Of a DNA stretch of 64,000 bases, positions 1 through 64,000 are shown piece by piece. Numbering within the stretch: position 1 is the first letter of the stretch; every line of letters begins with the position of its first letter. The position numbers were made by a program, and so were the translations under genes. The notes under the pieces were generated by a model. That model ran no database searches. It worked only from the letters and a program-made list of their open reading frames with translations, and was not told the DNA's origin. Source of the stretch: Aquisphaera giovannonii (lineage in GTDB: Bacteria; Planctomycetota; Planctomycetia; Isosphaerales; Isosphaeraceae); the NCBI RefSeq assembly GCF_008087625.1, contig NZ_CP042997.1, positions 10,292,001 through 10,356,000 of the forward strand. Reading direction: 5' to 3'.

Positions 1-2
1 GC

Positions 3-587
3 GCCAACCTCGCCGCCGCCTGGGCCTACCAGCCCGGCGCCGCGGTCTCCACCGAGGGCCGCGCCAGCGACCTCAACGGCCTGATCCTGGTCTCACCCAT
101 GCCCACCGGCGGCGGCTACGCGCTGAAGTCGCTGGCCCCCTCGCTGGCCCCTCGCATCCCGATGGCCCTCTTCGCGGGCGAGAAGGACGGCCCCTGCAAG
201 GACGCCGTCGAGGGCGTCCGCGGCGTCGTCGAGCGGGCCCGGCTGAACCGGATCGAGCTGTTCCCCTCCCCGCTCCACGGCTACAAGCTGCTCCGCCTGG
301 AGCCCAAGATCAGCGACGCCATCACCCGGTTCCTCGAGAACAGCGTCAAGCTCCGGCCCACCGAGTGGGAGCCCCGCTACAACCTCGTCCCCGTCACCGT
401 CTCCGACATCACCACCGTCCGCCACACCACCCCCGCCGCCAAGCCCGCCGAGAAGAAGGCCGACGCCGAGAAGAAGGCCGACGCCGAGAAGAAGGCCGAC
501 GCCGAGAAGAAGGACCAGGAGAAGAAGGACCAGGAGAAGAAGGCCGACGCCGAGAAGGGCAAGGAGGACGCCGCGGACAAGCCCTGA
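3..587 (+). CDS. C-terminal part of a probable alpha/beta-hydrolase with Lys/Glu-rich tail (5' end outside window)
   Basis: The reading frame is open from the first bases of the window, so the start lies upstream. The visible part has a strand-turn pattern typical of the end of an alpha/beta-hydrolase. 'LFAGEKDGPC' fits the strand carrying the acid residue, and 'PSPLHGYKLL' fits the loop carrying the catalytic His. The nucleophile elbow would be upstream and cannot be checked. After about position 435 the protein turns into a low-complexity tail built from AEKKAD and DQEKK units and ends KEDAADKP, which is highly charged and probably disordered. The substrate is unknown. It could also be another hydrolase-like fold without activity. 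Confidence 0.6.
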   Translation, partial: ANLAAAWAYQPGAAVSTEGRASDLNGLILVSPMPTGGGYALKSLAPSLAPRIPMALFAGEKDGPCKDAVEGVRGVVERARLNRIELFPSPLHGYKLLRLEPKISDAITRFLENSVKLRPTEWEPRYNLVPVTVSDITTVRHTTPAAKPAEKKADAEKKADAEKKADAEKKDQEKKDQEKKADAEKGKEDAADKP

Positions 588-641
588 CCCCGGGGCCGAG
601 CCGATCCCCCGGTCACCCCTTCCCGCCCGCCGGGCGGCGGA

Positions 642-647
642 TAAAAT
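642..647 (+). promoter_or_regulatory. Candidate -10 box (TAAAAT)
   Basis: TAAAAT stands out in a GC-rich gap, 70 bases before the ATG at 717. No clear -35 box is seen. The placement matches other -10-like boxes in this window. Confidence 0.35.
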
Positions 648-716
648 GATCGTCGTCGGACAAGTGTCATTGACTCGATGGCCGGCCGGGGCGGGCCGGC
701 GGGGGGGAGGATCCCG

Positions 717-1532
717 ATGGAGGTCTTCGCGGAAGATCCGACGTACCTGGTGATCGGGCTGGTCGTGCTGGCGGCGGCCTGCTTCGTGGCGATGCGGGTG
801 ACGCAGCAGGGGAAGTTCCTGGTCTGGGCGCTGGGCTCGCTGGGGCTGGCGGGGCTGATGCTGCTGGTGGACTTCCTCTGGGTGACGGACAACGAGCGGA
901 TCGAGCGGGTGGTCTACGACCTGAGGCGGGCGGTGCTGGCCGGCGACGCGGACGGGGTGCTGGCGGACCTGACGCCGGACGTGGAGTACCTGCAGCACGA
1001 GACGTCGATCTCCGGCGAGGCGACCCGAGCCCTGATCAAGGCGAACCTGGCCAACGCGAGCTTCGACTTCGTGCACCTGCGCGACCTGCAGGTCAGCGCG
1101 GGGCGGCAGACGCGGCGGGGGAAGGCGGAGTTCCGGGTGTACGCCAAGGGGACGCTGAAGACGCTGGGGGGCTCGTACAACGTGGGGACGGCCAACTCGA
1201 CGTGGTCGCTGGGATTCCAGCAGACCGCGCCGGGGGTCTGGAAGGTGAACCGGATCACGCCCGTCGCGGTGCCCGACGGGGCGATCCAGGCCCCGGGCCC
1301 CGACCTGAAGACCAGGGCGAGGCAGCCGGGGGTGATGCCGGAGTTCTCGAAGCGCCTCCACGGCCGCCGGGTCCTGGGCCCGATGGGCCCCGGGCCGCAT
1401 GGCGCGCCGGCCGAGGATCGCCCGAAGTCGGAGTCGCGCGAGGGCGGGGCCGAGGATCGCCCGAAGTCGGAGTCGCGCGAGTGGGGGCCCGAGAAGCCGT
1501 CGCGGCCGGGCGAGGCCCCCACCGCCGATTAA
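717..1532 (+). CDS. Membrane-anchored NTF2/SnoaL-like protein
   Basis: About 271 residues. The ATG at 717 is preferred over an upstream ATG at 678 because a strong purine-rich ribosome site (GGGGGAGG) ends six bases before it. Residues about 8-50 form two hydrophobic helices. They are followed by a roughly 130-residue alpha/beta domain starting 'DNERIERVVYDLRRAVLAGD' that resembles the NTF2/SnoaL fold (helix, 'LLADLTPDVEYL'-like strand, terminal 'GVWKVNRITPV'). Such domains are usually non-catalytic or ligand-binding. The C-terminal 50 residues are low complexity and carry a 13-residue tandem duplication. The function is unknown; it is likely anchored in the cytoplasmic membrane. Confidence 0.7.
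   Translation: MEVFAEDPTYLVIGLVVLAAACFVAMRVTQQGKFLVWALGSLGLAGLMLLVDFLWVTDNERIERVVYDLRRAVLAGDADGVLADLTPDVEYLQHETSISGEATRALIKANLANASFDFVHLRDLQVSAGRQTRRGKAEFRVYAKGTLKTLGGSYNVGTANSTWSLGFQQTAPGVWKVNRITPVAVPDGAIQAPGPDLKTRARQPGVMPEFSKRLHGRRVLGPMGPGPHGAPAEDRPKSESREGGAEDRPKSESREWGPEKPSRPGEAPTAD
1411..1481 (+). repeat. 39-bp tandem duplication inside a coding region
   Basis: Two copies of a 39-bp unit start at 1411 and 1450. They encode AEDRPKSESRE twice in frame near the C-terminus of the NTF2-like protein. The second copy matches for about 32 bases and then diverges. Confidence 0.8.
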
Positions 1533-1594
1533 AGCGGGCGCGGGCGGAGGGGACGCCCCGTCGCGATGGCGCGGCCCGTCGGCCCCCGCGTCGC

Positions 1595-2128
1595 TCAGCG
1601 GCGGTCGGGGTACTCCAGGATGATCAGCTTGTGTTCCTTCTCGTCGTAGCCGTAATCCTGGTAGTGCGGCAGCTTGGGCAGGGCGATGTTGTTGGCCTTG
1701 ATGATCACGTCCATGAACTCCTGGTAATTCTTGGGATACCGGTCGTTCTCGGCGTGATACAGGTCCATCGCGTGCTGGATGCTGAGGATCGACGTCTGGC
1801 CGATGGCGGTGACGTAGGCGTTGCCCTGGAGGGTGATGTAGTCCTTCGCCGTGATCTTCGTGCTGCCGACCTGGGCCCCCTTCTGGAGCTCGGGGCGGGC
1901 GTTCTTGATGTCCTGAGTCCGCTTGCCGACGATGAACTCGGGCTCGGCCTTCTTGGCCGGCGCGGGGGCCGCGGCGGCGTTCGGGGCGGCGGGCTTCTTG
2001 TCGACGTTCCGCTCCTCCTCGCAGCCGGCGGCCGCGGCGAGGGCCAGCGCAAGGCCGCAGGCCGGCAGGGACGCCCGGCGGGGGCCGGGAAGGAGGCCGG
2101 TCGCGGTCGCCATCGATTGCAGACGCAT
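1595..2128 (-). CDS. Predicted lipoprotein of unknown function
   Basis: A 177-residue protein starting at an ATG with a good ribosome site (GGAGGAA, seven bases away). The N-terminal signal ends in a lipobox, LAAAAGC, with the lipidated Cys at residue 36. An Ala/Pro/Lys-rich linker follows (about 37-63), then a folded domain with 'TSILSIQHAMDLYHAENDRYPKNYQEFMDVII'-type sequence. That pattern, a helix followed by 'ENDRYPKNYQEF', resembles the mature part of type II secretion pseudopilins and is common in planctomycete lipoproteins. It ends LIILEYPDRR. A role at the envelope is inferred; no enzymatic motif is seen. Confidence 0.7.
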   Translation of the reverse strand: MRLQSMATATGLLPGPRRASLPACGLALALAAAAGCEEERNVDKKPAAPNAAAAPAPAKKAEPEFIVGKRTQDIKNARPELQKGAQVGSTKITAKDYITLQGNAYVTAIGQTSILSIQHAMDLYHAENDRYPKNYQEFMDVIIKANNIALPKLPHYQDYGYDEKEHKLIILEYPDRR

Positions 2129-2222
2129 CGGAGTTCCTCCGGGCTGGGGATGCTCGGCTCGATCCGGCCTGGCTCGGCCCTGCGCCGCCCCCGCCCCGCC
2201 TCGTGCGGCCCGGCCGGCCTGC

Positions 2223-2984
2223 TCAGTCGCCCCACTTGAAGCTGCGGAGGTCGTCCAGGCGGTCGTGGCGGGTGAGGTCGAAGTGCAAGGGGGTGACGGT
2301 GATGTAGCCCTCGCAGAGGCTGGTGACGTCGGTCTCCGGGCCCTGGAGGTTGTACGGGGGATTGTAGGTCATCCAGTAGTAGGTGCGCCCGCGGGGGTCC
2401 TGCCGGCGCTCGAAGCCCTCGCCGTAGCGGCCCAGGCCCATGGGGACGACCTTCACGCCCTTGGGCTCGCCCCGCGAGTGCGCCGGGATGTTCACGTTGA
2501 ACAGCGAGCCGTTCTGCGGCTTGCTCGCCAGGATCTTCTCGATGATCCTCGCCGCGTGCCGGGCGGCGTGCGGGTAGTCGAAGTGCTCGGCGAGCTCCAG
2601 CGAGACGGCCACGCTGGTGATCTTGAAGAAGGCCCCCTCGACGGCCGCCGCGACGGTGCCGGAGTACAGGACGTTGATGCCGGCGTTGGAGCCGGAGTTG
2701 ATCCCGGAGACGATCAGGTCCGGGGGCCTGGGCATCAGCTCGCAGATCGCGAGCTTGACGCTGTCGGCCGGCGAGCCCTCGACCGACCAGCCGAGGTTCG
2801 TGCCGTCCTCGGCGTCCACCTGCTTGACCACCAGCGGGTTGAGCAGCGTGATGGTGTGCGCCACCCCGCTCTGCTCCAGGGCCGGGGCCACCACCGTGAC
2901 CTCGCCGAGCTTCAGGAGCTCCTTGCGGAGGGCCCGCAGCCCCGGGGCGAAGACGCCGTCATCGTTCGTCAGGAGTATGTGCAT
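2223..2984 (-). CDS. surE: 5'/3'-nucleotidase SurE
   Basis: A 253-residue protein beginning MHILLTNDDG. SurE hydrolyses nucleoside 5'- and 3'-monophosphates with a divalent metal held by a conserved Asp-Asp pair, a Ser and an Asn. All are present: D8 and D9 in TNDDG, S39 in EQSG, and N96 in SGINSGSNAG. Length and domain order are normal for the family. The ATG at 2984 is chosen because the SurE fold begins exactly there; the longer open frame upstream has no recognisable sequence. It is probably a cytoplasmic stress-survival or nucleotide-salvage enzyme. It is transcribed away from the ECF sigma gene, giving a divergent intergenic region. Confidence 0.95.
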   Translation of the reverse strand: MHILLTNDDGVFAPGLRALRKELLKLGEVTVVAPALEQSGVAHTITLLNPLVVKQVDAEDGTNLGWSVEGSPADSVKLAICELMPRPPDLIVSGINSGSNAGINVLYSGTVAAAVEGAFFKITSVAVSLELAEHFDYPHAARHAARIIEKILASKPQNGSLFNVNIPAHSRGEPKGVKVVPMGLGRYGEGFERRQDPRGRTYYWMTYNPPYNLQGPETDVTSLCEGYITVTPLHFDLTRHDRLDDLRSFKWGD

Positions 2985-3052
2985 CGTTGCCGAGCCGATC
3001 CGATCGTCGCGGGGCCAGGGCCCCGGATCGGGGCCGATATCCATCGGAATCG

Positions 3053-3058
3053 ATCGTA
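3053..3058 (-). promoter_or_regulatory. Candidate -10 box for surE (TACGAT)
   Basis: On the minus strand TACGAT lies about 70 bases before the surE start, in the divergent gap with the sigma factor. No convincing -35 is visible. Confidence 0.3.
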
Positions 3059-3195
3059 ACGGCCCGGCCCGAGCAGCGTCAACCGGCGGCACCCGGCCGG
3101 GCGGCGGCCGGCGACGCCCCGAGGGGGGCGCCCCCCGATGCAACGGCTGTCCCGCGGCCCGCCGGGGGCGCATATTAAGGGGTAGGACCACGGCC

Positions 3196-3834
3196 ATGAC
3201 CAACGATCCGACCGATACCGACCTCCTCCTCGAGCGGCTCCGCGGGGGCGACAGGCAGGCGCTGACGGACCTGTTCCAGCGCCACCGGGGCCGGCTGCGC
3301 CGGATGGTCGAGCTGCGCCTGGACGCGCGGCTCCAGGGCCGCGTCGACGCCAGCGACGTGCTCCAGGACGCCTTCCTCGACGCGGCCACCCACCTGGACG
3401 GCTACCTCCGCGGGGCGGGCCCGCCGCCGTTCCTCTGGCTGCGATGCGTGGTGAGCCAGCGGCTGGCGATCGTCCACAGGCGGCACCGCGGCACGAAGAT
3501 GCGCGACGTCGCGCAGGAGGTCTCGCTGTACCGCGAGGCCCCGCCCCAGGCCAGCTCGGCGGCGCTCGCCTCGATGCTCCTGGGCCGGCTCACCTCGCCC
3601 TCCAACGCGGCGATCCGGGCCGAGCAGGTGCTTCGGGTCCAGGAGGCCCTCAACGCCCTGGAGCCGATCGACCGCGAGGTGATCGCGCTGCGGCAATTCG
3701 AGGAGCTCAGCCGCGCCGAGGCGGCCCAGGTGCTGGGGATCACCGAGGAGGCCGGCGCCAAGCGCTACATCCGGGCCCTGCGGAGGCTCAAGTCGGTCCT
3801 GGAGGCGCGGCCGGGCGGGGCCGAGGGGCATTGA
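3196..3834 (+). CDS. ECF-type RNA polymerase sigma factor (planctomycete type)
   Basis: A 212-residue sigma-70 family protein. Region 2 is visible as the 'LTDLFQRHRGRLRRMVELRLD' helix and 'VDASDVLQDAFLDA'. Region 4 is the helix-turn-helix 'LSRAEAAQVLGITEEAGAKR' followed by a basic helix. The ATG at 3196 is where the family normally begins; the longer open frame upstream is unrelated sequence. The kinase gene starts three bases after the stop, so the two are almost certainly co-transcribed. In planctomycetes this pairing is frequent and is thought to couple kinase signalling to an alternative sigma factor. No classical membrane anti-sigma gene is adjacent. Confidence 0.93.
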   Translation: MTNDPTDTDLLLERLRGGDRQALTDLFQRHRGRLRRMVELRLDARLQGRVDASDVLQDAFLDAATHLDGYLRGAGPPPFLWLRCVVSQRLAIVHRRHRGTKMRDVAQEVSLYREAPPQASSAALASMLLGRLTSPSNAAIRAEQVLRVQEALNALEPIDREVIALRQFEELSRAEAAQVLGITEEAGAKRYIRALRRLKSVLEARPGGAEGH

Positions 3835-3837
3835 GCG

Positions 3838-6800
3838 ATGGCGATCGGCGAGGACGAATCGGGGCGCGACGACCTGCTCGACCGGCTCGCCGAGGAGTTC
3901 GCCGCGCGGCTCCGGCGCGGGGAGCGGCCCGCGCTGAAGGAGTATGCCGACCGCTACCCGGAGCTCGCCGACGAGATCCGCGCGGTCTTCCCGGCCATGG
4001 CCCAGGTGGAGCGGGCCAAGGAGATCTGCCGGGACTGGGGCGACGAGGACGCGGCCGGCGCCGCGCCGCCGTCGCGGGTGGGCGACTACCGGATCGTCCG
4101 CGAGATCGGCCGCGGGGGCATGGGCGTGGTCTACGAGGCGGAGCAGGTCTCGCTCGGCCGCCGCGTCGCGCTGAAGGTCCTGCCCTCGCCGTCGGCCCGG
4201 GACGGCACGACGCTCGCCCGGTTCCGCCGCGAGGCCCGCGCCTCGGCCCGGCTGCACCACACCAACATCGTCCCGGTCTTCGACGTGGGCCAGGACGGGG
4301 AGGTCCGCTACTACGCGATGCAGTTCATCCAGGGCCAGAGCCTGGACGCCGTCATCCGCGAGCTCCGCCGGCTGCGGGACGGGTCGCGCCCCGGGCGCGG
4401 CGGCGGGGCGGGGGGCCGACCGGGCGGCCCGCTCACGCAGCGGATGGACGCGGAGGCCGACGTCGCACTGTCGCTGCTCACGGGCCAGTTCCGGCGGGGC
4501 CTGCCGACCGGCCCCCGGGACGACGGCGACGCGCGCGATCCGGGCGGCCCCGCCCCGCCCCGGGACGACCCCCCGACGGCCGCGGAGCCCTCGGCCGTGA
4601 TGCCGGGCGGAGGGCCGCTCTCGGCCGCGGAGTCGCGGCACCGGACGTTCCACCGGGGCGTGGCCCAGGTCGGCCGCCAGGTCGCCTCGGCGCTGGCCTA
4701 CGCCCACGCCCGCGGCATCCTCCACCGCGACATCAAGCCGTCGAACCTCCTGCTCGACACCGAGGGCGTCGCCTGGGTCAGCGACTTCGGCCTGGCCAAG
4801 GTGGACGACGACGACCTGACCCGGACCGGAGACATCCTGGGCACGCTCCGCTACATGGCCCCGGAGCGGTTCCGAGGCCGGGGGGACGCCCGGGCGGACG
4901 TCTACTCGCTGGGCCTGACCCTCTACGAGATGCTCGTCCTGCGGCCCGCGTTCGACTCGCCGGACCGCGTGGCGCTGAGCGAGCAGATCAAGGCCGTCGA
5001 GCCGCCCCGGCCCCGCTCGCGGGACCCGCGGATCCCCCGCGACCTGGAGACCATCGTCCTGAAGGCCATCGAGAAGGACCCGGCGCACCGCTACGCGACG
5101 GCCGAGGCGATGGCCGAGGACCTGCAGCGCTTCCTCGACGACCAGCCGGTCCTGGCGCGCCGGGCCCGCGCGGCCGAGCGGTACGCCCGATGGGCCCGGC
5201 GCAACCCGTCGGTCGCGGTCCTCGGGGGCGTGCTGACGGCGGTGCTCCTGGCGGCGACGGCCTCCTCGGTGCTCGTCGCCCGCCGGATGGCGGCGCTGGC
5301 GGAGGTCAACGAGGGCGCGGCGACGAGCGAGCGCGAGGCGAGGCTGGATGCGACGGCGGCGCGCGAGCAGGCCGACCTCCAGCGCGAGCGGGCCGAGCGG
5401 CACCTCTACACCGCCCGGATCGGCCAGGCCGAGAGCGCGCTCCGCCTGCGCGACGCCGCCACGGCGCGGGGCCTGCTGGACGAGTGCCGCCCCGGGCCGG
5501 GCGAGCCGGACCGGCGCGGCTGGGAGTGGTCCTACCTGGACCGGTGGTGCCGCCCCGCGTCGGCGACCCTCGCCCTGCCCACCGCCGCGCAATCCCGCTG
5601 CCTGGCCGCCAGCCCCGACGGCCGCATGCTGGCGGTCGGCTGCTGGGATCCCGACGCGGTGAATGCCCGGAAGGACGCGGCGGTCCCCGTCTACCTGATC
5701 GGCCTGCCGGAGGGCCGGATCCTCCGCGAGCTGGTCGGGCACGAGCTGGTCGTCCACGCCGTCGCCTTCCGGCCCGACGGGAGGCGGCTGGCGACCTTCG
5801 GGGCCGCGGATTTCGTCCGGATCTGGGACACCGGGGACGGGCGGCTGCTCCGGACCATCCGCCTGGGCCCGCCGGGCGACGCGCGCGCCCTGGGGATGGG
5901 CTGGAGCCCGGATGGCCGCCGGCTCGCCGTGGCCGCGGCCGGCGCCCCGCTCCGCGTCTGGGATCCCGAGACGGGGCGAGAGACGGCCCGGATCGCGCGG
6001 GACGCCACGGCCGTGGCCTGGGGCCCGGACGGGGCCCGGATCGCCCTGGCCCTGCCCGACGACCTCGGGCTGGAGGTCCGCCCCTGGGATCCGCGGGCCG
6101 ACCGGCCGGGTGAGCCGGTGTTCGCCCGTCGCGGCCGGGCCCGCACGCTCGGCTGGTCGCCCGACGGCCGCCGGCTGGCCGCCACCTGGGGCCTGTCCGA
6201 CGTGGGCCAGGCCGGGTCCCGCCTGACCGTCAGCGACGCCGCGACCGGCGAGGAGGTCTTCCGGTTCGAGGACCCCGCGGAGCTGGGGCCGGTCGCCTTC
6301 AGCCCCGACGGCGCGCGGGTGGCGGCGGGCACCGACTCCGAGGCGGTGCACGCCTTCGACGCGGCGAGCGGCCGGCGGCACGCCGCCCTGTTCACCGAGG
6401 CCACGCAGGTCACCGGCCTGGCGTTCTCCGCCGACGGGCGCCGCCTCCACGCGGCCGGCTGGGGGATGGGCGGCGTGAAGGTGTTCGACGCCCTCCGCGA
6501 CCCCCGAGGCCGCCGCGTCGCGGGCCTGACGGACCGGGTCGCGGCCCTTTGGCTCGGCCGCGGCGGACTCCGGATCCGGGAGGTCGAGTGGGGATTCGGT
6601 GCGGTCAGCTCCGTCGATCCGATCGACGGCGGCGAGCGGATCGACCGGCTCATCCCCGCGACGAATCGCCCGCGCTGGCCCCGGGACGACTTCGCCTTCA
6701 GCCCCGACGGCGGGCTGATCGCGGCGCCCAGGCGCGACGAACGGTCCGCCGTCGGGGTCTGGGACGCGGCCCTCGGGCGGCGGGTCGCCACGCTGCGGGG

Positions 6801-8790
6801 ATCGGCGGGGGCGGTCTCGGCGGTCGCATTCGGCGGGGACGGCCGCTCGCTGGCGGCCGCGGCCGGCGCGACGGAAGGGCGGCCGATCGTGACCCTCTGG
6901 GACGTGGCCTCCGGCCGGCCGGTCCGGAGCTTCGAGGCGGGGCCGGGCCTGGTCCAGGCCGTGGCCGTCAGCGGCGACGGCCGACGGCTCGCGGCGGGCG
7001 GCGGCGTGCGCCCGGGCGAGCCGTTCTGGGTCACCGCCTGGGACGCGGAGACGGGCGCCGTGGTCGGGTCCCTGGACGGCCTGGGGTGGGTCACCTCCCT
7101 GGCCTTCCACCCGGACGGGTCTCGGATCGCCGTCGCCGATTTCACCGAGGCGAAGGTCCACCTCTGGGACCTCGCCGCGGGCATCCGGATCACGAATCCC
7201 GGGCCGAAGGGCGCCAGCTGCGTCCGGTTCCTGCCCGGCGGCGAGCGGCTGGCATCCCTGGGATACGAGGGCGACGTCCACCTGGCCGACGCCCGGACCG
7301 GCCAGGAGGTGCTGGTGCTCCGCGCCTCCGGCGCGCCCGTCGGCGGCCGGGGCTACACGCCGCGGATGGCGTTCAGCCCGGACGGCTCCTGCATCGTCGC
7401 CAACGCGCCGGACAACGCGCTGAACCTCTGGGACCTCGGCCCGGCGGCCGCCCTCGCGGCCGAGCCCTCGCCCGGCGACGTCGCGGGCTGGCTGGGCCGC
7501 GGCCGCGCCCTGGCGGAGCGGGGCGACGCCGCGGGCGCCGAGTCCGCCTGGGCGCGGGCCCGCGCCCCGGAGGGCCGCGATCCGTCGCCCTGGATCGAGC
7601 ACGCCGCATGGCTCCATCGCCGCGGCGATCGCGACGGGGCGCGGGAGGCCCTGGCGAGGGCCATGGCGGCCCTGCCCGACGACCCCGGGCGGTGGCTCGA
7701 CCTCGGCCGGCTGCTCGGCCGGCTCGGCTGGGCGGAGGGCTCGGCGGCGGTCCTGGGGCGGGCGCGGTCCCTCTGCGAGCGGCGGCTCTCCGGAGGGCCG
7801 GGCGACGAGGCGGCCGCGGCCGCCCTGGCGGAGCTGCTCCCGGAGGCCGACGATCCGGCCGGCTGGGCCGTCCTCCGGCCCGACCGCGCGGCCTCCGCGG
7901 CGGGTGCCACGCTGGCCACGCTGCCCGACGGCTCCGTCCTGGCCGGCGGCCCGAGCCCGCCCGTCGACACCTACGCGATCGAGGCGACGGCGGGCCCGGC
8001 CGCGATCACGGCCCTGCAGCTCGAGGCGCTCACCGACCCGGCCCTGCCGGGCGGCGGGCCCGGGCGGTCGGCGTACCCCTACGGCGGCGGCCTCTTCGTC
8101 CTGCGGTCGATCCGCGTGGGCATCGCCGCCGGGCCGTCCGCGCCGGCCCCGTTCGACCCGACCGGGGCGCTCGCCGATCATCCGGAACCGGGCTCCCGCC
8201 TGCGAGGCGTCCGCGGGGCCATCGACGCCGACCCGGCGAGCATGTGGTCGATCGAGCCCTTGCCGGGCCGTCCCCACCGGGCCGTCTTCCGGCTCGCGCG
8301 GCCGATCCGGCCGGGCCGCGGCGAGAGGCTGCGCGTGGAGCTGGCCAGCGGGCACGAGCTCGTCCTCTCCGGCACGCTGGGCCGGTTCCGCCTGTCGGTC
8401 ACCGATCGGCCCTGGCCGCTCTACCGGCCGGCCCTCCGGGCCATCCGGGCCGACGCGGAGCGGCCCGGACGCACGCGGCTGGGCGCGGCCTACCTGCTCC
8501 TGGGCGAGTGGGCGCCGGCCGCCGCGGCGCTGGCCCGGCCCGCCCCCGCACCCGACGGCCCCGCCCCGGACGGCTTCCTCCTGGCGCTGGCGCTCCATCA
8601 CCTCGGCCGCCGCGACGACGCCCGAGCCGCCTGCGTTCGCGCCCTGGAGCGGCCGGCGATCAACCCGGCCGACGACCCCGCCCGGGACGTCGCCGTCGAG
8701 GCGCTCGCCACGATCCTCGGCCTGGACGCCGATCATGCCGAGGGCCTCCTGCTCGACCGCGCCTTCCCGGCCGACCCGTTCGCCCGGTGA
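3838..8790 (+). CDS. Transmembrane Ser/Thr protein kinase with WD40 and TPR-like repeats
   Basis: A 1650-residue protein. Residues 1-80 form a helical N-terminus. The Hanks-type kinase domain spans about 83-435: Gly loop GRGGMG at 91-96, Lys113 in VALKVL, catalytic HRD at 296-298 with KPSN, and DFG at 316-318. An unusual Gly/Pro/Asp-rich insert of about 80 residues (roughly 180-265) sits between the hinge and the catalytic loop. A transmembrane helix lies at about 457-480. It is followed by about a dozen WD40-like repeats ('FSPDG.RLA...VWD', about 565-1210) and TPR-like helices with a final beta-rich region. The cytoplasmic kinase and extracytoplasmic sensor topology is inferred. All catalytic motifs are intact, so it should be active. 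It is paired with the sigma factor three bases upstream. Confidence 0.93.
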   Translation: MAIGEDESGRDDLLDRLAEEFAARLRRGERPALKEYADRYPELADEIRAVFPAMAQVERAKEICRDWGDEDAAGAAPPSRVGDYRIVREIGRGGMGVVYEAEQVSLGRRVALKVLPSPSARDGTTLARFRREARASARLHHTNIVPVFDVGQDGEVRYYAMQFIQGQSLDAVIRELRRLRDGSRPGRGGGAGGRPGGPLTQRMDAEADVALSLLTGQFRRGLPTGPRDDGDARDPGGPAPPRDDPPTAAEPSAVMPGGGPLSAAESRHRTFHRGVAQVGRQVASALAYAHARGILHRDIKPSNLLLDTEGVAWVSDFGLAKVDDDDLTRTGDILGTLRYMAPERFRGRGDARADVYSLGLTLYEMLVLRPAFDSPDRVALSEQIKAVEPPRPRSRDPRIPRDLETIVLKAIEKDPAHRYATAEAMAEDLQRFLDDQPVLARRARAAERYARWARRNPSVAVLGGVLTAVLLAATASSVLVARRMAALAEVNEGAATSEREARLDATAAREQADLQRERAERHLYTARIGQAESALRLRDAATARGLLDECRPGPGEPDRRGWEWSYLDRWCRPASATLALPTAAQSRCLAASPDGRMLAVGCWDPDAVNARKDAAVPVYLIGLPEGRILRELVGHELVVHAVAFRPDGRRLATFGAADFVRIWDTGDGRLLRTIRLGPPGDARALGMGWSPDGRRLAVAAAGAPLRVWDPETGRETARIARDATAVAWGPDGARIALALPDDLGLEVRPWDPRADRPGEPVFARRGRARTLGWSPDGRRLAATWGLSDVGQAGSRLTVSDAATGEEVFRFEDPAELGPVAFSPDGARVAAGTDSEAVHAFDAASGRRHAALFTEATQVTGLAFSADGRRLHAAGWGMGGVKVFDALRDPRGRRVAGLTDRVAALWLGRGGLRIREVEWGFGAVSSVDPIDGGERIDRLIPATNRPRWPRDDFAFSPDGGLIAAPRRDERSAVGVWDAALGRRVATLRGSAGAVSAVAFGGDGRSLAAAAGATEGRPIVTLWDVASGRPVRSFEAGPGLVQAVAVSGDGRRLAAGGGVRPGEPFWVTAWDAETGAVVGSLDGLGWVTSLAFHPDGSRIAVADFTEAKVHLWDLAAGIRITNPGPKGASCVRFLPGGERLASLGYEGDVHLADARTGQEVLVLRASGAPVGGRGYTPRMAFSPDGSCIVANAPDNALNLWDLGPAAALAAEPSPGDVAGWLGRGRALAERGDAAGAESAWARARAPEGRDPSPWIEHAAWLHRRGDRDGAREALARAMAALPDDPGRWLDLGRLLGRLGWAEGSAAVLGRARSLCERRLSGGPGDEAAAAALAELLPEADDPAGWAVLRPDRAASAAGATLATLPDGSVLAGGPSPPVDTYAIEATAGPAAITALQLEALTDPALPGGGPGRSAYPYGGGLFVLRSIRVGIAAGPSAPAPFDPTGALADHPEPGSRLRGVRGAIDADPASMWSIEPLPGRPHRAVFRLARPIRPGRGERLRVELASGHELVLSGTLGRFRLSVTDRPWPLYRPALRAIRADAERPGRTRLGAAYLLLGEWAPAAAALARPAPAPDGPAPDGFLLALALHHLGRRDDARAACVRALERPAINPADDPARDVAVEALATILGLDADHAEGLLLDRAFPADPFAR

Positions 8791-9195
8791 CGGCCCCTCG
8801 CGGATCGCGGGGCATGCGCGTCCCTCGCGCCGGTGGAGATGGCGGGAATCGAGTGGCTTTTGACAATGTTATCTCTATTCTCATCAGTCTTTATTCATTT
8901 AATATGTCTGAATATCTTCAAATAGCCGACGGCGACGCCCGCAACCGGCTCGCGAGGCGACTCCCAAGAACGCTCGCGAAATCACGCCGTCTCTTGGAAA
9001 ATCGTTCATGACGGCAATCTTTTGCTATTGCAACCCAATGCCGGGCGCGGTTTTCTATCCGCCGACCGTTGCAGCCGCCATTCTTCAACGACTCGCATCC
9101 GCCCCTCTCCACGCGGATGGGAGTCACTGACTCCAACTTCGAAGCCTCTCCCGATCACCGTTCGACGCCGCACCTCGATGTCCCTGGGAGGTTCC
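8791..9195 (+). other. Gene-poor, AT-rich gap
   Basis: No gene was found in these 405 bases. The stretch 8850-9060 is unusually AT-rich for this genome (runs such as TTATTCATTTAATATG) and may hold the promoter for the frameshifted gene that follows, or may be foreign DNA. Confidence 0.5.
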
Positions 9196-9233
9196 ATGGC
9201 CCGGTCTCGCCTCGCGCGTAAGGATCGTCTGCG

Positions 9234-9240
9234 CCCCCCC
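9234..9240 (+). repeat. Homopolymer C7 tract at the frameshift point
   Basis: Seven C residues at codons 13-15 of the LEPRSL gene. A C6 or C9 tract would restore the frame. Confidence 0.8.
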
Positions 9241-9422
9241 TGCGTTGAAGGGCTTCTTGCTTGATCCCCTGGAGCCGAGGTCGCTGGTCGCCGAGCCGGT
9301 CAACGTCTTCTCGCTCAGCCTGGGCGTGCCGATGGGACTCATCGGGGCGATGCACGCCGAGAATCTCGCGAAGGCGAACATCCCGTCACAGGCCTTGCAG
9401 GTGACGACGGTCACGCCTTCCC

Positions 9423-9577
9423 CGTGGGAGCCGGCTCCGCCCGGCGACCGGGCGAGCCTCCCGCACGCCGCACCGGCGACATCTTCGGGGACCGGCCGCG
9501 ACGGACTCGCCCCGTCCCTGGGGACCGCGGACGCGAGCCTCCGCTCGCCCGGTCGCCGGACGGAGCCGGCTCCCACG
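9423..9577 (+). mobile_element. MITE-like element with 34-bp terminal inverted repeats
   Basis: The two ends, 9423-9456 and 9544-9577, are reverse complements of each other except at one position (core GGGAGCCGGCTCCG then CCGGCGACCGGG). They enclose 87 bases. No protein is encoded beyond read-through of the host frame. Single copies of the same 34-mer occur elsewhere in the window, so this is a dispersed element rather than a chance hairpin. Confidence 0.7.
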
Positions 9578-9839
9578 TTCGGGCCGACCCCCACGTCGGG
9601 CATCGCCTACGGCACGGACTCTCTCGGCCTCGGCAAGGGCCACCCGGCGTCCGGGCAGGCCGCGACGTCGGGCAGCTCGGGGCCGATGCAGCAGGTCGGC
9701 AACAACGGATCGGCGAGGCACGCGGCCGCGGCGGCAGCCCAGGCGTCCGGATCGTCGCAGGCGAGCGCCGCGGCCTCGGCCGGCGCGCTGAGCGCGGCGT
9801 TCGGGCTGGGGCGGCCCAATACGGCCCCCGCCACGACCC

Positions 9840-9873
9840 CGTGGGAGCCGGCTCCGCCCGGCGACCGGGTGAG
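9840..9873 (+). repeat. Solo copy of the 34-bp dispersed repeat
   Basis: Same orientation as the left end at 9423; it differs at one base near its 3' end (GGGTGAG instead of GGGCGAG). It lies in the pseudogene. Confidence 0.8.
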
Positions 9874-9913
9874 CCTCGGCCCGACAGGCGACGGCGGGGG
9901 GAAGCCAAAGGGT

Positions 9914-9929
9914 TCATTCTGGTCTATGA
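9914..9929 (+). repeat. 16-bp direct repeat, left copy
   Basis: TCATTCTGGTCTATGA is found here and again at 10689-10704. The two copies bracket the group II intron relic. Confidence 0.8.
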
Positions 9930-10690
9930 GGGAAGCCAAAAGGCCGGGTCGCCCCGGGTGATTGCTCACCCGGGGCTCCCACAGATCCGGACGTGCGGAT
10001 TTCCCGCATCCGGCTCGTCATCCCAGGAGTCCGCGGCCTGCGCGGCCCGTCGTCGTTGCGTGGACATGGCCCCGGTCTCGGTGTACCGGTCCTGTTTCCC
10101 TCCGACGGGTCCCGAGATGGCGCCTCCTTCCCTCCACGGGGTCCCTCGGGCTGGTTCCCCCGCCTCGTCGGTACTATGAGGCGCTCCGACTCCCCGCCGC
10201 CCGTCTCGGCCCGCTTCGTTACCTTCGCGAGCCCGATACCATCGCTCCGCCCGTGATTCGCTCCCCTCGGCCGTGGGCGACCCGCCGGGGGCCTGGGAGT
10301 TTGGTCATCCGGCCTCCCGATCCGGAGCTCCGATGGAGACGTCGGGGCCTCCCAAGTTCCCGGGGAACCCTGATGGCCGTTGCCCGTGCTCTCCGACCCC
10401 GGCGGGACCGGGCGCGCCCTGCGGGACCAGGTGCGGCGACGCCCGGCGCGGCCCCCGCCCATGACCACGACGAGGGCTCCCCGCGCCTTCCATTTTCGGG
10501 GCTCAATCACACGACCTTCGGCCTGGCTGTCTACGCTTCGCAGGATGGGTCGCCCCATCGCCACGCAAGACTCGCTTCTGGCTGCTGGCCCTGCTCTGCC
10601 AGGCGGGATTGGTTACCCGCAGGGCTCCGACGAAAGGTTTCCGAGTTCGAGCTCATCCTCCTTTCCACAGGCTTCACTTGGCGCAAGGTC
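9930..10690 (-). ncRNA. Group II intron relic lacking its reverse transcriptase
   Basis: On the minus strand the stretch reads like a bacterial group II ribozyme. Near the 5' end (around 10685) is TTGCGCC, close to the GUGYG start. Domain I-like GAAAGGAGG and GGAAACC blocks follow. The sequence around 10161-10182 (CATAGTACCGACGAGGCGG) resembles the conserved stretch that usually precedes the intron-encoded protein. A domain V hairpin at 9984-10016 and a domain VI-like hairpin at about 9945-9983 close the element. Only about 50 bases separate a possible start codon at 10067 from domain V, so the maturase gene is missing. No coding function is claimed for the many short frames here. The exact ends are uncertain. 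Confidence 0.65.
9984..10016 (-). ncRNA. Group II intron domain V hairpin
   Basis: Read on the minus strand it starts GAGCCGGATGCGG, has a GAAA loop, and closes CCGCACGTCCGGATC. This matches the canonical domain V pattern, including the AGC catalytic triad and the bulge. It is followed at once by a perfect 10-bp stem (9952-9975) in the position of domain VI. Confidence 0.75.
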
Positions 10691-10704
10691 ATTCTGGTCT
10701 ATGA
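10689..10704 (+). repeat. 16-bp direct repeat, right copy
   Basis: Identical to 9914-9929. It lies just outside the predicted 5' end of the intron relic. Confidence 0.8.
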
Positions 10705-11096
10705 CCGATAGCCTGGCAATCTGGATAGCCCGCTGCTCATTTGAAGTCGAATGAGCATTGGAGACGGTCCCCCGAATAGGCAATTGCTCAAGCTTCCTCA
10801 GCCTCCACGCATGGGCCAGAATGACCCCTCCGGCGCCCCTCCCTGTCGGCGCCTGCTGACCCCTTCGGCGCCCCCGACGGCCGTGGAGGGAGCCGGGTAG
10901 CCCTTCACGAGTCGAGGGCGACGGGTGTGGAGAAGTCAGTCGATCCGCCGATCGGCTTCCCGGGATTCGGCCGGCCACACCGAAGGACGAAGCCGCCCGT
11001 GTCTTGTACCCGGAGCGGCGCCTCCGATAGAGTCGCTCCCGTCCTTGCCGCGCCTGGCGGCCTGGAATCCTGGACCGTTCACCGACAGAGAAGCCG
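10705..11096 (+). other. Non-coding leader before the esterase gene
   Basis: No gene was seen. It holds small hairpins, for example CTCATT and AATGAG flanking eight bases around 10737-10756, and an imperfect GTCGGCGCC / GGCGCC stem around 10840-10880. The last bases before the ATG at 11097 give only a weak ribosome site. Confidence 0.4.
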
Positions 11097-13928
11097 ATGG
11101 ATCTCGCACACCGCCTGTCTCGGGCCGCCATGCTCGGCGCCGCGCTCGTGGCCCTTGCGGCCCCCGCGATCGCCGCGGACGCGCCGAATTCGGCCCCGCC
11201 CTCCCCCGCCGGGGGCATCAGGCCGCTGAGGGTGTTCATCCTGGCCGGCCAGTCGAACATGCAGGGGCACGCACGCGTTTCCACGTTCGACGGCCTGGCC
11301 GACGACCCGAAGACCGCACCGCTGCTGGCGGAGATGCGCGACGGGGACGGCAGGCCGAGGGTCTGCGACCGGGCCTGGATCACGTCGGTCGGCTGCCTCG
11401 GCGACGCGTACTCCGACCTGACCGAGGCGAAGGGCAAGCTGACCGCCGGGTTCGGTGCCCCGGAGGACAAGATCGGCCCGGAGTTCACGTTCGGCCTGAC
11501 GATGGAGAAGGCGCTGGACGGGCCGATCCTCATCATCAAGACGGCCTGGGGCGGGCGGAGCCTGCACACCGACTTCCGCCCGCCGAGCGCCGGACCCTAC
11601 GAGTGGAGCCCCCATGAGCTGGCCCGGTGCAAGGAGCGGGGCGACGACCTCGACAAGTTGGAGGCCGAGAAGGTCGCGGCCACCGGCGCGTTCTACCGGC
11701 ATATGATCGACCACATCCGGATGGTGCTGAAGGACATCAAGCGGGTGGTGCCCGACTACGACCCGAGCCGGGGGTACGAGCTGGCCGGTTTCGTCTGGTT
11801 CCAGGGGTTCAACGACCTGGTCTCCGACTGGACCTACGAGGAGCACATGGAGCCCGGCGGGTACGACCCGTACGCCGAGCTGCTCGGCCACCTGATCCGC
11901 GACGTGCGGAAGGACCTGGCCGCGCCGAGGATGCCGGTCGTCATCGGCGTCATGGGGATCGGCGGGGAGAAGGAGGGGAAGAAGGCGCCGCAGCTGCATT
12001 TCCGCCGGGCCCAGGTGAAGCCGACGACCCTCCCGGAGTTCAGGGGAAACGTGCTGGCGGTCGAGACCTCGCCGTTCTGGGACGACGACCTGGAGGCGCT
12101 CCACGGGCGCCTGGAGAGGCTGGACGAGACGCTGGAGCGCGAGTTCAGGAAGGCCCCGGGGATCACCGAGGCGGCCAGGGAGGCGGCCCGCAGGAAGGCG
12201 GCGGAGGGGGAGTTCAACCCGGACGAGCGGAAGAGGCTGAAGGGCGCCTCCAACGGCGGCTACCACTACCTCGGGGCGGCGAAGATCCTGGCCCCCATCG
12301 GCAGGGCGTTCGCCGAGGCGCTCCTCGAGGCCGAGCGGAAGGCCGACCGGCCCGGGCCGAAGCCCGGGGTCGGCAAGGTCACCCTGCACTCCGAGGGGCT
12401 CCACGGGTACATCAGCTTCCAGCACGAGCCGCTCCCGGCCGGGGGCGGGTACACGGCGGGCATGGGTTTCTACGCGGCCGTTTGGCCCCTCGTGGACCGG
12501 CCGCTGGCCGACTTCCAGGTCGGCCTGCCGAGCGCCTGGATCCAGCCGAACAACTCCGACAACAAGGACCGCCCCCTCGCGCCCGAGGGCACGCGGGCGA
12601 GGGCCTGGAAGGAGCGAGGGCCGACCTGGGAGACGGTCTTCCAGACCGTCGAGGGCGGGCTGGGCTACTGGGCGGGCAACCACTTCCGGTACGGCTTCCC
12701 GAAGTTCAGCATGAACGCCACGCCGCAGTGCTACGACTACGAGGTGGGCTCGCCCGGGTGGTCCTTCTTCTACAGCGATGAGGCGCTGCCGGACGATCGG
12801 CTCGGGATCGCGCAGCTCAGCAACCGCCTGCTGATCCCCCCGGACGCGCTCCCGTTCCGGGGCCGGCCGGACGGGGAATTCCTCGGCTACTCCTGGATGG
12901 CCCTGCCCTTCACCGAGGCCGCGCAGGGCGACCCGCCGACCGGCGACCAGAGCTGGACCTGCTTCCTCAACGCCGGGAATTTCAAGGGCCCGATCGCCTA
13001 CTACATCCCGGAGACCTGGAGCAAGGTCGGCAAGCTGTTCAAGGACCCGTTCCTCGACGGCCGCGGCCTCGATGCCCGCCCGGGGGTGATGGGCGGCGGG
13101 GCGATGGAGATCAACACGGTGCCGCGGCTCGACTCCCGGGACGATCGCGGCGTCGTCTACTCGAAGATCCCGAGGCTCCGGTTCCCGGCCGACGACCGGG
13201 GCCGCGCCGACCTCGTGCAGGACGTCAGTTACTACTCCAGGGCCGCCCTGTACGACGCCTTCAAGGCCTGGCGAGACGGCGGGGACGCCATCTCCGGGAG
13301 GTTCGACGAGAAGGGCGCCTGGCGTCCGAAGCTGACGACGCGAAGGACCCGCTACGACCAGGCCGGCAAGCCCCTCGTCGGCGTGGAGGACGCGTTCGAG
13401 ACGCGGGTGTTCGAGGGCAACGTGTGGGGGCTGGAGTGGTCGAAGGCCGGCCTCGGCCCGAAGGGGCAGTTCCCGCAGTACTCCAAGGTGGTCGGCGACG
13501 AACGGGTCGCGGTGCCCGAGGCGGCGGTGCCGGCGGAGACCGGGCTGCTCGACGCCGAATTCCGGCTGGCCGAGGCGGGGACGCCGTACACCTCGCCCTC
13601 CGCCGGCGCCTGGGCCAGTCCCGGCCCGAGAGACGGGCCGTACACCGTCGAGCTCCTGGACGGCTCCGAGGTGACGTACTCCTGGTATCGATTCGTGGAT
13701 CAGCCCTCGTTCCGGCAGTACCGCTGGGATGACGCGAAGAAGGCGAAGCTGCAGGCCCTGGTGGAGAAGCTGCACGCGAGCTGGCCGATCGATCGCGACT
13801 ACATGGCGCCGCCGACGCGGGGGAAGCTCGTCTCCCTGGACCCCGCCCTGCTCGTGACGCCGCCGAAAGGCCTGGAGGTCGGCTACGTCCCCATCGTGAC
13901 GAAGCAGGCCGCGAGGAAGACGCGGTGA
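11097..13928 (+). CDS. Secreted sialate O-acetylesterase-like protein with a C-terminal paralogous domain
   Basis: A 943-residue protein with an N-terminal signal peptide (cleavage likely after AIAA, about residue 27). Residues about 43-415 form an SGNH/SASA-type esterase domain (carbohydrate esterase family 6-like). The block FILAGQSNMQGH puts the nucleophile at Ser53, 'LAGFVWFQGFNDL' is the second conserved block, and 'GGYHYLGAAKIL' carries the likely catalytic His. Residues about 428-943 are a separate beta-rich domain found again as the whole of the next gene. The enzyme probably removes acetyl groups from polysaccharides outside the cytoplasm. The second domain is unrecognised and may bind carbohydrate. 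The two genes are 83 bases apart and likely form an operon. Confidence 0.85.
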   Translation: MDLAHRLSRAAMLGAALVALAAPAIAADAPNSAPPSPAGGIRPLRVFILAGQSNMQGHARVSTFDGLADDPKTAPLLAEMRDGDGRPRVCDRAWITSVGCLGDAYSDLTEAKGKLTAGFGAPEDKIGPEFTFGLTMEKALDGPILIIKTAWGGRSLHTDFRPPSAGPYEWSPHELARCKERGDDLDKLEAEKVAATGAFYRHMIDHIRMVLKDIKRVVPDYDPSRGYELAGFVWFQGFNDLVSDWTYEEHMEPGGYDPYAELLGHLIRDVRKDLAAPRMPVVIGVMGIGGEKEGKKAPQLHFRRAQVKPTTLPEFRGNVLAVETSPFWDDDLEALHGRLERLDETLEREFRKAPGITEAAREAARRKAAEGEFNPDERKRLKGASNGGYHYLGAAKILAPIGRAFAEALLEAERKADRPGPKPGVGKVTLHSEGLHGYISFQHEPLPAGGGYTAGMGFYAAVWPLVDRPLADFQVGLPSAWIQPNNSDNKDRPLAPEGTRARAWKERGPTWETVFQTVEGGLGYWAGNHFRYGFPKFSMNATPQCYDYEVGSPGWSFFYSDEALPDDRLGIAQLSNRLLIPPDALPFRGRPDGEFLGYSWMALPFTEAAQGDPPTGDQSWTCFLNAGNFKGPIAYYIPETWSKVGKLFKDPFLDGRGLDARPGVMGGGAMEINTVPRLDSRDDRGVVYSKIPRLRFPADDRGRADLVQDVSYYSRAALYDAFKAWRDGGDAISGRFDEKGAWRPKLTTRRTRYDQAGKPLVGVEDAFETRVFEGNVWGLEWSKAGLGPKGQFPQYSKVVGDERVAVPEAAVPAETGLLDAEFRLAEAGTPYTSPSAGAWASPGPRDGPYTVELLDGSEVTYSWYRFVDQPSFRQYRWDDAKKAKLQALVEKLHASWPIDRDYMAPPTRGKLVSLDPALLVTPPKGLEVGYVPIVTKQAARKTR

Positions 13929-14011
13929 CATCCGGGACCTTCGGATCCCGCCCCAATCGCGGCCCAGAAAGACCCCACTCTCCCCGTTGGACCGCCCCCG
14001 GAGGCCCCGGA

Positions 14012-15652
14012 ATGCCGATCACTCTCGGCCGCGCGTGCGTCGCGGCATGCCTGGCTCTGCGGCTCGCATGCCCCGGCGCGGTCTCGGCGGACGACGGGCC
14101 GCCCCGGGAGGCGGAGATGGCCGGCTACCTGCTGGTGCCGCACGGCAAGGTGGACGCGGCGTACAACGCCGGCTTCTCGATGTACGTCGCGGCGTGGCCG
14201 CTGCTGAGGCACTACCCGGGCCAGGAGTTCCAGAGCGGCCTGTTCGGCACCTGGATGTTCCCCCAGTTCCCCGGGAAGCCGCCGGAGGATCACTACTCCG
14301 ACGTCGAGGGGGGCCTCGGCTGGTGGCGGGACACCCGGTTCGCCACCGAGACGCCGAAGTTCATCATGGGCGGCGTGGCCCTGAACTTCGTCGAGTGGGC
14401 GAACGGCCCCGGCGCCGGCAAGGGCCGCGACTGGAAGAACCCGGCCGGCCACTACGCGGTGGCCCAGCTCAGCCCCTGGGTGCTCTGGCCGCCGGACGGC
14501 CTCAACCTCGAGCAAGGCACGTCCGGCGAGCTGTTCGGGTACGGCTACCTGCCGCTGCCGCTCACGACGCCCAGGCCCGCCGCCGCGGGGAGGGGCGTGC
14601 CGACCGGGGACCATTGCTGGACCCTCTTCCTCAACGCCGGCAACTTCAAGGGGCCGGTGGCGTTCTTCCTGCCGGAGTTCTGGTCGCGCCCGGCCGCCGA
14701 GGACCCGAAGCGGGCCGGCCTGTTCCTCGACACCCGGCCTTCCGAGCCCAACAAGGCCGTGCAGATGGAGACCCAGCACATCCCCGCGTACGTCGCCCGG
14801 GACGGGCGGGGGGGCACCTACGCCCGGATCGCCCCGACGCAGTTCCCCGGCGGCGGGGACGGCGACGCCCCGCTGGTCCACCGCATCACCGCGTACAGCA
14901 AGGCCGCCCTGTGGGACGGCGCGCGCGCCTGGTTCAACGGCGGGCCGGCGGCGTCCGGGGCGATCGACCCCGCGGCCGCGGCCGTCCACGCGTTCGACGG
15001 CAAGGGCGGCGCGACGTGGCAGATCGGCACCCGCGGCGACGCGCGGGACGAGAAGGCCCAGGTCGCCTGGGGCTCGTTCGCCACCCCCGTCGCACTCGAC
15101 CCCACCACGTATGGATACCACTGGTCGAAGGATTGGGTAACGAGGGCCGACGCGGGCGGCGGGCGGCTCGTCACCCTCCCCGAATACTACCGGCGGGAGG
15201 AGGACGAGAAGGGCGGCAAGCGTTGGGTGGCGGTCCGCCCCGGGGACGTGCCGGCCGAGACCGGCCTGGCCGTCGTGGAATTCCCGAGGCGGCTCGCCGA
15301 CGAGCGGAGCCCGTACGTCACCCCCGACGAGGCGGACAGCCCCTGGAAGAGGCCCGGGCCGGCCGCCGGCCCGTTCGAGGCGAAGCTGGGGGACGGCAGC
15401 GTGGTCACCTATTCCTGGTACCGCTTCGCCGACCAGCCCGCTCTCCGCCATTCCGGCCTCACGGACGCCGAGCGGGAGGAGATGCAGCGGAGGGTCGAGC
15501 TGATCCACCGCCACTGGCGGAAGGACCGCGAATACCTGCCACCCCCGACGGCCGGCACCCTGGCCGAGATCGACCCGGCGCTCATCGTGACGCCGCCGAG
15601 GGGGAAGGAAGTCGGCTACGTGCCCATCGCGACCCGGCAAGCCCCGCGGTGA
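14012..15652 (+). CDS. Secreted protein paralogous to the C-terminal domain of the upstream esterase
   Basis: A 546-residue protein. The ATG at 14012 is chosen because it begins a signal peptide (MPITLGRACVAACLALRLAC..., ending near VSADD); the longer frame overlaps the upstream gene and lacks one. Nearly the whole mature protein aligns with residues 428-943 of the preceding protein. Shared blocks include 'EGGLGYW/W', 'CW/TxFLNAGNFKGP', 'AETGL', 'TYSWYRF' and the closing 'ALIVTPP.G.EVGYVPI'. No catalytic signature was recognised. It probably arose by duplication and may be an extracellular partner of the esterase. The function is unknown. Confidence 0.8.
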   Translation: MPITLGRACVAACLALRLACPGAVSADDGPPREAEMAGYLLVPHGKVDAAYNAGFSMYVAAWPLLRHYPGQEFQSGLFGTWMFPQFPGKPPEDHYSDVEGGLGWWRDTRFATETPKFIMGGVALNFVEWANGPGAGKGRDWKNPAGHYAVAQLSPWVLWPPDGLNLEQGTSGELFGYGYLPLPLTTPRPAAAGRGVPTGDHCWTLFLNAGNFKGPVAFFLPEFWSRPAAEDPKRAGLFLDTRPSEPNKAVQMETQHIPAYVARDGRGGTYARIAPTQFPGGGDGDAPLVHRITAYSKAALWDGARAWFNGGPAASGAIDPAAAAVHAFDGKGGATWQIGTRGDARDEKAQVAWGSFATPVALDPTTYGYHWSKDWVTRADAGGGRLVTLPEYYRREEDEKGGKRWVAVRPGDVPAETGLAVVEFPRRLADERSPYVTPDEADSPWKRPGPAAGPFEAKLGDGSVVTYSWYRFADQPALRHSGLTDAEREEMQRRVELIHRHWRKDREYLPPPTAGTLAEIDPALIVTPPRGKEVGYVPIATRQAPR

Positions 15653-15976
15653 GGCCTCGCGACACTCGCCGCGTTCGGATGGCTCCCCGACCTGGCGGCC
15701 GCGGGCAAGTCCGCCGCGCGCATCCCTCGCCGTGAAGGACGGATCGGTCTCGTGCCGATTTTATTCTGAAAATCCCTGTCCCGGATCGTACCCTCCGCGC
15801 ATGTGAGGAGGTACCGGCGATCGTCGCGTCGGGCGACGGGGGCGACGCCCCGAGGCGTCCCGTGCCACGCGAGGCCCGGCCTCTCCGATCCGATCCACGC
15901 CCGGCGCCGCCCGGGCGGGGGGAGGCTGCGCGCGGCGCCGGCGCGATCGCGTCCCCGCTCACGGAGGCCCCGCACC
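15653..15976 (+). other. Intergenic gap, no gene seen
   Basis: These 324 bases separate the secreted paralogue from the TIGR03032 gene. A short AT-rich patch (GATTTTATTCTGAAAAT, about 15756-15772) may be a promoter or a terminator; no clear stem is present. Confidence 0.4.
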
Positions 15977-17131
15977 ATGGACACGCCCGGCCCGCCTTCC
16001 GAACAGACGACCGGCACCGGAACCCCCGATGACGCGGACGCGGGGCCCGAGCCGTTCCGCAGCGCGCACACGCCGGGCTTCCCGCAATTGCTCGACGAGC
16101 TCGGCGTCTCCCTCCTCGTGACGACGTACCAGGCGGGCCGGCTCGTGATCGTCCGGCCCGAGGGGGACCGCCTCAACACCCACTTCCGGAGCTTCCCGTC
16201 CCCCATGGGGCTGGCCCTCGACCCGTCGGCCGCGCGGCTGGCGATCGGCACGTCGCTCCAAATCTGGGAGTTCCGCGACGTGCCCGACGTGGCCTCGCGG
16301 CTGGAGCCGAAGGGGAGCCACGACGCGTGCTTCCTGCCCCGATCCGCCCACGTCACGGGCAACGTCGCGATCCACGAGATGGCCTACGGCCGCGGGAACG
16401 AGCTCTGGTTCGTGAACACCCGCTTCTCCTGCCTGGCCACGATCGACCCCTCGGCCAGCTTCGCCCCGCGGTGGCGGCCGCCGTTCATCTCGAAGCTGGA
16501 GCCCTCGAACCGCTGCCACCTCAACGGCATGGCGATGCACGGCGGGCTCCCTCGATACGTCACGGCCCTGGGGACGGCCGACGAGCCGGCCGGCTGGCGG
16601 AAGGAGAAGGCCCGCGGCGGCGTGCTCATGGAGGTGGAGTCGGGCGAGGTCGTGGCCTCCGGGCTGTCGATGCCCCACTCCCCCCGGATCCACGCCGGCC
16701 GGCTCTGGGCGTGCGAGTCGGGCGCCGGGACGCTCGGCGTCGTCGACCCGGCGACCGGGCGGTATGAGCCCGTCGCGGCGGCGCCGGGGTTCACGCGCGG
16801 GCTCGACTTCGCCGGCCGCTTCGCCTTCGTGGGCCTGTCGCAGGTCCGCGAGTCGGCCGTCTTCAGCGGCATCCCGATCACCGAGCGGCTGGCCGAGCGC
16901 GACCGCACCTGCGGGGTCGCCGTCGTGGACATCGTCACGGGCTCGGTCGTCGGCCTGCTCCGGTTCGACGGCGCCGTGCAGGAGATCTTCGCCGTCGCGG
17001 TCCTGCCCCGCCGCTTCCCGGAGCTCGTCAACGAGGACGAGGCCCTGCTGGCCGACTCGTTCGTCGTCCCCGCGGAGTCGCTCCCCGACGTCGCGGAGAG
17101 CGTCCGCGCCCGGCCGGCCATCCCGGCCTGA
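15977..17131 (+). CDS. TIGR03032 family protein (beta-propeller-like)
   Basis: A 384-residue protein. The ATG at 15977 follows a GGAGG-like site; frames further upstream are junk. It carries family hallmarks: 'RSAHTPGFPQLLDELGVSLLVTTYQAGRL' at the start, 'HEMAYG.GNELWFVNTRFSCLATID', 'RCHLNGMAM', 'YVTALGTADEPAGWR', 'SMPHSPR', and 'RGLDFAGRFAFVGLSQVRES'. TIGR03032 proteins are annotated as conserved hypotheticals with a predicted propeller fold and are often near large exported or TPR proteins, as here, where the giant beta-helix gene follows 66 bases downstream. No signal peptide is seen, so it is probably cytoplasmic. The molecular role is unknown. Confidence 0.85.
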   Translation: MDTPGPPSEQTTGTGTPDDADAGPEPFRSAHTPGFPQLLDELGVSLLVTTYQAGRLVIVRPEGDRLNTHFRSFPSPMGLALDPSAARLAIGTSLQIWEFRDVPDVASRLEPKGSHDACFLPRSAHVTGNVAIHEMAYGRGNELWFVNTRFSCLATIDPSASFAPRWRPPFISKLEPSNRCHLNGMAMHGGLPRYVTALGTADEPAGWRKEKARGGVLMEVESGEVVASGLSMPHSPRIHAGRLWACESGAGTLGVVDPATGRYEPVAAAPGFTRGLDFAGRFAFVGLSQVRESAVFSGIPITERLAERDRTCGVAVVDIVTGSVVGLLRFDGAVQEIFAVAVLPRRFPELVNEDEALLADSFVVPAESLPDVAESVRARPAIPA

Positions 17132-17197
17132 AGCCGTCGCAAGCGCCCACGCCACCGAGCCCGATCACGGATCCCCAGCTCCAAGGATAACCGCGCC

Positions 17198-20100
17198 ATG
17201 AGCAGCCGCACGCGAACGCACCAGTGGACCCTCCGCGCCCGCCGCCGGCTCCGCCCGGGCCTGCTGGCCCTGGAGGATCGGACGCTCCTCGCGACGTTCA
17301 CCGTGACGAACACCGGGGACTCCGGCGCCGGCTCGCTCCGCGCCCAGCTCGCCGCGGCCGGCAACGGCGACACGATCGTCTTCGACCCCGCGGTCTTCGG
17401 CACCGAGCGGACGATCACCCTGACGGGCAGCGTCCTCAGCATCACGAAGGACGTGACCATCCAGGGCCCCGGCGCGAACCTGCTCACGATCAGCGGGAAT
17501 TCGGCCCACTCGGTCTTCAACGCGGCCGCCCCCGGCACCCGGCCGGCGGGGGCGATCCTCTCCGGCCTGACCGTCTCGGACGCCGTCGTGAACGGCGCCG
17601 GCGGGGCGATCCTCAACGCCGGGACGCTCACGATCCGCGACTGCGCCATCGCGGGCAACACCGCCTGGAGCGGCGCGGGGGTCGAGAACTCGTCCGTCGT
17701 CACCCTGATCGGCTGCACCGTCTCGGGCAACACGACGACCCGCCAGGGGGGCGGCGGCCTCATCAATTACGGGGCCATGACGCTCATCGACTGCACCGTG
17801 ACGGGCAACGCGGCCGCCGGCGCCGGCGGCGCCATCTTCAGCAACGGCGCCTCGCTGTCGGTCTCCGACTCCACGATCGTGGGGAACACGTCGGCCACGG
17901 TCGGCGGCATCACCGCGAACAACGGCCTGACGATCAACAACTCCATCCTGGCCGGCAACGCGGGGGCCGACTACTTTGGCTCGCTCACCGGCAGCCACAA
18001 CATCGTGGGCGGCGACCCGATGCTCGCCGCGCTCGCTTACAACGGCGGCCCCACCCGGACCATGGCGCCGCTGGCCGGCAGCCCGGCCATCGGCGCGGGC
18101 AGCAATGCGCTGATCCCCGCCGGGATCGCGGTGGACCAGCGTGGCGTCGCGCGGATCAGCCAGGGGACGGTGGACATCGGCGCCGTCGAGAGCGGGCCGG
18201 CGGGCATCACCGTCACCACGCTCGCCGACGAGGACAACGGCGGGGCCGACCCGGGGGCCGGCGCCGGGGCGTCGCTCCGCGAGGCCCTCGCGCTGGCCAA
18301 CGCCATCCCGGGCGGGGGCGCGACCATCGGCTTCGCCGCCGGGCTGAGCGGCACGATCGGGCTCTCCATCGGCCCCCTGCCGGTCATCGCGCAGGCCACG
18401 ACGATCGCCGGCCCGGGCGCCGGCGTGCTGGCCGTGGACGCGAAGTCGATCAGCCGCGTCCTCCAAGTCGTGGCCGGCGTCACCGCCTCGATCTCCGGCC
18501 TGACCCTGACCGGCGGCCTCGCGGACGCCGGCGGCGGCGGCATCCTCAACGCGGGCACCCTCACCGTGGACGCCTGCGTCATCGCGAACAACTCCGCCCC
18601 GGGCAACGGCGGCGGCATCGACAACCTGGGCACGCTCACCCTGACCAACTCCACCGTCAGCGGGAACAGCGGCAAGCAGGGCGGCGGGATCTTCAGCAAC
18701 AATAGCCTGACGATGACCGGGGACACGGTCTCCGGCAACGCGGGCACCTACGGCGGCGGGATCAAGACCTACGCCGGCACGGCGTCGCTGACCGGCTGCA
18801 CCGTCTCGGGCAACACGAGCCCGAATCAGGGCGGCGGGCTCTACCTGCGGAGCACGGCCCGGCTCGTCAACTGCACGGTCGACGGCAACACGGCGGGCAG
18901 CCCCGCCGCGCCCGCGGGGCACGGCGGCGGCATCGCGGTGATGGTCGCGGGCGCCAGCCTGACGATGACCGGCGGCAGCATCTCCGGGAACACGAGCCCC
19001 GGTCGCGGCGGCGGCCTGTACAGCCGGGGCCCCGTCCAGCTCTCGGGCGTCGCGATCCGGGGCAACGCCTCGAACCTGGGCGGCGGCGTCTACAGCAAGG
19101 GGACGGCCGCCCTGGACGGCTGCACGGTCTCCGGCAACACCTCGAACCAGGGGGGCGGCCTCGACGCCGCGGCCAGCCTCTCGCTGACCCGCTGCACGGT
19201 CTCGGGCAACAACGCGAGCGCGTCCGGCTTCGGCGGCGGGATCAACAGCTCCTCGTCGCTGTCGCTGACGCTGTGCACGATCTCGGGGAACACCGGCGGG
19301 GGGGGCGGCGGCGTCCACGCCTTCGGCCAGCTCAACGTCCGGGACAGCACCCTCTCCGGCAACACGGCCGGCGGCGGCATCTGGAACTTCGGGACGGCGA
19401 CCCTGATCGGCAGCACGATCTCGGGGAACCACGCGGTGGGCGGCTTCGGCGGCGGCATCCGGAACAACGGCTCGCTGGCGATGACCAACTGCACCGTGTT
19501 CGACAACACGTCGTACAACGGCCCGACCCCCGGGGCCGGCGGCGGCGTCTGGAACTACGGGACGGCGACCCTGACGAACTGCACGGTGGGCAACAACCAC
19601 GCGAGCTTCCTGCCGAACACCGGCGGCGCCGGCGGCAACCTGTTCAACTACGCCGGCAAGAGCCTGACGCTCAACAACAGCATCGTCGCCTACGGGGCCG
19701 GCTACGGCGGGAACATCGCCGGGATCGTCTCCGGCAACAACAACCTCATCGACGACCCGGCGGCCGCCGGCGGGCTCTCCGCCGCCAACGGCAACATCCT
19801 CAGCTCCAACCTCCGCCTCCGCCCGCCCGGGGATTACGGAGGGCCGACCAAGACCGTGGCCCTCTTCCCCGACAGCCCCGCCGTGGGGGCCGGAAATCCC
19901 TCGCTCATCCCCGCGGGGATCATCACCGACCAGCGCGGGTTCGCGCGGGTCGCGGGCAGCAGGGTGGACATCGGCGCGTACCAGTCCAGCTCGACGATCG
20001 TCGTCACCACGCTGGCCGACGAGGACGACGGCGCCGTCGACCCGGGGCTCGGGTCCGGCACGTCGCTCCGCGAGGCGATCGCCATGGCGAACGCCGACCC

Positions 20101-23100
20101 GGCCGGGGGCGACACGATCGCCTTCGCCGCCGGCCTCCGGGGGACGCTCGCGCTCACGCTCGGCGCGCTGCCGACGATCACCTCCACGGTCATTATCGCC
20201 GGCCCCGGCGCCCGCCTGGTGACGATCGACGCGCAGCGGGCATCCCGCATCCTCAACGTCGCGGCCGGGGCCGACGCCACCGTCTCCGGCCTGACGCTCA
20301 CGCACGGGTCCGCCGCCTCGGCCGGCGGGGCCGTCTCGAACGCCGGGACGCTGACGCTCGCCGGCGTCGCCGTCACGGACAGCGTCGCGTCCCAGGCCGG
20401 CGGCGGCGTCGCGAACAGCGGCACCATGGCGCTGGTCGGCAGCACGGTCTCCGGGGACCGGGCCGGCTCCGGGCCCGGCGGCGGCATCATCAACTACGCC
20501 GCCATGACGGTCCGGAATTGCACCGTCGCCGGCAACTCGGCCGGCTTCCAGGGCGGCGGCCTCTTCAACGTCAGCGGCGCCAGCCTGACGATCACCAACA
20601 GCACCGTCGTCGGCAACTCGGCCGCGAGGGGCGGCGGCGGCCTCTCGGACACCGGGACCACGACCCTGAACAACACCATCGTGGCCGGCAACAGCGGCGG
20701 CGACGTCCTGGGCTCCGTCGGCGGCCGGAACAACCTCATCGGCGACGCCGCGAGCGCCGGCGACATGGTCAACGGCGTCGCGGGCAACATCGTGGGGGTC
20801 GACCCGAAGCTCGGCCCCCTCGCGTACAACGGCGGCCAGACGCAGACCATGGCGCTGCTCGCCAACAGCCCGGCCCTGGACGCCGGCGATAGCAGCCTGA
20901 TCTCCGCCACGACGGACCAGCGGGGCGCGGTCCGCGTCAAGGACAAGTCCGTGGACATCGGCGCCTTCGAGGCCGGGCCCTCGGTCCTCGTCGTGGACAC
21001 GCTCTCCGACGCGAACTCCGCCGGCACGACGCTCCGCGAGGCCATCGACTACGTCAACGCCATCGACCCGACGGGCGGCGTCACGATCGCGTTCGCGCCC
21101 GGGCTCTCCGGCACCATCGCCCTGACGCAGGGCGCGCTGCCGGACATCGCCGGCAGCCTGGCGATCGCCGGACCGGGCGCCAACCTGCTGACGATCGACG
21201 CCCGGTCGTCGGGGGCGGTCCTCACGATCGACGCCGGCGCCAGCGTCGTCCTCTTCGGGCTGACGCTCACCGGCGGCTTCGGCGAGCCGGGCGGCGGCGG
21301 CGTGACGAACTCGGGCTCGCTGTTGATGAGCGGATGCGTCGTCGCCGGCAACGGCGGCCTCGACGGCGGCGGCATCAACAACGACGGCACCCTCCGGCTG
21401 ATCGGCTCGACCATCTCCGGGAACACGACCCTCCTGAACAGCGTGGGGGGCGGCCTGTACAACTCGGGGACGGCGACGCTCATCAACTCCACCGTGGCGA
21501 ACAACTTCGCCCTCTACGGCGGCGGCGGGATCTACAACGCCGGCTCCGGCGTGCTGACGCTCGAGGGCTGCACGGTCGCCGGCAACCAGGTGGGGTTCGC
21601 GGGAGCGTCCGTGGCCGGCGGCGGGATCTTCAACGCCCCGGGGGGCAAGGCGACGCTGACGAACACGATCGTCGCGGGCTCGAACTCGGACGAGAGCCCC
21701 GGCGGCGACATCGCGGGCACGGTGACCGGCAGCAACGACCTGGTCCAGGACGCGGCCAGCTCCGGCGGCCTGGTCAACGGCACGAATGGCAACATCGTGG
21801 GCGTCGACCCGAAGCTCGGCGCGCTCGCGAGCAACGGCGGATCGACCCGATCGATGAGGCCCCTCGCCGGCAGCCCGGCCATCGACGCCGGATCCGACTC
21901 CCTGGTCCCCGCCGGCGTGACCACCGACCAGCGCGGCGCGTGGCGGATCCGCGGGGCCCGCGTGGACATCGGCGCGGTGGAGGGCGGCACGGCGATGATC
22001 GTCGTCACGACGCTTGCGGACGAGGACGACGGGACGATCAACCCCTTCTCCGGCGCCGGGACGTCGCTCCGCGAGGCGATCGCCTTCGCCAACGCCGACC
22101 CGGGCGGCGGCGACACGATCGCCTTCTCGCCGCTCCTGAAGGGCTCGATCAACCTGGGCCTGGGCGCCCTGCCGACGATCTCCGCGGCCATGACGATCGA
22201 GGGGCCGGGGGCCAACGTGCTGGCGATCGACGGGCTGGGGGCGAGCCGGATCTTCTGGCTCACCTCCACGGCCGACGTCGCGATCTCCGGGCTGACCCTG
22301 GCGCACGGCCGCGGGGACGTCTACGGCGGCGCCATCCTGAATCGTGGCGGCACGCTCTCGCTGACCGCCTGCACGCTCTCGGGCAACACCGCCAGGATCG
22401 GCGGCGGCCTGTACAGCTCGGGAACGGCCACGCTGGTCGGCTGCACGCTCTCGGGGAACGCGGCCTCGACCGCCGCCGGGGCCGCGTATAGCGTCTCCGG
22501 GAGATTCTCGCTGACGAACTGCACCGTGAGCGGGAACACGGCCCCGACCGTCGCCGGGATCGCCCTGATCGGCGGCACCAACACGATCCTCGCCTCCACG
22601 ATCAGCGGCAACACGGCGACGAGCTCCAATTTCGTCGCCGGCGTCTACGTCCAGGACGGCGCCAGCTCGATCGCCGATTCGATCGTCGCGGGCAACGTCA
22701 ACCCGCTGGGGGCCAGCGACCTCGGCGGCACCGGCTTGGCCTCGGGCTCGAACGACGTGATCGGCACCGGCTCGGTGGCCGGCTCGAACAACAGGCTCGG
22801 CGTGACCGATCCCGGGCTCGCCCCCCTCTCCTGGAACGGCGGGACCACGCAGACCATGGCGATCCTCCCCGGCAGCCCGGCCCTGGGCCTGCTCGCCGCG
22901 GGCGCGACCACGCTCGCGGCCGACCAGCGCGGCCTCCCGCTGGACGCGCCGGCCGCGGACGCCGGCGCCTTCCAGTACCAGGGGCCCCCGCCCACCGCGA
23001 CGATCGTCGGGGCCGCGACGGGCACGACCCTCGTCGCGACGACCTTCACCATCCAGGCCAACGACCCGAGCCCCGCGGACCAGGCCGGCACGTTCACCTA

Positions 23101-25978
23101 CACGATCGACTGGGACGGCGACGGCACCGACGTCCAGGTCGTCCAGGGGCCGTATCAGTTGATCCTGAGCCACGCCTACGCCGCCGCGGGGGCCTACACG
23201 CCGAAGGTCTCCGCGCTCGACGCACACGGCCGGGCGAGCGCCCGGGCCGCGCTCCCCGCGCCGATCGTCGTCTCCAGTATCGACGCCAACGGCTTCACCA
23301 CCCTGATCTCGACCGGCGACACGGTCACGATCAATCTCTCCTCGCTCTCCGATCAGACGATCGCCCAGCAGCTCATCAACTCCGCCCCGGAGGCGACGTG
23401 GAAGGGCGCCGTCAACCTCACGGTGACGAGCGCGATCCCGCTCGTCCACACCGAGATCAACCCGACCAGCCCGAACGCCGTGGTGACCGTCTCGGGAAGC
23501 GGCGGCGGGCCGCTAGAGTCGCTCTTCGACGTGAGCAGCCCGTTCGGCGGCGAGTCGCAGCAGGGCGTCGCGACCATCGCCGTCATCGTCGCCCTGGCGG
23601 TGATCGGCGGGGCGGGACTCGGGTCCGTCGGGGGAACGGTGGCGACCGATTTCGCGGAGTATCTCACCACCAGCGAGACGGGCATCACCGGCTTCTTCCC
23701 GAACCTGATCGGGCAGACCGGGATCTTCGCGGCCGGCGTCGGCATCGCCACCGGGTCCGGGGTCGCCACCGGCGTGGTGACCACGGCGGCCTACATCTCG
23801 CTGGGGGCATCCCCGGCGCTCGTCGTCGATCAGGGGAAGGTCTCCTGGTCCGACTCGCTCATGGGCACCGCGACCGACTCGTCCACCGTCATCGTGAAGG
23901 GCGGCTCCCTGAACCTGGACAACAACATCATCACCGGCACCCCGAGCGGCGACCAGCCGCTGATCGAGGTGGACGGCGGGACGATGGTCCTGGGCGCGAA
24001 CGCGTCGAATCGCCTGGCGGTCTTCGGCTCGGCCCCGTTCGTGAACGTCGCCGGCACGGGCAAGGTGATCGTCGCGCCCGGCAACTCCTTCTTCCTGGTC
24101 AACCCCGACCTCACGAGCCAGGCCGCGACCGGCACCGCGGTCGTGCTCGCCTCGTCGGCCGCGGTGGCCGCGACCGGGCAGTCGATCACCTACACGGCCA
24201 CCGTCACGGCCGGCGGCTCGCCCGCCACCGGCGGCCGGGTCGAGTTCTTCGATGACACAACCGGCGTCATCCTCGGCTTCGCGACGGTGACGAACGGCAC
24301 GGCCTCGATCGGGGCCTCCTTCAACGCGCCCACGGCCGGCGACGCCATCTACGCCACCTACCTGCCGGAGACCGGGGCGCTCGCCCCCAGCTCCGGCCAC
24401 CTCACCCAGGTCGTCTCCGACGCCACCACGACGAGCGTCACCGGCCCGGCCGCGACGCCCGTGTACGGCCAGTCGATCACCTTCACGGCCACCGTGACGG
24501 CCGCCGCGGCGTCCGGCGTCACGCCCGCCGGGGCGGTGGAGTTCTACGACGGCGCCATCGACCTCGGCGCGGGCACCGTCCTGGCCGGGTCGGGCGGATC
24601 CGCGACCTCCACGTTCACGACCTCGCTCCTGTCGGCGACGACCCACGCCATCCGGGCGGTGTTCACGCCCGCCGCGGGCAGCACGCTCCAGGGCAGCTAC
24701 GGGACGTTGAGTCAGATCGTGAGCCCGGCGCACCTCACGGTCTCCGTCGCCGCGGCCAGCAAGGCCTTCGGCCAGGCCTTCGACGATGTGAGCTACGTCG
24801 GCACCATCACGGGCATCCGGAACGGGGACGCCATCACCGCCACCTTCCGCAGCGCGGGGGACGCCGCCGGCGCCATCGCGGGGAGTTACTCGATCGCCGC
24901 GACCCTCTCCGACGGCGGCAGCGGCAAGCTCGCCGCCGACTACGTCATCGACTCCGACCTGGCGGACGTGGGGACCCTCACGGTCACGCCCGCGGCCACG
25001 ACGACGGGCCTGTCGTCCTCGGCCAACCCGTCGGCGCGGGGCCAGTCGGTCACCTTCACGGCCGTCGTCGCCTGGGCCTCCCCGGGGGTGGGCACGCCGG
25101 CCGGGAGCGTGACCTTCCGGAGCGGCTCGACCGTCCTGGGCACCGTCGCGCTGGCCGCGGCCGGCGGCGTGGCGCGGGCGAGCGTCACGACCGCGTTCAC
25201 CTCGACCGGCTCCCCCGTCATCACCGCGAGCTTCACCAGCACGGACGGCAACGGCACGGCCAGCTCGGGCTCGCTGACCGAGTCCGTCCAGGACGTGGTC
25301 CTGGAGCCCGACCCAGCCGACCCGTCGAAGACCGCGCTGGTGGTCGGCGGCACGACGGGCAATGACCTCATCGCCTTCGTCCCCGACTGCCGGTCGGGCG
25401 GCGTCCAGGTCGTCGTGAACGGCGCGTCGAGGGGCACGTTCTCCCCCACCGGACGCCTGATCGCGTATGGCCAGTCGGGGAACGACGCGATCGCGGTGTC
25501 CGATTCGATCCGCCTGCCGGCCCTCCTCTTCGGCGGCGACGGCAGCGACGCGCTCTGGGCCGGCGGCGGCGACGCCGTGCTCGTCGGGGGCAACGGCAAC
25601 GACGCCCTGATCGGCGGGCTCGGCCGGGACATCCTCATCGGCGGCGACGGCGCCGACATCCTCATGGACCGGGGGGACGACGACATCCTGATCGCCGGCA
25701 CCACCGACTACGACGCCGACGCCGTGGCCCTGTCCGCCCTGCTGGGGGAGTGGGCCCGGGCCGACGAGGCCTACGCGACGCGGGTCGGCCGCCTCGCCGG
25801 CGGCATCACCTCCGGCGGCTCCACCTACCGGCTGGGCGCCAGCACGGTCCACACCGACACGGCCATCGACGTGCTCTACGGCGGCTCCGGCACGGACTGG
25901 TACTTCGCCAGGGTGGGCGGGACGAACCAGGACGTGGTGTTGAAGAAGAAGCGCCCCGAGGTCGTGACCGCCATCTGA
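17198..25978 (+). CDS. Giant exported beta-helix / Ig-like / RTX-like protein
   Basis: A 2926-residue protein. It starts with a basic stretch and LALEDRTLLA, the planctomycete-specific N-terminal motif. Residues about 35-1920 hold five modules, each opening with a 'TLADEDDG...GTSLREAIA.AN' (CSLREA-type) unit and continuing with right-handed beta-helix repeats of the 'NCTVSGNTA..GGG' kind that end in 'SPAIDAG...TDQRG' (choice-of-anchor Q type). A PKD-like domain lies at about 1930-2020. A strongly hydrophobic Gly/Ala region (about 2120-2210) looks like two membrane segments. Three Ig-like repeats follow (about 2310-2700). Near the end are Asp/Gly-rich 'GGDGADIL', 'GGNGNDAL' units (about 2770-2840) that resemble RTX calcium-binding repeats. 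It is likely a surface adhesin or matrix protein; the ligand is unknown. Confidence 0.88.
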   Translation: MSSRTRTHQWTLRARRRLRPGLLALEDRTLLATFTVTNTGDSGAGSLRAQLAAAGNGDTIVFDPAVFGTERTITLTGSVLSITKDVTIQGPGANLLTISGNSAHSVFNAAAPGTRPAGAILSGLTVSDAVVNGAGGAILNAGTLTIRDCAIAGNTAWSGAGVENSSVVTLIGCTVSGNTTTRQGGGGLINYGAMTLIDCTVTGNAAAGAGGAIFSNGASLSVSDSTIVGNTSATVGGITANNGLTINNSILAGNAGADYFGSLTGSHNIVGGDPMLAALAYNGGPTRTMAPLAGSPAIGAGSNALIPAGIAVDQRGVARISQGTVDIGAVESGPAGITVTTLADEDNGGADPGAGAGASLREALALANAIPGGGATIGFAAGLSGTIGLSIGPLPVIAQATTIAGPGAGVLAVDAKSISRVLQVVAGVTASISGLTLTGGLADAGGGGILNAGTLTVDACVIANNSAPGNGGGIDNLGTLTLTNSTVSGNSGKQGGGIFSNNSLTMTGDTVSGNAGTYGGGIKTYAGTASLTGCTVSGNTSPNQGGGLYLRSTARLVNCTVDGNTAGSPAAPAGHGGGIAVMVAGASLTMTGGSISGNTSPGRGGGLYSRGPVQLSGVAIRGNASNLGGGVYSKGTAALDGCTVSGNTSNQGGGLDAAASLSLTRCTVSGNNASASGFGGGINSSSSLSLTLCTISGNTGGGGGGVHAFGQLNVRDSTLSGNTAGGGIWNFGTATLIGSTISGNHAVGGFGGGIRNNGSLAMTNCTVFDNTSYNGPTPGAGGGVWNYGTATLTNCTVGNNHASFLPNTGGAGGNLFNYAGKSLTLNNSIVAYGAGYGGNIAGIVSGNNNLIDDPAAAGGLSAANGNILSSNLRLRPPGDYGGPTKTVALFPDSPAVGAGNPSLIPAGIITDQRGFARVAGSRVDIGAYQSSSTIVVTTLADEDDGAVDPGLGSGTSLREAIAMANADPAGGDTIAFAAGLRGTLALTLGALPTITSTVIIAGPGARLVTIDAQRASRILNVAAGADATVSGLTLTHGSAASAGGAVSNAGTLTLAGVAVTDSVASQAGGGVANSGTMALVGSTVSGDRAGSGPGGGIINYAAMTVRNCTVAGNSAGFQGGGLFNVSGASLTITNSTVVGNSAARGGGGLSDTGTTTLNNTIVAGNSGGDVLGSVGGRNNLIGDAASAGDMVNGVAGNIVGVDPKLGPLAYNGGQTQTMALLANSPALDAGDSSLISATTDQRGAVRVKDKSVDIGAFEAGPSVLVVDTLSDANSAGTTLREAIDYVNAIDPTGGVTIAFAPGLSGTIALTQGALPDIAGSLAIAGPGANLLTIDARSSGAVLTIDAGASVVLFGLTLTGGFGEPGGGGVTNSGSLLMSGCVVAGNGGLDGGGINNDGTLRLIGSTISGNTTLLNSVGGGLYNSGTATLINSTVANNFALYGGGGIYNAGSGVLTLEGCTVAGNQVGFAGASVAGGGIFNAPGGKATLTNTIVAGSNSDESPGGDIAGTVTGSNDLVQDAASSGGLVNGTNGNIVGVDPKLGALASNGGSTRSMRPLAGSPAIDAGSDSLVPAGVTTDQRGAWRIRGARVDIGAVEGGTAMIVVTTLADEDDGTINPFSGAGTSLREAIAFANADPGGGDTIAFSPLLKGSINLGLGALPTISAAMTIEGPGANVLAIDGLGASRIFWLTSTADVAISGLTLAHGRGDVYGGAILNRGGTLSLTACTLSGNTARIGGGLYSSGTATLVGCTLSGNAASTAAGAAYSVSGRFSLTNCTVSGNTAPTVAGIALIGGTNTILASTISGNTATSSNFVAGVYVQDGASSIADSIVAGNVNPLGASDLGGTGLASGSNDVIGTGSVAGSNNRLGVTDPGLAPLSWNGGTTQTMAILPGSPALGLLAAGATTLAADQRGLPLDAPAADAGAFQYQGPPPTATIVGAATGTTLVATTFTIQANDPSPADQAGTFTYTIDWDGDGTDVQVVQGPYQLILSHAYAAAGAYTPKVSALDAHGRASARAALPAPIVVSSIDANGFTTLISTGDTVTINLSSLSDQTIAQQLINSAPEATWKGAVNLTVTSAIPLVHTEINPTSPNAVVTVSGSGGGPLESLFDVSSPFGGESQQGVATIAVIVALAVIGGAGLGSVGGTVATDFAEYLTTSETGITGFFPNLIGQTGIFAAGVGIATGSGVATGVVTTAAYISLGASPALVVDQGKVSWSDSLMGTATDSSTVIVKGGSLNLDNNIITGTPSGDQPLIEVDGGTMVLGANASNRLAVFGSAPFVNVAGTGKVIVAPGNSFFLVNPDLTSQAATGTAVVLASSAAVAATGQSITYTATVTAGGSPATGGRVEFFDDTTGVILGFATVTNGTASIGASFNAPTAGDAIYATYLPETGALAPSSGHLTQVVSDATTTSVTGPAATPVYGQSITFTATVTAAAASGVTPAGAVEFYDGAIDLGAGTVLAGSGGSATSTFTTSLLSATTHAIRAVFTPAAGSTLQGSYGTLSQIVSPAHLTVSVAAASKAFGQAFDDVSYVGTITGIRNGDAITATFRSAGDAAGAIAGSYSIAATLSDGGSGKLAADYVIDSDLADVGTLTVTPAATTTGLSSSANPSARGQSVTFTAVVAWASPGVGTPAGSVTFRSGSTVLGTVALAAAGGVARASVTTAFTSTGSPVITASFTSTDGNGTASSGSLTESVQDVVLEPDPADPSKTALVVGGTTGNDLIAFVPDCRSGGVQVVVNGASRGTFSPTGRLIAYGQSGNDAIAVSDSIRLPALLFGGDGSDALWAGGGDAVLVGGNGNDALIGGLGRDILIGGDGADILMDRGDDDILIAGTTDYDADAVALSALLGEWARADEAYATRVGRLAGGITSGGSTYRLGASTVHTDTAIDVLYGGSGTDWYFARVGGTNQDVVLKKKRPEVVTAI

Positions 25979-25994
25979 AGGCCCGTTTCGCGAG

Positions 25995-26013
25995 GGCGTC
26001 GCCGGGCGACGCC
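25995..26013 (+). terminator. Terminator-like hairpin after the giant gene
   Basis: A perfect 8-bp stem, GGCGTCGC / GCGACGCC, with a three-base loop, 16 bases after the stop. No T-run follows, so it may be a weak or Rho-assisted terminator. Confidence 0.4.
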
Positions 26014-26081
26014 GGCGGGAGAAAAAGGGGACCCTCTACCAATTCTGCGGATTCTGTCGATTTCTCCGGCGCCGAGGCCGA

Positions 26082-26087
26082 TATCCT
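26082..26087 (+). promoter_or_regulatory. Candidate -10 box (TATCCT)
   Basis: TATCCT lies 57 bases before the start of the barrel protein gene, matching the recurrent spacing in this window. Confidence 0.35.
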
Positions 26088-26143
26088 GAACAGGATCGCC
26101 GCGCGACGCCCGGCGACGACCCGACCTCCACGGAGCGGAACCC

Positions 26144-27289
26144 TTGACCGATCGGGCCCCCAAGACCGGTCGAGGGCTCGCGGCGCCCGCCCGCCGGGCG
26201 CTCCTGGCGCTGGCGATCGTCGCCGGGGGCGGCCTCGCGCGAGCCCAGGGGCCCGAGGATGCGCCGCCGGCGGCGGGGCCGGCGGACGTCGGCTCGGTCC
26301 TCCGCGATCGCCTCGAGGACACGGCGCTCTCCGGCGAGGCGCCCGCGTTCTCGTATCCGGACGCCCACGCCGACCCCGCCGCGATCTACCGCGACCGCTA
26401 CGGGGCGACGCGCGAGGATGCCGACCCATTCCTCTTCCCCCGCCTGGTGAACCTGATCTTCGAGGACCGCTGGCTGCTCAACGAGCGCGACCCGGCCAAG
26501 GCGGTGCGGAACCGGATGGCCCGCCGGCTCGAGGCGGACATCCGCGACCCCGCGCCCGACACGGCCAACTTCCCCAACAGCGCGTACACGATCGCCAAGG
26601 GGCGGGTCTACATCGAGAACTCCCCGCTGGGCCTCTACGCGGCCAGCCCGAACCGCCTCCAGGCCCGGGTCTACCAGTGGGAATACCTGCTGCGGTACGG
26701 CCTGACCGACAACCTGGAGTTGCGGATCTTCTCCAACGGCCTGACCTACCAGGCCAGGGAGCGCGGGCAGGCCCCGATCTTCGGCTACTCCCCCCTGACG
26801 TTCGACTTCAAGGCGAACTTCTGGGAGGAGAACACGCGGTACCACATCCCGGCGATGGGCCTCGAGGTGTACCTCCAGACCACGCTCGGCTCGCAGTCCC
26901 TGGCCGCCGGGACGCAGCCTTCGGTCAACCTGCTGTTCGACCACAGCCTGCCGCTGGGCCTCGACCTGGAGTACAACTTCGGCATGACGGGCGTGCAGAA
27001 CGGGCAGGGCCAGATCACCTACCAGTTCAGCTACCAGTGGTCCCTCCAGCGCGAGGTCGTGAAGGACTTCGACGTCTTCTTCCACGGCTTCTACAACGCC
27101 GCCGCGCTGCCGCGTCTCCTCCAGTTCCAGGGCGGCCCCGGCCTGGCGATCCCGCAGGTGACCGTCCTCGGCGGCGGCGGGCTCTGGACCGTGAACGACC
27201 GCCTGGCCGTCTTCGGCAGCTACAACTTCGGCATCACCGACGGCGCCCCCCGGACCATCGCCCTGATGGGCTTCGCCGTGGCGCTCTGA
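26144..27289 (+). CDS. Probable outer-membrane beta-barrel (phenol MetA-like family)
   Basis: A 381-residue protein with a TTG start at 26144 preceded by GGAGCGGAA. An N-terminal Ala-rich signal peptide runs to about residue 34 (ending ARAQG). After a Pro/Asp-rich linker, residues about 165-381 are a series of alternating amphipathic strands ('YLLRYGLTDNLELRIFSNGLTYQ', 'LDLEYNFGMTGVQN', 'YQFSYQWSLQ', 'VFGSYNFGITDGAP'). These resemble the 'putative MetA-pathway of phenol degradation' outer-membrane family (PF13557). The sequence ends in a strand, FAVAL, as barrels do. The substrate is unknown. No pathway genes are adjacent. Confidence 0.7.
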   Translation: MTDRAPKTGRGLAAPARRALLALAIVAGGGLARAQGPEDAPPAAGPADVGSVLRDRLEDTALSGEAPAFSYPDAHADPAAIYRDRYGATREDADPFLFPRLVNLIFEDRWLLNERDPAKAVRNRMARRLEADIRDPAPDTANFPNSAYTIAKGRVYIENSPLGLYAASPNRLQARVYQWEYLLRYGLTDNLELRIFSNGLTYQARERGQAPIFGYSPLTFDFKANFWEENTRYHIPAMGLEVYLQTTLGSQSLAAGTQPSVNLLFDHSLPLGLDLEYNFGMTGVQNGQGQITYQFSYQWSLQREVVKDFDVFFHGFYNAAALPRLLQFQGGPGLAIPQVTVLGGGGLWTVNDRLAVFGSYNFGITDGAPRTIALMGFAVAL

Positions 27290-27409
27290 CGCGTGATGCC
27301 CGGGGGAAAGAGTATCCCGAGCCCGGCCCTCCCGATCGCCGGGCGGAGCCGGCCCCTGGACGCCCGGATGTGCGACGCGGCGAACCCGGCACGGCGCCGC
27401 GGCTTCTGG

Positions 27410-27415
27410 TAAACT
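27410..27415 (+). promoter_or_regulatory. Candidate extended -10 (TGG-TAAACT)
   Basis: An extended -10-like box 59 bases before the antitoxin start. Confidence 0.35.
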
Positions 27416-27473
27416 CGAGGGTCGCCCGGAGGGTCGGTCAACGGCGCATGGCCCTTGAGCGGAAGGGGAGGTT

Positions 27474-27722
27474 ATGCCGATGGACGGCGGCATGGTGATC
27501 CATCTCGATCCCGATCTCGAGGCGGCCTTGGCCGCCTCGGCCCGGCGCCTGGGGGTCGCTCCCGAAGCCCTGGCTCGGGACGTCCTGCGCGAGCGATTCC
27601 TGGGCGGGGCCACGGCGATTGAGCCTCGCGATGAATGGGAGCGGCGGCTGATCGGGGCCGCCAGCGATTGCGGGGTCTCCCTGCCGGATTCGGCCCTGAG
27701 TAGCGACGGACTCTACGAGTAG
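27474..27722 (+). CDS. Antitoxin of a PIN-type toxin-antitoxin pair
   Basis: An 82-residue protein with an excellent ribosome site (GGGGAGG). The N-terminus, 'VIHLDPDLEAALAASARRLG', with the following helix 'PEALARDVLRERF', looks like a ribbon-helix-helix DNA-binding unit. The tail is acidic and could cover the toxin active site. Its stop codon overlaps the start of the PIN toxin by one base, the usual layout for vapBC-like pairs. It probably represses its own promoter. The family assignment is by layout and motif only. Confidence 0.7.
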   Translation: MPMDGGMVIHLDPDLEAALAASARRLGVAPEALARDVLRERFLGGATAIEPRDEWERRLIGAASDCGVSLPDSALSSDGLYE

Positions 27723-28171
27723 TGTCCTACCTCGTCGACACGAGCATCCTGGGCCGATTGGCGAATTCCGCCGACCCGTCGCACGCGGCCGCGGCGGGGG
27801 CCGTCGTGGAGTTGCACCGTCGCGGCGAGATCCTGCACGTCACCGCGCAGGTCCTCATCGAGTTCCGCAACGTGGCGACCCGGCCTCTCGCTCTGAACGG
27901 GCTGGGGTTAGGGGTCTCGGACGCGGGGTCGAAGGCTGCCGTCTTCGAATCCTCATTCCCGCTACTCGACGAGATTCCCGCCATCTACCCGGCGTGGAAG
28001 GCCCTCGTGGGCTCCCTCGCCGTGGTGGGCAAGCAGGTCCACGACGCTCGGCTCGTCGCCGTCTGCCACGCCCATGGGGTGACTCACCTGCTGACGTTCA
28101 ACGTTGCCCATTTCACCCGGTTGGCGAACTTCGGGCCGGCCCTCGTCGTCGCCGACCCGACGCGCGTGTAG
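27722..28171 (+). CDS. PIN-domain ribonuclease toxin (VapC-like)
   Basis: A 149-residue protein with a GTG start overlapping the antitoxin stop. The PIN fold is clear. Acidic metal-binding residues are at D6 in 'LVDTSILGR', Glu in 'QVLIEFRNV', and Asp in 'VHDARLVAV', with the final 'LLTFNVAHF' strand. It is predicted to be a magnesium-dependent RNase held inactive by the upstream antitoxin. The RNA target is unknown. The family length is usual and all key acids are present. Confidence 0.85.
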   Translation: MSYLVDTSILGRLANSADPSHAAAAGAVVELHRRGEILHVTAQVLIEFRNVATRPLALNGLGLGVSDAGSKAAVFESSFPLLDEIPAIYPAWKALVGSLAVVGKQVHDARLVAVCHAHGVTHLLTFNVAHFTRLANFGPALVVADPTRV

Positions 28172-28247
28172 ACGGAGGGCTCGTGCGCCTGGCGGACCTC
28201 GATCGGTCGCGACATCACCGCCGGAGGCATCCCCGCGGGAGCCACCC

Positions 28248-28703
28248 TTGAGCACGCGCACGAATCTCATCGTCGCCGGCCTCGTCGCGGTGCTGCTCGC
28301 GGCGTTCGTGGACGCCCAGGAACTGGGCGTCATGCCGCGCCTCGTCTACCTGGCGGGGAATCTCGCCATCCTTGCCGGGCTGCTGACCCGGAGCAGCCCG
28401 AGGCGGATCGCGATCGTGGTGGCGCTCCTGGCGACCAGCCTGTGGGCCACCCGCCTGGGCCTCTCGTCGCTGGGCCATCGCCTGGACGGGATCCGCCCCG
28501 GCATGACCCTTGAGGAGGTCCGGCGCTACATGGCGGGCTACCGGGAAGGTTCCGGCATGACCAACCCCTATACCGGCGGCGAGTTCGTCGCCGATGGGAC
28601 GCTCATCTTTAAGGATCCCGCGGCATCTCCCGGGGATCAGACCTGGGGCGTCGTGGTGATCAAGAATGGTCGGGTCACGAGCGCCTACCTCTCTCCGGAT
28701 TGA
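28248..28703 (+). CDS. Small membrane protein of unknown function
   Basis: A 151-residue protein, probably starting at TTG 28248 (GGGAG ten bases upstream); the longer frame overlaps the toxin gene. Two or three hydrophobic helices occupy residues about 5-75. A soluble tail follows with 'GIRPGMTLEEVRRYMAGY' and 'TLIFKDP...WGVVVIKNGRVTSAYLSPD', a SmpA/OmlA-like 'pGMt.eeV...lg.P' pattern common in small planctomycete proteins. No catalytic motif is seen. Confidence 0.65.
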   Translation: MSTRTNLIVAGLVAVLLAAFVDAQELGVMPRLVYLAGNLAILAGLLTRSSPRRIAIVVALLATSLWATRLGLSSLGHRLDGIRPGMTLEEVRRYMAGYREGSGMTNPYTGGEFVADGTLIFKDPAASPGDQTWGVVVIKNGRVTSAYLSPD

Positions 28704-28752
28704 TCGCGGGGCGGCCGGGCCGAGGGCGACCCGGTGCCGCTGCTCGACCGGG

Positions 28753-28786
28753 CTCACCCGGTCGCCGGACGGAGCCGGCTCCCACG
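28753..28786 (-). repeat. Fourth copy of the 34-bp dispersed repeat
   Basis: Reverse-oriented relative to 9423. It lies 19 kb from the other copies, in the convergent gap between the membrane protein gene and the SNF2 gene. Confidence 0.8.
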
Positions 28787-28814
28787 GGGGCGGGCCCTTC
28801 CCCCTCCTCCGCCC

Positions 28815-28856
28815 CTCTTCTCCGTGCCCTCCGTGCCTCTGTGGTTGGTCCTATTC
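28815..28856 (-). repeat. Dispersed-type short sequence (CACAGAGGCACGGAGGGCAC)
   Basis: On the minus strand this reads as the AACCACAGAGGCACGGAGG type of sequence that recurs in many environmental bacterial genomes as a non-coding repeat. Only one copy is present in this window, so the label rests on general knowledge. Confidence 0.45.
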
Positions 28857-28857
28857 C

Positions 28858-31800
28858 TCAGGAGAGCAGGAACTCCAGGTCCTCGCGGGTGAGGGAACTG
28901 ATCACGCGGTTGTCGGCGTTGAGGATGGCGTCGGCCAGGTCGCGCTTCTTCTGCTGGAGCTCGAGGATCTTCTCCTCGACGGTGTCGCGGCAGATGAGGC
29001 GATAGGCGAAGACGTGCTGGGTCTGGCCGATCCGGTGCGAGCGGTCGATGGCCTGGGCCTCCACCGCGGGGTTCCACCAGGGATCCAGCAGGTAAACATA
29101 TTCCGCGGCCGTGAGGTTCAGGCCGAGGCCGCCGGCCTTGAGGCTGATCAGGAAGATCGGGCAGTCGGGGTCGGTCTGGAACCGCTCCACCTTGGCGGCC
29201 CGGTTGCGGGTCCGGCCGTCCAGGTACTCGTAGGTGAGCTTCTCCTGGTCGAGCCGCTCGCGGACGATGGCCAGGAAGCTGGTGAACTGCGAGAAGACCA
29301 GGACCTTGTGCCCCTCCTCGACGATCTCGGAGATCGACGGGATGAGCATGTCGAGCTTGGCGCTGGGGAAGTCCGATCCGACGCCCTCCCCGTCGGCCTT
29401 GATGAGCGCCGGGTGGCAGGCCGCCTGGCGGAGCCGCAGCAGGGCCTCCAGGACCTCGATCTTGGACCGGTTCAGCTCCGCGTTGTCCTTCTTCAGCAGG
29501 GCGTCGCGGTAGTGGACCCGCAGCTCCTCGTAGGTCCGCCGCTGCTCGGACTCCATGTCGCAGTAGAGGGTCTGCTCGGTCTTGTCCGGCAGGTCCTGGA
29601 CGACCTGGGCCTTGGTCCGCCGGAGGATGAACGGCTTCAGCGCCTTGGCCAGCAGCACGCGGTCGGTCGCCTCCAATGAGGTCCCGGCCCCGGCGCTGGC
29701 GTACTTCTTGAAGACGGTGTCGCTGCCGAGCATGCCCGGGTTGAGGAACTCCATGATCGACCAGAGCTCGCCGATGTGATTCTCGATCGGCGTGCCGCTG
29801 ATCGCCAGCCGGTGCCGGCCCTTGAGCAGGCGGGAGGCCTTGGCGGACTGGCTGTCGGCGTTCTTGATCGCCTGGGCCTCGTCGAGCATGACGTAGTCGA
29901 ACTCGAAGTTCGTCAGCTCGGCGATGTCCGTCCGCAGCGTGCCGTAGGTGGTGACGATCAGGTCGTACACCTCGAACTTCTCGCGGAGGGCGTGGCGGCC
30001 CGGGCCGGTGTAGTCCAGGACCTTCAGCCGCGGGGTGAACTTGGCGGCCTCCTGGAGCCAGTTGAAGACCAGGGACCGGGGGACGACCGCGAGGCTCGGC
30101 CCCTTGGCCTGGCGGCGGTACCGCCGGCGCTGGAGCAGGGCCAGGACCTGGATCGTCTTGCCCAGGCCCATGTCGTCGGCGAGGATGCCGCCGAAGCCGA
30201 ACCGCTGGAGGTAGTCCAGCCAGCCCAGGCCCTCGCGCTGGTACGGCCGGAGCTCGCCGTGGAACCCCGGCGGCGAGTCCAGCGGGACGACGCCCTCGAA
30301 CTGGCGGAGCTGCTCGCGGACCTTGGAGAAGGCCGCGTCCACCTGGATCTCCGGCTGGTTGGCCAGCAGGGCGTCGAGCACGCCGGCCTGGCTGGCGTTG
30401 AACCGCAGGGCGCCGTTCTCCGCGGTGCCGAGGTCCGCCAGCAGGCCGTACTTCTTCAGCCACTCCTCCGGCAGCATGCCCATCGAGCCGTCGCCCAGCT
30501 CGATCATGGACTCGCCCCGCCGCGCGGCGGAGAGCAGCTCCGGCAGGCTGACGCTCTGGCCGCCGTAGTCGATGCCGCCGTCGAGGTCGAACCAGTCGAT
30601 GCCCGTCGAGAGCGCCAGCTTGAACTCGCCGGCCGGGCGGATCAGCTTGCCCTCGGCCTCGACCCGCCAGCCGGCCTGGACCAGGTCCTTGGTGACCTGC
30701 CCCATCCGCTTGGCCGGCAGCTCCAGCGTGCCGGGGTCCAGCCTCGGGTCCTTGGCCTCGCGGAAGCCCATCTCGAAGAGGGTGACGTCCGCGGCGCTCT
30801 CGGTCGCCGGGTGCCGGCGGATCACCAGGTTGTGCTCGGTGGAGACCGCCAGGGGGGTCGTCCGGCCGGCCGGGATGATGGCGCCGTCGTAGTCGAACGC
30901 GAGCTCGCCCAGCAGCTTGTCGGCGGCGAGGCCCCAGTTCTGCCGCGGGGCGCGGAGCGTGAGGTACGGCCGCGGCCTGGCGTCGATCTCCTCGAGCATC
31001 ATCGTCTCGACGAGCTCGGAGGCGGGGACCCTCGTCTCGGCCAGGATCCGGCCGAGCATCAGGTCCTGCTGCGGCTCCACGAAGGTGATCTCCTTCTCGT
31101 AGCGGAGCCGGAGGATCCACGGCATGACGCCCAGGTCGTCGAACCGGGCGGCGCGGCCGACGCCCAGGACGAGCAGGCCGGGGAGCAGCACCAGGGGCTC
31201 GGCCAGGTCCATGCGGGCGTCGCCGCGGCGGAGGCCGCCGCGCCAGGCCCACCGCTTGCCGCCGGCCTCCGTGCGGATGTCCAGGGCGAACCGCCAGGGC
31301 TGGCCGTCGTCCCACCGCATCGTCGGCGGGTCGTCCTCGCCCTCGGTCCGCCGCAGCCGCAGCCGGCCCGACTTGGCGAGCCGCTCCACCAGCCCGGCCT
31401 GGTCCTTGCGGAGGACGAACCGGCGGATGCCCCGCAGGTCGCCGGCCGACCGGCCGGGCCCGGGGCCGGGGCCGGGCCCCGCGGCCGCGCCGGCCCCGGG
31501 CCCGCCGTTGGCCGCGGCGGCGTGGTGGGCGTGGCCCGCCGTGCCGTGGTGGGCCTCGTCCAGCAGCGCCAGCAGCAGGCGGTCCTCCGGGTCGTACTTC
31601 ACGTGGGCGGCGCGGGGGGCGTACCACCAGGGGCGCAGCGGGCCCCAGTCGCCGGTCGGCTTCCGCTGGCGGCGGGCCAGGTCGATGACCACCTGGTTGT
31701 GCGACTGCGTGGCCGCGACGTCCAGGACGTAGACGAGCAGCCGCTTGGCGTTGCGGTTGACGGGCTTGGCGGCCCTCGCCTGGGCCGGCCCGGCGGCCGG

Positions 31801-32439
31801 CCGGACCTTGCCCCGGGCCGGGACCATGCCCATGCCGCCGCCGGTGCCGACGATCGCGCCGGGCCCGCGCCGGGCCCCGCCGGGGCGGTCCTTCGGGCCC
31901 TTGGTCCGCAGCGACCGGCTGGGCGGGGCGGGGAGCCGCTCGCCCCCCATGTGCATGCCCGAGGCCGGCGGCGGCGGCGCCGGGTAGCCGTCGTCGCCGG
32001 GGTAGCCGCCGTCGCCGGGATAGCCGCCGCCGGGGTAGGCCCCGCCGATGAGCAGGGCCCCCACGTCCTCCAGGCCCGTCGGCCCGGCCCCCTCGGGGGC
32101 GGGGGCACCCGCCGGCCGCCGCGGCGGCTCCGCCACCAGGCGGACCGCGAAGCCCGGCGAGGTCTGCAGGAAGCCCCGGGAGTCCGCCAGCAGGAGCGTC
32201 GCCCAGAGGTGCTTGCACGGCTCGCCCTGCGGGCTGAAGTACGGGCACGTGCACGAGGCCAGCAGCCGCGCCCCGCGGAGCCGCGCCCGGACCCGGTACT
32301 TGGCCGTGCCGCGGACCCGCGCCACCACCTCGTTGGGCTTGGCCGACATCAGCGTGACCCGGCCCTTCGAGAAGTAGGACTGGCCCCGCGAGCGCACCGC
32401 CTCGCTGAAATTCCGCGCGACCTTCTGGGCTATACCCAT
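28858..32439 (-). CDS. SWIM zinc finger / SNF2-family helicase
   Basis: A 1193-residue protein. A SWIM zinc finger (CxCxnCxH: C63, C65, C75, H77) is followed by a long low-complexity linker with repeated 'YPGDGG'-type units (about 112-140) and a Gly/Pro run near 330. The SNF2 ATPase core lies in the C-terminal half: Walker A in 'ILADDMGLGKTIQ' (about residue 755), DEAQ box 'MLDEAQAIKN' (about 850), 'AISGTPIENH', and in the second lobe 'KAGGLGLNLTAAEYV' and 'QAIDRSHRIGQ'. Such proteins translocate on duplex DNA and displace bound proteins. The precise role is unknown. It lies downstream of gyrB on the same strand, 175 bases away. Confidence 0.92.
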   Translation of the reverse strand: MGIAQKVARNFSEAVRSRGQSYFSKGRVTLMSAKPNEVVARVRGTAKYRVRARLRGARLLASCTCPYFSPQGEPCKHLWATLLLADSRGFLQTSPGFAVRLVAEPPRRPAGAPAPEGAGPTGLEDVGALLIGGAYPGGGYPGDGGYPGDDGYPAPPPPASGMHMGGERLPAPPSRSLRTKGPKDRPGGARRGPGAIVGTGGGMGMVPARGKVRPAAGPAQARAAKPVNRNAKRLLVYVLDVAATQSHNQVVIDLARRQRKPTGDWGPLRPWWYAPRAAHVKYDPEDRLLLALLDEAHHGTAGHAHHAAAANGGPGAGAAAGPGPGPGPGRSAGDLRGIRRFVLRKDQAGLVERLAKSGRLRLRRTEGEDDPPTMRWDDGQPWRFALDIRTEAGGKRWAWRGGLRRGDARMDLAEPLVLLPGLLVLGVGRAARFDDLGVMPWILRLRYEKEITFVEPQQDLMLGRILAETRVPASELVETMMLEEIDARPRPYLTLRAPRQNWGLAADKLLGELAFDYDGAIIPAGRTTPLAVSTEHNLVIRRHPATESAADVTLFEMGFREAKDPRLDPGTLELPAKRMGQVTKDLVQAGWRVEAEGKLIRPAGEFKLALSTGIDWFDLDGGIDYGGQSVSLPELLSAARRGESMIELGDGSMGMLPEEWLKKYGLLADLGTAENGALRFNASQAGVLDALLANQPEIQVDAAFSKVREQLRQFEGVVPLDSPPGFHGELRPYQREGLGWLDYLQRFGFGGILADDMGLGKTIQVLALLQRRRYRRQAKGPSLAVVPRSLVFNWLQEAAKFTPRLKVLDYTGPGRHALREKFEVYDLIVTTYGTLRTDIAELTNFEFDYVMLDEAQAIKNADSQSAKASRLLKGRHRLAISGTPIENHIGELWSIMEFLNPGMLGSDTVFKKYASAGAGTSLEATDRVLLAKALKPFILRRTKAQVVQDLPDKTEQTLYCDMESEQRRTYEELRVHYRDALLKKDNAELNRSKIEVLEALLRLRQAACHPALIKADGEGVGSDFPSAKLDMLIPSISEIVEEGHKVLVFSQFTSFLAIVRERLDQEKLTYEYLDGRTRNRAAKVERFQTDPDCPIFLISLKAGGLGLNLTAAEYVYLLDPWWNPAVEAQAIDRSHRIGQTQHVFAYRLICRDTVEEKILELQQKKRDLADAILNADNRVISSLTREDLEFLLS

Positions 32440-32614
32440 AACCGTCTCTCAACCTGGGACGCGCCCGGCGCCCCGGCCCCGCGATCCGCGGGGCGGGCCC
32501 GTCCGGGCTGGCTTCGTCTCTGTCGTGTCGCCTCGCCTCTCCGCCCCGCCGTCACGCCGCGTCCACCTCCCCGCCCCGCGGGCGGGGGGACGCCGCCGGC
32601 CGGCCCCGACGTTC

Positions 32615-35371
<2,757 letters not shown>

Positions 35372-35375
35372 TCAC

Positions 35376-35834
35376 TCAACCGCGGTCATCCCGCTTTTTC
35401 TTGCTTGCCCGCGGGGCCCGCTTCATGCCCCGCCCCGGTGCCCTCGGCGAGGGCGGGGCCGCCGCGGGCCTGGGCCCCGGCCCGGACGCAGGCCCCGGCT
35501 CGTCGTCCGGCTCCCGCACGAGGCCGACCCGGAAGCGGATGTCGTGGATCGTGGCCCCGGTGACCCCGGCCCGCAGGGCGGCCAGCAGCTCGCCCTTCCG
35601 GAACGCCGCAAGCTCCTCCAGGAGCGTGGGATGCGACACCGTCACGTTGAGGACGCCGCGGCGTACGTCGCCCACCCGCGTCTGCCGGCACTGGGGCTCT
35701 CCGACCGCTCTGTTCCAGACTTCCTCCAACTCGCCTAGGGCCTGCAACCTCCCGTAACCCCTGGCGGCGAACAGCTCCCCGAGGACCTCGGAGAGGGGGC
35801 GCGGGTGGCGGCGGCCGGGGTTCGGGTTCGCCAT
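35376..35834 (-). CDS. DUF721 / DciA-like protein
   Basis: A 152-residue protein. Residues about 12-105 match the DUF721 pattern: 'PLSEVLGELFAARG', 'LEEVWNRAVGE', 'TRVGDVRRGVLNVTVSHPTLLEELAAFRKGELLAAL', 'IHDIRFRVG'. The C-terminal 45 residues are Pro/Arg/Lys-rich and disordered. DciA proteins load the replicative helicase in bacteria that lack DnaC/DnaI, which fits its place between dnaN and gyrB. The DciA role is inferred from family and neighbourhood. Confidence 0.85.
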   Translation of the reverse strand: MANPNPGRRHPRPLSEVLGELFAARGYGRLQALGELEEVWNRAVGEPQCRQTRVGDVRRGVLNVTVSHPTLLEELAAFRKGELLAALRAGVTGATIHDIRFRVGLVREPDDEPGPASGPGPRPAAAPPSPRAPGRGMKRAPRASKKKRDDRG

Positions 35835-36056
35835 GCGGATCAGTCCGTCCCCGCCCGTGGCGCGGGGCGAAAATGGCCTAGGAGGCGGCGGCCGGCGGGC
35901 GGGGCCATCCGGGATGGGATCGTCGGGCCGGGGCGGGCCCGGGGTTGAAGGATACGAAACGGGAGCAATCGCTGTGCCTTTCTGCCGGCCGTCCCCGACG
36001 GCCGGCGCCGCGGCGGATCGGCGTCGGGTCCGATGCCCCTCCGCCCCGGGGCCGGA

Positions 36057-37178
36057 TCAGCGGTCGCGGGTCAGGGGCATGACCACGTAGGTGTACTTGT
36101 CCTCGGTCTTGAAGACGGCGGCGTTCTTGGAGTCGATCAGCTCGGCGGTCAGCTGGGTCGCGTCGTCCAGGGTCTTGAGCGCGTCGACCAGGTAGCGGGG
36201 ATCGAAGGTGATCTCCACGGCCTTCCCCTCGTACTCGATGGGGAGCTCGACGTTCGAGCTGCCCACGTCGGTGGCCTGGCTGGCCAGCTTGAGGACGCCG
36301 GGGCCGAACCGGAAGTCCACGCCGCGGCTGTCGTTGCTGGTGACGATGGAGGCCTGCTCGACGGCCAGGCGGAGCGGCCCGGCCTGGAGCGGGATGCGGA
36401 CCTCCACGTTGGCCGGGAAGACGTCCTGGTAGCGGGGGAATCGGCCCTCGACGAGCCTCGTGTAGATCACCGCGTCCTCCGTCCGGACGAGCGCCGCGGT
36501 CCCCGCCTGGATGGCCAGGTGGACCTGCATGCCGTCATCCGCGAGGTTCCGCTCGATGAGCTTGAGGGCCTTGACCGGGATCACGGGGGTGCCGCCCGGC
36601 GTCGGCGGGGCGTTCTCGGCCTCGGCCGGGGCCTGCATGCGTGCGAGGCGTCGGCCGTCGGTGCCCACCATGGCGATCGACTCGGGGGACAGCTCCACGA
36701 GGACGCCGCCCAGGGCGTAGCGGGCGTTCTCCATCAGGTCGGTGGCGAAGCTCGTGCGGCGGATCAGCTTCTTCAGGCTGCCCGCCGGCACGACGTGGTA
36801 GCTGGAGGCGGCGAAGTCGGGGACCTCGGGGAAGAGGCCCGGGTCCTGGGCCGGGAGGGTGAACTCGGCGCGGGCCCCGCGGACGATCAGGCGGTCGGCG
36901 TCGGCGACCAGCTCGAGCTCCTCGTCGCCGCTGGTCCGGAGGATCGAGCCCATCTGGGACGTCGGCAGGATCGCCGACCCGGGCTCCTCCGCGCGGACGC
37001 CCAGCACCCGGTGGCGGATCCCGACCTCCAGGTCGGTCCCCATCAGCACCGAGCCCTCCTCCTCATCCACGATCAGCTTGACGTCCTGGAGGATCGGCTT
37101 GGGACTCCGCGCCGGCACGACGCCGCTGACCATGTTGAAGGCGGCAAGCAGGCTGTCGCGGTTGCAGAAGGCCCTCAT
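36057..37178 (-). CDS. dnaN: DNA polymerase III beta subunit (sliding clamp)
   Basis: A 373-residue protein starting MRAFCNRDSLLAAFNMVSGV. The ATG at 37178 has AAGGA seven bases upstream and matches the normal family start; an ATG 18 bases further up is less likely. Three clamp domains are recognisable: 'RSPKPILQDVKL' (domain I), 'LIRRTSFATDLMENARYALGGVLVEL' and 'MVGTDGRRLA' (domain II), and 'LVEGRFPRYQDVFP' through 'KYTYVVMPL' (domain III). It forms the ring that tethers DNA polymerase to the template. It heads the dnaN / DUF721 / gyrB group next to the candidate origin. Confidence 0.97.
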   Translation of the reverse strand: MRAFCNRDSLLAAFNMVSGVVPARSPKPILQDVKLIVDEEEGSVLMGTDLEVGIRHRVLGVRAEEPGSAILPTSQMGSILRTSGDEELELVADADRLIVRGARAEFTLPAQDPGLFPEVPDFAASSYHVVPAGSLKKLIRRTSFATDLMENARYALGGVLVELSPESIAMVGTDGRRLARMQAPAEAENAPPTPGGTPVIPVKALKLIERNLADDGMQVHLAIQAGTAALVRTEDAVIYTRLVEGRFPRYQDVFPANVEVRIPLQAGPLRLAVEQASIVTSNDSRGVDFRFGPGVLKLASQATDVGSSNVELPIEYEGKAVEITFDPRYLVDALKTLDDATQLTAELIDSKNAAVFKTEDKYTYVVMPLTRDR

Positions 37179-37343
37179 GCGCTGTCCTTCGAGCATGGGA
37201 TGATGGAGGTTGGGGCGAACTCGGAAGCCCCGCCCTTCGACTCGACCCGACGCCGGGCGGGTCGCCCGGCCGTCGCACATGGTCACGACCCCTCGGGGGC
37301 GGACGGCCCGTGGCCCCGCCTGCGGCCGGAGTGATGCCCCTGC

Positions 37344-37349
37344 ATTATA
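37344..37349 (-). promoter_or_regulatory. Consensus -10 box (TATAAT) upstream of dnaN
   Basis: On the minus strand TATAAT lies about 165 bases before the dnaN start. It is the only perfect consensus -10 noticed. No good -35 is seen at 17 bases. Confidence 0.5.
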
Positions 37350-37629
37350 CCCGACGCCCGCATCGCCCGGGGAGATGCCTGCCAACCCGACGGGCCTGGC
37401 AGGCCGGCGTGGGCTCGATTCGCCTCGACTCGGCTTGTCGCGCGGAGGGCCGGACCCGAGTGCGGGAGTGGGTCGTCGGCCCGATCACCTGTCTTCACGT
37501 CGAACGAAGCGGCGGGATGAACCGGTCGGGGGCAATCTCTCGCCGTCCAGGCCCGGCCCCGGCCTCCTGTTCTCTGATTCACGATAAGCGAACTTCACCG
37601 TCGCATCAACAGTAAGGCGGGGACGTCGC

Positions 37630-37638
37630 CGTGGATAA
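37630..37638 (-). promoter_or_regulatory. DnaA box
   Basis: CGTGGATAA, the reverse complement of TTATCCACG; eight of nine bases match the consensus TTATCCACA. Confidence 0.55.
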
Positions 37639-37831
37639 CCCCGGAAGATCCCGGCCAAGGTAATGATAGCAAAGCAGTTAGCCGAAGACAACACCCCCGC
37701 CCCCGCGGGGGAAAACTTGTCGGCAAGGCCGTTCACGGGCCCGGCATCGCCCGCCCGGACCGCCACCCACGCCGGGACGCCGCGACACCCCTCGTCGACG
37801 GACGGCCCGCCCCGCACACCCCGTCGACACG

Positions 37832-37840
37832 TTATCCACG
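37832..37840 (+). promoter_or_regulatory. DnaA box
   Basis: TTATCCACG; eight of nine bases match the consensus. It is followed by a C-rich/T-rich stretch that partly mirrors sequence around 37700. Confidence 0.55.
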
Positions 37841-37928
37841 AGTTTTCCCCCGCCGGCCGTCGATCGATGCGGCCCCGGCCGGCCCGCCGGCGCGTGGGAT
37901 GATGAGGGCCAAGAACCCGGAATTTGGT

Positions 37929-38147
37929 GAGCCACGGATTCACACAGATAAACACAGATAAGACGGAGATGGGGGCGGGCAGGGGATGAGTCATCGCCCT
38001 GGCCGTGTTGCTGTCACCAAAACGATTTATGGTGTCATCTGCCGAATTGGCAGGGCTACGCGCCGCGATTACGCGAGCTACAAAAATTTAGATTGTTTTT
38101 TTCCTGCCTATCTTCTATCGGTGTGAATCTGTGTGAATCCGTGGCTC
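37929..38147. repeat. Element with 21-bp perfect terminal inverted repeats
   Basis: GAGCCACGGATTCACACAGA (37929 onwards) returns as its exact reverse complement at 38127-38147, 177 bases away. The arms extend imperfectly inward. The arm sequence belongs to a type seen as non-coding repeats in many environmental bacteria. No protein is encoded. It overlaps the AT-rich part of the candidate origin. Confidence 0.75.
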
Positions 38148-38277
38148 AAATCCTCCCCATCCGCGGCCCTCGCCGCCCGCGACCCCTCGCCCCGCCGTCC
38201 ATGGCCTTGACCGTCCCCCCGGTTTGCTCGATGATCCGGCTTTCCGGTCCGATCCTCCGAAGCAAGGATGCGTGGAG

Positions 38278-39912
38278 ATGCGATCCGACGCGACGACGCG
38301 GGGCCGGCTCGGCGGCTGGGGCCTCGCGTGGCTGGCGACGTTGACGGCCCTGGCCGTCGGCCCGGGGCTGGGGAGCTCCTCGCGGCTGACCTACCACGAG
38401 GCGTTCGTGGCGCAGGGGGCGCGGGAGATCCTCGACTCGGGGAGCTGGTGGGAGCCGAGGATCGGCGGCCTCCCCTGGCTGGAGAAGCCCCCCCTGCCCT
38501 TCTGGCTCGTCGCGGCGGCCGGGGCCTGCCGCGGCGAAGTCGACGCAACCGTGGCGCGGCTGCCGTCCGCCGTCGCGGCGTTCGGCCTGGTCCTGGGCGT
38601 CGCCCTGCTGGCGAGCCGCCGATACGGGCGCACCGTCGGCCTCCTCGCCGGATCCATCCAGGCGACCACCGCCTGGACCGTCCTCCGCGCCCGCCTCGCC
38701 GAGGCCGACCTGCTCCTGGCCGCCCTGGTCACCTGGAGCCTGCTGGCCTTTGATGGCATGCGTGACGGAGATGGCAGCGGGGAGGAGATCGAAGGAGGCG
38801 GGAACTTATCCCGTTTACGGGATTGGCGATTGGCCTTCTTTGGCTTTCTCGCCATGACGGCGCTGGTGAAGGGGCCGGGGTTCGGGGCGGCGCTGGTGCT
38901 CTCGGCCGCGGCGGGGGTGCTCGCCTGGGACCGGGACCGGCGGGCGGCGGGCCGGCTGCGGTCGCGGCCCGGGTGGATCGTCGCGGCGGCGGTCGCGGCG
39001 GCGTGGCCCCTGGCGATGGTCGCCCGGCACGGGCCGGGGGTGGCGTGGCTCTGGATCCTGCACGTCGCCGGCCGGTTCGGCGGGGGCGGCGCCCACGGGC
39101 CGTTCGCCGGGGAGTCCTGGCGGGACTACGCGCTGAACGTGCTGGCGCAGGCGTTGCCGTGGACGCCCCTGGCGGCGATCGGCGCCTGGAGGTCGCTCGG
39201 CCGGGCCCTGCGGGGCGACCGCGGGGACCGGCTGCTCTGGTGCTGGGCGGCGCTGCCGCTCGGCCTGGTCTCGGTCGCCAGCGCCCGCAACGCGCACTAC
39301 GCGATCCACGCCATGGTCCCGTGGTCGGTCTGGTCGGCGTGCGGCCTGCTGCGGGTGGCGGGCCGCCTGGCGGATCGCGGCTGGCCCCGGCCGCGGCTGG
39401 TGCGGGCGGCGGCCCTCGGCCTGCCGGGCCTGGCGGTGTCGTGGGGGCTGGGCTTCTGGCTGCTCGGCCCGTGGCTGGACCGCCGCGGCGCGGAGTGGGC
39501 CTTCTACGAGTCCGCCGGCCGGGCCGTCGGCGCGTCAGAGCCGGTCGCCTTCCTCTACGACGACTGGGACCGGGACCCCTACCCCACGCCCTTCGGCCCG
39601 ATCCCGCACGACCTGGCCGTCCGCCTCTTCTACCTGCGCCGCCCGGCGACCTGGCACTTCGACCCCGCCGGCCTGGCGGAGGTCGTCGATCGCCCCGCGT
39701 CCCCCGGCGCCGGCGAACAACCCTCCGCCGTCCTGATCGCCCGCGATCGCGACCTCCCCGCGCTCCGGGCCCTCGGCCGCGTCGAGGTCCTCGAGCGCGA
39801 CGCCGGCGTCCGCTGGGACCGCACCTACCTCCTCGCCCGCCTCCGCCCCATCGCCGAGCCTCCCGCCATCCCCGCCCTCGGCGCCGCGGGGGCGGACTCT
39901 GTGCGGCGTTGA
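38278..39912 (+). CDS. Integral membrane glycosyltransferase, GT39/ArnT-like
   Basis: A 544-residue protein. The ATG at 38278 follows GGAG and begins the basic MRSDATTRGR stretch before the first helix. About ten to twelve hydrophobic segments are present. The first periplasmic loop, 'LTYHEAFVAQGAREIL' then 'GSWWEPRIGGLPWLEKPPLPFW', matches the signature loop of polyprenyl-phosphate-sugar transferases (ArnT/PMT/GT39), with HE in place of the usual acidic pair. It should transfer a sugar from a lipid carrier to an envelope acceptor; donor and acceptor are unknown. The C-terminus 'AGVRWDRTYLLARL' is found again as a remnant 2 kb downstream. Confidence 0.85.
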   Translation: MRSDATTRGRLGGWGLAWLATLTALAVGPGLGSSSRLTYHEAFVAQGAREILDSGSWWEPRIGGLPWLEKPPLPFWLVAAAGACRGEVDATVARLPSAVAAFGLVLGVALLASRRYGRTVGLLAGSIQATTAWTVLRARLAEADLLLAALVTWSLLAFDGMRDGDGSGEEIEGGGNLSRLRDWRLAFFGFLAMTALVKGPGFGAALVLSAAAGVLAWDRDRRAAGRLRSRPGWIVAAAVAAAWPLAMVARHGPGVAWLWILHVAGRFGGGGAHGPFAGESWRDYALNVLAQALPWTPLAAIGAWRSLGRALRGDRGDRLLWCWAALPLGLVSVASARNAHYAIHAMVPWSVWSACGLLRVAGRLADRGWPRPRLVRAAALGLPGLAVSWGLGFWLLGPWLDRRGAEWAFYESAGRAVGASEPVAFLYDDWDRDPYPTPFGPIPHDLAVRLFYLRRPATWHFDPAGLAEVVDRPASPGAGEQPSAVLIARDRDLPALRALGRVEVLERDAGVRWDRTYLLARLRPIAEPPAIPALGAAGADSVRR

Positions 39913-40016
39913 GGAGGCGAGCGGAGAGTCGGCTCATGCGGTTCCCTTGGTTGGGCCCGGCGAGCGGATTAGAATGAACCGGCGGCGGGACGACACGGGG
40001 GAAGGCGACATGATCG

Positions 40017-41213
40017 ATGCTCAAGCAAGTTGACATCAAAAATTTCCGCTCGTGCTACGGCACCTCGGTCACGTGTGGCGAGGGCGTGTGCGCCATCGTG
40101 GGCAGGAACGGCGTGGGCAAGACCAATGTGCTGAAGTGCATCGACTGGGTCGCCTCATCCTCCGTCTCGACCGATCCCGTCAGGGTCGCCCAGGCGGGTA
40201 ATGCTTCGGAGGGGCTGGATGAGGTGTCCGCCACGCTTGGCCTTGAGCTCGACGGACGTCGATTCGAATACAGCCTGTGCATCCCATTGCCTGACGTGAG
40301 GCGACCGAGAAGAGCCGATTCCGTGCGCGACCTCCTGTCCTTGCTCGGCGACGCCGAGCGGACCGACATCTTCCGCCGGGAGGGGGAGAAGATCGTTGTC
40401 GCCGGCAGGCCCGAGCCGATTCGGGTCGCGAGGTCGGCCCCGTCGCTCGCCGCCCTGCTGTCGCTCCTGCCGGAAGACGACGAACTCAGGAGCCCGCTCC
40501 TGGCCGTTTCGTCCTTCTTCGCGGGCGTCCGCTATTACGGCCTGGAGGAGCCGGTGGCGTTCCGGGATTACGTCCCGGAAGAGGAGTACAACAACTGGCT
40601 CATCAAGTATCAGGGCGAGGGGCTCCCCACCAGCTCGGTCGCCCTTCGTCTCATCTACATGAAGCTCGAGGACACGGAGCGGTTCGAGGAGCTGGAGTCG
40701 CTCCTGGGGCCGGACGGCCTCGGGCTGCTCGAGGATTTCGACGTCCTCGAGCTGAACAGATCACTTCAACCGAACCTGCTGCCGGAGCTCGATACGAAGA
40801 CGAAGATATACCTGCCCGTGTTCACGCCGTCCGGGCAGATGGGCGGCGCCGGCAAGCCCTTCCCGTTCTCCGATCTATCCGCCGGGACTCGCCGGGTCAT
40901 CCGGATCGTGACTTCCCTCCTCTTCGACAAGCGGTCGTTGATGCTGATGGAGCAGCCGGAGGACTCGGTCCATCCGGGCCTGCTGCGCAAGCTGATCGAC
41001 ATGCTGAGGTCGTATTCGGACCGCTCGCAGATCCTCTTCACCACGCACTCCGCGGATGTGCTCGACATCCTCCGCCCCGAGGAGGTGCTGATGGCGACGG
41101 CCCAGGATGGCGGGACCTCCGTGCGGCCGCTCTCCCCGGATGAGGCCTCGCGAGCCCGGCGTTTCCTGAAAGACGAAGGATCGCTCTCCGACTTCCTCGA
41201 ACCCTTCGATTGA
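40017..41213 (+). CDS. AAA/ABC-type ATPase of an AAA + Toprim two-gene cassette
   Basis: A 398-residue protein. It begins MLKQVDIKNFRSCYG, as RecF/OLD-like ATPases do. Walker A is GRNGVGKT (residues 29-36). Near the end are 'FSDLSAGTRRVIRI' (signature-like), 'LMLMEQPEDSVHP' (Walker B, with Gln at the usual catalytic Glu), and 'QILFTTHSADVLDIL' (H-loop). The Gln variant also occurs in some related ATPases. The next gene, a DUF4276 protein, begins six bases after the stop. Similar ATPase + Toprim pairs (for example OLD, Gabija and PARIS types) act in phage defence, so that role is inferred. Codon use is less GC-extreme than that of its neighbours. Confidence 0.82.
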   Translation: MLKQVDIKNFRSCYGTSVTCGEGVCAIVGRNGVGKTNVLKCIDWVASSSVSTDPVRVAQAGNASEGLDEVSATLGLELDGRRFEYSLCIPLPDVRRPRRADSVRDLLSLLGDAERTDIFRREGEKIVVAGRPEPIRVARSAPSLAALLSLLPEDDELRSPLLAVSSFFAGVRYYGLEEPVAFRDYVPEEEYNNWLIKYQGEGLPTSSVALRLIYMKLEDTERFEELESLLGPDGLGLLEDFDVLELNRSLQPNLLPELDTKTKIYLPVFTPSGQMGGAGKPFPFSDLSAGTRRVIRIVTSLLFDKRSLMLMEQPEDSVHPGLLRKLIDMLRSYSDRSQILFTTHSADVLDILRPEEVLMATAQDGGTSVRPLSPDEASRARRFLKDEGSLSDFLEPFD

Positions 41214-41219
41214 TGACCC

Positions 41220-41786
41220 ATGGCGATGTTCGCTGTCCTGGCCGAGGATCGCTCCGACGTCGATTCGCTGGTGGTCCTGATCAAGCGTATCCGCGGGGTG
41301 GAGAACGCGACCATCCTGAAGAAGGGCTTCAGCGGTTGCGGCGAGCTCTGCCGCAAGGCAGGGAGCCATGTCCGCGATTTCGCCGAGAAGGGCGCGACGC
41401 ACTTCATCGTCTGCCACGATTCGGACGGGAATCCCCCGGCCGAGGTGAGGAAGAAGGTCCGTGAGAGCATAGCGGCGAGGACCGCCGTGCCGGAAGACTG
41501 CTGCATCGTCGTGCCCGTCCAGGAGCTGGAGGCCTGGATCATCGCCGACGAGGAGGCGATCAAGAAAGCGATACCCTCGCTGTCGATCAAGCCGGTGGCT
41601 CGCCCCGAGACGGTGCCCAGCCCCAAGGAGTGGCTCGTCGATGAGTCCAGGCGGGGGCGTTCCCGCCCCCTCTACGTCCCGACCATCCACAACGCGAAGG
41701 TCGCGGCGCATCTGGATCTGAAGAAGGTCGAGAAGAAGTGCCCTTCCTTCAGCGACCTGGTCGCATTCGTCGGGGGCACTTCGTGA
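41220..41786 (+). CDS. DUF4276 (Toprim-like) protein, partner of the ATPase
   Basis: A 188-residue protein. 'FAVLAEDRSDVDSL' gives the Toprim-like Glu/Asp (E9, D10) and 'HFIVCHDSDGNP' gives a DxD motif (about 62-64). 'VPVQELEAWIIADEEAI' is a DUF4276 hallmark. The C-terminal 'NAKVAAHLDLKKVEKKCPSFSDLV' matches the family end. It is predicted to be a metal-dependent nuclease or phosphotransfer module regulated by the ATPase encoded six bases upstream. Activity has to be inferred from the fold. It is not long enough to be a fused OLD protein. Confidence 0.8.
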   Translation: MAMFAVLAEDRSDVDSLVVLIKRIRGVENATILKKGFSGCGELCRKAGSHVRDFAEKGATHFIVCHDSDGNPPAEVRKKVRESIAARTAVPEDCCIVVPVQELEAWIIADEEAIKKAIPSLSIKPVARPETVPSPKEWLVDESRRGRSRPLYVPTIHNAKVAAHLDLKKVEKKCPSFSDLVAFVGGTS

Positions 41787-41804
41787 GGCGGCGATCCGCG
41801 CAGA

Positions 41805-41868
41805 TTGTTGGAAGGCGTCCTCGCCCGCGCCGCCGGAGTCCGATGGGACCGCACCTACCTCGAGACTT
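41805..41868 (+). pseudogene. Remnant of a glycosyltransferase 3' end
   Basis: These bases encode LEGVLARAAGVRWDRTYLET, which closely matches VEVLERDAGVRWDRTYLLA at the end of the GT39 gene at 39.8 kb; the last 20 or so bases are nearly identical. Nothing upstream belongs to a glycosyltransferase, so only the end of a second copy survives, directly after the AAA/DUF4276 cassette. Confidence 0.65.
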
Positions 41869-41954
41869 CCCCGAGCGAAGACGGGCCGACCCTGATTCGG
41901 GCGTCGGCGGAGGATCGCCCGCGGGGCGGGCCCGTCGCGACGTCCCCCGCGCGG

Positions 41955-42278
41955 TCACCCGGAGATCAGCACCTCGTTGAACTGGATGACGGGCTCGATG
42001 TCCGTGTAGTTGGGCATGTCGCCCTGGAGCGCGGGGGCGTTGGGCATGAAGGCGGCCAGGAAGTCCTCGAGGGAATCGAAGAGGAAGTGGCACATGGCGA
42101 CGTAGGCGGGCCTCGACCCCGGCTCCGCGCCGCCGAGCCCGCGCTCCACGGAGACGCCCCGGTAGCCCGGGTGCGCGCCCAGGAGCCCGATGGACATGGG
42201 CATGTGGGTCTCGACGTAGTAAGGGAAGTCGAACCGGGAGCCGTCGCGATTCGGATAGAGGATGCTGATGCGGATCAT
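41955..42278 (-). CDS. EthD-family protein
   Basis: A 107-residue protein. The ATG at 42278 has GAGG just upstream, and the family sequence starts there (MIRISILYPN). It shows the EthD-type ferredoxin-like pattern: 'FDFPYYVETHMPMSIGLLG', 'GYRGVSVERGL', 'AYVAMCHFLFDSLEDFLAAFMP', ending 'MPNYTDIEPVIQFNEVLI'. EthD-like dimeric alpha/beta-barrel proteins include small oxygenases and proteins of unknown role. The substrate is unknown. A truncated second copy occurs near 56.0 kb. Confidence 0.85.
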   Translation of the reverse strand: MIRISILYPNRDGSRFDFPYYVETHMPMSIGLLGAHPGYRGVSVERGLGGAEPGSRPAYVAMCHFLFDSLEDFLAAFMPNAPALQGDMPNYTDIEPVIQFNEVLISG

Positions 42279-42450
42279 GAGATCCTCGCGCGTGGTGATC
42301 GGGAAAGGCCCGGAGCGGGCCGGCGTAGGGCGGACCGCGGGGAGGGCGAAGCCCGGCTCGCCGTCGGCAGCGGTACCGGGGCATTGCCCGCGGCTCCTCC
42401 CCGGCCACCCGGCTGAAGGAGATGCCGGGTCGGGCCGCCGCGGCCGGGCC

Positions 42451-42681
42451 TCAGCATCCGCCGCGATCTCGGCCGGGCCGCCCCGCGTCTTCAACCTCCG
42501 GCGACTCCTCCGGCGGCAGCTCGATCTCGTCGGGCGAGAACTCGAGGACTTCGCCATCCCTCCAGAGCAGGATCGGCGTGCCGAACTGCCGGGCCCGGCG
42601 CACGACCTGGCGGGCCGCGCGGCGGAAGGCGGCGTCGGCCAGTGCCCCCAGGCGCGATCGGTCGATCTCGGGTTCAGGCAT
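42451..42681 (-). CDS. Small protein after the zeta-toxin remnant
   Basis: About 76 residues, starting MPEPEIDRSRLG at 42681 and overlapping the end of the remnant gene by eight bases. A basic helix ('AFRRAARQVVRRARQFG') is followed by 'TPILLWRDGEVLEFSPDEIEL' and an acidic tail. It is not recognised. The overlap suggests it was the partner of the upstream toxin-like gene, possibly an antitoxin. Confidence 0.55.
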   Translation of the reverse strand: MPEPEIDRSRLGALADAAFRRAARQVVRRARQFGTPILLWRDGEVLEFSPDEIELPPEESPEVEDAGRPGRDRGGC

Positions 42682-43012
42682 CGGAGCCGCCTCCCCAGCG
42701 GGCATGGATCACGCGGAATCGTTCCGGCTGGGACGTGATGACGAGACGACCGTCGCCACTGGCAATCTCGGCCGGAGGCAGCGCCATGCCATCATACAGA
42801 TACCAGGCGTCCGATCGCGGCGCGTATTCGCGGAAGAAGTTCCGGAGCCCGGCTTCGAAGCGGCGGCGGATCGTGGCCTCGGGGATGTCGTGGCCCCCTT
42901 CGCGAACGCGGTTCGCCACGCGCCGGACGGCCATGTCGGCGTCGGGGAGCCGGAGGAAGAAGAGGGAGGAAGAAGAGGGCCACGCGATCACTTCGACTTG
43001 GCCGGGACGGGG
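42674..43012 (-). pseudogene. C-terminal remnant of a zeta-toxin-like kinase
   Basis: The visible part, 'SLFFLRLPDADMAVRRVANR', 'GGHDIPEATIRRRFEAGLRNFF', 'YAPRSDAWYLYDG', matches the second half of zeta-toxin/COG4185 P-loop proteins. The N-terminal half with the Walker A motif, which binds ATP and is essential, is missing, and the upstream bases do not encode it. It is therefore a truncated, probably inactive gene. Its end overlaps the small gene downstream. Confidence 0.65.
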
Positions 43013-43020
43013 GGCGGGCC

Positions 43021-43026
43021 TATCCT
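43021..43026 (+). promoter_or_regulatory. Candidate -10 box (TATCCT)
   Basis: It lies 69 bases before the antitoxin gene at 43095. Confidence 0.35.
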
Positions 43027-43094
43027 TGAATGGAAGAGCCCGGGATCAATGGGCCCGGAGATCCTGGGCCGACCATCGAAGGCAGGAGGACCGC

Positions 43095-43367
43095 ATGGAC
43101 CTCAAGAGCGTACTCTCCGAGATCCAAACCTGGCCGGTCGAGGAACGGATGCGCCTCGTTGAGGAGGTTCGGGGCGGAATGCCCAATCAAGGCAGCAAGT
43201 CCGAGACCGCGGAAGACCGGGACCGCGATCCGGGCCGTGGGCCAATGGCGACGAGCTCAGGCCTGATCGGCGCCATGCGTGAGGATGCCGATCTGCTCGA
43301 GCAGGTCACCGAGGACATCATGGAGAGCCGTCGCAACCGGACATTGAGGCAGATGCCGGATGCATAA
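43095..43367 (+). CDS. Antitoxin paired with a PIN toxin
   Basis: A 90-residue protein with a strong ribosome site (AGGAGGA). The N-terminus, 'LKSVLSEIQTWPVEERMRLVEEV', resembles the putative addiction-module component family (LPVEER.eL.E pattern). A charged linker leads to 'SGLIGAMREDADLLEQVTEDIM', a helix seen in PIN-associated antitoxins that wrap the toxin. The gene overlaps the toxin gene by eight bases. It probably neutralises the toxin and may repress the pair. Confidence 0.75.
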   Translation: MDLKSVLSEIQTWPVEERMRLVEEVRGGMPNQGSKSETAEDRDRDPGRGPMATSSGLIGAMREDADLLEQVTEDIMESRRNRTLRQMPDA

Positions 43368-43779
43368 GGTTCTCCTCGACACCGACATCCTCTCCGAGGT
43401 CCTCCGCGGCGTAAATCCGACCGTGGCCGGCCATGCCGGCGCGTACCGGAGCGTGTTCGGACACTTCACGATCTCCGTCATCACCGTCATGGAGATGGCG
43501 AAGGGCTTCCAGAAGGCCGGGAGGCCGGAGAAGATCGCGGCCCTGGCCACCCTCCTTGCCACCGAGGAGATCGTGGATTTCGACCGGGCGGCCGCGGACC
43601 AGGCGGGCCGCATCTGGGGGGACCTCGAGCGCACCGGGCAGCCCATCGGCCTGGCCGATCCGATGATCGCGGCCGTCGCCCTGCGCCACGGCTTGGAGCT
43701 GGTCACCGGCAACACCGCCCATTACCAGAGGGTCCAGCAGCTCGGCTATCCGCTGACGCTCGCGAACTGGCGAAACTGA
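43360..43779 (+). CDS. PIN-domain ribonuclease toxin (VapC-like)
   Basis: A 139-residue protein. Metal-binding acids: D7 and D9 in 'VLLDTDILSEVLRG', Glu in 'ITVMEMAKG', Asp in 'PIGLADPMIAAVAL', with 'LVTGNTAHYQRV' closing the fold. This is the VapC/FitB-type pattern and all residues are present. It is predicted to cleave RNA when released from the overlapping antitoxin. It is distinct in sequence from the PIN toxin at 27.7 kb. Confidence 0.88.
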   Translation: MHKVLLDTDILSEVLRGVNPTVAGHAGAYRSVFGHFTISVITVMEMAKGFQKAGRPEKIAALATLLATEEIVDFDRAAADQAGRIWGDLERTGQPIGLADPMIAAVALRHGLELVTGNTAHYQRVQQLGYPLTLANWRN

Positions 43780-43787
43780 GTGGGCCT

Positions 43788-45881
43788 TCACCGCCCCGCC
43801 ACCGCCGGCGCGGCGATGGTGAGCGGGATGGGGGGACTCGCGTAGGCGCGCTTGGTGACGAAGTCGATCGAGACGTACGCCACGACCGAGATCGACAGGT
43901 GCTCGACCGGCTTGGCGTCGGGCGCGGCCTTGAGGAGGAGGCGGCCCTTGGACTCGTCGGGGCCGAGGGCGAGCTTGGCGCCGGACTCGACGGCGGTCAC
44001 GCCCGGCGGCAACGGATTGCCGAAGACGGAGCCCAGGTGCTGGAGCTCGACGTCGAGCGTCACGCGATCCTTGAAGCCGGGCCGCCGGACGACCTCCACG
44101 TCGAGGGCCAGCTGCTCGCCCGGCTTCAGGGCGATCGCGCCGGGCGAGACGTGCACGGCGGCGATGTCGTCCTTCTCCACGACCTGGGCGACCTGCGTCT
44201 CCACCGGCCAGACGGCGCGGCCGCCGCCGGCGAGGTAGACCTCCTGGAGGGGCTGGGCCCGGTGCTCCACCTTCCGGGCCTTGCCGTCGAGGTCCTTCAC
44301 CACGGCCGAGGCGATCACGGTCACCGCCGCCGCCGCAGACTTGGCGTCGGGCGCGGCCTGGAGCACGAGGCAGGCGTCCTTCACCCCGGCCGGGATCGTC
44401 GCCGGTTTCGCGGTGAGGCCCGGCGGCAGGCCCTCGACGCGGACCTCGATCGGGCCGTCGAAGCCCGCGAGCCGGGTCGCGCGGACGAACCAGGGCGCGG
44501 CGCCGCCGGGGCCGACGCCCGCCTTGTCGTCGTCGCAGGTGACCTCGAAGTCGGGCCGGTCCTCCTCCGCCAACACGGCGTACGCGAACCCCGGCCCGCC
44601 GCGGTGCAGCAGGTCGCGGACCTCCAGCGTGTAGACGCCGTCGCGGGCCGGCCGGAACGACAGCGCGGCGTCCTTGGAGCCCTCCGAGTCATCTCCCGAA
44701 GCCACGGCCTTGCCGCCCTCGTCGAGCACCCGCAGCCGCGAGTCGAGGTTCGAGCCGAGCCGGCGAGCCCGGACCTCGAACCGCATCGGCCGGCCCGCCT
44801 TCAGCGCGAACGCGAACAGGTCGACGTCATTGGGGCGGTCGGCCCGGCCGCTCAGCATCATCCCCGGATGCGGCACCGGCGTCGCGTGCCCGCGGTCGTC
44901 GTTCGGCTCGACCTCGGTGAGGATCGGAAGGTCGGTGACCTCGAACGTCGCCGGGTTCGTCGGCCGGCCGTTGGCGACGAGCTGCAATTCGCGAGGGCCG
45001 GGCCTCGCCGGGGGCTTCAGGCCCGAGAGCGCGAGCGGGCCGTCGGGGATGCCGAAGCCCTCGGCGCAGGCGGCCCACGGGCCGGCCGCCGGGATGGCGA
45101 GCGGGTGCGCGGACGTGACGAACGGCCGGTCGGTGATCGTCAGCGCGTAGGTGAAATGGGCCACGCCGTCGTAGTCCACGTCCCGGACGGCGACGAGGTA
45201 CTCGCCGTCCTTCTCGAACCGGTGATGGAGCAGCGGGTCGCCGATGTCGTGGTCGTCGTTCGAGGCCAGCTCGACCCCCTTGCCGTCGGAGAGGACGATC
45301 ATCGGGTCGAGGTCGCCCGACTGGTGATAGTGCCGCTTGAAGAGCAGGCGCTGGCCCATCAGGCTGAAGGTGACCTCCTGGCCGGCCTTCGCCTTGAAGC
45401 GATAGAGATCGACCTCCTCTTTCTTCGCGATGGAGCCCGTGACGACGCGGTTGATCTCCACGGGCTGGGCCGTGTCGGGTGTGCCGTGGGGCTTGGGCAG
45501 CTCGGCGATCACCGGGTCGTCCACGACGAGCAGCTCGGCCAGCGACGACGCCCCGCTGCCGGTGACGACGCGGAGCTCGTGCAGGCCCGGCGAGGCGTCG
45601 GCCGCGACGGTCACCCGGATCCTGCCCTGCGTCGGCGGCTGCTTCGGCTCGCGGGGCGGGACCTCCGCGCGCAGCCCCTCGCCGCCGAAGACGACCTGGC
45701 GGGCCGTCTCGAAGCCCCGCTTCGCCTCGCGGGAGAAGACCGTCACGTCGCTCGTCGTCCCGCGCTGGACGGCGGCCGGCAGGACGTGGCTGATCTCGGG
45801 ATAAGGGGTGTCCGCGATCGCCGCGGCCGGGCTCGCGAGCAGGAGGAGGGCGGGGAGGAGCCGGGGTGGGGCTGGACGCAT
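43788..45881 (-). CDS. Secreted PPC (pre-peptidase C-terminal) domain protein
   Basis: A 697-residue protein. An N-terminal signal peptide ends near AAAIADT. Beta-sandwich domains follow: an N-terminal Ig-like unit ('VLPAAVQRGTTSDVTVF'), a first PPC unit ('EVDLYRFKAKAGQEVTFSL'), a second ('NDVDLFAFALKAGRPMRFEV', 'DGVYTLEVRDL') and C-terminal repeats. There is no peptidase catalytic site. Genes like this are often the third member of the DUF1501 / DUF1549 group in planctomycetes, as here. It is probably an exported structural or binding protein. A 353-base gap with a structured repeat separates it from the gene upstream. Confidence 0.8.
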   Translation of the reverse strand: MRPAPPRLLPALLLLASPAAAIADTPYPEISHVLPAAVQRGTTSDVTVFSREAKRGFETARQVVFGGEGLRAEVPPREPKQPPTQGRIRVTVAADASPGLHELRVVTGSGASSLAELLVVDDPVIAELPKPHGTPDTAQPVEINRVVTGSIAKKEEVDLYRFKAKAGQEVTFSLMGQRLLFKRHYHQSGDLDPMIVLSDGKGVELASNDDHDIGDPLLHHRFEKDGEYLVAVRDVDYDGVAHFTYALTITDRPFVTSAHPLAIPAAGPWAACAEGFGIPDGPLALSGLKPPARPGPRELQLVANGRPTNPATFEVTDLPILTEVEPNDDRGHATPVPHPGMMLSGRADRPNDVDLFAFALKAGRPMRFEVRARRLGSNLDSRLRVLDEGGKAVASGDDSEGSKDAALSFRPARDGVYTLEVRDLLHRGGPGFAYAVLAEEDRPDFEVTCDDDKAGVGPGGAAPWFVRATRLAGFDGPIEVRVEGLPPGLTAKPATIPAGVKDACLVLQAAPDAKSAAAAVTVIASAVVKDLDGKARKVEHRAQPLQEVYLAGGGRAVWPVETQVAQVVEKDDIAAVHVSPGAIALKPGEQLALDVEVVRRPGFKDRVTLDVELQHLGSVFGNPLPPGVTAVESGAKLALGPDESKGRLLLKAAPDAKPVEHLSISVVAYVSIDFVTKRAYASPPIPLTIAAPAVAGR

Positions 45882-46234
45882 GGGGCGGGCCTCGGGCGAG
45901 TATGGATCAAGGGTGACGGCTCAAGCGGACATCCTCGGGCGCGGTTGGTCTTCTTCCTACTCCCTCCGGCGGGTCTCGAATCGGTGACCAAGATCGTCAG
46001 ATCGTGGTTCGGACGGGGCGCAGCCCTCCAGCCTCGCACGTCAGTGCGATCCGAGGCCGGGCAGCCTGGCCTGGCCGGATGGGCATCGCCGCACGGCTGT
46101 CCGGCTCACGCCGGAGGCTGGAGGCTTCGCCCGTCCGAACCACCCGCTCACGCGGGTGGTCACCTGCCCTCGGGTCCCTTGGGCGATGGATCCAGGAGGT
46201 CGATCGGCCCATCGGCATCGTCCCCGCCTCGACG
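45882..46234 (-). other. Gap between the PPC and DUF1549 genes
   Basis: No gene was found. Most of it is the structured repeat described separately. It may end or attenuate transcription coming from the DUF1549 gene. Confidence 0.5.
46004..46160. repeat. Highly structured REP-like cluster
   Basis: Long imperfect inverted arms lie at 46004-46034 and 46115-46143 (GTGGTTCGGACGGG... against ...CCCGTCCGAACCAC). Between them are small hairpins at 46035-46048 (CGCAC/GTGCG), 46049-46080 (ATCCG/CGGAT around AGGCC/GGCCT) and 46101-46114 (CCGGC/GCCGG, TCAC loop). A 9-bp stem at 46139-46160 (ACCACCCGC/GCGGGTGGT) has the same TCAC loop. It is too ordered to be chance. Confidence 0.75.
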
Positions 46235-48415
46235 TCAATGATTGAACTGGAACTCCCGCGTGTTCAGGAGCGTCCAGAGCAGGTCTTCGAGCCCCTCCTT
46301 CGGGCTCCCGGCGGCGGCGATGTCGGCGACGGCTTCCTTCGTCTCCTCGGCGGTCGGCGGTCGGGAGACGGTGCAGAGGAAGAGCTCCTCGACGGCCTTC
46401 GCCGGGGGCGCCTTCGCGGCGGCCAGCGTGGCGGCCCGGCCCTTGGGGTCGGCGACCTTGCGGTTGAGGAGGCCGCCGCTGATCATCAGGAGGGCCTGGG
46501 TCATCGTGGGGGCCCCGCTCCGCTCGCATTCGCACGGCACGGCGCGGCGGGGGCGGCCGAAGGTGTCGAGGAACTCCGACGCGTAGTCGGAGTCCGGCAG
46601 GTCGATCGCCCGGTAGCCCGAGGGGAGGCCGGCGAACTTCTCTCGGGTCCCGCAGGCGGCGTCCACCGCGTCCAGGAGCGCCTCGGCCCCCAGCCGCGTC
46701 GGGGCGAAGTGGGTCACGTAGCGGTTCTCGACGTCCGCCCGGTTCGCGGGCAGGGCCACGGCGTCGAGCTGGTAGACCCGCGACCGCATGATCGTCCGCA
46801 TCAGGTGCTTGATGTCGTATTGATGTGCCGCCAGGTCATCGGCGAGCGCGTCCAGGAGCTGGGGGTTGGACGCCGGGTTGGTGGCCCGCATGTCGTCGAT
46901 TGGGTTCACGAGGCCGCGGCCGAAGTAGTAGCCCCAGTAGCGATTGACGAGGTTGCGGGCGAGCGCCCGGTTGTCCTTCGCGGTGATCCAGGCGGCGAGG
47001 GCCCGGCGGCGGTCGATCGGGTCGTCGATCGGGGCGCCGCCGATGGGCTTCGGCTTCATGACCTGCCCGGTGCGCGGGTGGCGGACCTCGCCGCCGTCCC
47101 GGACGAAGACCACGGTGTCGCCGCCGCCGAGTCCGAACTCCCGGCTCTGCTTCTTGCCGACGCGGCCGAAGAAGGCCTTCATCGCGTAGTAGTCGGCCTG
47201 CAGGATGCTCTCGTACGGGTGGTTGTGGCACTTCGCGCACTGGAGCCGGACGCCCAGGAAGACCTGCGAGGCGGTCTCGGTCCACTCGTCGGGGTCGCCG
47301 ATCTTGTAGAAGTTCGCCGGGCCGTTCTGGTACGGGCTGCCGACCGCCGTGAGCAGCTCCGCGACGAGCTCGTCCATCGGCCGGTTGGCGCGGAACGAGG
47401 CGAGCAGCCAGTTGTGCAGCGACCACATCCCCTTCTTGCCGACGGCCTGCGAGCTGTTCAGCAGCAGGTCGCCCCACTTGTGCGCCCAGGCCGCCGCGTA
47501 CTCCGGCCGGGCGAGGACCGCGTCGATGGCCTTCTCCCGCCTGTCCGGGCTCGTGTCGGCGAGGAAGGCCCTCACGTCCTCGGGCCTCGGCAGCGTGGCG
47601 AGGGTGCCCAGGTGGATCCGGCGGAAGAACTCGGCGTCGTCGCAGGTCGGCGACGGCGCCAGGCCCACCTTGCGCCAGGCGTCGGCCCACAGCGTGTCGA
47701 TGAGGTTGTTCGGCCTGAAGGCGTCGAGCGAGGGCGCCGGGCCGTACGGGACGATCACGCGCGTGGCGGCGACCGAGCTCAGGTAGCGGACCATGATCGC
47801 CGCCTCGCCGCGGGCGTCGGCCGCGGCGTGGATCTCGCCGTCGGCGGAGACGGACGCGACGGTCGGCGACTGGCTGTCGAACGCCGCCTTCCCCGCGAGG
47901 TCCTCGGACGAGCCGTCCTCGTAGGTCGCCCTCGCGACGATCCGCGCCGAGCCGCCGGGCCGGAGGACGACCTCCTTCGGCTCGACGACCAGGGCCTTGG
48001 GCTTCCGGTCCGACGCCGACGGCCCGGGCGTGCCCTGGCGGAGCCAGCGGACGAGCGTGTCGTAGGCGGGCGAATGGGGGTCGAGCCGCCGGCCCCCCTC
48101 GTGGGGGACGCCGAGCGTCGGCTTGCGGAGCAGGAGGCTGTCGGCCGGCTCCATCGCCGAGACCCGACGGCCGAACCCGGCGGCGACGATCTCGCGGTGG
48201 TCGGCCGCGTCGTCGAAGCCGCGGAGCGAGAGCTTGAAACTCCCCTTGCCGTGCTGCGCCCCGTGGCAGGCCCCCTGGTTGCAGCCGAGCCTCGTCAGGA
48301 TCGGCTGCACGTCGGTCGCGAACGAGACCTTGTCCTCGCCGGCGAGGGCCGGGCCCGCGGTCGCGGCGGCGAGGAGCCACGCGGCGAGGAGCATGATGCC
48401 CGGTGCTGTTCTCAT
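46235..48415 (-). CDS. Exported DUF1549/DUF1553 protein with cytochrome-like and Ig-like parts
   Basis: A 726-residue protein. The start at 48415 is chosen because AGGAG lies upstream and a signal peptide begins there (MRTAPGIMLLAAWLL). A planctomycete cytochrome-like segment follows, 'ILTRLGCNQGACHGAQHGKGSF', then an Ig-like (BIG_2) stretch 'VVEPKEVVLRPGGSARIVARATY'. DUF1549 runs around 'FFRRIHLGTLATLPRPEDVRAFLAD', then 'LQCAKCHNHPYE', a CxxCH haem-type motif, and DUF1553 at the end ('RALVNRYWGYYFGRGLV'-like, 'LMISGGLLNRKV'). Function is unknown in the family; export and haem are inferred. It lies 218 bases after the DUF1501 gene. Confidence 0.88.
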   Translation of the reverse strand: MRTAPGIMLLAAWLLAAATAGPALAGEDKVSFATDVQPILTRLGCNQGACHGAQHGKGSFKLSLRGFDDAADHREIVAAGFGRRVSAMEPADSLLLRKPTLGVPHEGGRRLDPHSPAYDTLVRWLRQGTPGPSASDRKPKALVVEPKEVVLRPGGSARIVARATYEDGSSEDLAGKAAFDSQSPTVASVSADGEIHAAADARGEAAIMVRYLSSVAATRVIVPYGPAPSLDAFRPNNLIDTLWADAWRKVGLAPSPTCDDAEFFRRIHLGTLATLPRPEDVRAFLADTSPDRREKAIDAVLARPEYAAAWAHKWGDLLLNSSQAVGKKGMWSLHNWLLASFRANRPMDELVAELLTAVGSPYQNGPANFYKIGDPDEWTETASQVFLGVRLQCAKCHNHPYESILQADYYAMKAFFGRVGKKQSREFGLGGGDTVVFVRDGGEVRHPRTGQVMKPKPIGGAPIDDPIDRRRALAAWITAKDNRALARNLVNRYWGYYFGRGLVNPIDDMRATNPASNPQLLDALADDLAAHQYDIKHLMRTIMRSRVYQLDAVALPANRADVENRYVTHFAPTRLGAEALLDAVDAACGTREKFAGLPSGYRAIDLPDSDYASEFLDTFGRPRRAVPCECERSGAPTMTQALLMISGGLLNRKVADPKGRAATLAAAKAPPAKAVEELFLCTVSRPPTAEETKEAVADIAAAGSPKEGLEDLLWTLLNTREFQFNH

Positions 48416-48633
48416 GATGGAACTCCTGTCCGCGATCCTGGGCTCATTCGATCGCCGGGGCGATCCCGTGGCATCGCCTTCGGCTCTGCCACAGCCACCC
48501 GGACCGGCTCGCCCGTTTCCCATCGGACGCGCAGGCGATGGGTGGCTGCGGTGGAGCGCAGCGACACCACGGTCGGGCAGGCCCGCGCGGGGGTGGAAGG
48601 CCTCACCGATCGCCGGTGCGACGCCGGGCCCCG

Positions 48634-49989
48634 TCACGCGCAGAGCTCCTCGAGCACGCGGCCGCCCGGATTGACGGGGAAGGGGCGGCCGTCGGGGGCG
48701 ACGTAGCGGGTGTCCATGGGGATGCCCAGCCGGTCGAAGACCGTCGCGGCGATGTCCTCCGCCTGGACCATCTTGGTGGTCGGCTGCTCGGCGTTGCGGT
48801 CGCTCTTGCCGAGGACCTCTCCCACGCGGATGCCGCCGCCGCCCAGGCAGAAGGTCATGGAGCCGGCCCAGTGGTCGCGGCCGGCCGCGGAGTTGATCTT
48901 CGGGGTCCGGCCGAAGTCGCCCATCCAGACGACGATCGTCTCCTCGAGCAGCCCGCGCTGGTCCAGGTCGGCCAGGAGCGCGGAGTAGCCGGCGTCGAGG
49001 TGGGGCAGCAGGTTCTTCCTCAGGCTCGTGAAGTTGTTCTGGTGCGTGTCCCAGCCGCCCGACGAGACCGTGACGAACCGCACGCCGGCCTCCACCAGCC
49101 GGCGGGCCAGCAGGCAGCTCTGGCCGAACGTGTTCCGCCCGTAGCGGTCGCGGAGCGTCGCGTCCTCCTCCGAGAGGTCGAACGCCCGCTTGGCCTGCGG
49201 CGAGGTGACGATCCCGAAGGCCTTCTCGTAGAACCGGTCCATCGCCAGGGACTCGCCGGCCTGGGCCTCCACGGTCTGCTGCCAGCGGTCGAAGCGGTCG
49301 AGCATCCGCCGCCGCCGGGCGAACCGGTCGGCCGTCAGGCCGCCGGGCAGGGTGATGCCGTCGACGCTGAATTTCCTCGCGTTCGGGTCCGACGTCATCA
49401 CGAACGGGTTGTGCTCGCCGCCGACGTACCCGGCCAGCCCGCCACCCGTCTTCTGATCGACATAGATGCCGAGCTGCATGTAAGGCGGCATCCCGGGGTT
49501 GGCCGGCAGCTCCCGGGCCACGACCGAGCCCATCGACGGATAGACGGTCGCCGGCGAGAACCGCCAGCCCGAGAGCATGTACGCGTCGGCGATCCCGTGC
49601 CCGGCGTTGTACGAGTACCCGGAGCGGATCACCGTCGTCCGGTCCAGGTGCTGGGCCATCCTCGGCAGATGCTCGCAGATCTGCACGCCCGGCAGCGCTG
49701 TCGGGATCACGCCGAACTCGCCGCGGACCTCCGCCGGGGCCTCGGGCTTGGGGTCGAACGTGTCGATGTGCGACGCCCCGCCCTGCATCCAGAGCAGGAT
49801 CACGCTCCGCGCCGGGGCCTGCCCCCTGCCCTTCGCCTTCGTCCCCGACGGCGTGGCCGCCGCCCGGCCCTCCGCCCGCAGCATGTCCGCGAGCGAGAGC
49901 CCCGCCAGGCCCAGCCCGCCGACCCGCAGGAACTCGCGCCGGCTGACCCCGTCGCAGTCGCGAACCGACCCACTCTCGAGGTGAAACAT
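48634..49989 (-). CDS. DUF1501 protein with Tat signal
   Basis: A 451-residue protein. The ATG at 49989 is preferred because GGGAGG lies eight bases upstream; an ATG at 50022 has no ribosome site. A twin-arginine signal, 'SRREFLRVGGLGLAGLSLADML', is present. The DUF1501 body shows 'ARSVILLWMQGGASHIDTFDPKP', 'VIRSGYS', 'RFVTVSSGGWDTHQNN', 'VVWMGDFGRTPKIN' and 'GRDHW', consistent with an alkaline-phosphatase/sulfatase-like fold. Its activity is unknown. Such proteins are exported folded and normally encoded with DUF1549/DUF1553 proteins, as here. Confidence 0.9.
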   Translation of the reverse strand: MFHLESGSVRDCDGVSRREFLRVGGLGLAGLSLADMLRAEGRAAATPSGTKAKGRGQAPARSVILLWMQGGASHIDTFDPKPEAPAEVRGEFGVIPTALPGVQICEHLPRMAQHLDRTTVIRSGYSYNAGHGIADAYMLSGWRFSPATVYPSMGSVVARELPANPGMPPYMQLGIYVDQKTGGGLAGYVGGEHNPFVMTSDPNARKFSVDGITLPGGLTADRFARRRRMLDRFDRWQQTVEAQAGESLAMDRFYEKAFGIVTSPQAKRAFDLSEEDATLRDRYGRNTFGQSCLLARRLVEAGVRFVTVSSGGWDTHQNNFTSLRKNLLPHLDAGYSALLADLDQRGLLEETIVVWMGDFGRTPKINSAAGRDHWAGSMTFCLGGGGIRVGEVLGKSDRNAEQPTTKMVQAEDIAATVFDRLGIPMDTRYVAPDGRPFPVNPGGRVLEELCA

Positions 49990-50053
49990 CCCCGCGCCCT
50001 CCCGGATGCCGATCGGTGCCATGACGGCGCTTATAACCGGCCCGGAGGAAGCA

Positions 50054-50072
50054 TACAATACTTGTTTAACAA
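50054..50072. promoter_or_regulatory. Divergent promoter with palindromic operator
   Basis: TACAAT (50054-50059) is a good -10 for the plus strand. Next to it is the perfect palindrome TTGTT-T-AACAA (50062-50072). The gap separates the DUF1501 gene (minus) from a HicB-like gene (plus). Confidence 0.45.
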
Positions 50073-50171
50073 ATCGCGGAGGATTGCTGGAGGAAGAAGC
50101 GGACGCGTGGCGTGCCGTTCGCGGACCTGCTAGGCTCCATGAGGGAATCTCTCCGCGAGGTCGTGCCCGTC

Positions 50172-50417
50172 ATGATCGACCTGCCCTACTCCCTGGAAAT
50201 CGAGGCCACCGAGGATCCGACCTTCTTCGGCTTCCATTCGCCGGAGCTCATCGGGTTCACGGGCGTCGGCCATTCCGTCGAGGATTGCCTCTATCAGGCC
50301 CGATGGGGCATGGCGGAGCATGTCGAGCTGCTCCGCTCGCAGGGCCTGTCGGTCCCGCGGACCAGCCCCGACCCGACGGTGGTCATCCGCAATGACCCGC
50401 GGGGGCAGTCTGCATGA
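50172..50417 (+). CDS. HicB-like protein without HicA partner
   Basis: About 81 residues if started at ATG 50172, where the fold begins (MIDLPYSLEIEA); in-frame starts at 50139 and 50112 are possible. The pattern 'FFGFHSPELIGFTGVGHSVEDCLYQARWGMAEHVELL...LSVPRTSPDPTVVI' matches the HicB RNase-H-like fold. HicB is normally the antitoxin to the small dsRNA-binding toxin HicA, but no HicA-sized gene flanks it, so it is solitary. It may act as a regulator; the palindrome upstream would be a candidate site. Confidence 0.7.
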   Translation: MIDLPYSLEIEATEDPTFFGFHSPELIGFTGVGHSVEDCLYQARWGMAEHVELLRSQGLSVPRTSPDPTVVIRNDPRGQSA

Positions 50418-50525
50418 TCGCGAACCCGAGTCGTCCGTGCGCCGTCTGAGAGGATCGATGAGCTTCCCGGCGGGCCGGGCCGCCGGGCTGGGCTTCTTGC
50501 CTCGGCCGGCGGAGGGGATGGGTCG

Positions 50526-50906
50526 ATGTTCGTGCGATTCATCGTCGGCGCGGACGATGAGAACGCGGCCTGGCTCACGGGCATCATCGCCGAGGCGCGG
50601 CTGCTGCGCGACGCGGGGGAGTTGTACGATTTCGAGGAGGAGCGGCTGGAGGCGATCTACGACTGGTTCAACGAGCACCTGCCCTGCCCGCCGTTCCGGG
50701 GGAAGCTCCGGTCCGGCGAGTGGACCCGGGACGCGGTCGCCTGGTTCAAGCCGGATGCCGGCGAGCCGATCCGGCGGATGTGGGACATCGTCGCCATCCT
50801 GCGGGAGCACGGGGTGGCGGCCCGGATGATCACCGCCGAGAAGCCGGGCAAGATCGTCTACGAGGATACGTATCAGGTCGTGGCGGAAACGCCCTACTGG
50901 GCCTGA
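50526..50906 (+). CDS. Conserved-looking small protein, function unknown
   Basis: A 126-residue protein beginning MFVRFIVGADDENAAWLTGI. It is acidic with regularly spaced aromatic residues ('YDWFNEHLPCPPF', 'AVAWFKPDA', 'MWDIVAILREHG') and ends 'IVYEDTYQVVAETPYW'. There is no signal or membrane segment. Codon pattern and a following clean stop suggest a real gene. It is not recognised. Confidence 0.6.
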   Translation: MFVRFIVGADDENAAWLTGIIAEARLLRDAGELYDFEEERLEAIYDWFNEHLPCPPFRGKLRSGEWTRDAVAWFKPDAGEPIRRMWDIVAILREHGVAARMITAEKPGKIVYEDTYQVVAETPYWA

Positions 50907-51104
50907 TCGTCGAGCTCGGGGATCTTCTGACGCCCACGCCGGGCCGGCCGGGGATTCGGCGAAAACCCCGCAACCCCGAGCCATGCGCGGAATCCGATTT
51001 GCAGGGAGCCATCCACGCGGACAGAATCGGATGCCGGGGGAGCCGAGGCTCCCCGGACCGGCTTCGGACCCTCCCCTGCGACATCGAGCGGGCGTGGTGA
51101 CTTG

Positions 51105-54100
51105 ATGGACCGAGCGTGCCCCTCCACCGAGCAGCTCCTGCGGATGATCTCGGGCGAGCGCGAGGACGGCGAGACGGACGTCGCCACGGATCCCGAGGCC
51201 GGCCGGCTCGTGGAGGCCCACGTGGGCGGATGCCCGCTCTGCCAGGCCGAGCTCGATCGGCTGACCTCCGAGGACGACTCGCTCCGATTCCGGCTGGCGC
51301 CGGGCCCCGAGGCCCGGTCGCCGACCGGGACGGCGCTCTCGTTCCTGGATCGGGCCCGGCAGGTGCCGCCGACCCTGTTCGCCCCCGCCGCCGACGACGC
51401 GACGCGGGAATCCGGCGAGGGGGGCGGCGAGCGGCCGGGTGACGCCGGGCCGTCGGATCCGGGCGCGGCCCGGCCGTCCATCCCCGGCTACGAGATCGAG
51501 CGCGAGCTCGGCCGCGGCGGCATGGGCATCATCTACCTCGCGCGGCAGCTCCGCCCCTCGCGGTACGCCGCCATCAAGATGATCGGGGCGGTCGGTGGCG
51601 ACCGGGCCGACAGCCTGCTGCGGCTCTCCATGGAGGGCGAGGCCCTCGCCCGGCTGCGCCATCCCAACATCGTGCCGATCTACGAGGTGGGCGAGGCCCA
51701 GGGCTACCCGTTCCTCTCGATGGAGTACGTGGAGGGGGGGAACCTGGCCGGGGCGATGGCCCGCTGGACGCCCTCGCCGAGGCAGGCCGCGGCCCTGATC
51801 CAGACGCTCGCGCGGGCCGTGCACGCCGCGCACCAGAGCGGGATCATCCACCGCGACCTGAAGCCGGCCAACGTCCTGCTCGCACCGCCGCCGGACGACC
51901 CCGCCGGGCCGGGCGGGTTCGACGTCTCCCGGGCGACGCCCAAGATCAGCGACTTCGGGCTGGCCAAGCGGCTGGGCGGCGACAGCGACCTGACGCGGAC
52001 GGGCCAGATCCTGGGCACCCCCCGCTTCATGGCGCCGGAGCAGGTCACCCAGGGCGCCACCGTCGGCATCCCCGCGGACGTCTACGCGCTGGGGGCGATG
52101 CTCTACGAGATGCTGGCCGGCCGCGCCCCGTTCCAGGGCGACACGCCCTGGGACACCCTGATGCAGGTCGTCCACCAGCCCGCGGAGCCCCCCTCGCGGC
52201 ACCGCGAGGGGATCCCCCGCGACCTCGAGGTGATCGCCCTGAAGTGCCTGGAGAAGGACCCCGAGAAGCGCTACGCCAGCGCCTCGGCCCTGGCCGAGGA
52301 CCTGGGGCGCCACCTGGCCGGCGAGCCGATCGCGGCGCGGCCCGTCGGGCCGTGGCGGCGGCTCTGGCTCTGGTGCCGCCGCAAGCCGGGCATCGCCGCG
52401 ATGGCCGCCGCGCTGGCCCTGGTCTCCCTGGCCGGCATGGCCGGCGTCGTCTCCCAGTGGGCCCGCGCCGAGCGCAACCTGCGCGAGGCCAGGCTCCAGG
52501 AGCGTCGGGCCGCCGGCAACTTCCGGCTGGCCCGCTCCGCCGTGGACGACACCCTCACGCGGGTCAGCGAGAACCGGCTCTTCCGCGAGCCCGGCATGCA
52601 GGACCTGCGCAAGGAGCTGCTCTCCGCCGCCCTGCGCTACTACCAGCAGTTCGTCGAGTTTCAGGGCGACGACCCCGCCACGCAGCTCGACCTGATGGCG
52701 GCCTACCGGCGGCTGGGCGACATCACCCGGGAGATCGGCTCGATCGAGGACGCCAAGGGCTACTACCTCAAGGGGCTCGAGAGGGCCCAGGCGCTGGCCG
52801 CGGGCCGGCCGGGGGACCTCGAGCTCATGCGGGAACGGGCGGAGCTCCTGCTGTCGCTCGGCGTCACCCAGCTCCACAGCCGCCAGGCCGAGGCCGCCGC
52901 GCGCAGCGACGAGGAGGCCGTCGCCCTCTTCCGCTCGCTCCGCCGGGCCCGCGGCGACGACCCGGACGTCCGCGTCGCCCTGGCGCATGCCCTGACGATG
53001 GCGGCGACGGGGCGGGTCCACGCCGGGAAGCTCGACGAGGCCGAGGTCTCGCTCCGGGAGGCGATCGCGGCCCTGGAGGGGCTGGGCGACTCCAAGGCCC
53101 GCCACGCCCTGGCGTCGGCCCGGCGCGGGCTGGGCGAGACGCTCGTCCGGATCCCGGGCCGCCTGGGCGAGGCCATGGCGTCGCTCCGCGCCGCCACCGA
53201 GATCTGGAGGGCCCTGGCCCGCGAGGACCCGGGCAACTTCTCGGCCGCCGAGGACCTCGCCTCGAACAACCTCCAGCTCGCGGACGCCCTCATCTTCCAG
53301 AACCGCGCCCGGGAGGCGCTCGAGCTCCTCCGGCCGGCACGCGAGGTGCTCGAGCCGCTGGTCCGGGAGAACCCCCGCGTCTCGTCGATGCGGCACGGGC
53401 TGGGCCTGGTCGATTACGTCACCGGCTCGGCGCTCTTCGGCCTGGGCGACCACGCCGAGGCGCTCCGCTCGTACGAGCGGGCCCTGGACCAGCTGGGCCG
53501 GGTCGCGCGCGAGCACCCGACCGAGGAGCGCTATCAGTCCCCGGGCCTCGCCGGCATCCACCTCTCCATGGGCGAGCTCCACCGCAACGTGGGCGACCTC
53601 GCCGCCGCCGCGCAGACCATGCGGGCCGCGCTGGAGATCCAGGCTGAGGCGACGCGGCGGCACCCGGACAACCTGGCGAACCGGGTGAACCTGGCGATGG
53701 TCCATCGCTCCATCGGCATGGTCCAGGTCGAGTCCGGCGACCCGGCCGGGGCGCTCGCGTCGGCCCGGCTCGCCCTGGAGATCCTCGAGAAGGCGTCGCC
53801 GCCCGGCGCCCCCAACGTGATGGTCGAGAGCGAGCTCTACCAGGCCCGCCTCGTCCTGGCCGCGGCCGAGCGGAAGGCCGGCCACCCGGCTGCCGCGCTC
53901 GAGGGGCTCCGCCGCGTGGAGGCCGACCTGGCCAGGCTCTCGTCCGGGGATCCCGAGAACGTCGAGTACCGCATGCAGCTCGGTCTGTGCCGCTGCCGGA
54001 TCGGCGCCCTGGAGCACGCGCTCGGCCGCGACGCGGAGGCCCTCCGCGCCTGGGAGCAGGCCCGTCCCCTTATCGAGGGGCTGCCCCTGGACGTCTCCGA

Positions 54101-54350
54101 CCGGCTCTTCGCGCTCGCGATCCTGCGGTCGGCCCGCATCCCGCTCCTCGCCGGCAGGGACCCCGCGGCGGAGGCGGGGCGCCGCCGCCAGGGCGAGCTC
54201 GCCGTGGACGCGCTCCGGCGCGCGGTCGCCCTGGGCTTCAAGAACCGCGTCTGGCTCGACGTCGACCCGGAGCTCGAGCCCGTCCGCGGCCGCCCGGACT
54301 TCCAGGCCCTGGCCCGCTCGATCCCGACGCCGGCCATCAAGCCGCGATGA
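51105..54350 (+). CDS. Ser/Thr protein kinase with zinc-binding N-terminus and TPR tail
   Basis: A 1081-residue protein. The ATG at 51105 is chosen over the adjoining TTG. Residues 39-46 form HxxxCxxC ('HVGGCPLC'), as in anti-sigma-type zinc domains. Kinase domain about 127-400: Gly loop GRGGMG (136-141), Lys in 'AAIKMIG', HRD at 249-251 with LKPAN, and DFGLAK. All catalytic residues are present. A transmembrane helix lies at about 428-450. From about 460 to the end are many TPR-like helical repeats. It is likely a membrane receptor kinase whose TPR part binds partners outside. No sigma gene is adjacent. Confidence 0.92.
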   Translation: MDRACPSTEQLLRMISGEREDGETDVATDPEAGRLVEAHVGGCPLCQAELDRLTSEDDSLRFRLAPGPEARSPTGTALSFLDRARQVPPTLFAPAADDATRESGEGGGERPGDAGPSDPGAARPSIPGYEIERELGRGGMGIIYLARQLRPSRYAAIKMIGAVGGDRADSLLRLSMEGEALARLRHPNIVPIYEVGEAQGYPFLSMEYVEGGNLAGAMARWTPSPRQAAALIQTLARAVHAAHQSGIIHRDLKPANVLLAPPPDDPAGPGGFDVSRATPKISDFGLAKRLGGDSDLTRTGQILGTPRFMAPEQVTQGATVGIPADVYALGAMLYEMLAGRAPFQGDTPWDTLMQVVHQPAEPPSRHREGIPRDLEVIALKCLEKDPEKRYASASALAEDLGRHLAGEPIAARPVGPWRRLWLWCRRKPGIAAMAAALALVSLAGMAGVVSQWARAERNLREARLQERRAAGNFRLARSAVDDTLTRVSENRLFREPGMQDLRKELLSAALRYYQQFVEFQGDDPATQLDLMAAYRRLGDITREIGSIEDAKGYYLKGLERAQALAAGRPGDLELMRERAELLLSLGVTQLHSRQAEAAARSDEEAVALFRSLRRARGDDPDVRVALAHALTMAATGRVHAGKLDEAEVSLREAIAALEGLGDSKARHALASARRGLGETLVRIPGRLGEAMASLRAATEIWRALAREDPGNFSAAEDLASNNLQLADALIFQNRAREALELLRPAREVLEPLVRENPRVSSMRHGLGLVDYVTGSALFGLGDHAEALRSYERALDQLGRVAREHPTEERYQSPGLAGIHLSMGELHRNVGDLAAAAQTMRAALEIQAEATRRHPDNLANRVNLAMVHRSIGMVQVESGDPAGALASARLALEILEKASPPGAPNVMVESELYQARLVLAAAERKAGHPAAALEGLRRVEADLARLSSGDPENVEYRMQLGLCRCRIGALEHALGRDAEALRAWEQARPLIEGLPLDVSDRLFALAILRSARIPLLAGRDPAAEAGRRRQGELAVDALRRAVALGFKNRVWLDVDPELEPVRGRPDFQALARSIPTPAIKPR

Positions 54351-54402
54351 GCCGGCCGGCCCGACGCCCCCGATCGACGGGGCGCCAGTGGAGGGACGCG
54401 AG

Positions 54403-54807
54403 GTGAATCGCGCGGTCGAGATCCACGACGCGACGCTCGCAGCCATCGAGGTCGTCGGCCGCGACGTCGTGCTGCGCCTCGCGCCGGCCTATGTCCATTC
54501 CTGCGAGGGTCGGCCGGGCATCGAGGCTGGCCTCGGGGCGTTCCAGGACGTCACCCTGATCCTCCGCGAGGCGGCCGTCGAGCTCGCCCCTGCGAGTCTG
54601 CCCTGCACGCTGATCGACGGCTCGCTCAGCGCGACCGGGGTGACCTGGGACAACGTCTTCCCGTTACCGCTCGCCTCGCCCGGCCCGGCGACGTTCTCGG
54701 CGGTCGCCGAGTCCGGCGAGCCGCTGGTCGTCCGCGGTGCGGGAGTCGAGGCCATGCCGTCCGGCGAGCCTCGCCACGCCGAGCCGTTCCCGGGGCAGGG
54801 CGCCTGA
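54403..54807 (+). CDS. Small protein of unknown function
   Basis: A 134-residue protein starting at GTG 54403, with GGAGGG seven bases upstream. The sequence 'RAVEIHDATLAAIEVVGRDVVLRLAPAYVHSCEG' followed by 'GAFQDVTLILREAAVEL' looks like a small beta-rich fold that recurs in planctomycetes. There is no signal or membrane segment. It is not recognised. Confidence 0.6.
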   Translation: MNRAVEIHDATLAAIEVVGRDVVLRLAPAYVHSCEGRPGIEAGLGAFQDVTLILREAAVELAPASLPCTLIDGSLSATGVTWDNVFPLPLASPGPATFSAVAESGEPLVVRGAGVEAMPSGEPRHAEPFPGQGA

Positions 54808-55007
54808 CCTTGCACCCCAGCACTCCGGCCATCGCGGGGCCGCTCGCGGCGGGCCGGGCGATGGATCGCGACCGGCGACTCCAGCAGGGACATGACCGAG
54901 TAAGATGGAACATCGGGCAGGGTACGCCGACCCTGTCCGTGGATGCCTCGCGTCGGCCCCCGGACTGGCCGCCCCGGCGCGGTGTCATCGGGACGAGGAG
55001 ACTTCCG

Positions 55008-55310
55008 ATGCCGCATCGATTCCATTTCCGCATCCGGACGGCCCTGGTCGCGGTCGCCGTGCTGGCGGTCGCGATGGCCTACGTCGGCAGCTACGATCGC
55101 CTGAAGCGGCGAGGGCTCCGCCAGGCCGCGGACTACGGCTACCCCGGCCTCCCCTACGTCGATCTACCCGGCCCGGTCGACGGGTGGGACTTCGGCCGAC
55201 ACTGCGCCTGGGCCATCTTCTACGAACCGCTCAACCTCGTCGATCGGAGGCTGTTCGGAGGTTCCTCCCATTGGGCCTGCCTGTTCATCATGACGCGCCT
55301 CGACGGTTGA
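55008..55310 (+). CDS. Short membrane protein
   Basis: A 100-residue protein. The ATG at 55008 has GAGGAG upstream. The N-terminus 'HFRIRTALVAVAVLAVAMAYVGSY' is a basic segment and one helix, the common planctomycete 'F.iRTLL' start. The soluble remainder is rich in aromatic residues and Gly. Function unknown. Confidence 0.6.
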   Translation: MPHRFHFRIRTALVAVAVLAVAMAYVGSYDRLKRRGLRQAADYGYPGLPYVDLPGPVDGWDFGRHCAWAIFYEPLNLVDRRLFGGSSHWACLFIMTRLDG

Positions 55311-55332
55311 TATCTCGAAGGGCCAATTCCTC

Positions 55333-55614
55333 ATGGTTAGCCGTCGCCAGCCCGATCCCGATGCGTCCAGCCCGCGTTGGCGTCGCGCCCATCGGGGGCT
55401 GCTCGCCGAATGCGGCGTGCCGGATGAGGTCGCCGACTCGGATCGACGCTGGGGCTACCTCCTCCTGCACGGCGACGACCATCCCGGCACCGGCTGGGAC
55501 GCATCATGGATCTCGCCCGCCAAGGCGGCCCGGTTCCTCGACCACCTGCTGGCCGGCCTGCCCGACGAGTCCGGCTGCGACCTGGTGCGATGCCTCCGCC
55601 GACGGTTACAATAA
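55333..55614 (+). CDS. Small protein of unknown function
   Basis: A 93-residue protein. 'RWGYLLLHGDDHPGTGWDASWISPAKAARFLDHLLAGLPDESGCDLVRCL' is a compact, well-folded-looking stretch. It starts 23 bases after the previous gene and may share its transcript. It is not recognised. Confidence 0.5.
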   Translation: MVSRRQPDPDASSPRWRRAHRGLLAECGVPDEVADSDRRWGYLLLHGDDHPGTGWDASWISPAKAARFLDHLLAGLPDESGCDLVRCLRRRLQ

Positions 55615-55648
55615 CACCAGGCCTGAGCGACGTGGAGGAACGCAACCG

Positions 55649-55891
55649 ATGCGGTGCCTCATCCCGAGATTCACGATCCGCCGCTACTTGCTGGCGCTGG
55701 CCGTCGCCTGCCCGCTCGCGGCCTCGCTCCTCGGTTACCTCACGGGCCGGCTCTGCCCGCTCTGCTTCTCCGGCCGAGTCGAGACGACCTACCGCTGCGT
55801 CCTCCTGCCCCGGGCCGAGGACGGCCGCACCGAGCCGTACTTCGGCACCCCGATCGCCCGGAGCTGCCGGAGATGCGGGCTGACGTGGTGA
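55649..55891 (+). CDS. Small membrane protein with Cys pairs
   Basis: An 80-residue protein; the ATG at 55649 has GGAGG upstream. One transmembrane helix ('YLLALAVACPLAASLLGYLTG') is followed by two CxxC pairs, 'CPLC' and 'CRRC', that could bind zinc or form disulphides. It ends GLTW. Function unknown. The EthD remnant starts almost at its stop. Confidence 0.55.
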   Translation: MRCLIPRFTIRRYLLALAVACPLAASLLGYLTGRLCPLCFSGRVETTYRCVLLPRAEDGRTEPYFGTPIARSCRRCGLTW

Positions 55892-55897
55892 AGCCCG

Positions 55898-56053
55898 GGC
55901 TTGGAGCCGGGATCGAAGCCCGCCTACGTCGCGATGTGCCACTTCCTCTCCGGCTCCCTCGAAGATTTCCCGGCCGCCTTCGAGCCCGACGCCCCCGCGC
56001 TCCGCGGCGACATGCCCAATGACACGGACATCGAGCCCGTCATCTTCCGGGCC
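55898..56053 (+). pseudogene. Truncated second copy of an EthD gene
   Basis: EPGSKPAYVAMCHFL...SLEDF.AAF...DMPN.TDIEPVI closely matches residues about 50-100 of the intact EthD protein at 42 kb; the DNA is also visibly similar. The first half is missing and no start is present, so it is a remnant. Confidence 0.75.
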
Positions 56054-56380
56054 GAGGTCGTCGAGCGATGCGGGGGCGAGCGGGAGGAGGAGAAGGAGCA
56101 CCGGACCTTCCGGGTGCCCGGGTCGGGATGGATGCTGATGCGTTGCTTCGACCCGCGCGGCATCTCCCTCGACGGCAAGCGGCCGGAGGACCTCCCGGCC
56201 TTCGAGGCGATGGCCGAGGCGGTCGGCGCATGGCCGGTCGGCCGGAGATACCGCCGGGTCCGCCCGCGTCGCCGGCTCCGTCGGGGGCGTGCCGGAACCG
56301 GCGTCGCGGCGGGGGCGGCCCGCGCGGCCGCGGGACGGCGGGCGGTCGCAGCCGTCCGGACGCCGCGAGGCGTCTCGTGC

Positions 56381-56386
56381 TATCCT
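56381..56386 (+). promoter_or_regulatory. Candidate extended -10 (TGC-TATCCT)
   Basis: It lies 148 bases before the DUF4261 gene start. Confidence 0.4.
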
Positions 56387-56528
56387 GGAGGCTGCGAGCC
56401 TCACGCGTCTCGTCGCGAGGCACGCGGCCGGCGCCGGCATGCGATCCGCCGGGGGAGGGACCGAGGGGCCCCGGGGACCGGGACGGCCCGATCCGCACGC
56501 CGAGCCCCTCGGGCCGGAGGGAGATGGG

Positions 56529-57344
56529 ATGTTCGATTACTTCAAGAAGGCGCGGGCTGGCTCGACCGGCGGCCGGCCTGATCCGGGCGGGCCGATCACC
56601 GGCGCCCTGCTGCTGGAGGGGGACTCGTTCCCGTTCGATGGTTTCCTGGAGCAGCTCGCCGGGGCGCGGGTCGCGGGCCGGCCCGCCTCGGATGTCGGGC
56701 GCGAGGGCGGGGCACTGGCCAGCTTTCGCGTGGGCGACGAGTCCTTCGCCCTGTCCCTGATGCCGGTGCCCCATCCGCCCGGGGACCTGGAAGGCCCGCT
56801 CGCCACGTCCTGGATGTGGCCGGAGGATGTCTCCAGGGAGGACGTCAGGCGGCATCGCTCCCAGCTCCTCGTCGCGATGACGGGCGGCGCCGGAGATCCG
56901 GTGCGGCGGCGGCTCGCCCTGACCGCCGTCACGGCCCTCGCCGCCGGGCAGCCCGGCGTGATGGCGGTCTACTGGCCGGAGGCCGCGCTGATCCACCACC
57001 CTTCCGTGTTCGTCGAGATGGCCGGGGCGATGGCCTCTCCCGACGCGCCCCCGCTGCCGCTGTGGGTCGACCTGCGGACCTTCCCCAATCGGGACGAATC
57101 CATCGGCCTGTTCACGACCGGCCTGCCGGCGCTCGGGCACAAGGAGATCGAGATCCCGGGCATCGACATGGAGCCCGGCGAGCTGCGCGAATGGCTCCTG
57201 AACATCCTGCACGACCTGCTGGAGAGGAGCCTCGTCCTCGAGCACGGGCAGATCCTCGGCCTGCCCACGGGGCGGAAGGCCCGCATCGTCCACGGCCCGT
57301 CGATGTTCGACCCCTCCGAGGGCGTCATCCGCCTCGAGCCATGA
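56529..57344 (+). CDS. DUF4261-like protein
   Basis: A 271-residue protein. The ATG at 56529 follows a GGAGGGAG site. 'HRSQLLVAMTGGAGDPVRRRLALTAVTALAAGQPGVMAVYWPEAALIHHPSVFVEMA' and 'PLPLWVDLRTFPN..SIGLFTTGLPALGHKEIEI' match the DUF4261 pattern. A cytoplasmic protein of unknown role; members occur near secretion or toxin loci in some bacteria, but nothing like that is adjacent. An extended -10 box lies upstream. Confidence 0.75.
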   Translation: MFDYFKKARAGSTGGRPDPGGPITGALLLEGDSFPFDGFLEQLAGARVAGRPASDVGREGGALASFRVGDESFALSLMPVPHPPGDLEGPLATSWMWPEDVSREDVRRHRSQLLVAMTGGAGDPVRRRLALTAVTALAAGQPGVMAVYWPEAALIHHPSVFVEMAGAMASPDAPPLPLWVDLRTFPNRDESIGLFTTGLPALGHKEIEIPGIDMEPGELREWLLNILHDLLERSLVLEHGQILGLPTGRKARIVHGPSMFDPSEGVIRLEP

Positions 57345-57589
57345 GCCGGCGGGATGAATGTCGGACGCCTGCCCCGCGTGGACGCTCTCATCCTCATCTC
57401 TGCGAGGTCGCGCCCCGGAGGCGGCCATGATCCCCCGGCGAGGAGCGGCCCTGCACCTGGCGACGCTGGCACACTTCGGCGCGGCGGTCGTCGCGACGCC
57501 GCTGTCGCTGAGTGACTGTCTCATGAGTCCGCGCCGAGGGGCCCTGGACTCCCTCGGAGTGCCCTGGTCATCGCGGAAGGCCGGATCCG

Positions 57590-57690
57590 CTTCCCCCCTT
57601 CGAAGGGAAGATGCAGGGGGGTGAGTTCGATCGCCTTGGCCCGGACCAAGACACCCCCTCTGACTCCCCCTTTGGTAAGGGGGAGAACCG
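57590..57690. repeat. Dispersed-type repeat with hairpin
   Basis: Contains the perfect stem CTCCCCCTT / AAGGGGGAG (57664-57685) and an upstream CTTCCC / GGGAAG stem. On the minus strand it translates as 'PLTKGGVRGG', a well-known signature of short non-coding repeats in diverse bacteria. Confidence 0.55.
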
Positions 57691-57946
57691 GGATTGGCTG
57701 GACTTCTTCACACGGCTTCCAGGGAGCGTCGCTTATGGGACAGGCCCTGAGCCTCGCCGCGCCGGCCGCCCGGGGCTTCGTCGTCGCCGGCGTCCAGGTC
57801 GTCGGCCTGGTCGCGATCGTCGCCGCGGCGGGCCCGGCGCCGGCCAGGATCGTGGATCGCGAGCGGTCCCGGGCATCGCCCTGCCGAGGCCGGCGATGAC
57901 GCCGGGCGAGCTGGCCGAGCCGTCCGCGCACGGCATGGAGAGATTC

Positions 57947-57952
57947 TATCAT
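57947..57952 (+). promoter_or_regulatory. Orphan -10-like box (TATCAT)
   Basis: It matches the recurrent -10 of this window, but no gene begins 50-80 bases downstream. Confidence 0.25.
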
Positions 57953-58208
57953 GACTTTGTGAGCATTCCCAAGGGGATGGCCGATCGCGCCAGGCGGTTC
58001 CCGTCCCGCGAGCCGACGGTCGGCGCGTGCATCGCCGCGATCGAGGACCGGACGCCCCTGCGGCACCGGTCCCGGCATTGCGGCAACGGCGACACGATCC
58101 TCCGGGGGGCGACCGCTCCTTCGGGCTCCTCTTCCGCTCGCCGCAGGACCCGGAGGGCCCGACATCCGGCTGGTGCCCCGCACCCGGGCGTGGCGGCTTC
58201 TCCCTTGC

Positions 58209-58214
58209 TATCAT
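58209..58214 (+). promoter_or_regulatory. Candidate extended -10 (TGC-TATCAT)
   Basis: It lies 83 bases before the YCII-like gene. Confidence 0.45.
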
Positions 58215-58291
58215 GGTGCTGCCCGGGCGGGACGGCCCGCCGGGCCCGGTCGCCGGGCGACGCCATCTCACATCAGCTCTGGGGGAAAGCC

Positions 58292-58753
58292 ATGCGGATC
58301 ACCTTCGTCGTGGGCCTGCTCTGCCTCCTGGCCCCGCACTGCAGGGCCCTGGCGCAGGAAAGCAAGCCGGCGTCGGTCGCCGACCCCGCCCTGGCGAAGA
58401 AGCTCGGGGCCGACGAGCGGGGGATGCGGAATTACGTCCTCGTCATCCTCAAGACGGGCCCGAAGCGCGTGCCGGCCGGGGCGGCTCGCGACGAGATGTT
58501 CCGGGTGCACTTCGCGAACATGAAGCGGCTCGCCGACCAGGGGAAGCTCGTCGTGGCCGGGCCGTTCGCCGATGAGAACGACTGGCGCGGGATGTTCCTG
58601 TTCGCCGTCGAGACGACGGAGGAGGCGGGGACGCTCGTGGCGACCGACCCGGTCATCAAGTCCGGCGAGATGGTCGCGGAGTATCACCGGCTCTATTGCT
58701 CCGCCGCCCTCATGGCGGTGAAGGAAGTCCACGAGAAGATCGCCCCGAAGTAG
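58292..58753 (+). CDS. Exported YCII-like protein
   Basis: A 153-residue protein. GGGGGAAAG precedes the ATG. A signal peptide ends about residue 22 (CRALAQES). The mature part follows the YCII pattern: 'MRNYVLVILKTGPK', 'MFRVHFANMKRLADQGKLVVAGPF', 'RGMFLFAVETTEEAGTLVATDPVIKSGEM'. His and Asp positions typical of the fold are present. YCII proteins are often enzymes or sensors of unknown substrate; the exported form is common in planctomycetes. Confidence 0.85.
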   Translation: MRITFVVGLLCLLAPHCRALAQESKPASVADPALAKKLGADERGMRNYVLVILKTGPKRVPAGAARDEMFRVHFANMKRLADQGKLVVAGPFADENDWRGMFLFAVETTEEAGTLVATDPVIKSGEMVAEYHRLYCSAALMAVKEVHEKIAPK

Positions 58754-58775
58754 CCCCGGGACCCGGAGCGATCCG

Positions 58776-59303
58776 ATGCTCGAGGAATCCGGAGCGGAGC
58801 TCGCGATCCATCGGGCCCCGGATGGGCTCGGCCTGTTTCGCCTCGAGGTCCTCGTGGACGGCGAGCGCGTGGGGCGCCTGAAGAACGGCCGCGGCGCCGC
58901 CTGGCCGGTCGCCGCGGGCGTCCGCTCGCTCGGCCTGCGGCTGGGGGGCCATGCCTTCGGGCCGATCCCCCTGGAGATCGAGGCCGGCGACCGCGTGACG
59001 GTGCGGTGCCGCCTGAACCAGCCGCCGCTCCATCCCCTGCACCTCCACGCGTTCTGGTTCCTGATCGCGTTCGCGATCCTGAAGACGATCGGCGATTCGG
59101 TCCCCGCGGTCGACGCGTTCCTCCGCCGGCACCTCGTGGTCGAGCTGCTCGTCATGCTGGCCCTGGGCTCCCTCGGCATGTTCCTCTACTTCCGCGAGGC
59201 GATCCGCTCCGGCGGCCTCCGCGGCACGCGGATGTATCTGGACGTCGAATCGGAGGCCGGCGGCGTGGTCTTCCGCGAGTGGATCGATCCGTCGTGGGGA
59301 TAG
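58776..59303 (+). CDS. Membrane protein of unknown function
   Basis: A 175-residue protein, 22 bases after the YCII-like gene. The N-terminal half is a beta-rich soluble domain ('FRLEVLVDGERVGRLKNG...VAAGVRSLGLRLGG'), then two transmembrane helices ('AFWFLIAFAILKTIGDSV' and 'LLVMLALGSLGMFLYF') and a short tail. It is not recognised. Confidence 0.65.
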   Translation: MLEESGAELAIHRAPDGLGLFRLEVLVDGERVGRLKNGRGAAWPVAAGVRSLGLRLGGHAFGPIPLEIEAGDRVTVRCRLNQPPLHPLHLHAFWFLIAFAILKTIGDSVPAVDAFLRRHLVVELLVMLALGSLGMFLYFREAIRSGGLRGTRMYLDVESEAGGVVFREWIDPSWG

Positions 59304-59325
59304 CCGGCCGCGGCCGGGGCCGTGC

Positions 59326-59331
59326 TATCAT
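59326..59331 (+). promoter_or_regulatory. Candidate extended -10 (TGC-TATCAT)
   Basis: It lies 72 bases before the VOC gene; same form as the box at 58209. Confidence 0.45.
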
Positions 59332-59402
59332 GGGGCCCGTCGGGCCCGGCAGCCTGGCCCGCCGGGCGTGGTCTTCGGGCGAATCGATCGATCGGAGGCG
59401 CG

Positions 59403-59768
59403 ATGATCCAGGGCTTGCGGACGGCCATCTATCCCGTGGGCGACATCGCCGAGGGCAAGGCGTGGTATCGCCGGGCCCTGGGCGCCGAGCCGTATTTCGA
59501 CGAGCCGTTCTACGTCGGCTTCTCCGTCGGCGGGTTCGAGCTCGGCCTGATCCCCGACGGCACGCCGGGCGCCGACGGCGTCCAGGTCTACTGGGGCGTC
59601 CCGGACGCGGAGGCGGAGCTGGCCCGCCTCGCGGGCCTGGGCGCGGCCGTCCACGAGCCGGTCAAGGACGTCGGCGGCGGCATCAAGGTCGCGTCCGTGA
59701 GGGACCCATTCGGCAACGTCCTCGGGATCATCGAGAACCCCCACTTCGACCCCGTCGCCGTGCGGTGA
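59403..59768 (+). CDS. VOC-superfamily (glyoxalase/bleomycin-resistance-like) protein
   Basis: A 121-residue protein; GGAGG precedes the ATG. The fold is read from 'LRTAIYPVGDIAEGKAWYRRALGAEPYFD', 'FYVGFSVGGFELGLIPD', 'VQVYWGVPDAEAELARLAGLGA' and 'KVASVRDPFGNVLGIIENPHF'. The single-domain VOC size is normal. Activity (lyase, dioxygenase or binding) cannot be told from sequence alone. Confidence 0.88.
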   Translation: MIQGLRTAIYPVGDIAEGKAWYRRALGAEPYFDEPFYVGFSVGGFELGLIPDGTPGADGVQVYWGVPDAEAELARLAGLGAAVHEPVKDVGGGIKVASVRDPFGNVLGIIENPHFDPVAVR

Positions 59769-60174
59769 CGGGCCGCCCGGCCCCGGCCGCCAGACCCGGC
59801 GGCGCAATCGGCATAAGCCATTGCGTCATGTGATCATCGCTGTGGAATTTACAGGACGCGATGGGAACCGGCCTTCCCGGGGCCTGGGCACCATGCTTCC
59901 CAGCCTCGAGGGATGTGGCCGATCACGAGCGGGCACGCCGGACGTAAGGGGGGCGGCAAGGAAAGCCGCCGCATCGACGATGTGCCGGCGGGGAGCCGGG
60001 CACTACGCCTTACCCTGCCGTGCCGATCCGGGTTTAAGTACGATCGGACGGGCCGCCGTTTGGTATGGACGGCGGCATGGGATTCGCTAAAAATTTTTCA
60101 GCAAAGGCTACGCGAGCCTCGCATGGATGGGAACCCTCCTCCGTCTCGTACGCGCACCAACGGCGGACCCCGTG
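59769..60174 (+). other. Intergenic gap
   Basis: No recognised gene in 406 bases. A CCGCCGT / ACGGCGG stem around 60054-60076 and an AT-rich patch (CTAAAAATTTTTCAGC) may be regulatory. Confidence 0.4.
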
Positions 60175-61011
60175 ATGCTGCCCTGGACATCGCTGGATGA
60201 TGATCAGCTCGTAGCTCGCTGCCGACAACGCCCCGGGGAGGTCGCCTGGGAGACGTTCGGCGAACGGTACGGCAGCCTCGCGCTCGCCGTCCCGCTGATC
60301 GCCTGGCTCGCCTACGCCAGATGGCCCGTCCCCTGGTACGGGTGGGTCGCGCTCCTGGTTCTCTACCCCATCGCGGCCTTCACGATCCACCTGCTCGTAT
60401 TCCTCCTGCCGGCCAACATACGGGCCGCCCTGTATGCACGCGAGCTGGGGCGCAGGCTATCGCCCCTGCCCTCGTCCCTCGAGATACGGCGGGCGCGGCG
60501 GCTGTTCGATGGGGCGGATCCGCCCGACTGGATCCTGGTGGTCCAGTCCGACCCGGGGGCCTATCGCTGGACCTGGACCCGGCTGACGCTCTTCGAATCG
60601 CCCCCGCGGGGATTCCGGCAGCATCGGTCCGGGCCGATCTTCCGCGTCTCCCGCGAACGGGGGCACAACCCGATCGATGAGGTCGTCTGCGAGGATCGGA
60701 TCCTGGAGGCCGAGGAGTGCCTCTCCATCCTCAATGCGCTCCGCGCCATGGATCCGGAGCAGGTCGCGGACGTCGAGGCCCGGGGCTGCGGCGTCTCCAC
60801 CTCGTGGCTGACCATCCTTCGGCGACATCCGCGGCTGGTCCGCAAGGTCCGGATCTCCCACGTCGGCGCCTCGCCCGATCCCGAATCCCGCAAGCTGCCG
60901 ACCTGGCGCCTGGTGGGGCTCGCCACCGGGTCGGTGGCCGAGGCCCGCGAGGAAGTGATCCCCTCGACGGGATCGGCTGGACGAGGCCGGCGGCCCGACG
61001 GCGTGTTATGA
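60175..61011 (+). CDS. Membrane protein of unknown function
   Basis: About 278 residues if started at ATG 60175; an ATG at 60127 is possible. Two transmembrane helices occupy about 35-85 ('LALAVPLIAWLAYARW', 'GWVALLVLYPIAAFTIHLLVFLL'). The soluble remainder has 'WILVVQSDPGAYRWTWTRLTLFE' and 'VEARGCGVSTSWLTILRRHPRLV'. It is not recognised. It is followed by another short membrane gene. Confidence 0.6.
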   Translation: MLPWTSLDDDQLVARCRQRPGEVAWETFGERYGSLALAVPLIAWLAYARWPVPWYGWVALLVLYPIAAFTIHLLVFLLPANIRAALYARELGRRLSPLPSSLEIRRARRLFDGADPPDWILVVQSDPGAYRWTWTRLTLFESPPRGFRQHRSGPIFRVSRERGHNPIDEVVCEDRILEAEECLSILNALRAMDPEQVADVEARGCGVSTSWLTILRRHPRLVRKVRISHVGASPDPESRKLPTWRLVGLATGSVAEAREEVIPSTGSAGRGRRPDGVL

Positions 61012-61012
61012 T
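61007..61012 (+). promoter_or_regulatory. Candidate extended -10 (TGT-TATGAT)
   Basis: It overlaps the end of the previous gene and lies 56 bases before the next start. Confidence 0.4.
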
Positions 61013-61067
61013 GGCGCCAGGAGGCCGGCGCGGCCCGGCCTCCTCGCCGCGTGAAGGAGTGCTCGCG

Positions 61068-61343
61068 ATGCAAGGCACGGTCCTCCCCCTGTCCGACGAC
61101 TACCGCGGGGCGGTTTACGTCGCGTTGCTCCAGCAGGTGCCATGCGCCTTGCTCTGCTCGCTGATGCTCGACGGCGGCCGCCTCGCCCGGGTGTGCGGGA
61201 TCGCGGTGCTCGGCTTCTGGGTGGCCGCGGCGCTCATCATGGCACGGCGGCCGACGGCGCCAGGCCGGTGGGACCGGCCCTTCCTCCGATGGGGCTTCCT
61301 GCCGGTCCTCGCGACGACGATCGCCCTGTCGCGGTTCGCCTGA
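61068..61343 (+). CDS. Small membrane protein
   Basis: A 91-residue protein. The ATG at 61068 has GAAGGAG upstream. Two to three hydrophobic helices ('VYVALLQQVPCALLCSLML', 'CGIAVLGFWVAAALIMA', 'WGFLPVLATTIALS'). Function unknown. Confidence 0.6.
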   Translation: MQGTVLPLSDDYRGAVYVALLQQVPCALLCSLMLDGGRLARVCGIAVLGFWVAAALIMARRPTAPGRWDRPFLRWGFLPVLATTIALSRFA

Positions 61344-61477
61344 CCCGGCGGCGACCCGGAGGGGGGCGACCCCACTCGGGCTCCTTGCGGGGCGGGGCGG
61401 CGGGGGCGATGATGGCATGGTCCCGTCCCGTGACGCCCCCGCGATCGCGCGGGGTTCCCTCCGCCTCGGAGGCCGCC

Positions 61478-61702
61478 ATGACCGAGCCGAAAGACCTGGT
61501 CCTGATCAACGACGAGCTCCGGCGGGCGAACCGCCGGTGGAAGCTGGTCGCCCTGACTTCCCTGGCCGCGCTGGTCCTCGTCGCCCTGTTCGGCGTGATG
61601 AGGGCCGAGCAGCACCGCCGGCGTGCCGAGGCCGAGTTGAGGCGGGCGCTGGCGATGGCCGCGGAGGCCGAGAGGGCCGCGAGGCAGGCCCGGAACCCGT
61701 GA
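61478..61702 (+). CDS. Small single-pass membrane protein
   Basis: A 74-residue protein with a GGAGG site. One transmembrane helix ('KLVALTSLAALVLVALFGVM') and an Arg/Ala/Glu-rich helical tail likely to form a coiled coil. Function unknown. Confidence 0.6.
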   Translation: MTEPKDLVLINDELRRANRRWKLVALTSLAALVLVALFGVMRAEQHRRRAEAELRRALAMAAEAERAARQARNP

Positions 61703-61805
61703 TGGCGAGGGCCGGGCCCGGCCGGGAATGGCCGCGCCGCGATCCGGCCGGGGGCGCTGCCGCGCGCCCGCGGGCGGCCCGGCCGCCGGGGCGCGCGGCC
61801 GGGCA

Positions 61806-62807
61806 TCACTTGCCGGCGGCCGGGCCGAAGTCGTCGGCGACGCCGCGGTAGAACGTGTGGATGTGATTCACGTCGTTCTGGGTGTCGTTGAAGTCGATGA
61901 AGAGCGCCGGGCCCTGGATGCGGAAGGCGTGGTTCTTCGTCCGGTCGGCCGGGCCGTACCAGGCGAAGTGGAGCGACTTCTCGCTCTCCTCGAGCTCGCG
62001 GAGGAGGAGGGCCTCGATCGGGGGCGGGAAGTTGGCGGCGTAGGCGCGGACGACCTGGGCGAGGGTCTCGCGCTGGGCCGGCGTGAGCTGGTCGCAGGCG
62101 ATGCCCTCGGGCTCCACGCGGCCGAGCTTCGCGGAATTCGGCGTGGTGGTCACGTCGGGGGCCACGGGGTTGACGGTCGCGGCCTTCTTCTGGTCGCCGG
62201 ACATCGAGGCGAGCAGGGCGTCCACCGGGGCCTCGATGTCGGCGAGGTTCCGCAGCCCCTTGTGCGGGCCCTTGCGGACGACCGCCGGGTTGGACCCGAA
62301 CATGAACGGGGTGGCCGAGACGACGCGGTTCCCCTTGAGCGTGTAGTTCAGGGCGAGGTGATGGCCCTCGACCCGCCAGCCCCAGCCGGCGTCATCGCCG
62401 GGCGTGCCGAAGACGCTCACGTAGTAGAGCTCCGGGTCGCGGACCGGCCCGGTGCCGTGCTCGTCCACGCGGAGGATCTCCTCCAGGCTCATGATCGTGG
62501 TGGCCTTGACGTTCCCCTTCGTGGAGAGGCCCGTGGAGAGCAGGCCGAAGGCCAGGGCCCGCTGGTCGGGGCTGAGCTCCTTGATGGGGACGCCCTTGCG
62601 GGGGCGGGGGATCCAGTGCCAGTTGACCCGCTCGGGGCTGTCGAACGCGAAGACGGCCTGCGACCGCTTGGACTCGTCGAGGCCCTCGACGAACCGACGG
62701 GCGGCGGTGGCCATGAGCTGGCCGAGCTCGTCGGCGGAGGGGTCCGACGCACGGCAGGTGGGGACGATCGCCGCGAGGGCGAGCAGCGTGCAGGCGACGC
62801 GGATCAT
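61806..62807 (-). CDS. Exported DUF3500 protein
   Basis: A 333-residue protein. The start at 62807 is chosen because a signal peptide begins there (MIRVACTLLALAAIVPTCRA). 'MATAARRFVEGLDESKRSQAVFAFDSPERVNWHWIPR..GVPIKELSPDQRALAFGLLSTGLS' and 'AGWGWRVEGHHLALNYTLKGNRVVSATPFMFGSNPAVVR', ending 'ALFIDFNDTQNDVNHIHTFYRGVADDFG', are clear DUF3500 hallmarks. Function unknown; common in planctomycetes and other soil bacteria. Confidence 0.9.
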   Translation of the reverse strand: MIRVACTLLALAAIVPTCRASDPSADELGQLMATAARRFVEGLDESKRSQAVFAFDSPERVNWHWIPRPRKGVPIKELSPDQRALAFGLLSTGLSTKGNVKATTIMSLEEILRVDEHGTGPVRDPELYYVSVFGTPGDDAGWGWRVEGHHLALNYTLKGNRVVSATPFMFGSNPAVVRKGPHKGLRNLADIEAPVDALLASMSGDQKKAATVNPVAPDVTTTPNSAKLGRVEPEGIACDQLTPAQRETLAQVVRAYAANFPPPIEALLLRELEESEKSLHFAWYGPADRTKNHAFRIQGPALFIDFNDTQNDVNHIHTFYRGVADDFGPAAGK

Positions 62808-63015
62808 GGGGGTCGGCTCCGTGGGGCGTGGGGGAGGGTTGCGGCCCGGAACTCCCCGCGACGGTGGGATGTCGGCGGGCGCCTCGGCCGGTCGGTCCGG
62901 CGGTTCACGTGGTCTTGCAGGGCCCGGCATCGTAACATCGAGGATCGGCCGTCGCCACTGCCGGCCGCTCGCATCCGCCCGACGATTCACGCCATGGGAC
63001 CTTGCGGTGAGATCC

Positions 63016-63948
63016 ATGCCTCCCGGGGACACGGCCGCGGACCTCGCGGCGCTCGACGCGAAGATCAACGCCCTGCTGCCGGCCCGGTACCAGCACTGCT
63101 ACGAGACCGTGCCGCCCACCTCCATGGGCTCGGCCGGCCTCAGCTACGACGAGCAGGGCAAGGTCGCCTGGGACCGGATCTGGACGACGTTCTGCGACCT
63201 GGCCCTGGCGGGCGGGCCGCCGCACCGGGGCAGGCTGCTGGAGCCGGTCCCCGAGGCCGACGTGGCGGCCCAGCCCACGCGGTACGCGGAGGTGGTCGCC
63301 GAGCTGCGCCGGGCCCTCTGGCTGACCTCGGCCCTGGTGGTGGGCGACGGCTACGCCCCCGGCTGGGTCGGCGTCCGCTGCACGACCGCGGAGGAGGCCG
63401 CGTGGCTCCAGCTCGCCGTGACCGCGGAGAACGTCTCCGCGAGGCGCCGGGGGGCCGCCCTCCAGCTCCCGGCCGGCCCGTCGTTCCGCGTCGAGAAGGA
63501 GATCAAGAACGTGGTCGTGGCCCTCATCAAGGCCTGCCACTACTGGGAAGGCCACCTGACGGGCGCCCAGCAGACCCTCGGCGGGGACGACGCCTGGGAG
63601 GCGGCCGGCCCGACCGAGGCCGCCGCCACGCCGGCCGAGTATGAGGCCGCGATGGCCGAGATGGAGGAAAGTCTCCGCCCGGCGGGCCTGCCGATCGCGC
63701 CGCGTGCCTACGCCGGCTGGGTCGGCGTCCGGACCTCGGGCGAGGAGGAGGCCGTCTGGCTGCTCCGGGCCGTCCTGGTCGAGCGGATCCTCGCCCGCCG
63801 CGAGGACCACGTCCTCTACTTCCCCGTGGCCGCGAGCCCGGATGCCGACCGGGCGGCCCGCGTGGGCCGGCTGTTCGCCCGCTCCCGGGAGCTGTGGACC
63901 GCCTACTCGTCGCGACGCCCCGCGTGGCGGCCGTCGGGGCGAACGTGA
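63016..63948 (+). CDS. Internally duplicated protein of unknown function
   Basis: A 310-residue protein. The N-terminus 'LPARYQHCYETVPPTSMGSAGL' is well defined and the ATG at 63016 is preferred over a longer frame. The middle and end carry two related units, 'WVGVRCTTAEEAAWLQLAVTAENVSARR' and 'WVGVRTSGEEEAVWLLRAVLVERILARR', each followed by a strand. There is no signal or membrane segment. It is not recognised. Confidence 0.7.
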   Translation: MPPGDTAADLAALDAKINALLPARYQHCYETVPPTSMGSAGLSYDEQGKVAWDRIWTTFCDLALAGGPPHRGRLLEPVPEADVAAQPTRYAEVVAELRRALWLTSALVVGDGYAPGWVGVRCTTAEEAAWLQLAVTAENVSARRRGAALQLPAGPSFRVEKEIKNVVVALIKACHYWEGHLTGAQQTLGGDDAWEAAGPTEAAATPAEYEAAMAEMEESLRPAGLPIAPRAYAGWVGVRTSGEEEAVWLLRAVLVERILARREDHVLYFPVAASPDADRAARVGRLFARSRELWTAYSSRRPAWRPSGRT

Positions 63949-63981
63949 CGGGCCGGACCTTGGCGGATGGGAATGGGAACC

Positions 63982-64000
63982 ATGGCCGTCTCCATCAACC
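63982..64000 (+). CDS. Possible start of the next gene (cut by window edge)
   Basis: ATG at 63982 with GGGAA upstream, reading MAVSIN to the window end. Too short to identify. Confidence 0.3.

Follow-up and report, generated by a model that had tools for sequence, protein, structure and literature searches.

Does a group II intron that lacks its reverse transcriptase (RT) gene, such as the one lying in the window (the whole 64,000-nt stretch of Aquisphaera giovannonii DNA that was analysed), represent a dead remnant or an element that moves with a maturase borrowed in trans? The initial annotation of the locus left both options open. Very probably, this intron (hereafter W) is a structurally intact RF02005-type intron deprived of its intron-encoded protein (IEP), its ORF-less form having spread by means of the IEP of a sibling acting in trans, and W and its closest copy (B) are hybrids of two kinds of intron.

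W is an intergenic, 744-nt group II intron (window 10686..9943, minus strand) whose ends were fixed by aligning five copies. Its Rfam assignments come from cmscan of the window, and both matches exceed the gathering cut-offs; that to RF00029 (domains V and VI) covers 10018..9943 on the minus strand (45.5 bits, E 1e-5, gathering 40). The intron and its parts are as follows.

9943..10686, minus strand: ORF-less group II intron W, 5' TTGCG ... 3' CCCGGC, delimited by the Rfam matches and by the alignment of five copies at unrelated sites
10387..10612, minus strand: domain I-IV core of W, RF02005 (group-II-D1D4-6), 100.3 bits, E 3.5e-27, gathering 49
10018..10184, minus strand: compact domain IV without ORF, in which DIVa and the basal stem are conserved according to RNAalifold and to covariation across W and 10 other ORF-less introns
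10038..10067, minus strand: fossil start of an IEP (ATGTCCACGCAACGACGACGG...), homologous to that of the full-length copy F (alignment with F and N-terminal tblastn match)
9984..10016, minus strand: domain V, with catalytic AGC triad, GAAA loop and two-base bulge (RF00029)
9946..9980, minus strand: domain VI, with a candidate branch-point A in GGGGCGACCC (RF00029 and alignment)

Most of what had been read from the letters of this locus holds. The domain V hairpin lies exactly where it had been placed (10016..9984), the domain VI-like stem is present beside it (9980..9946), and the sequence also has the pre-ORF stretch and a potential start codon (10067). The covariance models proposed as a check recognise both domains I-IV (RF02005) and domains V-VI (RF00029), the opposite of the outcomes by which the idea was to fail (a core matching no group II class, or a domain V scoring no better than shuffled sequence). 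The maturase gene is indeed absent, no RT frame being found in W between the would-be start codon and domain V, and the ORF relic in domain IV amounts to the first ~10 codons only.

The host genome carries five copies of this intron, four of them ORF-less and all about 740 nt long (W, B, C and D) and one full-length (F). B (8.48 Mb) is 98.7% identical to W, while C (4.91 Mb) and D (0.29 Mb), about 96% identical to each other, are both 83% identical to W. W/B and C/D thus form two near-identical ORF-less pairs at unrelated loci, and within each pair the flanks differ, save about 10-25 nt of the 5' exon. The sequences through which W would recognise its target are the following.

10461..10466, minus strand: EBS1 of W (GGTCAT), pairing with IBS1 at 6/6 positions
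10687..10692, minus strand: IBS1 of W (ATGACC), the last six bases of the 5' exon

This pairing is also 6/6 in C and D (EBS1 GGTCAG vs IBS1 CTGACC) and in F, and 5/6 in B. Other members of the intron family likewise carry their own matched EBS1/IBS1 pairs: across 62 introns, the pairing of each with its own exon averages 5.03/6 vs 2.52 after permutation, a value reached in 0 of 10000 permutations (EBS1 was located by regex; a few introns are mis-registered and five were dropped). Since near-identical ORF-less pairs occupy unrelated sites, with an EBS1-IBS1 match fitted to each, it was the ORF-less form itself that moved. The simplest account, and the most likely one from the sequences, is that the ORF-less RNA retrohomed by means of an IEP provided in trans, namely the maturase of F. 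In the particular case of W vs F, copying at the DNA level is possible, as the two have in common a 5' flank of ~140 bp made of a repeat element, beyond which their flanks differ. Some copies may be eroding, because B pairs at only 5/6 positions and C has a mismatch in domain VI.

F (6.99 Mb, 2,024 nt) encodes a TIGR04416/RVT_1/GIIM maturase. The full-length copy for which a search of the rest of the genome had been advised therefore exists, together with its IEP gene, but a single in-frame TAG, situated in the RT domain, interrupts this gene at a codon that is tryptophan in the relative from A. insulae. F provides the only match above the TIGR04416 cut-off in the host genome, in which the TIGR04416 search thus found no intact group II IEP. 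The remaining RVT_1/TIGR04416 matches were discarded as other maturases: they are retron-like, group-II-like or DGR-like RTs below the cut-off, or frameshifted fragments. A. insulae JC669 (G001), of the same genus, has an intact IEP of 502 aa that is 87.6% identical to that of F; between the two, dN is 0.06-0.07 and dS 0.27-0.45, and the resulting dN/dS of about 0.13-0.25 indicates that the IEP of F was under purifying selection. The TAG could be a sequencing error. As the sole maturase donor found in the host genome is broken by this codon, W is probably now stranded, and mobility has probably stopped in this strain, barring readthrough of the TAG or a sequencing error.

Several other RT loci were observed in the same genome. 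Two neighbouring fragments of a group II RT, each in its own frame (L186/L187, G000:C1:9584697-9585142), are probably a decayed second maturase gene. A group-II-like RT below the maturase cut-off lies in an open frame of 810-847 aa (L007/L182, G000:C1:834689-835552). A third locus (L010, G000:C1:9250842-9254348), comprising a 346-aa RT (YMDD) beside an FGE-type protein whose twin repeat is rich in asparagine (GGSWNNDPRNCRPANRNRNTPDNRNNNLGF vs GGSWCYDPWLCRPAYRLRDTPDNRSNALGF), resembles a diversity-generating retroelement.

W and B are mosaics, their domains I-III being of the F type and their domains IV-VI of the C/D type. Per 50-nt block, they are about 98-100% identical to F in domains I-III and 93-100% identical to C/D in domains IV-VI, and the identity between W and F drops to 67-76% over intron nt 551-700. 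A single breakpoint fits 157 of the 162 informative sites, which 0 of 10000 permutations achieve.

10151..10178, minus strand: inferred recombination breakpoint (intron nt ~509-536), F type on its 5' side and C/D type on its 3' side

Because F and the A. insulae intron remain similar over their whole length, it is W and B that are the hybrids; these arose either by DNA recombination or by template switching.

The site occupied by W is itself part of a repeated element, as listed below.

10687..10826, minus strand: ~140-bp inverted-repeat (MITE-like) element, GGTCATTCTGG...CCAGAATGACC, forming the 5' exon of W, with the intron at its end
9914..9929, minus strand: another occurrence of the target end, TCATAGACCAGAATGA, shortly downstream of W (2 matches in the window, 0 expected)

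F is also inserted at the end of a copy of this element; a third, empty copy (G000:C1:6987343-6987483) lies 3.5 kb from F, and a fourth match is partial. Insertion after a terminator or attC hairpin in the manner of IIC introns was rejected as a general rule, the 5' exons of 70 sites having a mean fold z of -0.4; those of G002c/d and D looked palindromic, and true palindromes are few among the 70 sites. The nearest solved relatives of the IEP (5hhj, 7uim, LtrA and GsI-IIC) score nearly equally. Close to W, a ~40-bp repeat rich in palindromes (ggctcacccggtcgccgggcggagccggctcccacgggg) recurs in the window at 9424-9890; it looks like a dispersed REP-like repeat, and a similar sequence is found near intron C.

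DNA matches to the intron occur in 17 of 45 Isosphaeraceae genomes, and ORF-less copies in seven, each of a different genus (G000, G008, G018, G025, G030, G038 and G044), those of G030 and G038 retaining longer ORF remains than the other ORF-less introns. ORF-less status was called from the distance between domains I and V and the absence of an IEP, and the count is a lower bound, as draft assemblies break many copies at contig ends. The same Rfam family also has members with a missing or truncated ORF in Anaeromyxobacter, Sorangium, a Phycisphaerae MAG and other planctomycetes; most named relatives outside Isosphaeraceae whose 3' part is readable contain an ORF. In 11 ORF-less introns the compact domain IV adopts a common fold, in which 95.1% of cells are paired and 64 are doubly changed vs 23 in shuffled and 2-10 in slid controls. 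Given this strong covariation, the ORF-less introns look maintained. Their origin as a single clade was considered and rejected: the tree of domains I-III needs about 11 changes of status, at least 7 of which are forced by supported branches, implying repeated ORF loss and/or recombination. One deletion junction, compared by eye, is seemingly common to G018a, G025a/b, G044a and G008a.

Some of these genomes hold further peculiarities. In G002 (L086, C311), two RF02005-family introns in opposite orientation (85-306 and 761-982) share a 1-kb span at the start of a contig; further copies in G002, G016, G017, G019 and G043 are found at contig ends, which suggests that assembly masks a high copy number in these genomes. 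The nearly finished G037 (C1) has six group II introns, five of them of equal score, probably a recently proliferated family. In an ORF-less intron of G008 (L070, C109), part of the first ~110 nt seems to be inverted beside the rest, through rearrangement or misassembly.

These observations bear on what else W could be. If W were a dead remnant, the first option of the initial annotation, it would be a fragment in decay, deprived of its ORF once inserted and competent for neither splicing nor mobility. This is rather unlikely: while the host's sole group II maturase gene is interrupted and an intergenic W need not splice, W scores as well as the full-length F on RF02005 (100.3 vs 100.2 bits), pairs perfectly with its own exon, shares its ORF-less domain IV with three copies at other sites (B, C and D), and is one of a group of introns whose domain IV covaries. 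For the RNA, a dead remnant is thus unsupported, all the more so with a 98.7% identical copy elsewhere, whereas the second option, a maturase borrowed in trans, gains support from ORF-less copies at several matched sites and from the full-length sibling. It is highly improbable that the ORF-less introns splice and persist as ribozymes independent of any IEP and spread passively, as splicing and persistence without an IEP are reported to occur for C. tetani C.te.I1: ten ORF-less introns from several genomes do hold 5/6 or 6/6 EBS1-IBS1 pairing and the host genome is without an intact IEP, but near-identical ORF-less copies at unrelated sites require mobility and hence reverse transcription, the DIVa region (which binds the IEP in other introns) is conserved, and ORF-containing relatives exist in the same genome or family.

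Taken as a whole, the spread of an ORF-less intron served by a sibling's IEP can be pictured as follows. The IEP of W was lost through a deletion within domain IV. The ORF-less RNAs would have spliced and then reverse-spliced into new sites with their own EBS1 as guide and with an IEP provided in trans by a full-length sibling, either F or its ancestor. Recombination or a template switch would have placed the ORF-less 3' half behind the targeting half of F, and the insertion of W would have taken place at the end of an inverted-repeat element also used by F.

The ends of W (TTGCG...GC) depart from GUGYG...AY, which is a consensus with known exceptions and not a strict requirement. The 5' end first described as near-GUGYG reads TTGCG on the minus strand, the common state of a subfamily whose members start with T (TTGCG, TAGCG or TCGCG) and end with GC or GT. 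In the 49 introns for which both ends were read and curated by eye and hand, nt 1 and nt -2 are G1/A-2 in 27, T1/G-2 in 20 and T1/A-2 in two (L168, and L130 with its doubtful 5' end). The two positions therefore covary in 47/49 introns (Fisher p = 8e-12, uncorrected for relatedness); L235, with an ambiguous 5' end of which one reading gives a G1/G-2 exception, was excluded. The trees imply 4-5 changes of state. Of these switches, just 1-2 fall on well-supported branches, such as L219 vs L225 in the IEP tree (99/91), and no formal significance is therefore claimed beyond Fisher's test; where both positions differ, the direction is always concordant. The contact between the first and penultimate bases is established in group II splicing (PMC3669008), the CC end of RmInt1 is a noted deviation (PMC4238363) and plant introns rarely begin with UUGCG (PMC6867995). 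The present analysis adds the covariation: U1/G-2 vs G1/A-2 provides natural evidence for a contact known from biochemical experiments and could be tested by simple swaps.

A broader proposal can be made only tentatively, and it may well prove wrong: in Isosphaeraceae, the ORF-less half from domain IV to VI would be an exchangeable module placed behind varied domains I-III, giving new non-autonomous introns with new targets that parasitise a shared maturase across genera, and the first/penultimate contact would have switched from G-A to U-G several times. A family in which ORF-less introns are common, recombine and outlive the resident maturase is a natural case of dependence on shared trans-acting machinery, a step proposed for the origin of spliceosomal introns.

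According to Zimmerly and Semper (PMC4424553), bacterial ORF-less introns are rare and nearly always accompanied by related IEPs, a rule that W and its copies follow, except that their companion IEP is broken. Their closest precedent is the ORF-less TeI3 introns of Thermosynechococcus elongatus, which derive from one ORF deletion, are mobilised by driver IEPs and are inserted in repeat elements (PMC2882425). Both systems have an ORF deletion in domain IV that leaves a remnant (in W, the start fossil aligned with F), several ORF-less copies alongside ORF-containing siblings, ORF-less copies at unrelated sites with matching EBS/IBS (here W, B, C and D), insertion into repeat elements and an IEP acting in trans, the last probably so in the host genome. 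Unlike the driver IEPs of T. elongatus, which are intact and tested, the one resident IEP of the host is nonsense-interrupted; moreover, W and B are hybrids of two intron subfamilies, the ORF-less relatives span seven genera and the boundaries are TTGCG...GC. As the host genome is missing an intact related IEP, the W set may be said to work like, or descend from, the T. elongatus type rather than being a proven current member of it. Closer in sequence, the A. insulae intron (L064, RF02005, TIGR04416 IEP) matches the same domain I-IV model and is 88% identical to W in its 5' half; in contrast to W, it has an intact 502-aa IEP and a different sequence from domain IV to V. Finally, the group IIB intron UHB.I2 of Halorhodospira halochloris, with ends 5'-UUGCG..GU-3', has the same U1/G-2 combination as W; unlike W, it has an IEP ORF, lies after an attC site and was reported as a single deviation from the consensus (PMC7923331).

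Follow-up and report, generated by a model that had tools for sequence, protein, structure and literature searches.

A chromosomal replication origin that lies beside dnaN and away from dnaA is a kind already known. In Synechococcus elongatus PCC 7942, as described in the account we draw on (PMC7198777), oriC is located near dnaN, dnaA is found elsewhere on the chromosome, and many relatives display irregular GC skew. A second point of reference is the basal unwinding system, for which DnaA boxes in tandem, separated by no more than 3 bp, are described (PMC8287927) and which in Bacillus subtilis oriC contains co-oriented tandem sites, the second of them degenerate (PMC6669920, PMC10721633, PMC8287927). 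A third is provided by the chlamydial proteins DnaA1 and DnaA3, which place more than one DnaA protein in a lineage of the PVC superphylum; the same source states that DnaA3 is confined to Chlamydiae (PMC4989314). In the literature searched, with DoriC and subscription papers outside its reach, we found no description of an origin from the family Isosphaeraceae. The locus considered here, from Aquisphaera giovannonii of that family, resembles the Synechococcus oriC in having dnaN adjacent and dnaA remote, and in the irregularity of its skew. Unlike the Synechococcus origin, it has the dnaN promoter set within the array, between tandem box elements, and its genome encodes a DnaA paralogue.

The genome comprises 10,526,296 bases in three contigs, of which C1 (10,370,956 bases) contains the 64,000-nt stretch that was analysed as a whole (C1:10292001-10356000, hereafter the window). 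A preliminary description of this DNA had pointed to a 1.1-kb gap with divergent neighbours next to dnaN-dciA-gyrB, and had suggested a replication origin there on account of two DnaA-box-like 9-mers on opposite strands. The gap indeed extends between the start of dnaN at 37178 on the minus strand and that of a divergent PMT_2-type gene at 38278 on the plus strand, and Pfam assignments confirm the identities of dnaN, dciA and gyrB, all on the minus strand (Table 1). Adjacency of dciA and gyrB is described as a common arrangement, Planctomycetes included (PMC5109545). A SNF2-type helicase gene (28858-32439; NCBIfam matches below cut-offs) lies directly downstream of gyrB on the same strand. The two 9-mers are exact copies of TTATCCACG, at 37630-37638 on the minus strand and 37832-37840 on the plus strand, inverted and 202 bp apart. 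We think it likely, with good confidence, that the gap is the chromosomal origin (oriC) and that it is linked to dnaN-dciA-gyrB and not to dnaA; the inverted pair kept throughout the family, its uniqueness in the genome and local skew minima in two genera all support the origin first suggested for this site.

Table 1. Features of the candidate origin and its surroundings (window coordinates).
Feature	Position	Strand	Basis
gyrB	32615..35266	-	Pfam
dciA, helicase operator	35376..35834	-	PF05258, 43.8 bits
dnaN (P0001), DNA polymerase III beta clamp	36057..37178	-	Pfam
Proposed minimal oriC module, comprising three DnaA-site elements, the dnaN promoter and an AT-richer stretch	37563..37851		family-wide elements and spacing; local skew minimum
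Candidate unwinding region, AT-richer, directly following B2	37563..37608		GC dip over 25 genomes
Core module, profile R1 (154 positions)	37587..37737	-	C1:10329587-10329737, E 7.4e-27; sole genome match; sequence belongs to training alignment
DnaA box B2, TTATCCACG	37630..37638	-	0-3 mismatches to consensus in 25/25 aligned genomes
Sigma-70-like dnaN promoter: TTGTCT, 17 nt, TATCAT preceded by TG	37663..37691	-	conserved in the 25-genome alignment
Composite element B1: degenerate box TTGCCGACA, 2 nt, TTTTCCCCC	37707..37726	-	alignment
Composite element B3, inverted: TTATCCACG, 2 nt, TTTTCCCCC	37832..37851	+	-200 to -206 from B2
Dispersed inverted repeat, AT-rich interior, outside proposed origin	37928..38148		arms recur in C1
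Divergent flanking gene, PMT_2-type glycosyltransferase	38278..39912	+	Pfam, weak, 28.6 bits

Whether such boxes could have arisen by chance in an ordinary intergenic gap needs to be considered, since with one mismatch allowed the window holds 7 boxes against 5.25 expected, which is chance level. The exact 9-mer TTATCCACR, however, has only 18 copies in the whole 10.5 Mb (25 for the reversed-pattern control), and the arrangement of these sites stands out. The inverted pair is the sole close pair among the 18 genome sites, the next closest being about 2.7-2.8 kb apart, and by our own estimate about 0.006 pairs within 202 bp would be expected by chance from 18 sites. Among the matches listed, the sole close pair likewise adjoins dnaN in the relatives G024 (18 sites), G025 (11) and G028 (10), and a single exact box lies beside dnaN in G032; none of the matches listed for G003, G010 and G011 is an exact box beside dnaN. 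Further, an inverted composite consisting of TTATCNACA, 2 nt and TTTTCCCC recurs in 23 of 24 genomes, G020 being the exception, at -200 to -206 relative to B2 and with no more than 5 of its 17 positions mismatched (G001 was left out of this count, its contig being too short); 0% of the control windows reached this score. With three or fewer mismatches, the composite pattern has three matches in the whole genome, two of which are B3 and B1. The exact-pair uniqueness, the relatives' pairs and the conserved spacing thus place the box cluster at the gap above chance, and we reject the chance explanation, to which we assign a practically negligible probability, on the unique exact pair and the constant spacing of the inverted sites, seen in 23 of 24 genomes.

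Because this inverted spacing is fixed family-wide, the two 9-mers of the preliminary description can be recognized as B2 and B3 of a larger array with B1 between them: taking B2 as position 0, B1 lies near -88 and the inverted B3 at about -203, and the dnaN promoter lies between B1 and B2. This layout recurs in many genera. In an alignment of 25 genomes the order is a box-like TTNTCNACA, TTTTCCCCC, GTTGTG, 17 nt, TATCAT and then the box, 24-26 nt past the -10 element; the TTTTCCCCC part is absent from G020 and the six g16 genomes. G003, G004, G014 and G022, without a promoter match within two mismatches, were left out of this alignment, and G011, G030, G031 and G034-G037 were examined separately. 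The sequence-only profile R1, built on the core module of the 25 genomes, gives a full-length match in 26 of the 39 family genomes, a single one in each and always next to dnaN; the training set accounts for 25 of them, and G014 lies outside it. R1 had no match in six family genomes (G003, G004, G011, G022, G030 and G031), and three others could not be judged and were also left out of the upstream comparisons, G012 because its contig begins within dnaN, and G005 and G021 because no dnaN was found. Single composite sites (three mismatches) are present 0.3-0.5 kb upstream of dnaN in G003, G004 and G011, where the pattern also matches elsewhere; in G004 the second half of the composite reads TTATCAAC. 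Outside the family, 5 of 212 class genomes gave weak matches only (E 0.001-0.005).

The conserved sigma-70-like promoter between B1 and B2, with B2 placed 24-26 nt after its -10 element and recovered also by a separate promoter scan of the window, invites a different reading: the array would be an operon promoter, regulated by DnaA and driving dnaN-dciA-gyrB, and replication would start at some other place. We regard this reading as improbable. A fixed-spacing array reaching 200 bp upstream would be large for one promoter, and local skew minima adjoin the array in two genera. The four g19 genomes (G034-G037) also speak against it. Their dnaN-proximal R1 match is limited to the promoter part, without boxes beside dnaN, and weak box-type elements are found 4-8 kb beyond the dnaN end (G034:C14:35336, G036:C8:274149, G037:C69:34016 and G035:C1:8476632), seen with the 3-mismatch pattern in three of the four genomes and as a weak R1 match (E 0.015) in G035. 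Since the g19 promoter stays in place with box-type elements, weak as they are, located elsewhere, boxes and promoter can separate, and the origin may have shifted to the other side of the operon in g19. The promoter part itself is present in three copies upstream of dnaN in G034 (C14:24654, 25546 and 26437, about 890 bp apart) and in two copies about 1.15 kb apart in G035.

An AT-rich block in the gap had also been counted toward the origin. Its low GC is real, the block at about 38071-38110 being among the lowest in the window, but its role in the origin did not hold up: the block is flanked by the two arms of an inverted repeat (37928-37960 and 38116-38148), outside the conserved module, and we reject it as an unwinding element. 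The repeat arms (TGAGCCACGGATTCACACAGAT...) recur at several other places in C1, pairs included, with unrelated interiors. As the block is part of a dispersed repeat, the AT-richer stretch on the dnaN side of the 37630 box becomes the better unwinding candidate. Here the AT dip next to the boxes is family-wide; mean GC over 25 genomes falls to 0.48-0.49 in 30-bp windows at +30 and +45 from B2, and is about 0.68-0.70 further on. The comparison with Bacillus subtilis oriC is partial. B1 and B3 follow the tandem-box gap rule, with a box, 2 nt and a degenerate second site, here TTTTCCCCC. Unlike at the Bacillus origin, no DnaA-trio run was found after B2, and in the 25 genomes the region after B2 showed no enrichment of trios (mean longest run 1.36 against 1.17 in shuffled sequence); we therefore do not file the array as a member of the basal unwinding system.

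These elements allow us to consider how initiation might proceed. DnaA-ATP would bind B2 together with the tandem sites of B1 and B3, and looped DNA might gather the three elements, which are held at near-constant spacing. Opening would then take place where the sequence is AT-richer, to the dnaN side of B2, with helicase loading perhaps aided by DciA. Transcription from the dnaN promoter within the array probably ties initiation to the supply of clamp, DciA and gyrase. The candidate spans 290 bp and is retained by most of the family, which makes it possible to test how budding planctomycetes control their replication, and the candidate module offers a starting point for origin plasmids.

The main dnaA gene (PF00308, 160 bits) is at C1:10,180,514, 149 kb from the gap, which agrees with the earlier remark that dnaA is not nearby and that the origin appears uncoupled from it. 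By printed coordinates, dnaN and dnaA are non-adjacent in all nine relatives that have both on one contig, with a smallest distance of 69 kb (G010); the distances of G028 and G035 are those along the linear contig, and a tenth relative, G007, has the two genes on different contigs and lies outside this count. The placement, dnaN-linked and dnaA-unlinked, is thus of the cyanobacterial type.

GC skew gives a sharp picture locally and an irregular one over the whole chromosome. Over a contiguous 391 kb around the gap, the raw and the gene-orientation-corrected cumulative curves both reach their minimum at window position about 35,780, inside dciA and about 1.4 kb from the gap. In a second genus (G033), a contiguous 400 kb followed in 2-kb steps, and containing both dnaA (4,832,182) and dnaN (5,168,677-5,169,795), has its raw and corrected minima at 5,170,001, just upstream of dnaN and away from dnaA. 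Out to 0.5 Mb on either side of the gap, corrected skew is +0.020 on the right (15 stretches) and -0.024 on the left (14 stretches; Mann-Whitney p 0.0004). When centres are compared on an even grid, the gap has the largest skew step of 78 at ±0.42 Mb and of 80 at ±0.55 Mb, rankings that involve just two to three stretches per side; with ±1 Mb it drops to 8th place and with ±2 Mb to 23rd, both out of 80.

The preliminary description had named the whole-genome skew curve as a check on the origin; on an even grid this curve proves irregular and fails to pick out the site. A two-arm model fitted to that grid (78 stretches, 130 kb apart) does best with the origin at 1.96-2.09 Mb and the terminus T at 7.29-7.42 Mb; the gap ranks sixth, and equally good fits arise in 26 of 500 permutations. 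An earlier whole-chromosome two-arm fit from uneven sampling ranked the gap first, with 4 of 300 permutations equally good, and was set aside, because the even grid showed that it depended on the denser sampling around the gap. A cross-validated octamer test, applied to the uneven samples without gene-orientation correction, favoured positions other than the gap. Octamers such as TGGATTGA and ATTGAAAC are strongly one-sided in the sampled stretches and probably belong to one CRISPR-like repeat array; the first k-mer list was apparently dominated by what looks like one such array. The irregular whole-chromosome skew and the grid fit lend themselves to the view that the origin lies elsewhere, near dnaA or at about 2.0 Mb where the grid fit falls, or that there are several origins, as in some cyanobacteria, and a coarse sample of 20 stretches from G011, with two similar skew minima, one near dnaA and one near dnaN, may point the same way. 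Against this view, which we consider very unlikely, no exact box is present between 8.43 and 10.33 Mb and hence none near dnaA at 10.18 Mb, and the G033 minimum lies beside dnaN and not at dnaA. Our own reading of the chromosome is that its skew is irregular and rearranged with a sharp local step at the origin; the case for an origin at the gap is weakened by the whole-chromosome curve, not removed.

Lastly, we need to pay attention to the DnaA paralogue. This protein of 378 aa (C1:1-1134) matches Bac_DnaA (PF00308) and Bac_DnaA_C (PF08299) over cut-off and has no DnaA_N; with the AAA+ and box-binding domains both present, it appears as an intact second DnaA, although its score against TIGR00362 (152.7 bits) is far below the 343.9 cut-off. 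The likeness to the chlamydial DnaA1 and DnaA3 is that of a PVC lineage having more than one DnaA protein, with no orthology implied. With matches from about 140 bits upward counted, 28 of 39 family genomes have the paralogue. The GRNHSTV motif of the main DnaA, which in the E. coli DnaA-box structure reads the CCACA half of the box, is absent from the paralogue and replaced by GRDPATV here and GRDSATV in G033.

The presence of the paralogue varies together with one half of the composite element. Of 36 genomes, 26 have the paralogue, and 20 of these carry the box-plus-TTTTCCCC composite upstream of dnaN, against 1 of the 10 that lack it (Fisher p 0.0004, uncorrected for relatedness); within the 26 R1-module genomes, the TTTTCCCC composite is found in 18/18 and 1/8, respectively. 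The exceptions are G030, G031 and the four g19 genomes, with the paralogue and without the composite, and G002, a draft of 600 contigs, with the composite and without a detected paralogue; draft genomes may miss the gene by accident. The seventh base of the second site of B3, a contrast chosen after the sequences were seen, is C in 17/17 genomes with the paralogue and A in 7/8 without, and the B3 of G020 is weak. On a dnaN tree, taken without its support values, the paralogue is lost on G004, G022, G020, g16 and perhaps G002; the first four of these lack the composite, and their sisters keep both composite and paralogue. G004 and G022 have a module that is degenerate throughout, which leaves just g16 and G020 as clean loss cases.

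One possible scenario, which we put forward tentatively and hold to be doubtful at present, is a two-initiator origin in which DnaA would occupy TTATCNACA and the paralogue, with no domain I and with the altered recognition helix of the two genomes above (GRD[P/S]ATV), would occupy TTTTCCCC 2 nt further on. It might also be, and we hold this part of the scenario to be equally doubtful, that where the paralogue was lost the second half-site went back to a DnaA-box-like sequence. If true, the two-initiator reading would describe a heterotypic bacterial initiation complex, and the matching loss of the paralogue and one half-site provides a concrete and cheap test of it. If C1 is circular, about 42 kb separate the paralogue gene from dnaN when counted over the record join, and where both genes are on one contig they are 3-68 kb apart in 9 of 11 genomes and nearly 2 Mb apart in G035 and G011. 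The C1 record seems to have been rotated to begin at the paralogue, and some caution is called for, in that records rotated to a dnaA-like gene would not begin at the proposed origin.

Follow-up and report, generated by a model that had tools for sequence, protein, structure and literature searches.

A HEC-01-type pair of ATPase and DUF4276 genes with an altered ATPase site, compared with known ATPase-nuclease systems

The closest described arrangement is HEC-01, the 'Hma-embedded candidate' 01 of PADLOC, i.e., an AAA ATPase combined with a DUF4276 protein. The name is used in published annotation (PMC12724379). HEC-01 is a candidate system; our literature search found no protection assay for it, and a further search found no paper naming DUF4276.

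In PARIS, the ATPase AriA holds the nuclease AriB until a phage trigger frees AriB to cut tRNA (PMC9122126, PMC11455837, PMC12409363). GajA has ATP bound but has likely lost hydrolysis, and the bound ATP keeps its Toprim domain closed (PMC12796447). Whether ATPase-nuclease defence needs ATP hydrolysis is answered differently by different systems. GajA and Retron-Eco8, where cleavage is independent of hydrolysis, suggest that it does not (PMC12796447, PMC12887533), while Septu, whose Walker mutants lose protection, points in the opposite direction (PMC13096335).

The gene pair, its distribution and its surroundings

We studied a window of 64,000 nt from a genome of 10.5 Mb. Among the contigs compared, its close relatives belong to the Planctomycetales. 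The cassette of interest comprises the following features.

40017..41213, + strand: OLD/SMC-type ABC ATPase (HEC-01A-like, AAA_21), P0001, 398 aa (ORF, Pfam, PADLOC, AlphaFold2 model)
41214..41219, + strand: 6-nt intergenic gap from the ATPase gene to the DUF4276 gene (ORF coordinates)
41220..41786, + strand: DUF4276 protein, predicted Toprim-type nuclease (HEC-01B-like), P0002, 188 aa (ORF, Pfam, PADLOC, AlphaFold2 fold)

The original prediction had described a RecF/OLD-like ATPase and a small partner six bases apart, both less GC-extreme than their surroundings. These statements agree with our results. Both ORFs are present at the positions above. P0001 matches Pfam AAA_21 (E 3.6e-28) and AAA_15 (E 2.8e-17) with Walker A, signature and H-loop intact, and P0002 matches DUF4276 (PF14103; E 2.5e-12, above cut-off). 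The GC content of the cassette is 64% compared to mostly 70-78% in its surroundings, which is also reflected in the third codon positions (GC of 0.85-0.87 for the cassette genes vs. 0.94-0.96 for neighbouring native genes). The prediction had further considered the pair the best candidate for an undescribed system, which does not hold, since PADLOC already lists the combination as candidate HEC-01.

Our assignment to HEC-01 rests on PADLOC HMM scores and gene adjacency: model PDLC04178 (HEC-01A) matches P0001 with E 3.8e-26, where the AriA model is slightly better (E 4.1e-28), model PDLC04196 (HEC-01B) matches P0002 with E 1.3e-15, and both genes lie on one strand separated by the 6-nt gap. 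That is, HEC-01 and the cassette share the same two gene families, their order and their tight spacing. They differ in the ATPase of the clade introduced below, which carries Q/H313 plus D/E316. As a side observation, PADLOC model PDLC04143 is named HEC-01A and matches DUF4276, while PDLC04144 is named HEC-01B and matches the ATPase, i.e., the names look swapped.

The operon layout was tallied for 60 loci that carry a DUF4276 gene, obtained by searching the family and the phylum. Of these, 58/60 have an ATPase ORF of about 400 aa, which is located tight upstream in the same orientation in about 56/60, with many pairs overlapping by 4 nt (start/stop overlap). The remaining 2/60 without ATPase ORF are fragments or lie at a contig end. 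Given this recurrent order and tight spacing as well as the 6-nt gap, the two genes can be read as one operon.

Within the family, DUF4276 is found in 26/45 genomes and a close copy of the pair in 8/45, while none of 14 control genomes has DUF4276. The sister species (G001) carries an orthologous pair (74% and 86% identity) in the same place, i.e., after the same glycosyltransferase gene. Respective dN/dS values are 0.27 (ATPase) and 0.20 (nuclease) using NG86 and 0.11 and 0.05 using YN00, where synonymous sites are near saturation for YN00. Both cassette genes are thus under purifying selection. Because of this selection, the orthology and the shared place, the pair is more than a chance adjacency. 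In a further genome of the same genus (G002), the glycosyltransferase gene is next to dnaN and the pair is absent. The cassette is a mobile, selected two-gene unit, and horizontal acquisition is the best explanation of its presence.

The following features flank the cassette.

39787..39831, + strand: 45-nt direct repeat, copy 1, in the upstream PMT-type glycosyltransferase gene at its 3' end (89% identity between copies)
41817..41861, + strand: 45-nt direct repeat, copy 2, just past the nuclease gene (89% identity between copies)
42454-42991, - strand: remnants of a zeta-toxin-like gene, two short ORFs (longer gene in the sister species, L107:6686-7363)
43360-43779: PIN-domain gene

The core motif of the 45-nt repeat is absent from 100 shuffles. 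No second copy was found in the sister species, which has the same pair. We read the second copy as an insertion or duplication scar.

The close neighbours in the window are mostly housekeeping-like (dnaN, PMT-type glycosyltransferase, EthD, PPC, PSCyt). The predicted location among toxin-antitoxin genes and gene remnants therefore holds in part, i.e., for the PIN gene and the zeta-toxin-like remnants, but not for the other close neighbours. A local defence island in the window is likewise unsupported. Among the neighbours, the EthD-domain gene (41958-42266, - strand) is absent from all other genomes of the 45 in the family, while the window contains a second, partial copy of it at about 55895-56059 (76%). 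A 33-nt inverted repeat (37928-37960 / 38116-38148, 91%), AT-richer than its surroundings, is located between dnaN and the glycosyltransferase gene. Scans for RNA families, tRNAs, promoters and terminators found nothing, and annotated phage and plasmid collections gave no match to the cassette.

The surroundings of related pairs differ from a purely housekeeping context, which the original prediction had named as speaking against a defence role. Relatives adjoin genes of Shedu, of type IV restriction, of the NACHT kind or for toxins, and some lie in prophages. The pair of locus L067 (82% nuclease identity) is flanked by SduA of Shedu (E 8.7e-67) on one side and by a type IV restriction helicase (E 6.7e-248) on the other. 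Other pairs neighbour ParE and NACHT genes (L160), Fic and an RT-associated metallo-beta-lactamase (L162), BrnT (L165) or, in the sister species, a zeta toxin. Near 15 pairs, PADLOC families number 135 vs. 21 in control regions of the same contigs, a crude tally that can serve as a hint only, because PD-T4-6 kinase models, and possibly additional pairs, raise the count.

Prophage cargo positions are typical of phage-exclusion genes, e.g., P2 old and PARIS. Here, three viral contigs (L079, L167, L169) carry pairs of the same ATPase clade as the cassette. The pair of L079 is located between the terminase large subunit and Rha/portal genes and shows a GC3 of 0.26-0.31 vs. mostly 0.6-0.8 in the genes of that phage. 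The pairs of L167 and L169 adjoin an integrase at trimmed provirus edges, such that these two copies could be host-side.

Active sites of the two proteins

The AlphaFold2 model of P0002 has a mean pLDDT of 95.4. Among solved structures, it is matched best by the Toprim C-terminal region of the B. pseudomallei OLD protein (BpOLD, 6nk8; Z 9.6, rmsd 4.4, 167 aligned), in line with the small Toprim-like partner originally predicted. Lower matches are the OLD proteins of X. campestris (XccOLD, Z 8.9) and T. scotoductus (Z 7.8), PARIS (8ux9, Z 7.5) and GajA (Z 6.9), where unrelated Rossmann-type folds also reach Z 7-8, such that the fold alone is no proof of Toprim. When PDB sequences were searched with a profile of the nuclease, all matches were at chance level. 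The kinship to Toprim proteins is visible in the modelled fold only.

In BpOLD, metal A is bound by E400, D455 and D457 and metal B by E404, T506 and E508, while K562 serves catalysis (PMC6755086). In alignment A5 (17 subfamily members), P0002 residues E9, D67, D69, E102, E104 and K136 are invariant and D13 is nearly so; E9 and D13 are also conserved in alignment A9. We propose the following correspondence.

41244..41258, + strand: Toprim E9 + D13, proposed counterparts of BpOLD E400 + E404 (conserved in A5/A9)
41418..41426, + strand: Toprim DxD motif, D67 + D69, for BpOLD D455 and D457 (invariant in A5)
41523..41531, + strand: E102 + E104 at a helix start, proposed counterparts of BpOLD T506 + E508 (invariant in A5)
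41625..41627, + strand: K136, proposed counterpart of the catalytic BpOLD K562 (invariant in A5)

The residue order and the i/i+2 and i/i+4 spacings agree between both proteins, and the mapping rests on order, spacing and fold rather than on superposed coordinates. P0002 shows the two-metal Toprim set (E, E/D, DxD, E, K) of class 2 OLD / Gabija. Since its invariant residues match the BpOLD set, the Toprim assignment is strengthened, and DUF4276 thereby gains a predicted activity, i.e., that of a two-metal Toprim nuclease.

P0001 is modelled as an OLD/SMC-type ABC ATPase (pLDDT 85.5). Its closest solved folds are PtuA proteins of Septu and retrons (Z 21-23, best 23.4), followed by SMC and Rad50, with AriA at Z 19.2. 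Its motifs are located as follows.

40101..40124, + strand: Walker A GRNGVGKT, residues 29-36, intact (G29, N31, G34, K35 invariant in alignment A6)
40875..40889, + strand: ABC signature LSAGT, residues 287-291; A/V/F/Y at 289 in the clade in place of the usual acid (clade sequences)
40950..40964, + strand: Walker B end and D-loop start, E312-Q313-P314-E315-D316 (clade sequences, ABCA4 alignment)
40953..40955, + strand: Q313 codon CAG, Gln replacing the catalytic Glu (sequence)
40962..40964, + strand: D316 codon, first D-loop position (sequence)
41046..41048, + strand: H-loop (switch) histidine H344, intact (invariant in A6 and A10)

At the Walker B end, the sequence is MEQPED, i.e., glutamine Q313 is found where the catalytic glutamate is expected. 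When the PDB sequences are searched with this region, the top matches are ABCA4 entries with Q, which outrank those with E (26.9 vs. 24.4 bits); this confirms the alignment of position 313. The Q-bearing entries are laboratory E-to-Q mutants. This altered ATPase site is an unusual feature and was absent from the original prediction.

The change extends beyond P0001. In the first ten clade members gathered (34-100% identity), position 313 is always Q or H, compared to E in the nearest outgroup (L069); the two added viral members L167 and L169 both have Q. In the resulting clade of 12 (the Q/H clade), which includes all three viral copies, Q313 is found in 9 and H313 in 3 sequences, each with an acid three residues on. 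All members of this clade have also lost the acid normally found at signature position 289. We further compared 76 ATPases paired with DUF4276, which are related sequences and not independent events: E313 is present in 62/76, with an acid at 316 in 0/62, and Q or H in 13/76, with D/E at 316 in 13/13 (12 D, 1 E). A different motif in this region is observed for 1/76. A quite different Walker B/D-loop, MIDDIGEGLD, is seen in an ATPase adjoining DUF4276 at locus L031 (G022).

Most Q/H sequences (12/13) fall into one clade with a FastTree support of 0.947. The respective IQ-TREE UFBoot value is 67, or 99 with an E-bearing sister added, where site 313 was excluded from both. As the clade support is good by FastTree and weak by IQ-TREE, one or two Glu losses within the clade are both possible. 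The thirteenth sequence with Q/H and acid (L032) is placed outside the clade, which points to at least two origins of the coupled 313/316 change. What is new here is the ATPase of the Q/H clade, which is without the catalytic Walker B Glu and has gained an acid three residues later. Three further AAA+DUF4276 pairs of the same genome (C1 near 897,000, 1,401,000 and 1,991,000; L118, L119, L120) are outside of this clade.

Proposed mechanism and rival explanations

We consider an anti-phage function of the cassette likely. This reading is the best supported, because the fold, the active site as well as the defence-gene neighbours and prophage contexts of relatives agree. The same evidence upholds the predicted resemblance to ATPase-Toprim defence pairs, though not for an undescribed system. 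With somewhat less confidence, we favour a horizontally acquired HEC-01-type anti-phage cassette in which an ATP-bound ATPase gates a Toprim nuclease, resulting in abortive infection. The general mechanism is, on balance, also the one we would expect.

The gating of P0002 by P0001 is proposed by analogy with PARIS (AriA/AriB) and GajA. That is, P0001 would form an ATP-bound assembly that senses infection and, together with ATP, would hold the Toprim nuclease inactive or poised, presumably within a complex. A phage-made trigger or a drop of ATP may then release or activate P0002. The freed nuclease would cut tRNA/RNA or DNA by two-metal catalysis, which would arrest growth such that the phage cannot spread. 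With Q/H313 and an acid at the D-loop start, the ATPase probably serves mainly as a switch that binds ATP and whose hydrolysis is slight or redesigned, i.e., fast hydrolysis has probably been lost in the Q/H clade. A Q/H313 complex would keep its ATP for long, and the switch would be the loss of ATP or the binding of a trigger instead of hydrolysis. In its most specific form, which we put forward tentatively, an ABC motor was remodelled into an ATP latch that hydrolyses slowly or not at all, with E313 lost and the D-loop acid gained at least twice, and the state of the latch (ATP bound or lost) arms the nuclease. The Q/H clade represents a natural experiment, since it has made and kept the substitution by which experimenters trap ABC proteins in the ATP-bound state, here with a second change three residues on.

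The same residues can be read differently. D316 might replace E313 as a relocated carboxylate and useful ATP hydrolysis be kept, such that P0001 would hydrolyse ATP as an ordinary sensor of the PARIS-like kind does, from a site that has been rearranged. The strictness of the swap (D/E with Q/H in 13/13, no acid with E in 62/62) fits this idea, as does its repetition in L032 outside of the main clade. Furthermore, the OLD protein Cran1 tolerates alanine at either Walker B glutamate with its ATPase activity intact (PMC12796447), and Q313 therefore need not abolish hydrolysis. Nevertheless, position 316 is the first D-loop residue and not the usual catalytic position, and the signature acid at 289 is likewise lost throughout the clade, so we regard hydrolysis by a relocated carboxylate as rather unlikely. 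We find it hardly credible that the catalytic residue was lost by degeneration of a decaying gene pair. The nearby gene remnants and the repeat scar would be in its favour, but Q/H is fixed across members down to about 34% identity, the genes are under purifying selection and the Toprim site is complete. Degeneration of the ATPase is rejected, given that all 12 members, divergent as they are, show the change and keep every other motif.

Other readings concern the role of the pair. As a chromosomal toxin-antitoxin or stress module, its ATPase would restrain the nuclease and the pair would persist by addiction rather than by phage defence. Toxin-antitoxin neighbours are indeed frequent (PIN, ParE, Fic, BrnT, zeta), and a toxin-antitoxin description has been given for PARIS (PMC11455837). 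Deleting either PARIS gene was, however, non-toxic (PMC9122126), and the prophage cargo positions and the Shedu/restriction neighbours point to defence, which renders such a module improbable. Still far less probable is a pair of SMC/RecF type that maintains the genome or repairs DNA in the cell and has no defence role. The ATPase fold is common to SMC, Rad50 and RecF, and one archaeal OLD ATPase is known to act in the cell cycle (PMC12796447). However, the pair is distributed very patchily, occurs in several divergent versions per genome, is carried by viruses and has an atypical composition, which is at odds with such a function.

Relation to known systems

PARIS is similar to the cassette in several respects. 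It also encodes ATPase (ABC type, AriA) and Toprim protein (AriB, DUF4435) by separate genes in one operon, the ATPase fold is similar (AriA Z 19.2), the Toprim fold is related (8ux9 Z 7.5), and viral or satellite carriage is found as in the cassette clade. An ATPase of the AAA_15/AAA_21 kind, as in AriA, is present (PADLOC AriA E 4.1e-28; fold as above). In contrast, the PARIS partner is DUF4435 with about 300 aa, while the cassette has DUF4276 with 188 aa. There is no sequence match between the nucleases, and the catalytic Glu is lost in the cassette ATPase. The published PARIS detection rule requires the DUF4435 Toprim partner AriB (PMC9122126). Here, Pfam gives DUF4276 only and PADLOC no AriB match, and we reject PARIS membership.

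With class 2 OLD / GajA, the cassette shares the closest fold of P0002 (Toprim region of BpOLD/XccOLD) and the same metal-binding set, and GajA, too, binds ATP and has likely lost its hydrolysis. Class 2 OLD / Gabija proteins, however, combine ATPase and Toprim in one chain, whereas the cassette has separate genes, and no GajB helicase was found among the neighbours tested. For Septu and retrons, PtuA is the best fold match of the cassette ATPase (Z 21-23), but its partner is the HNH nuclease PtuB and not a Toprim-type protein. The cassette partner is DUF4276 with a Toprim-type fold, which does not fit Septu. MADS comprises a homologous ATPase and a small partner (MAD3/MAD4; NCBIfam NF047739, NF047734). 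Respective scores of 48.6 of 420 and 19.6 of 160 bits are far under the curated cut-offs, and the cassette genes are thus not called as MAD3/MAD4.

The cassette clade adds prophage-borne members to the ATPase-DUF4276 kind. Compared to the systems above, the cassette is probably PARIS-like in its action without being PARIS, i.e., a variant of the known candidate HEC-01 with a rebuilt ATPase site.
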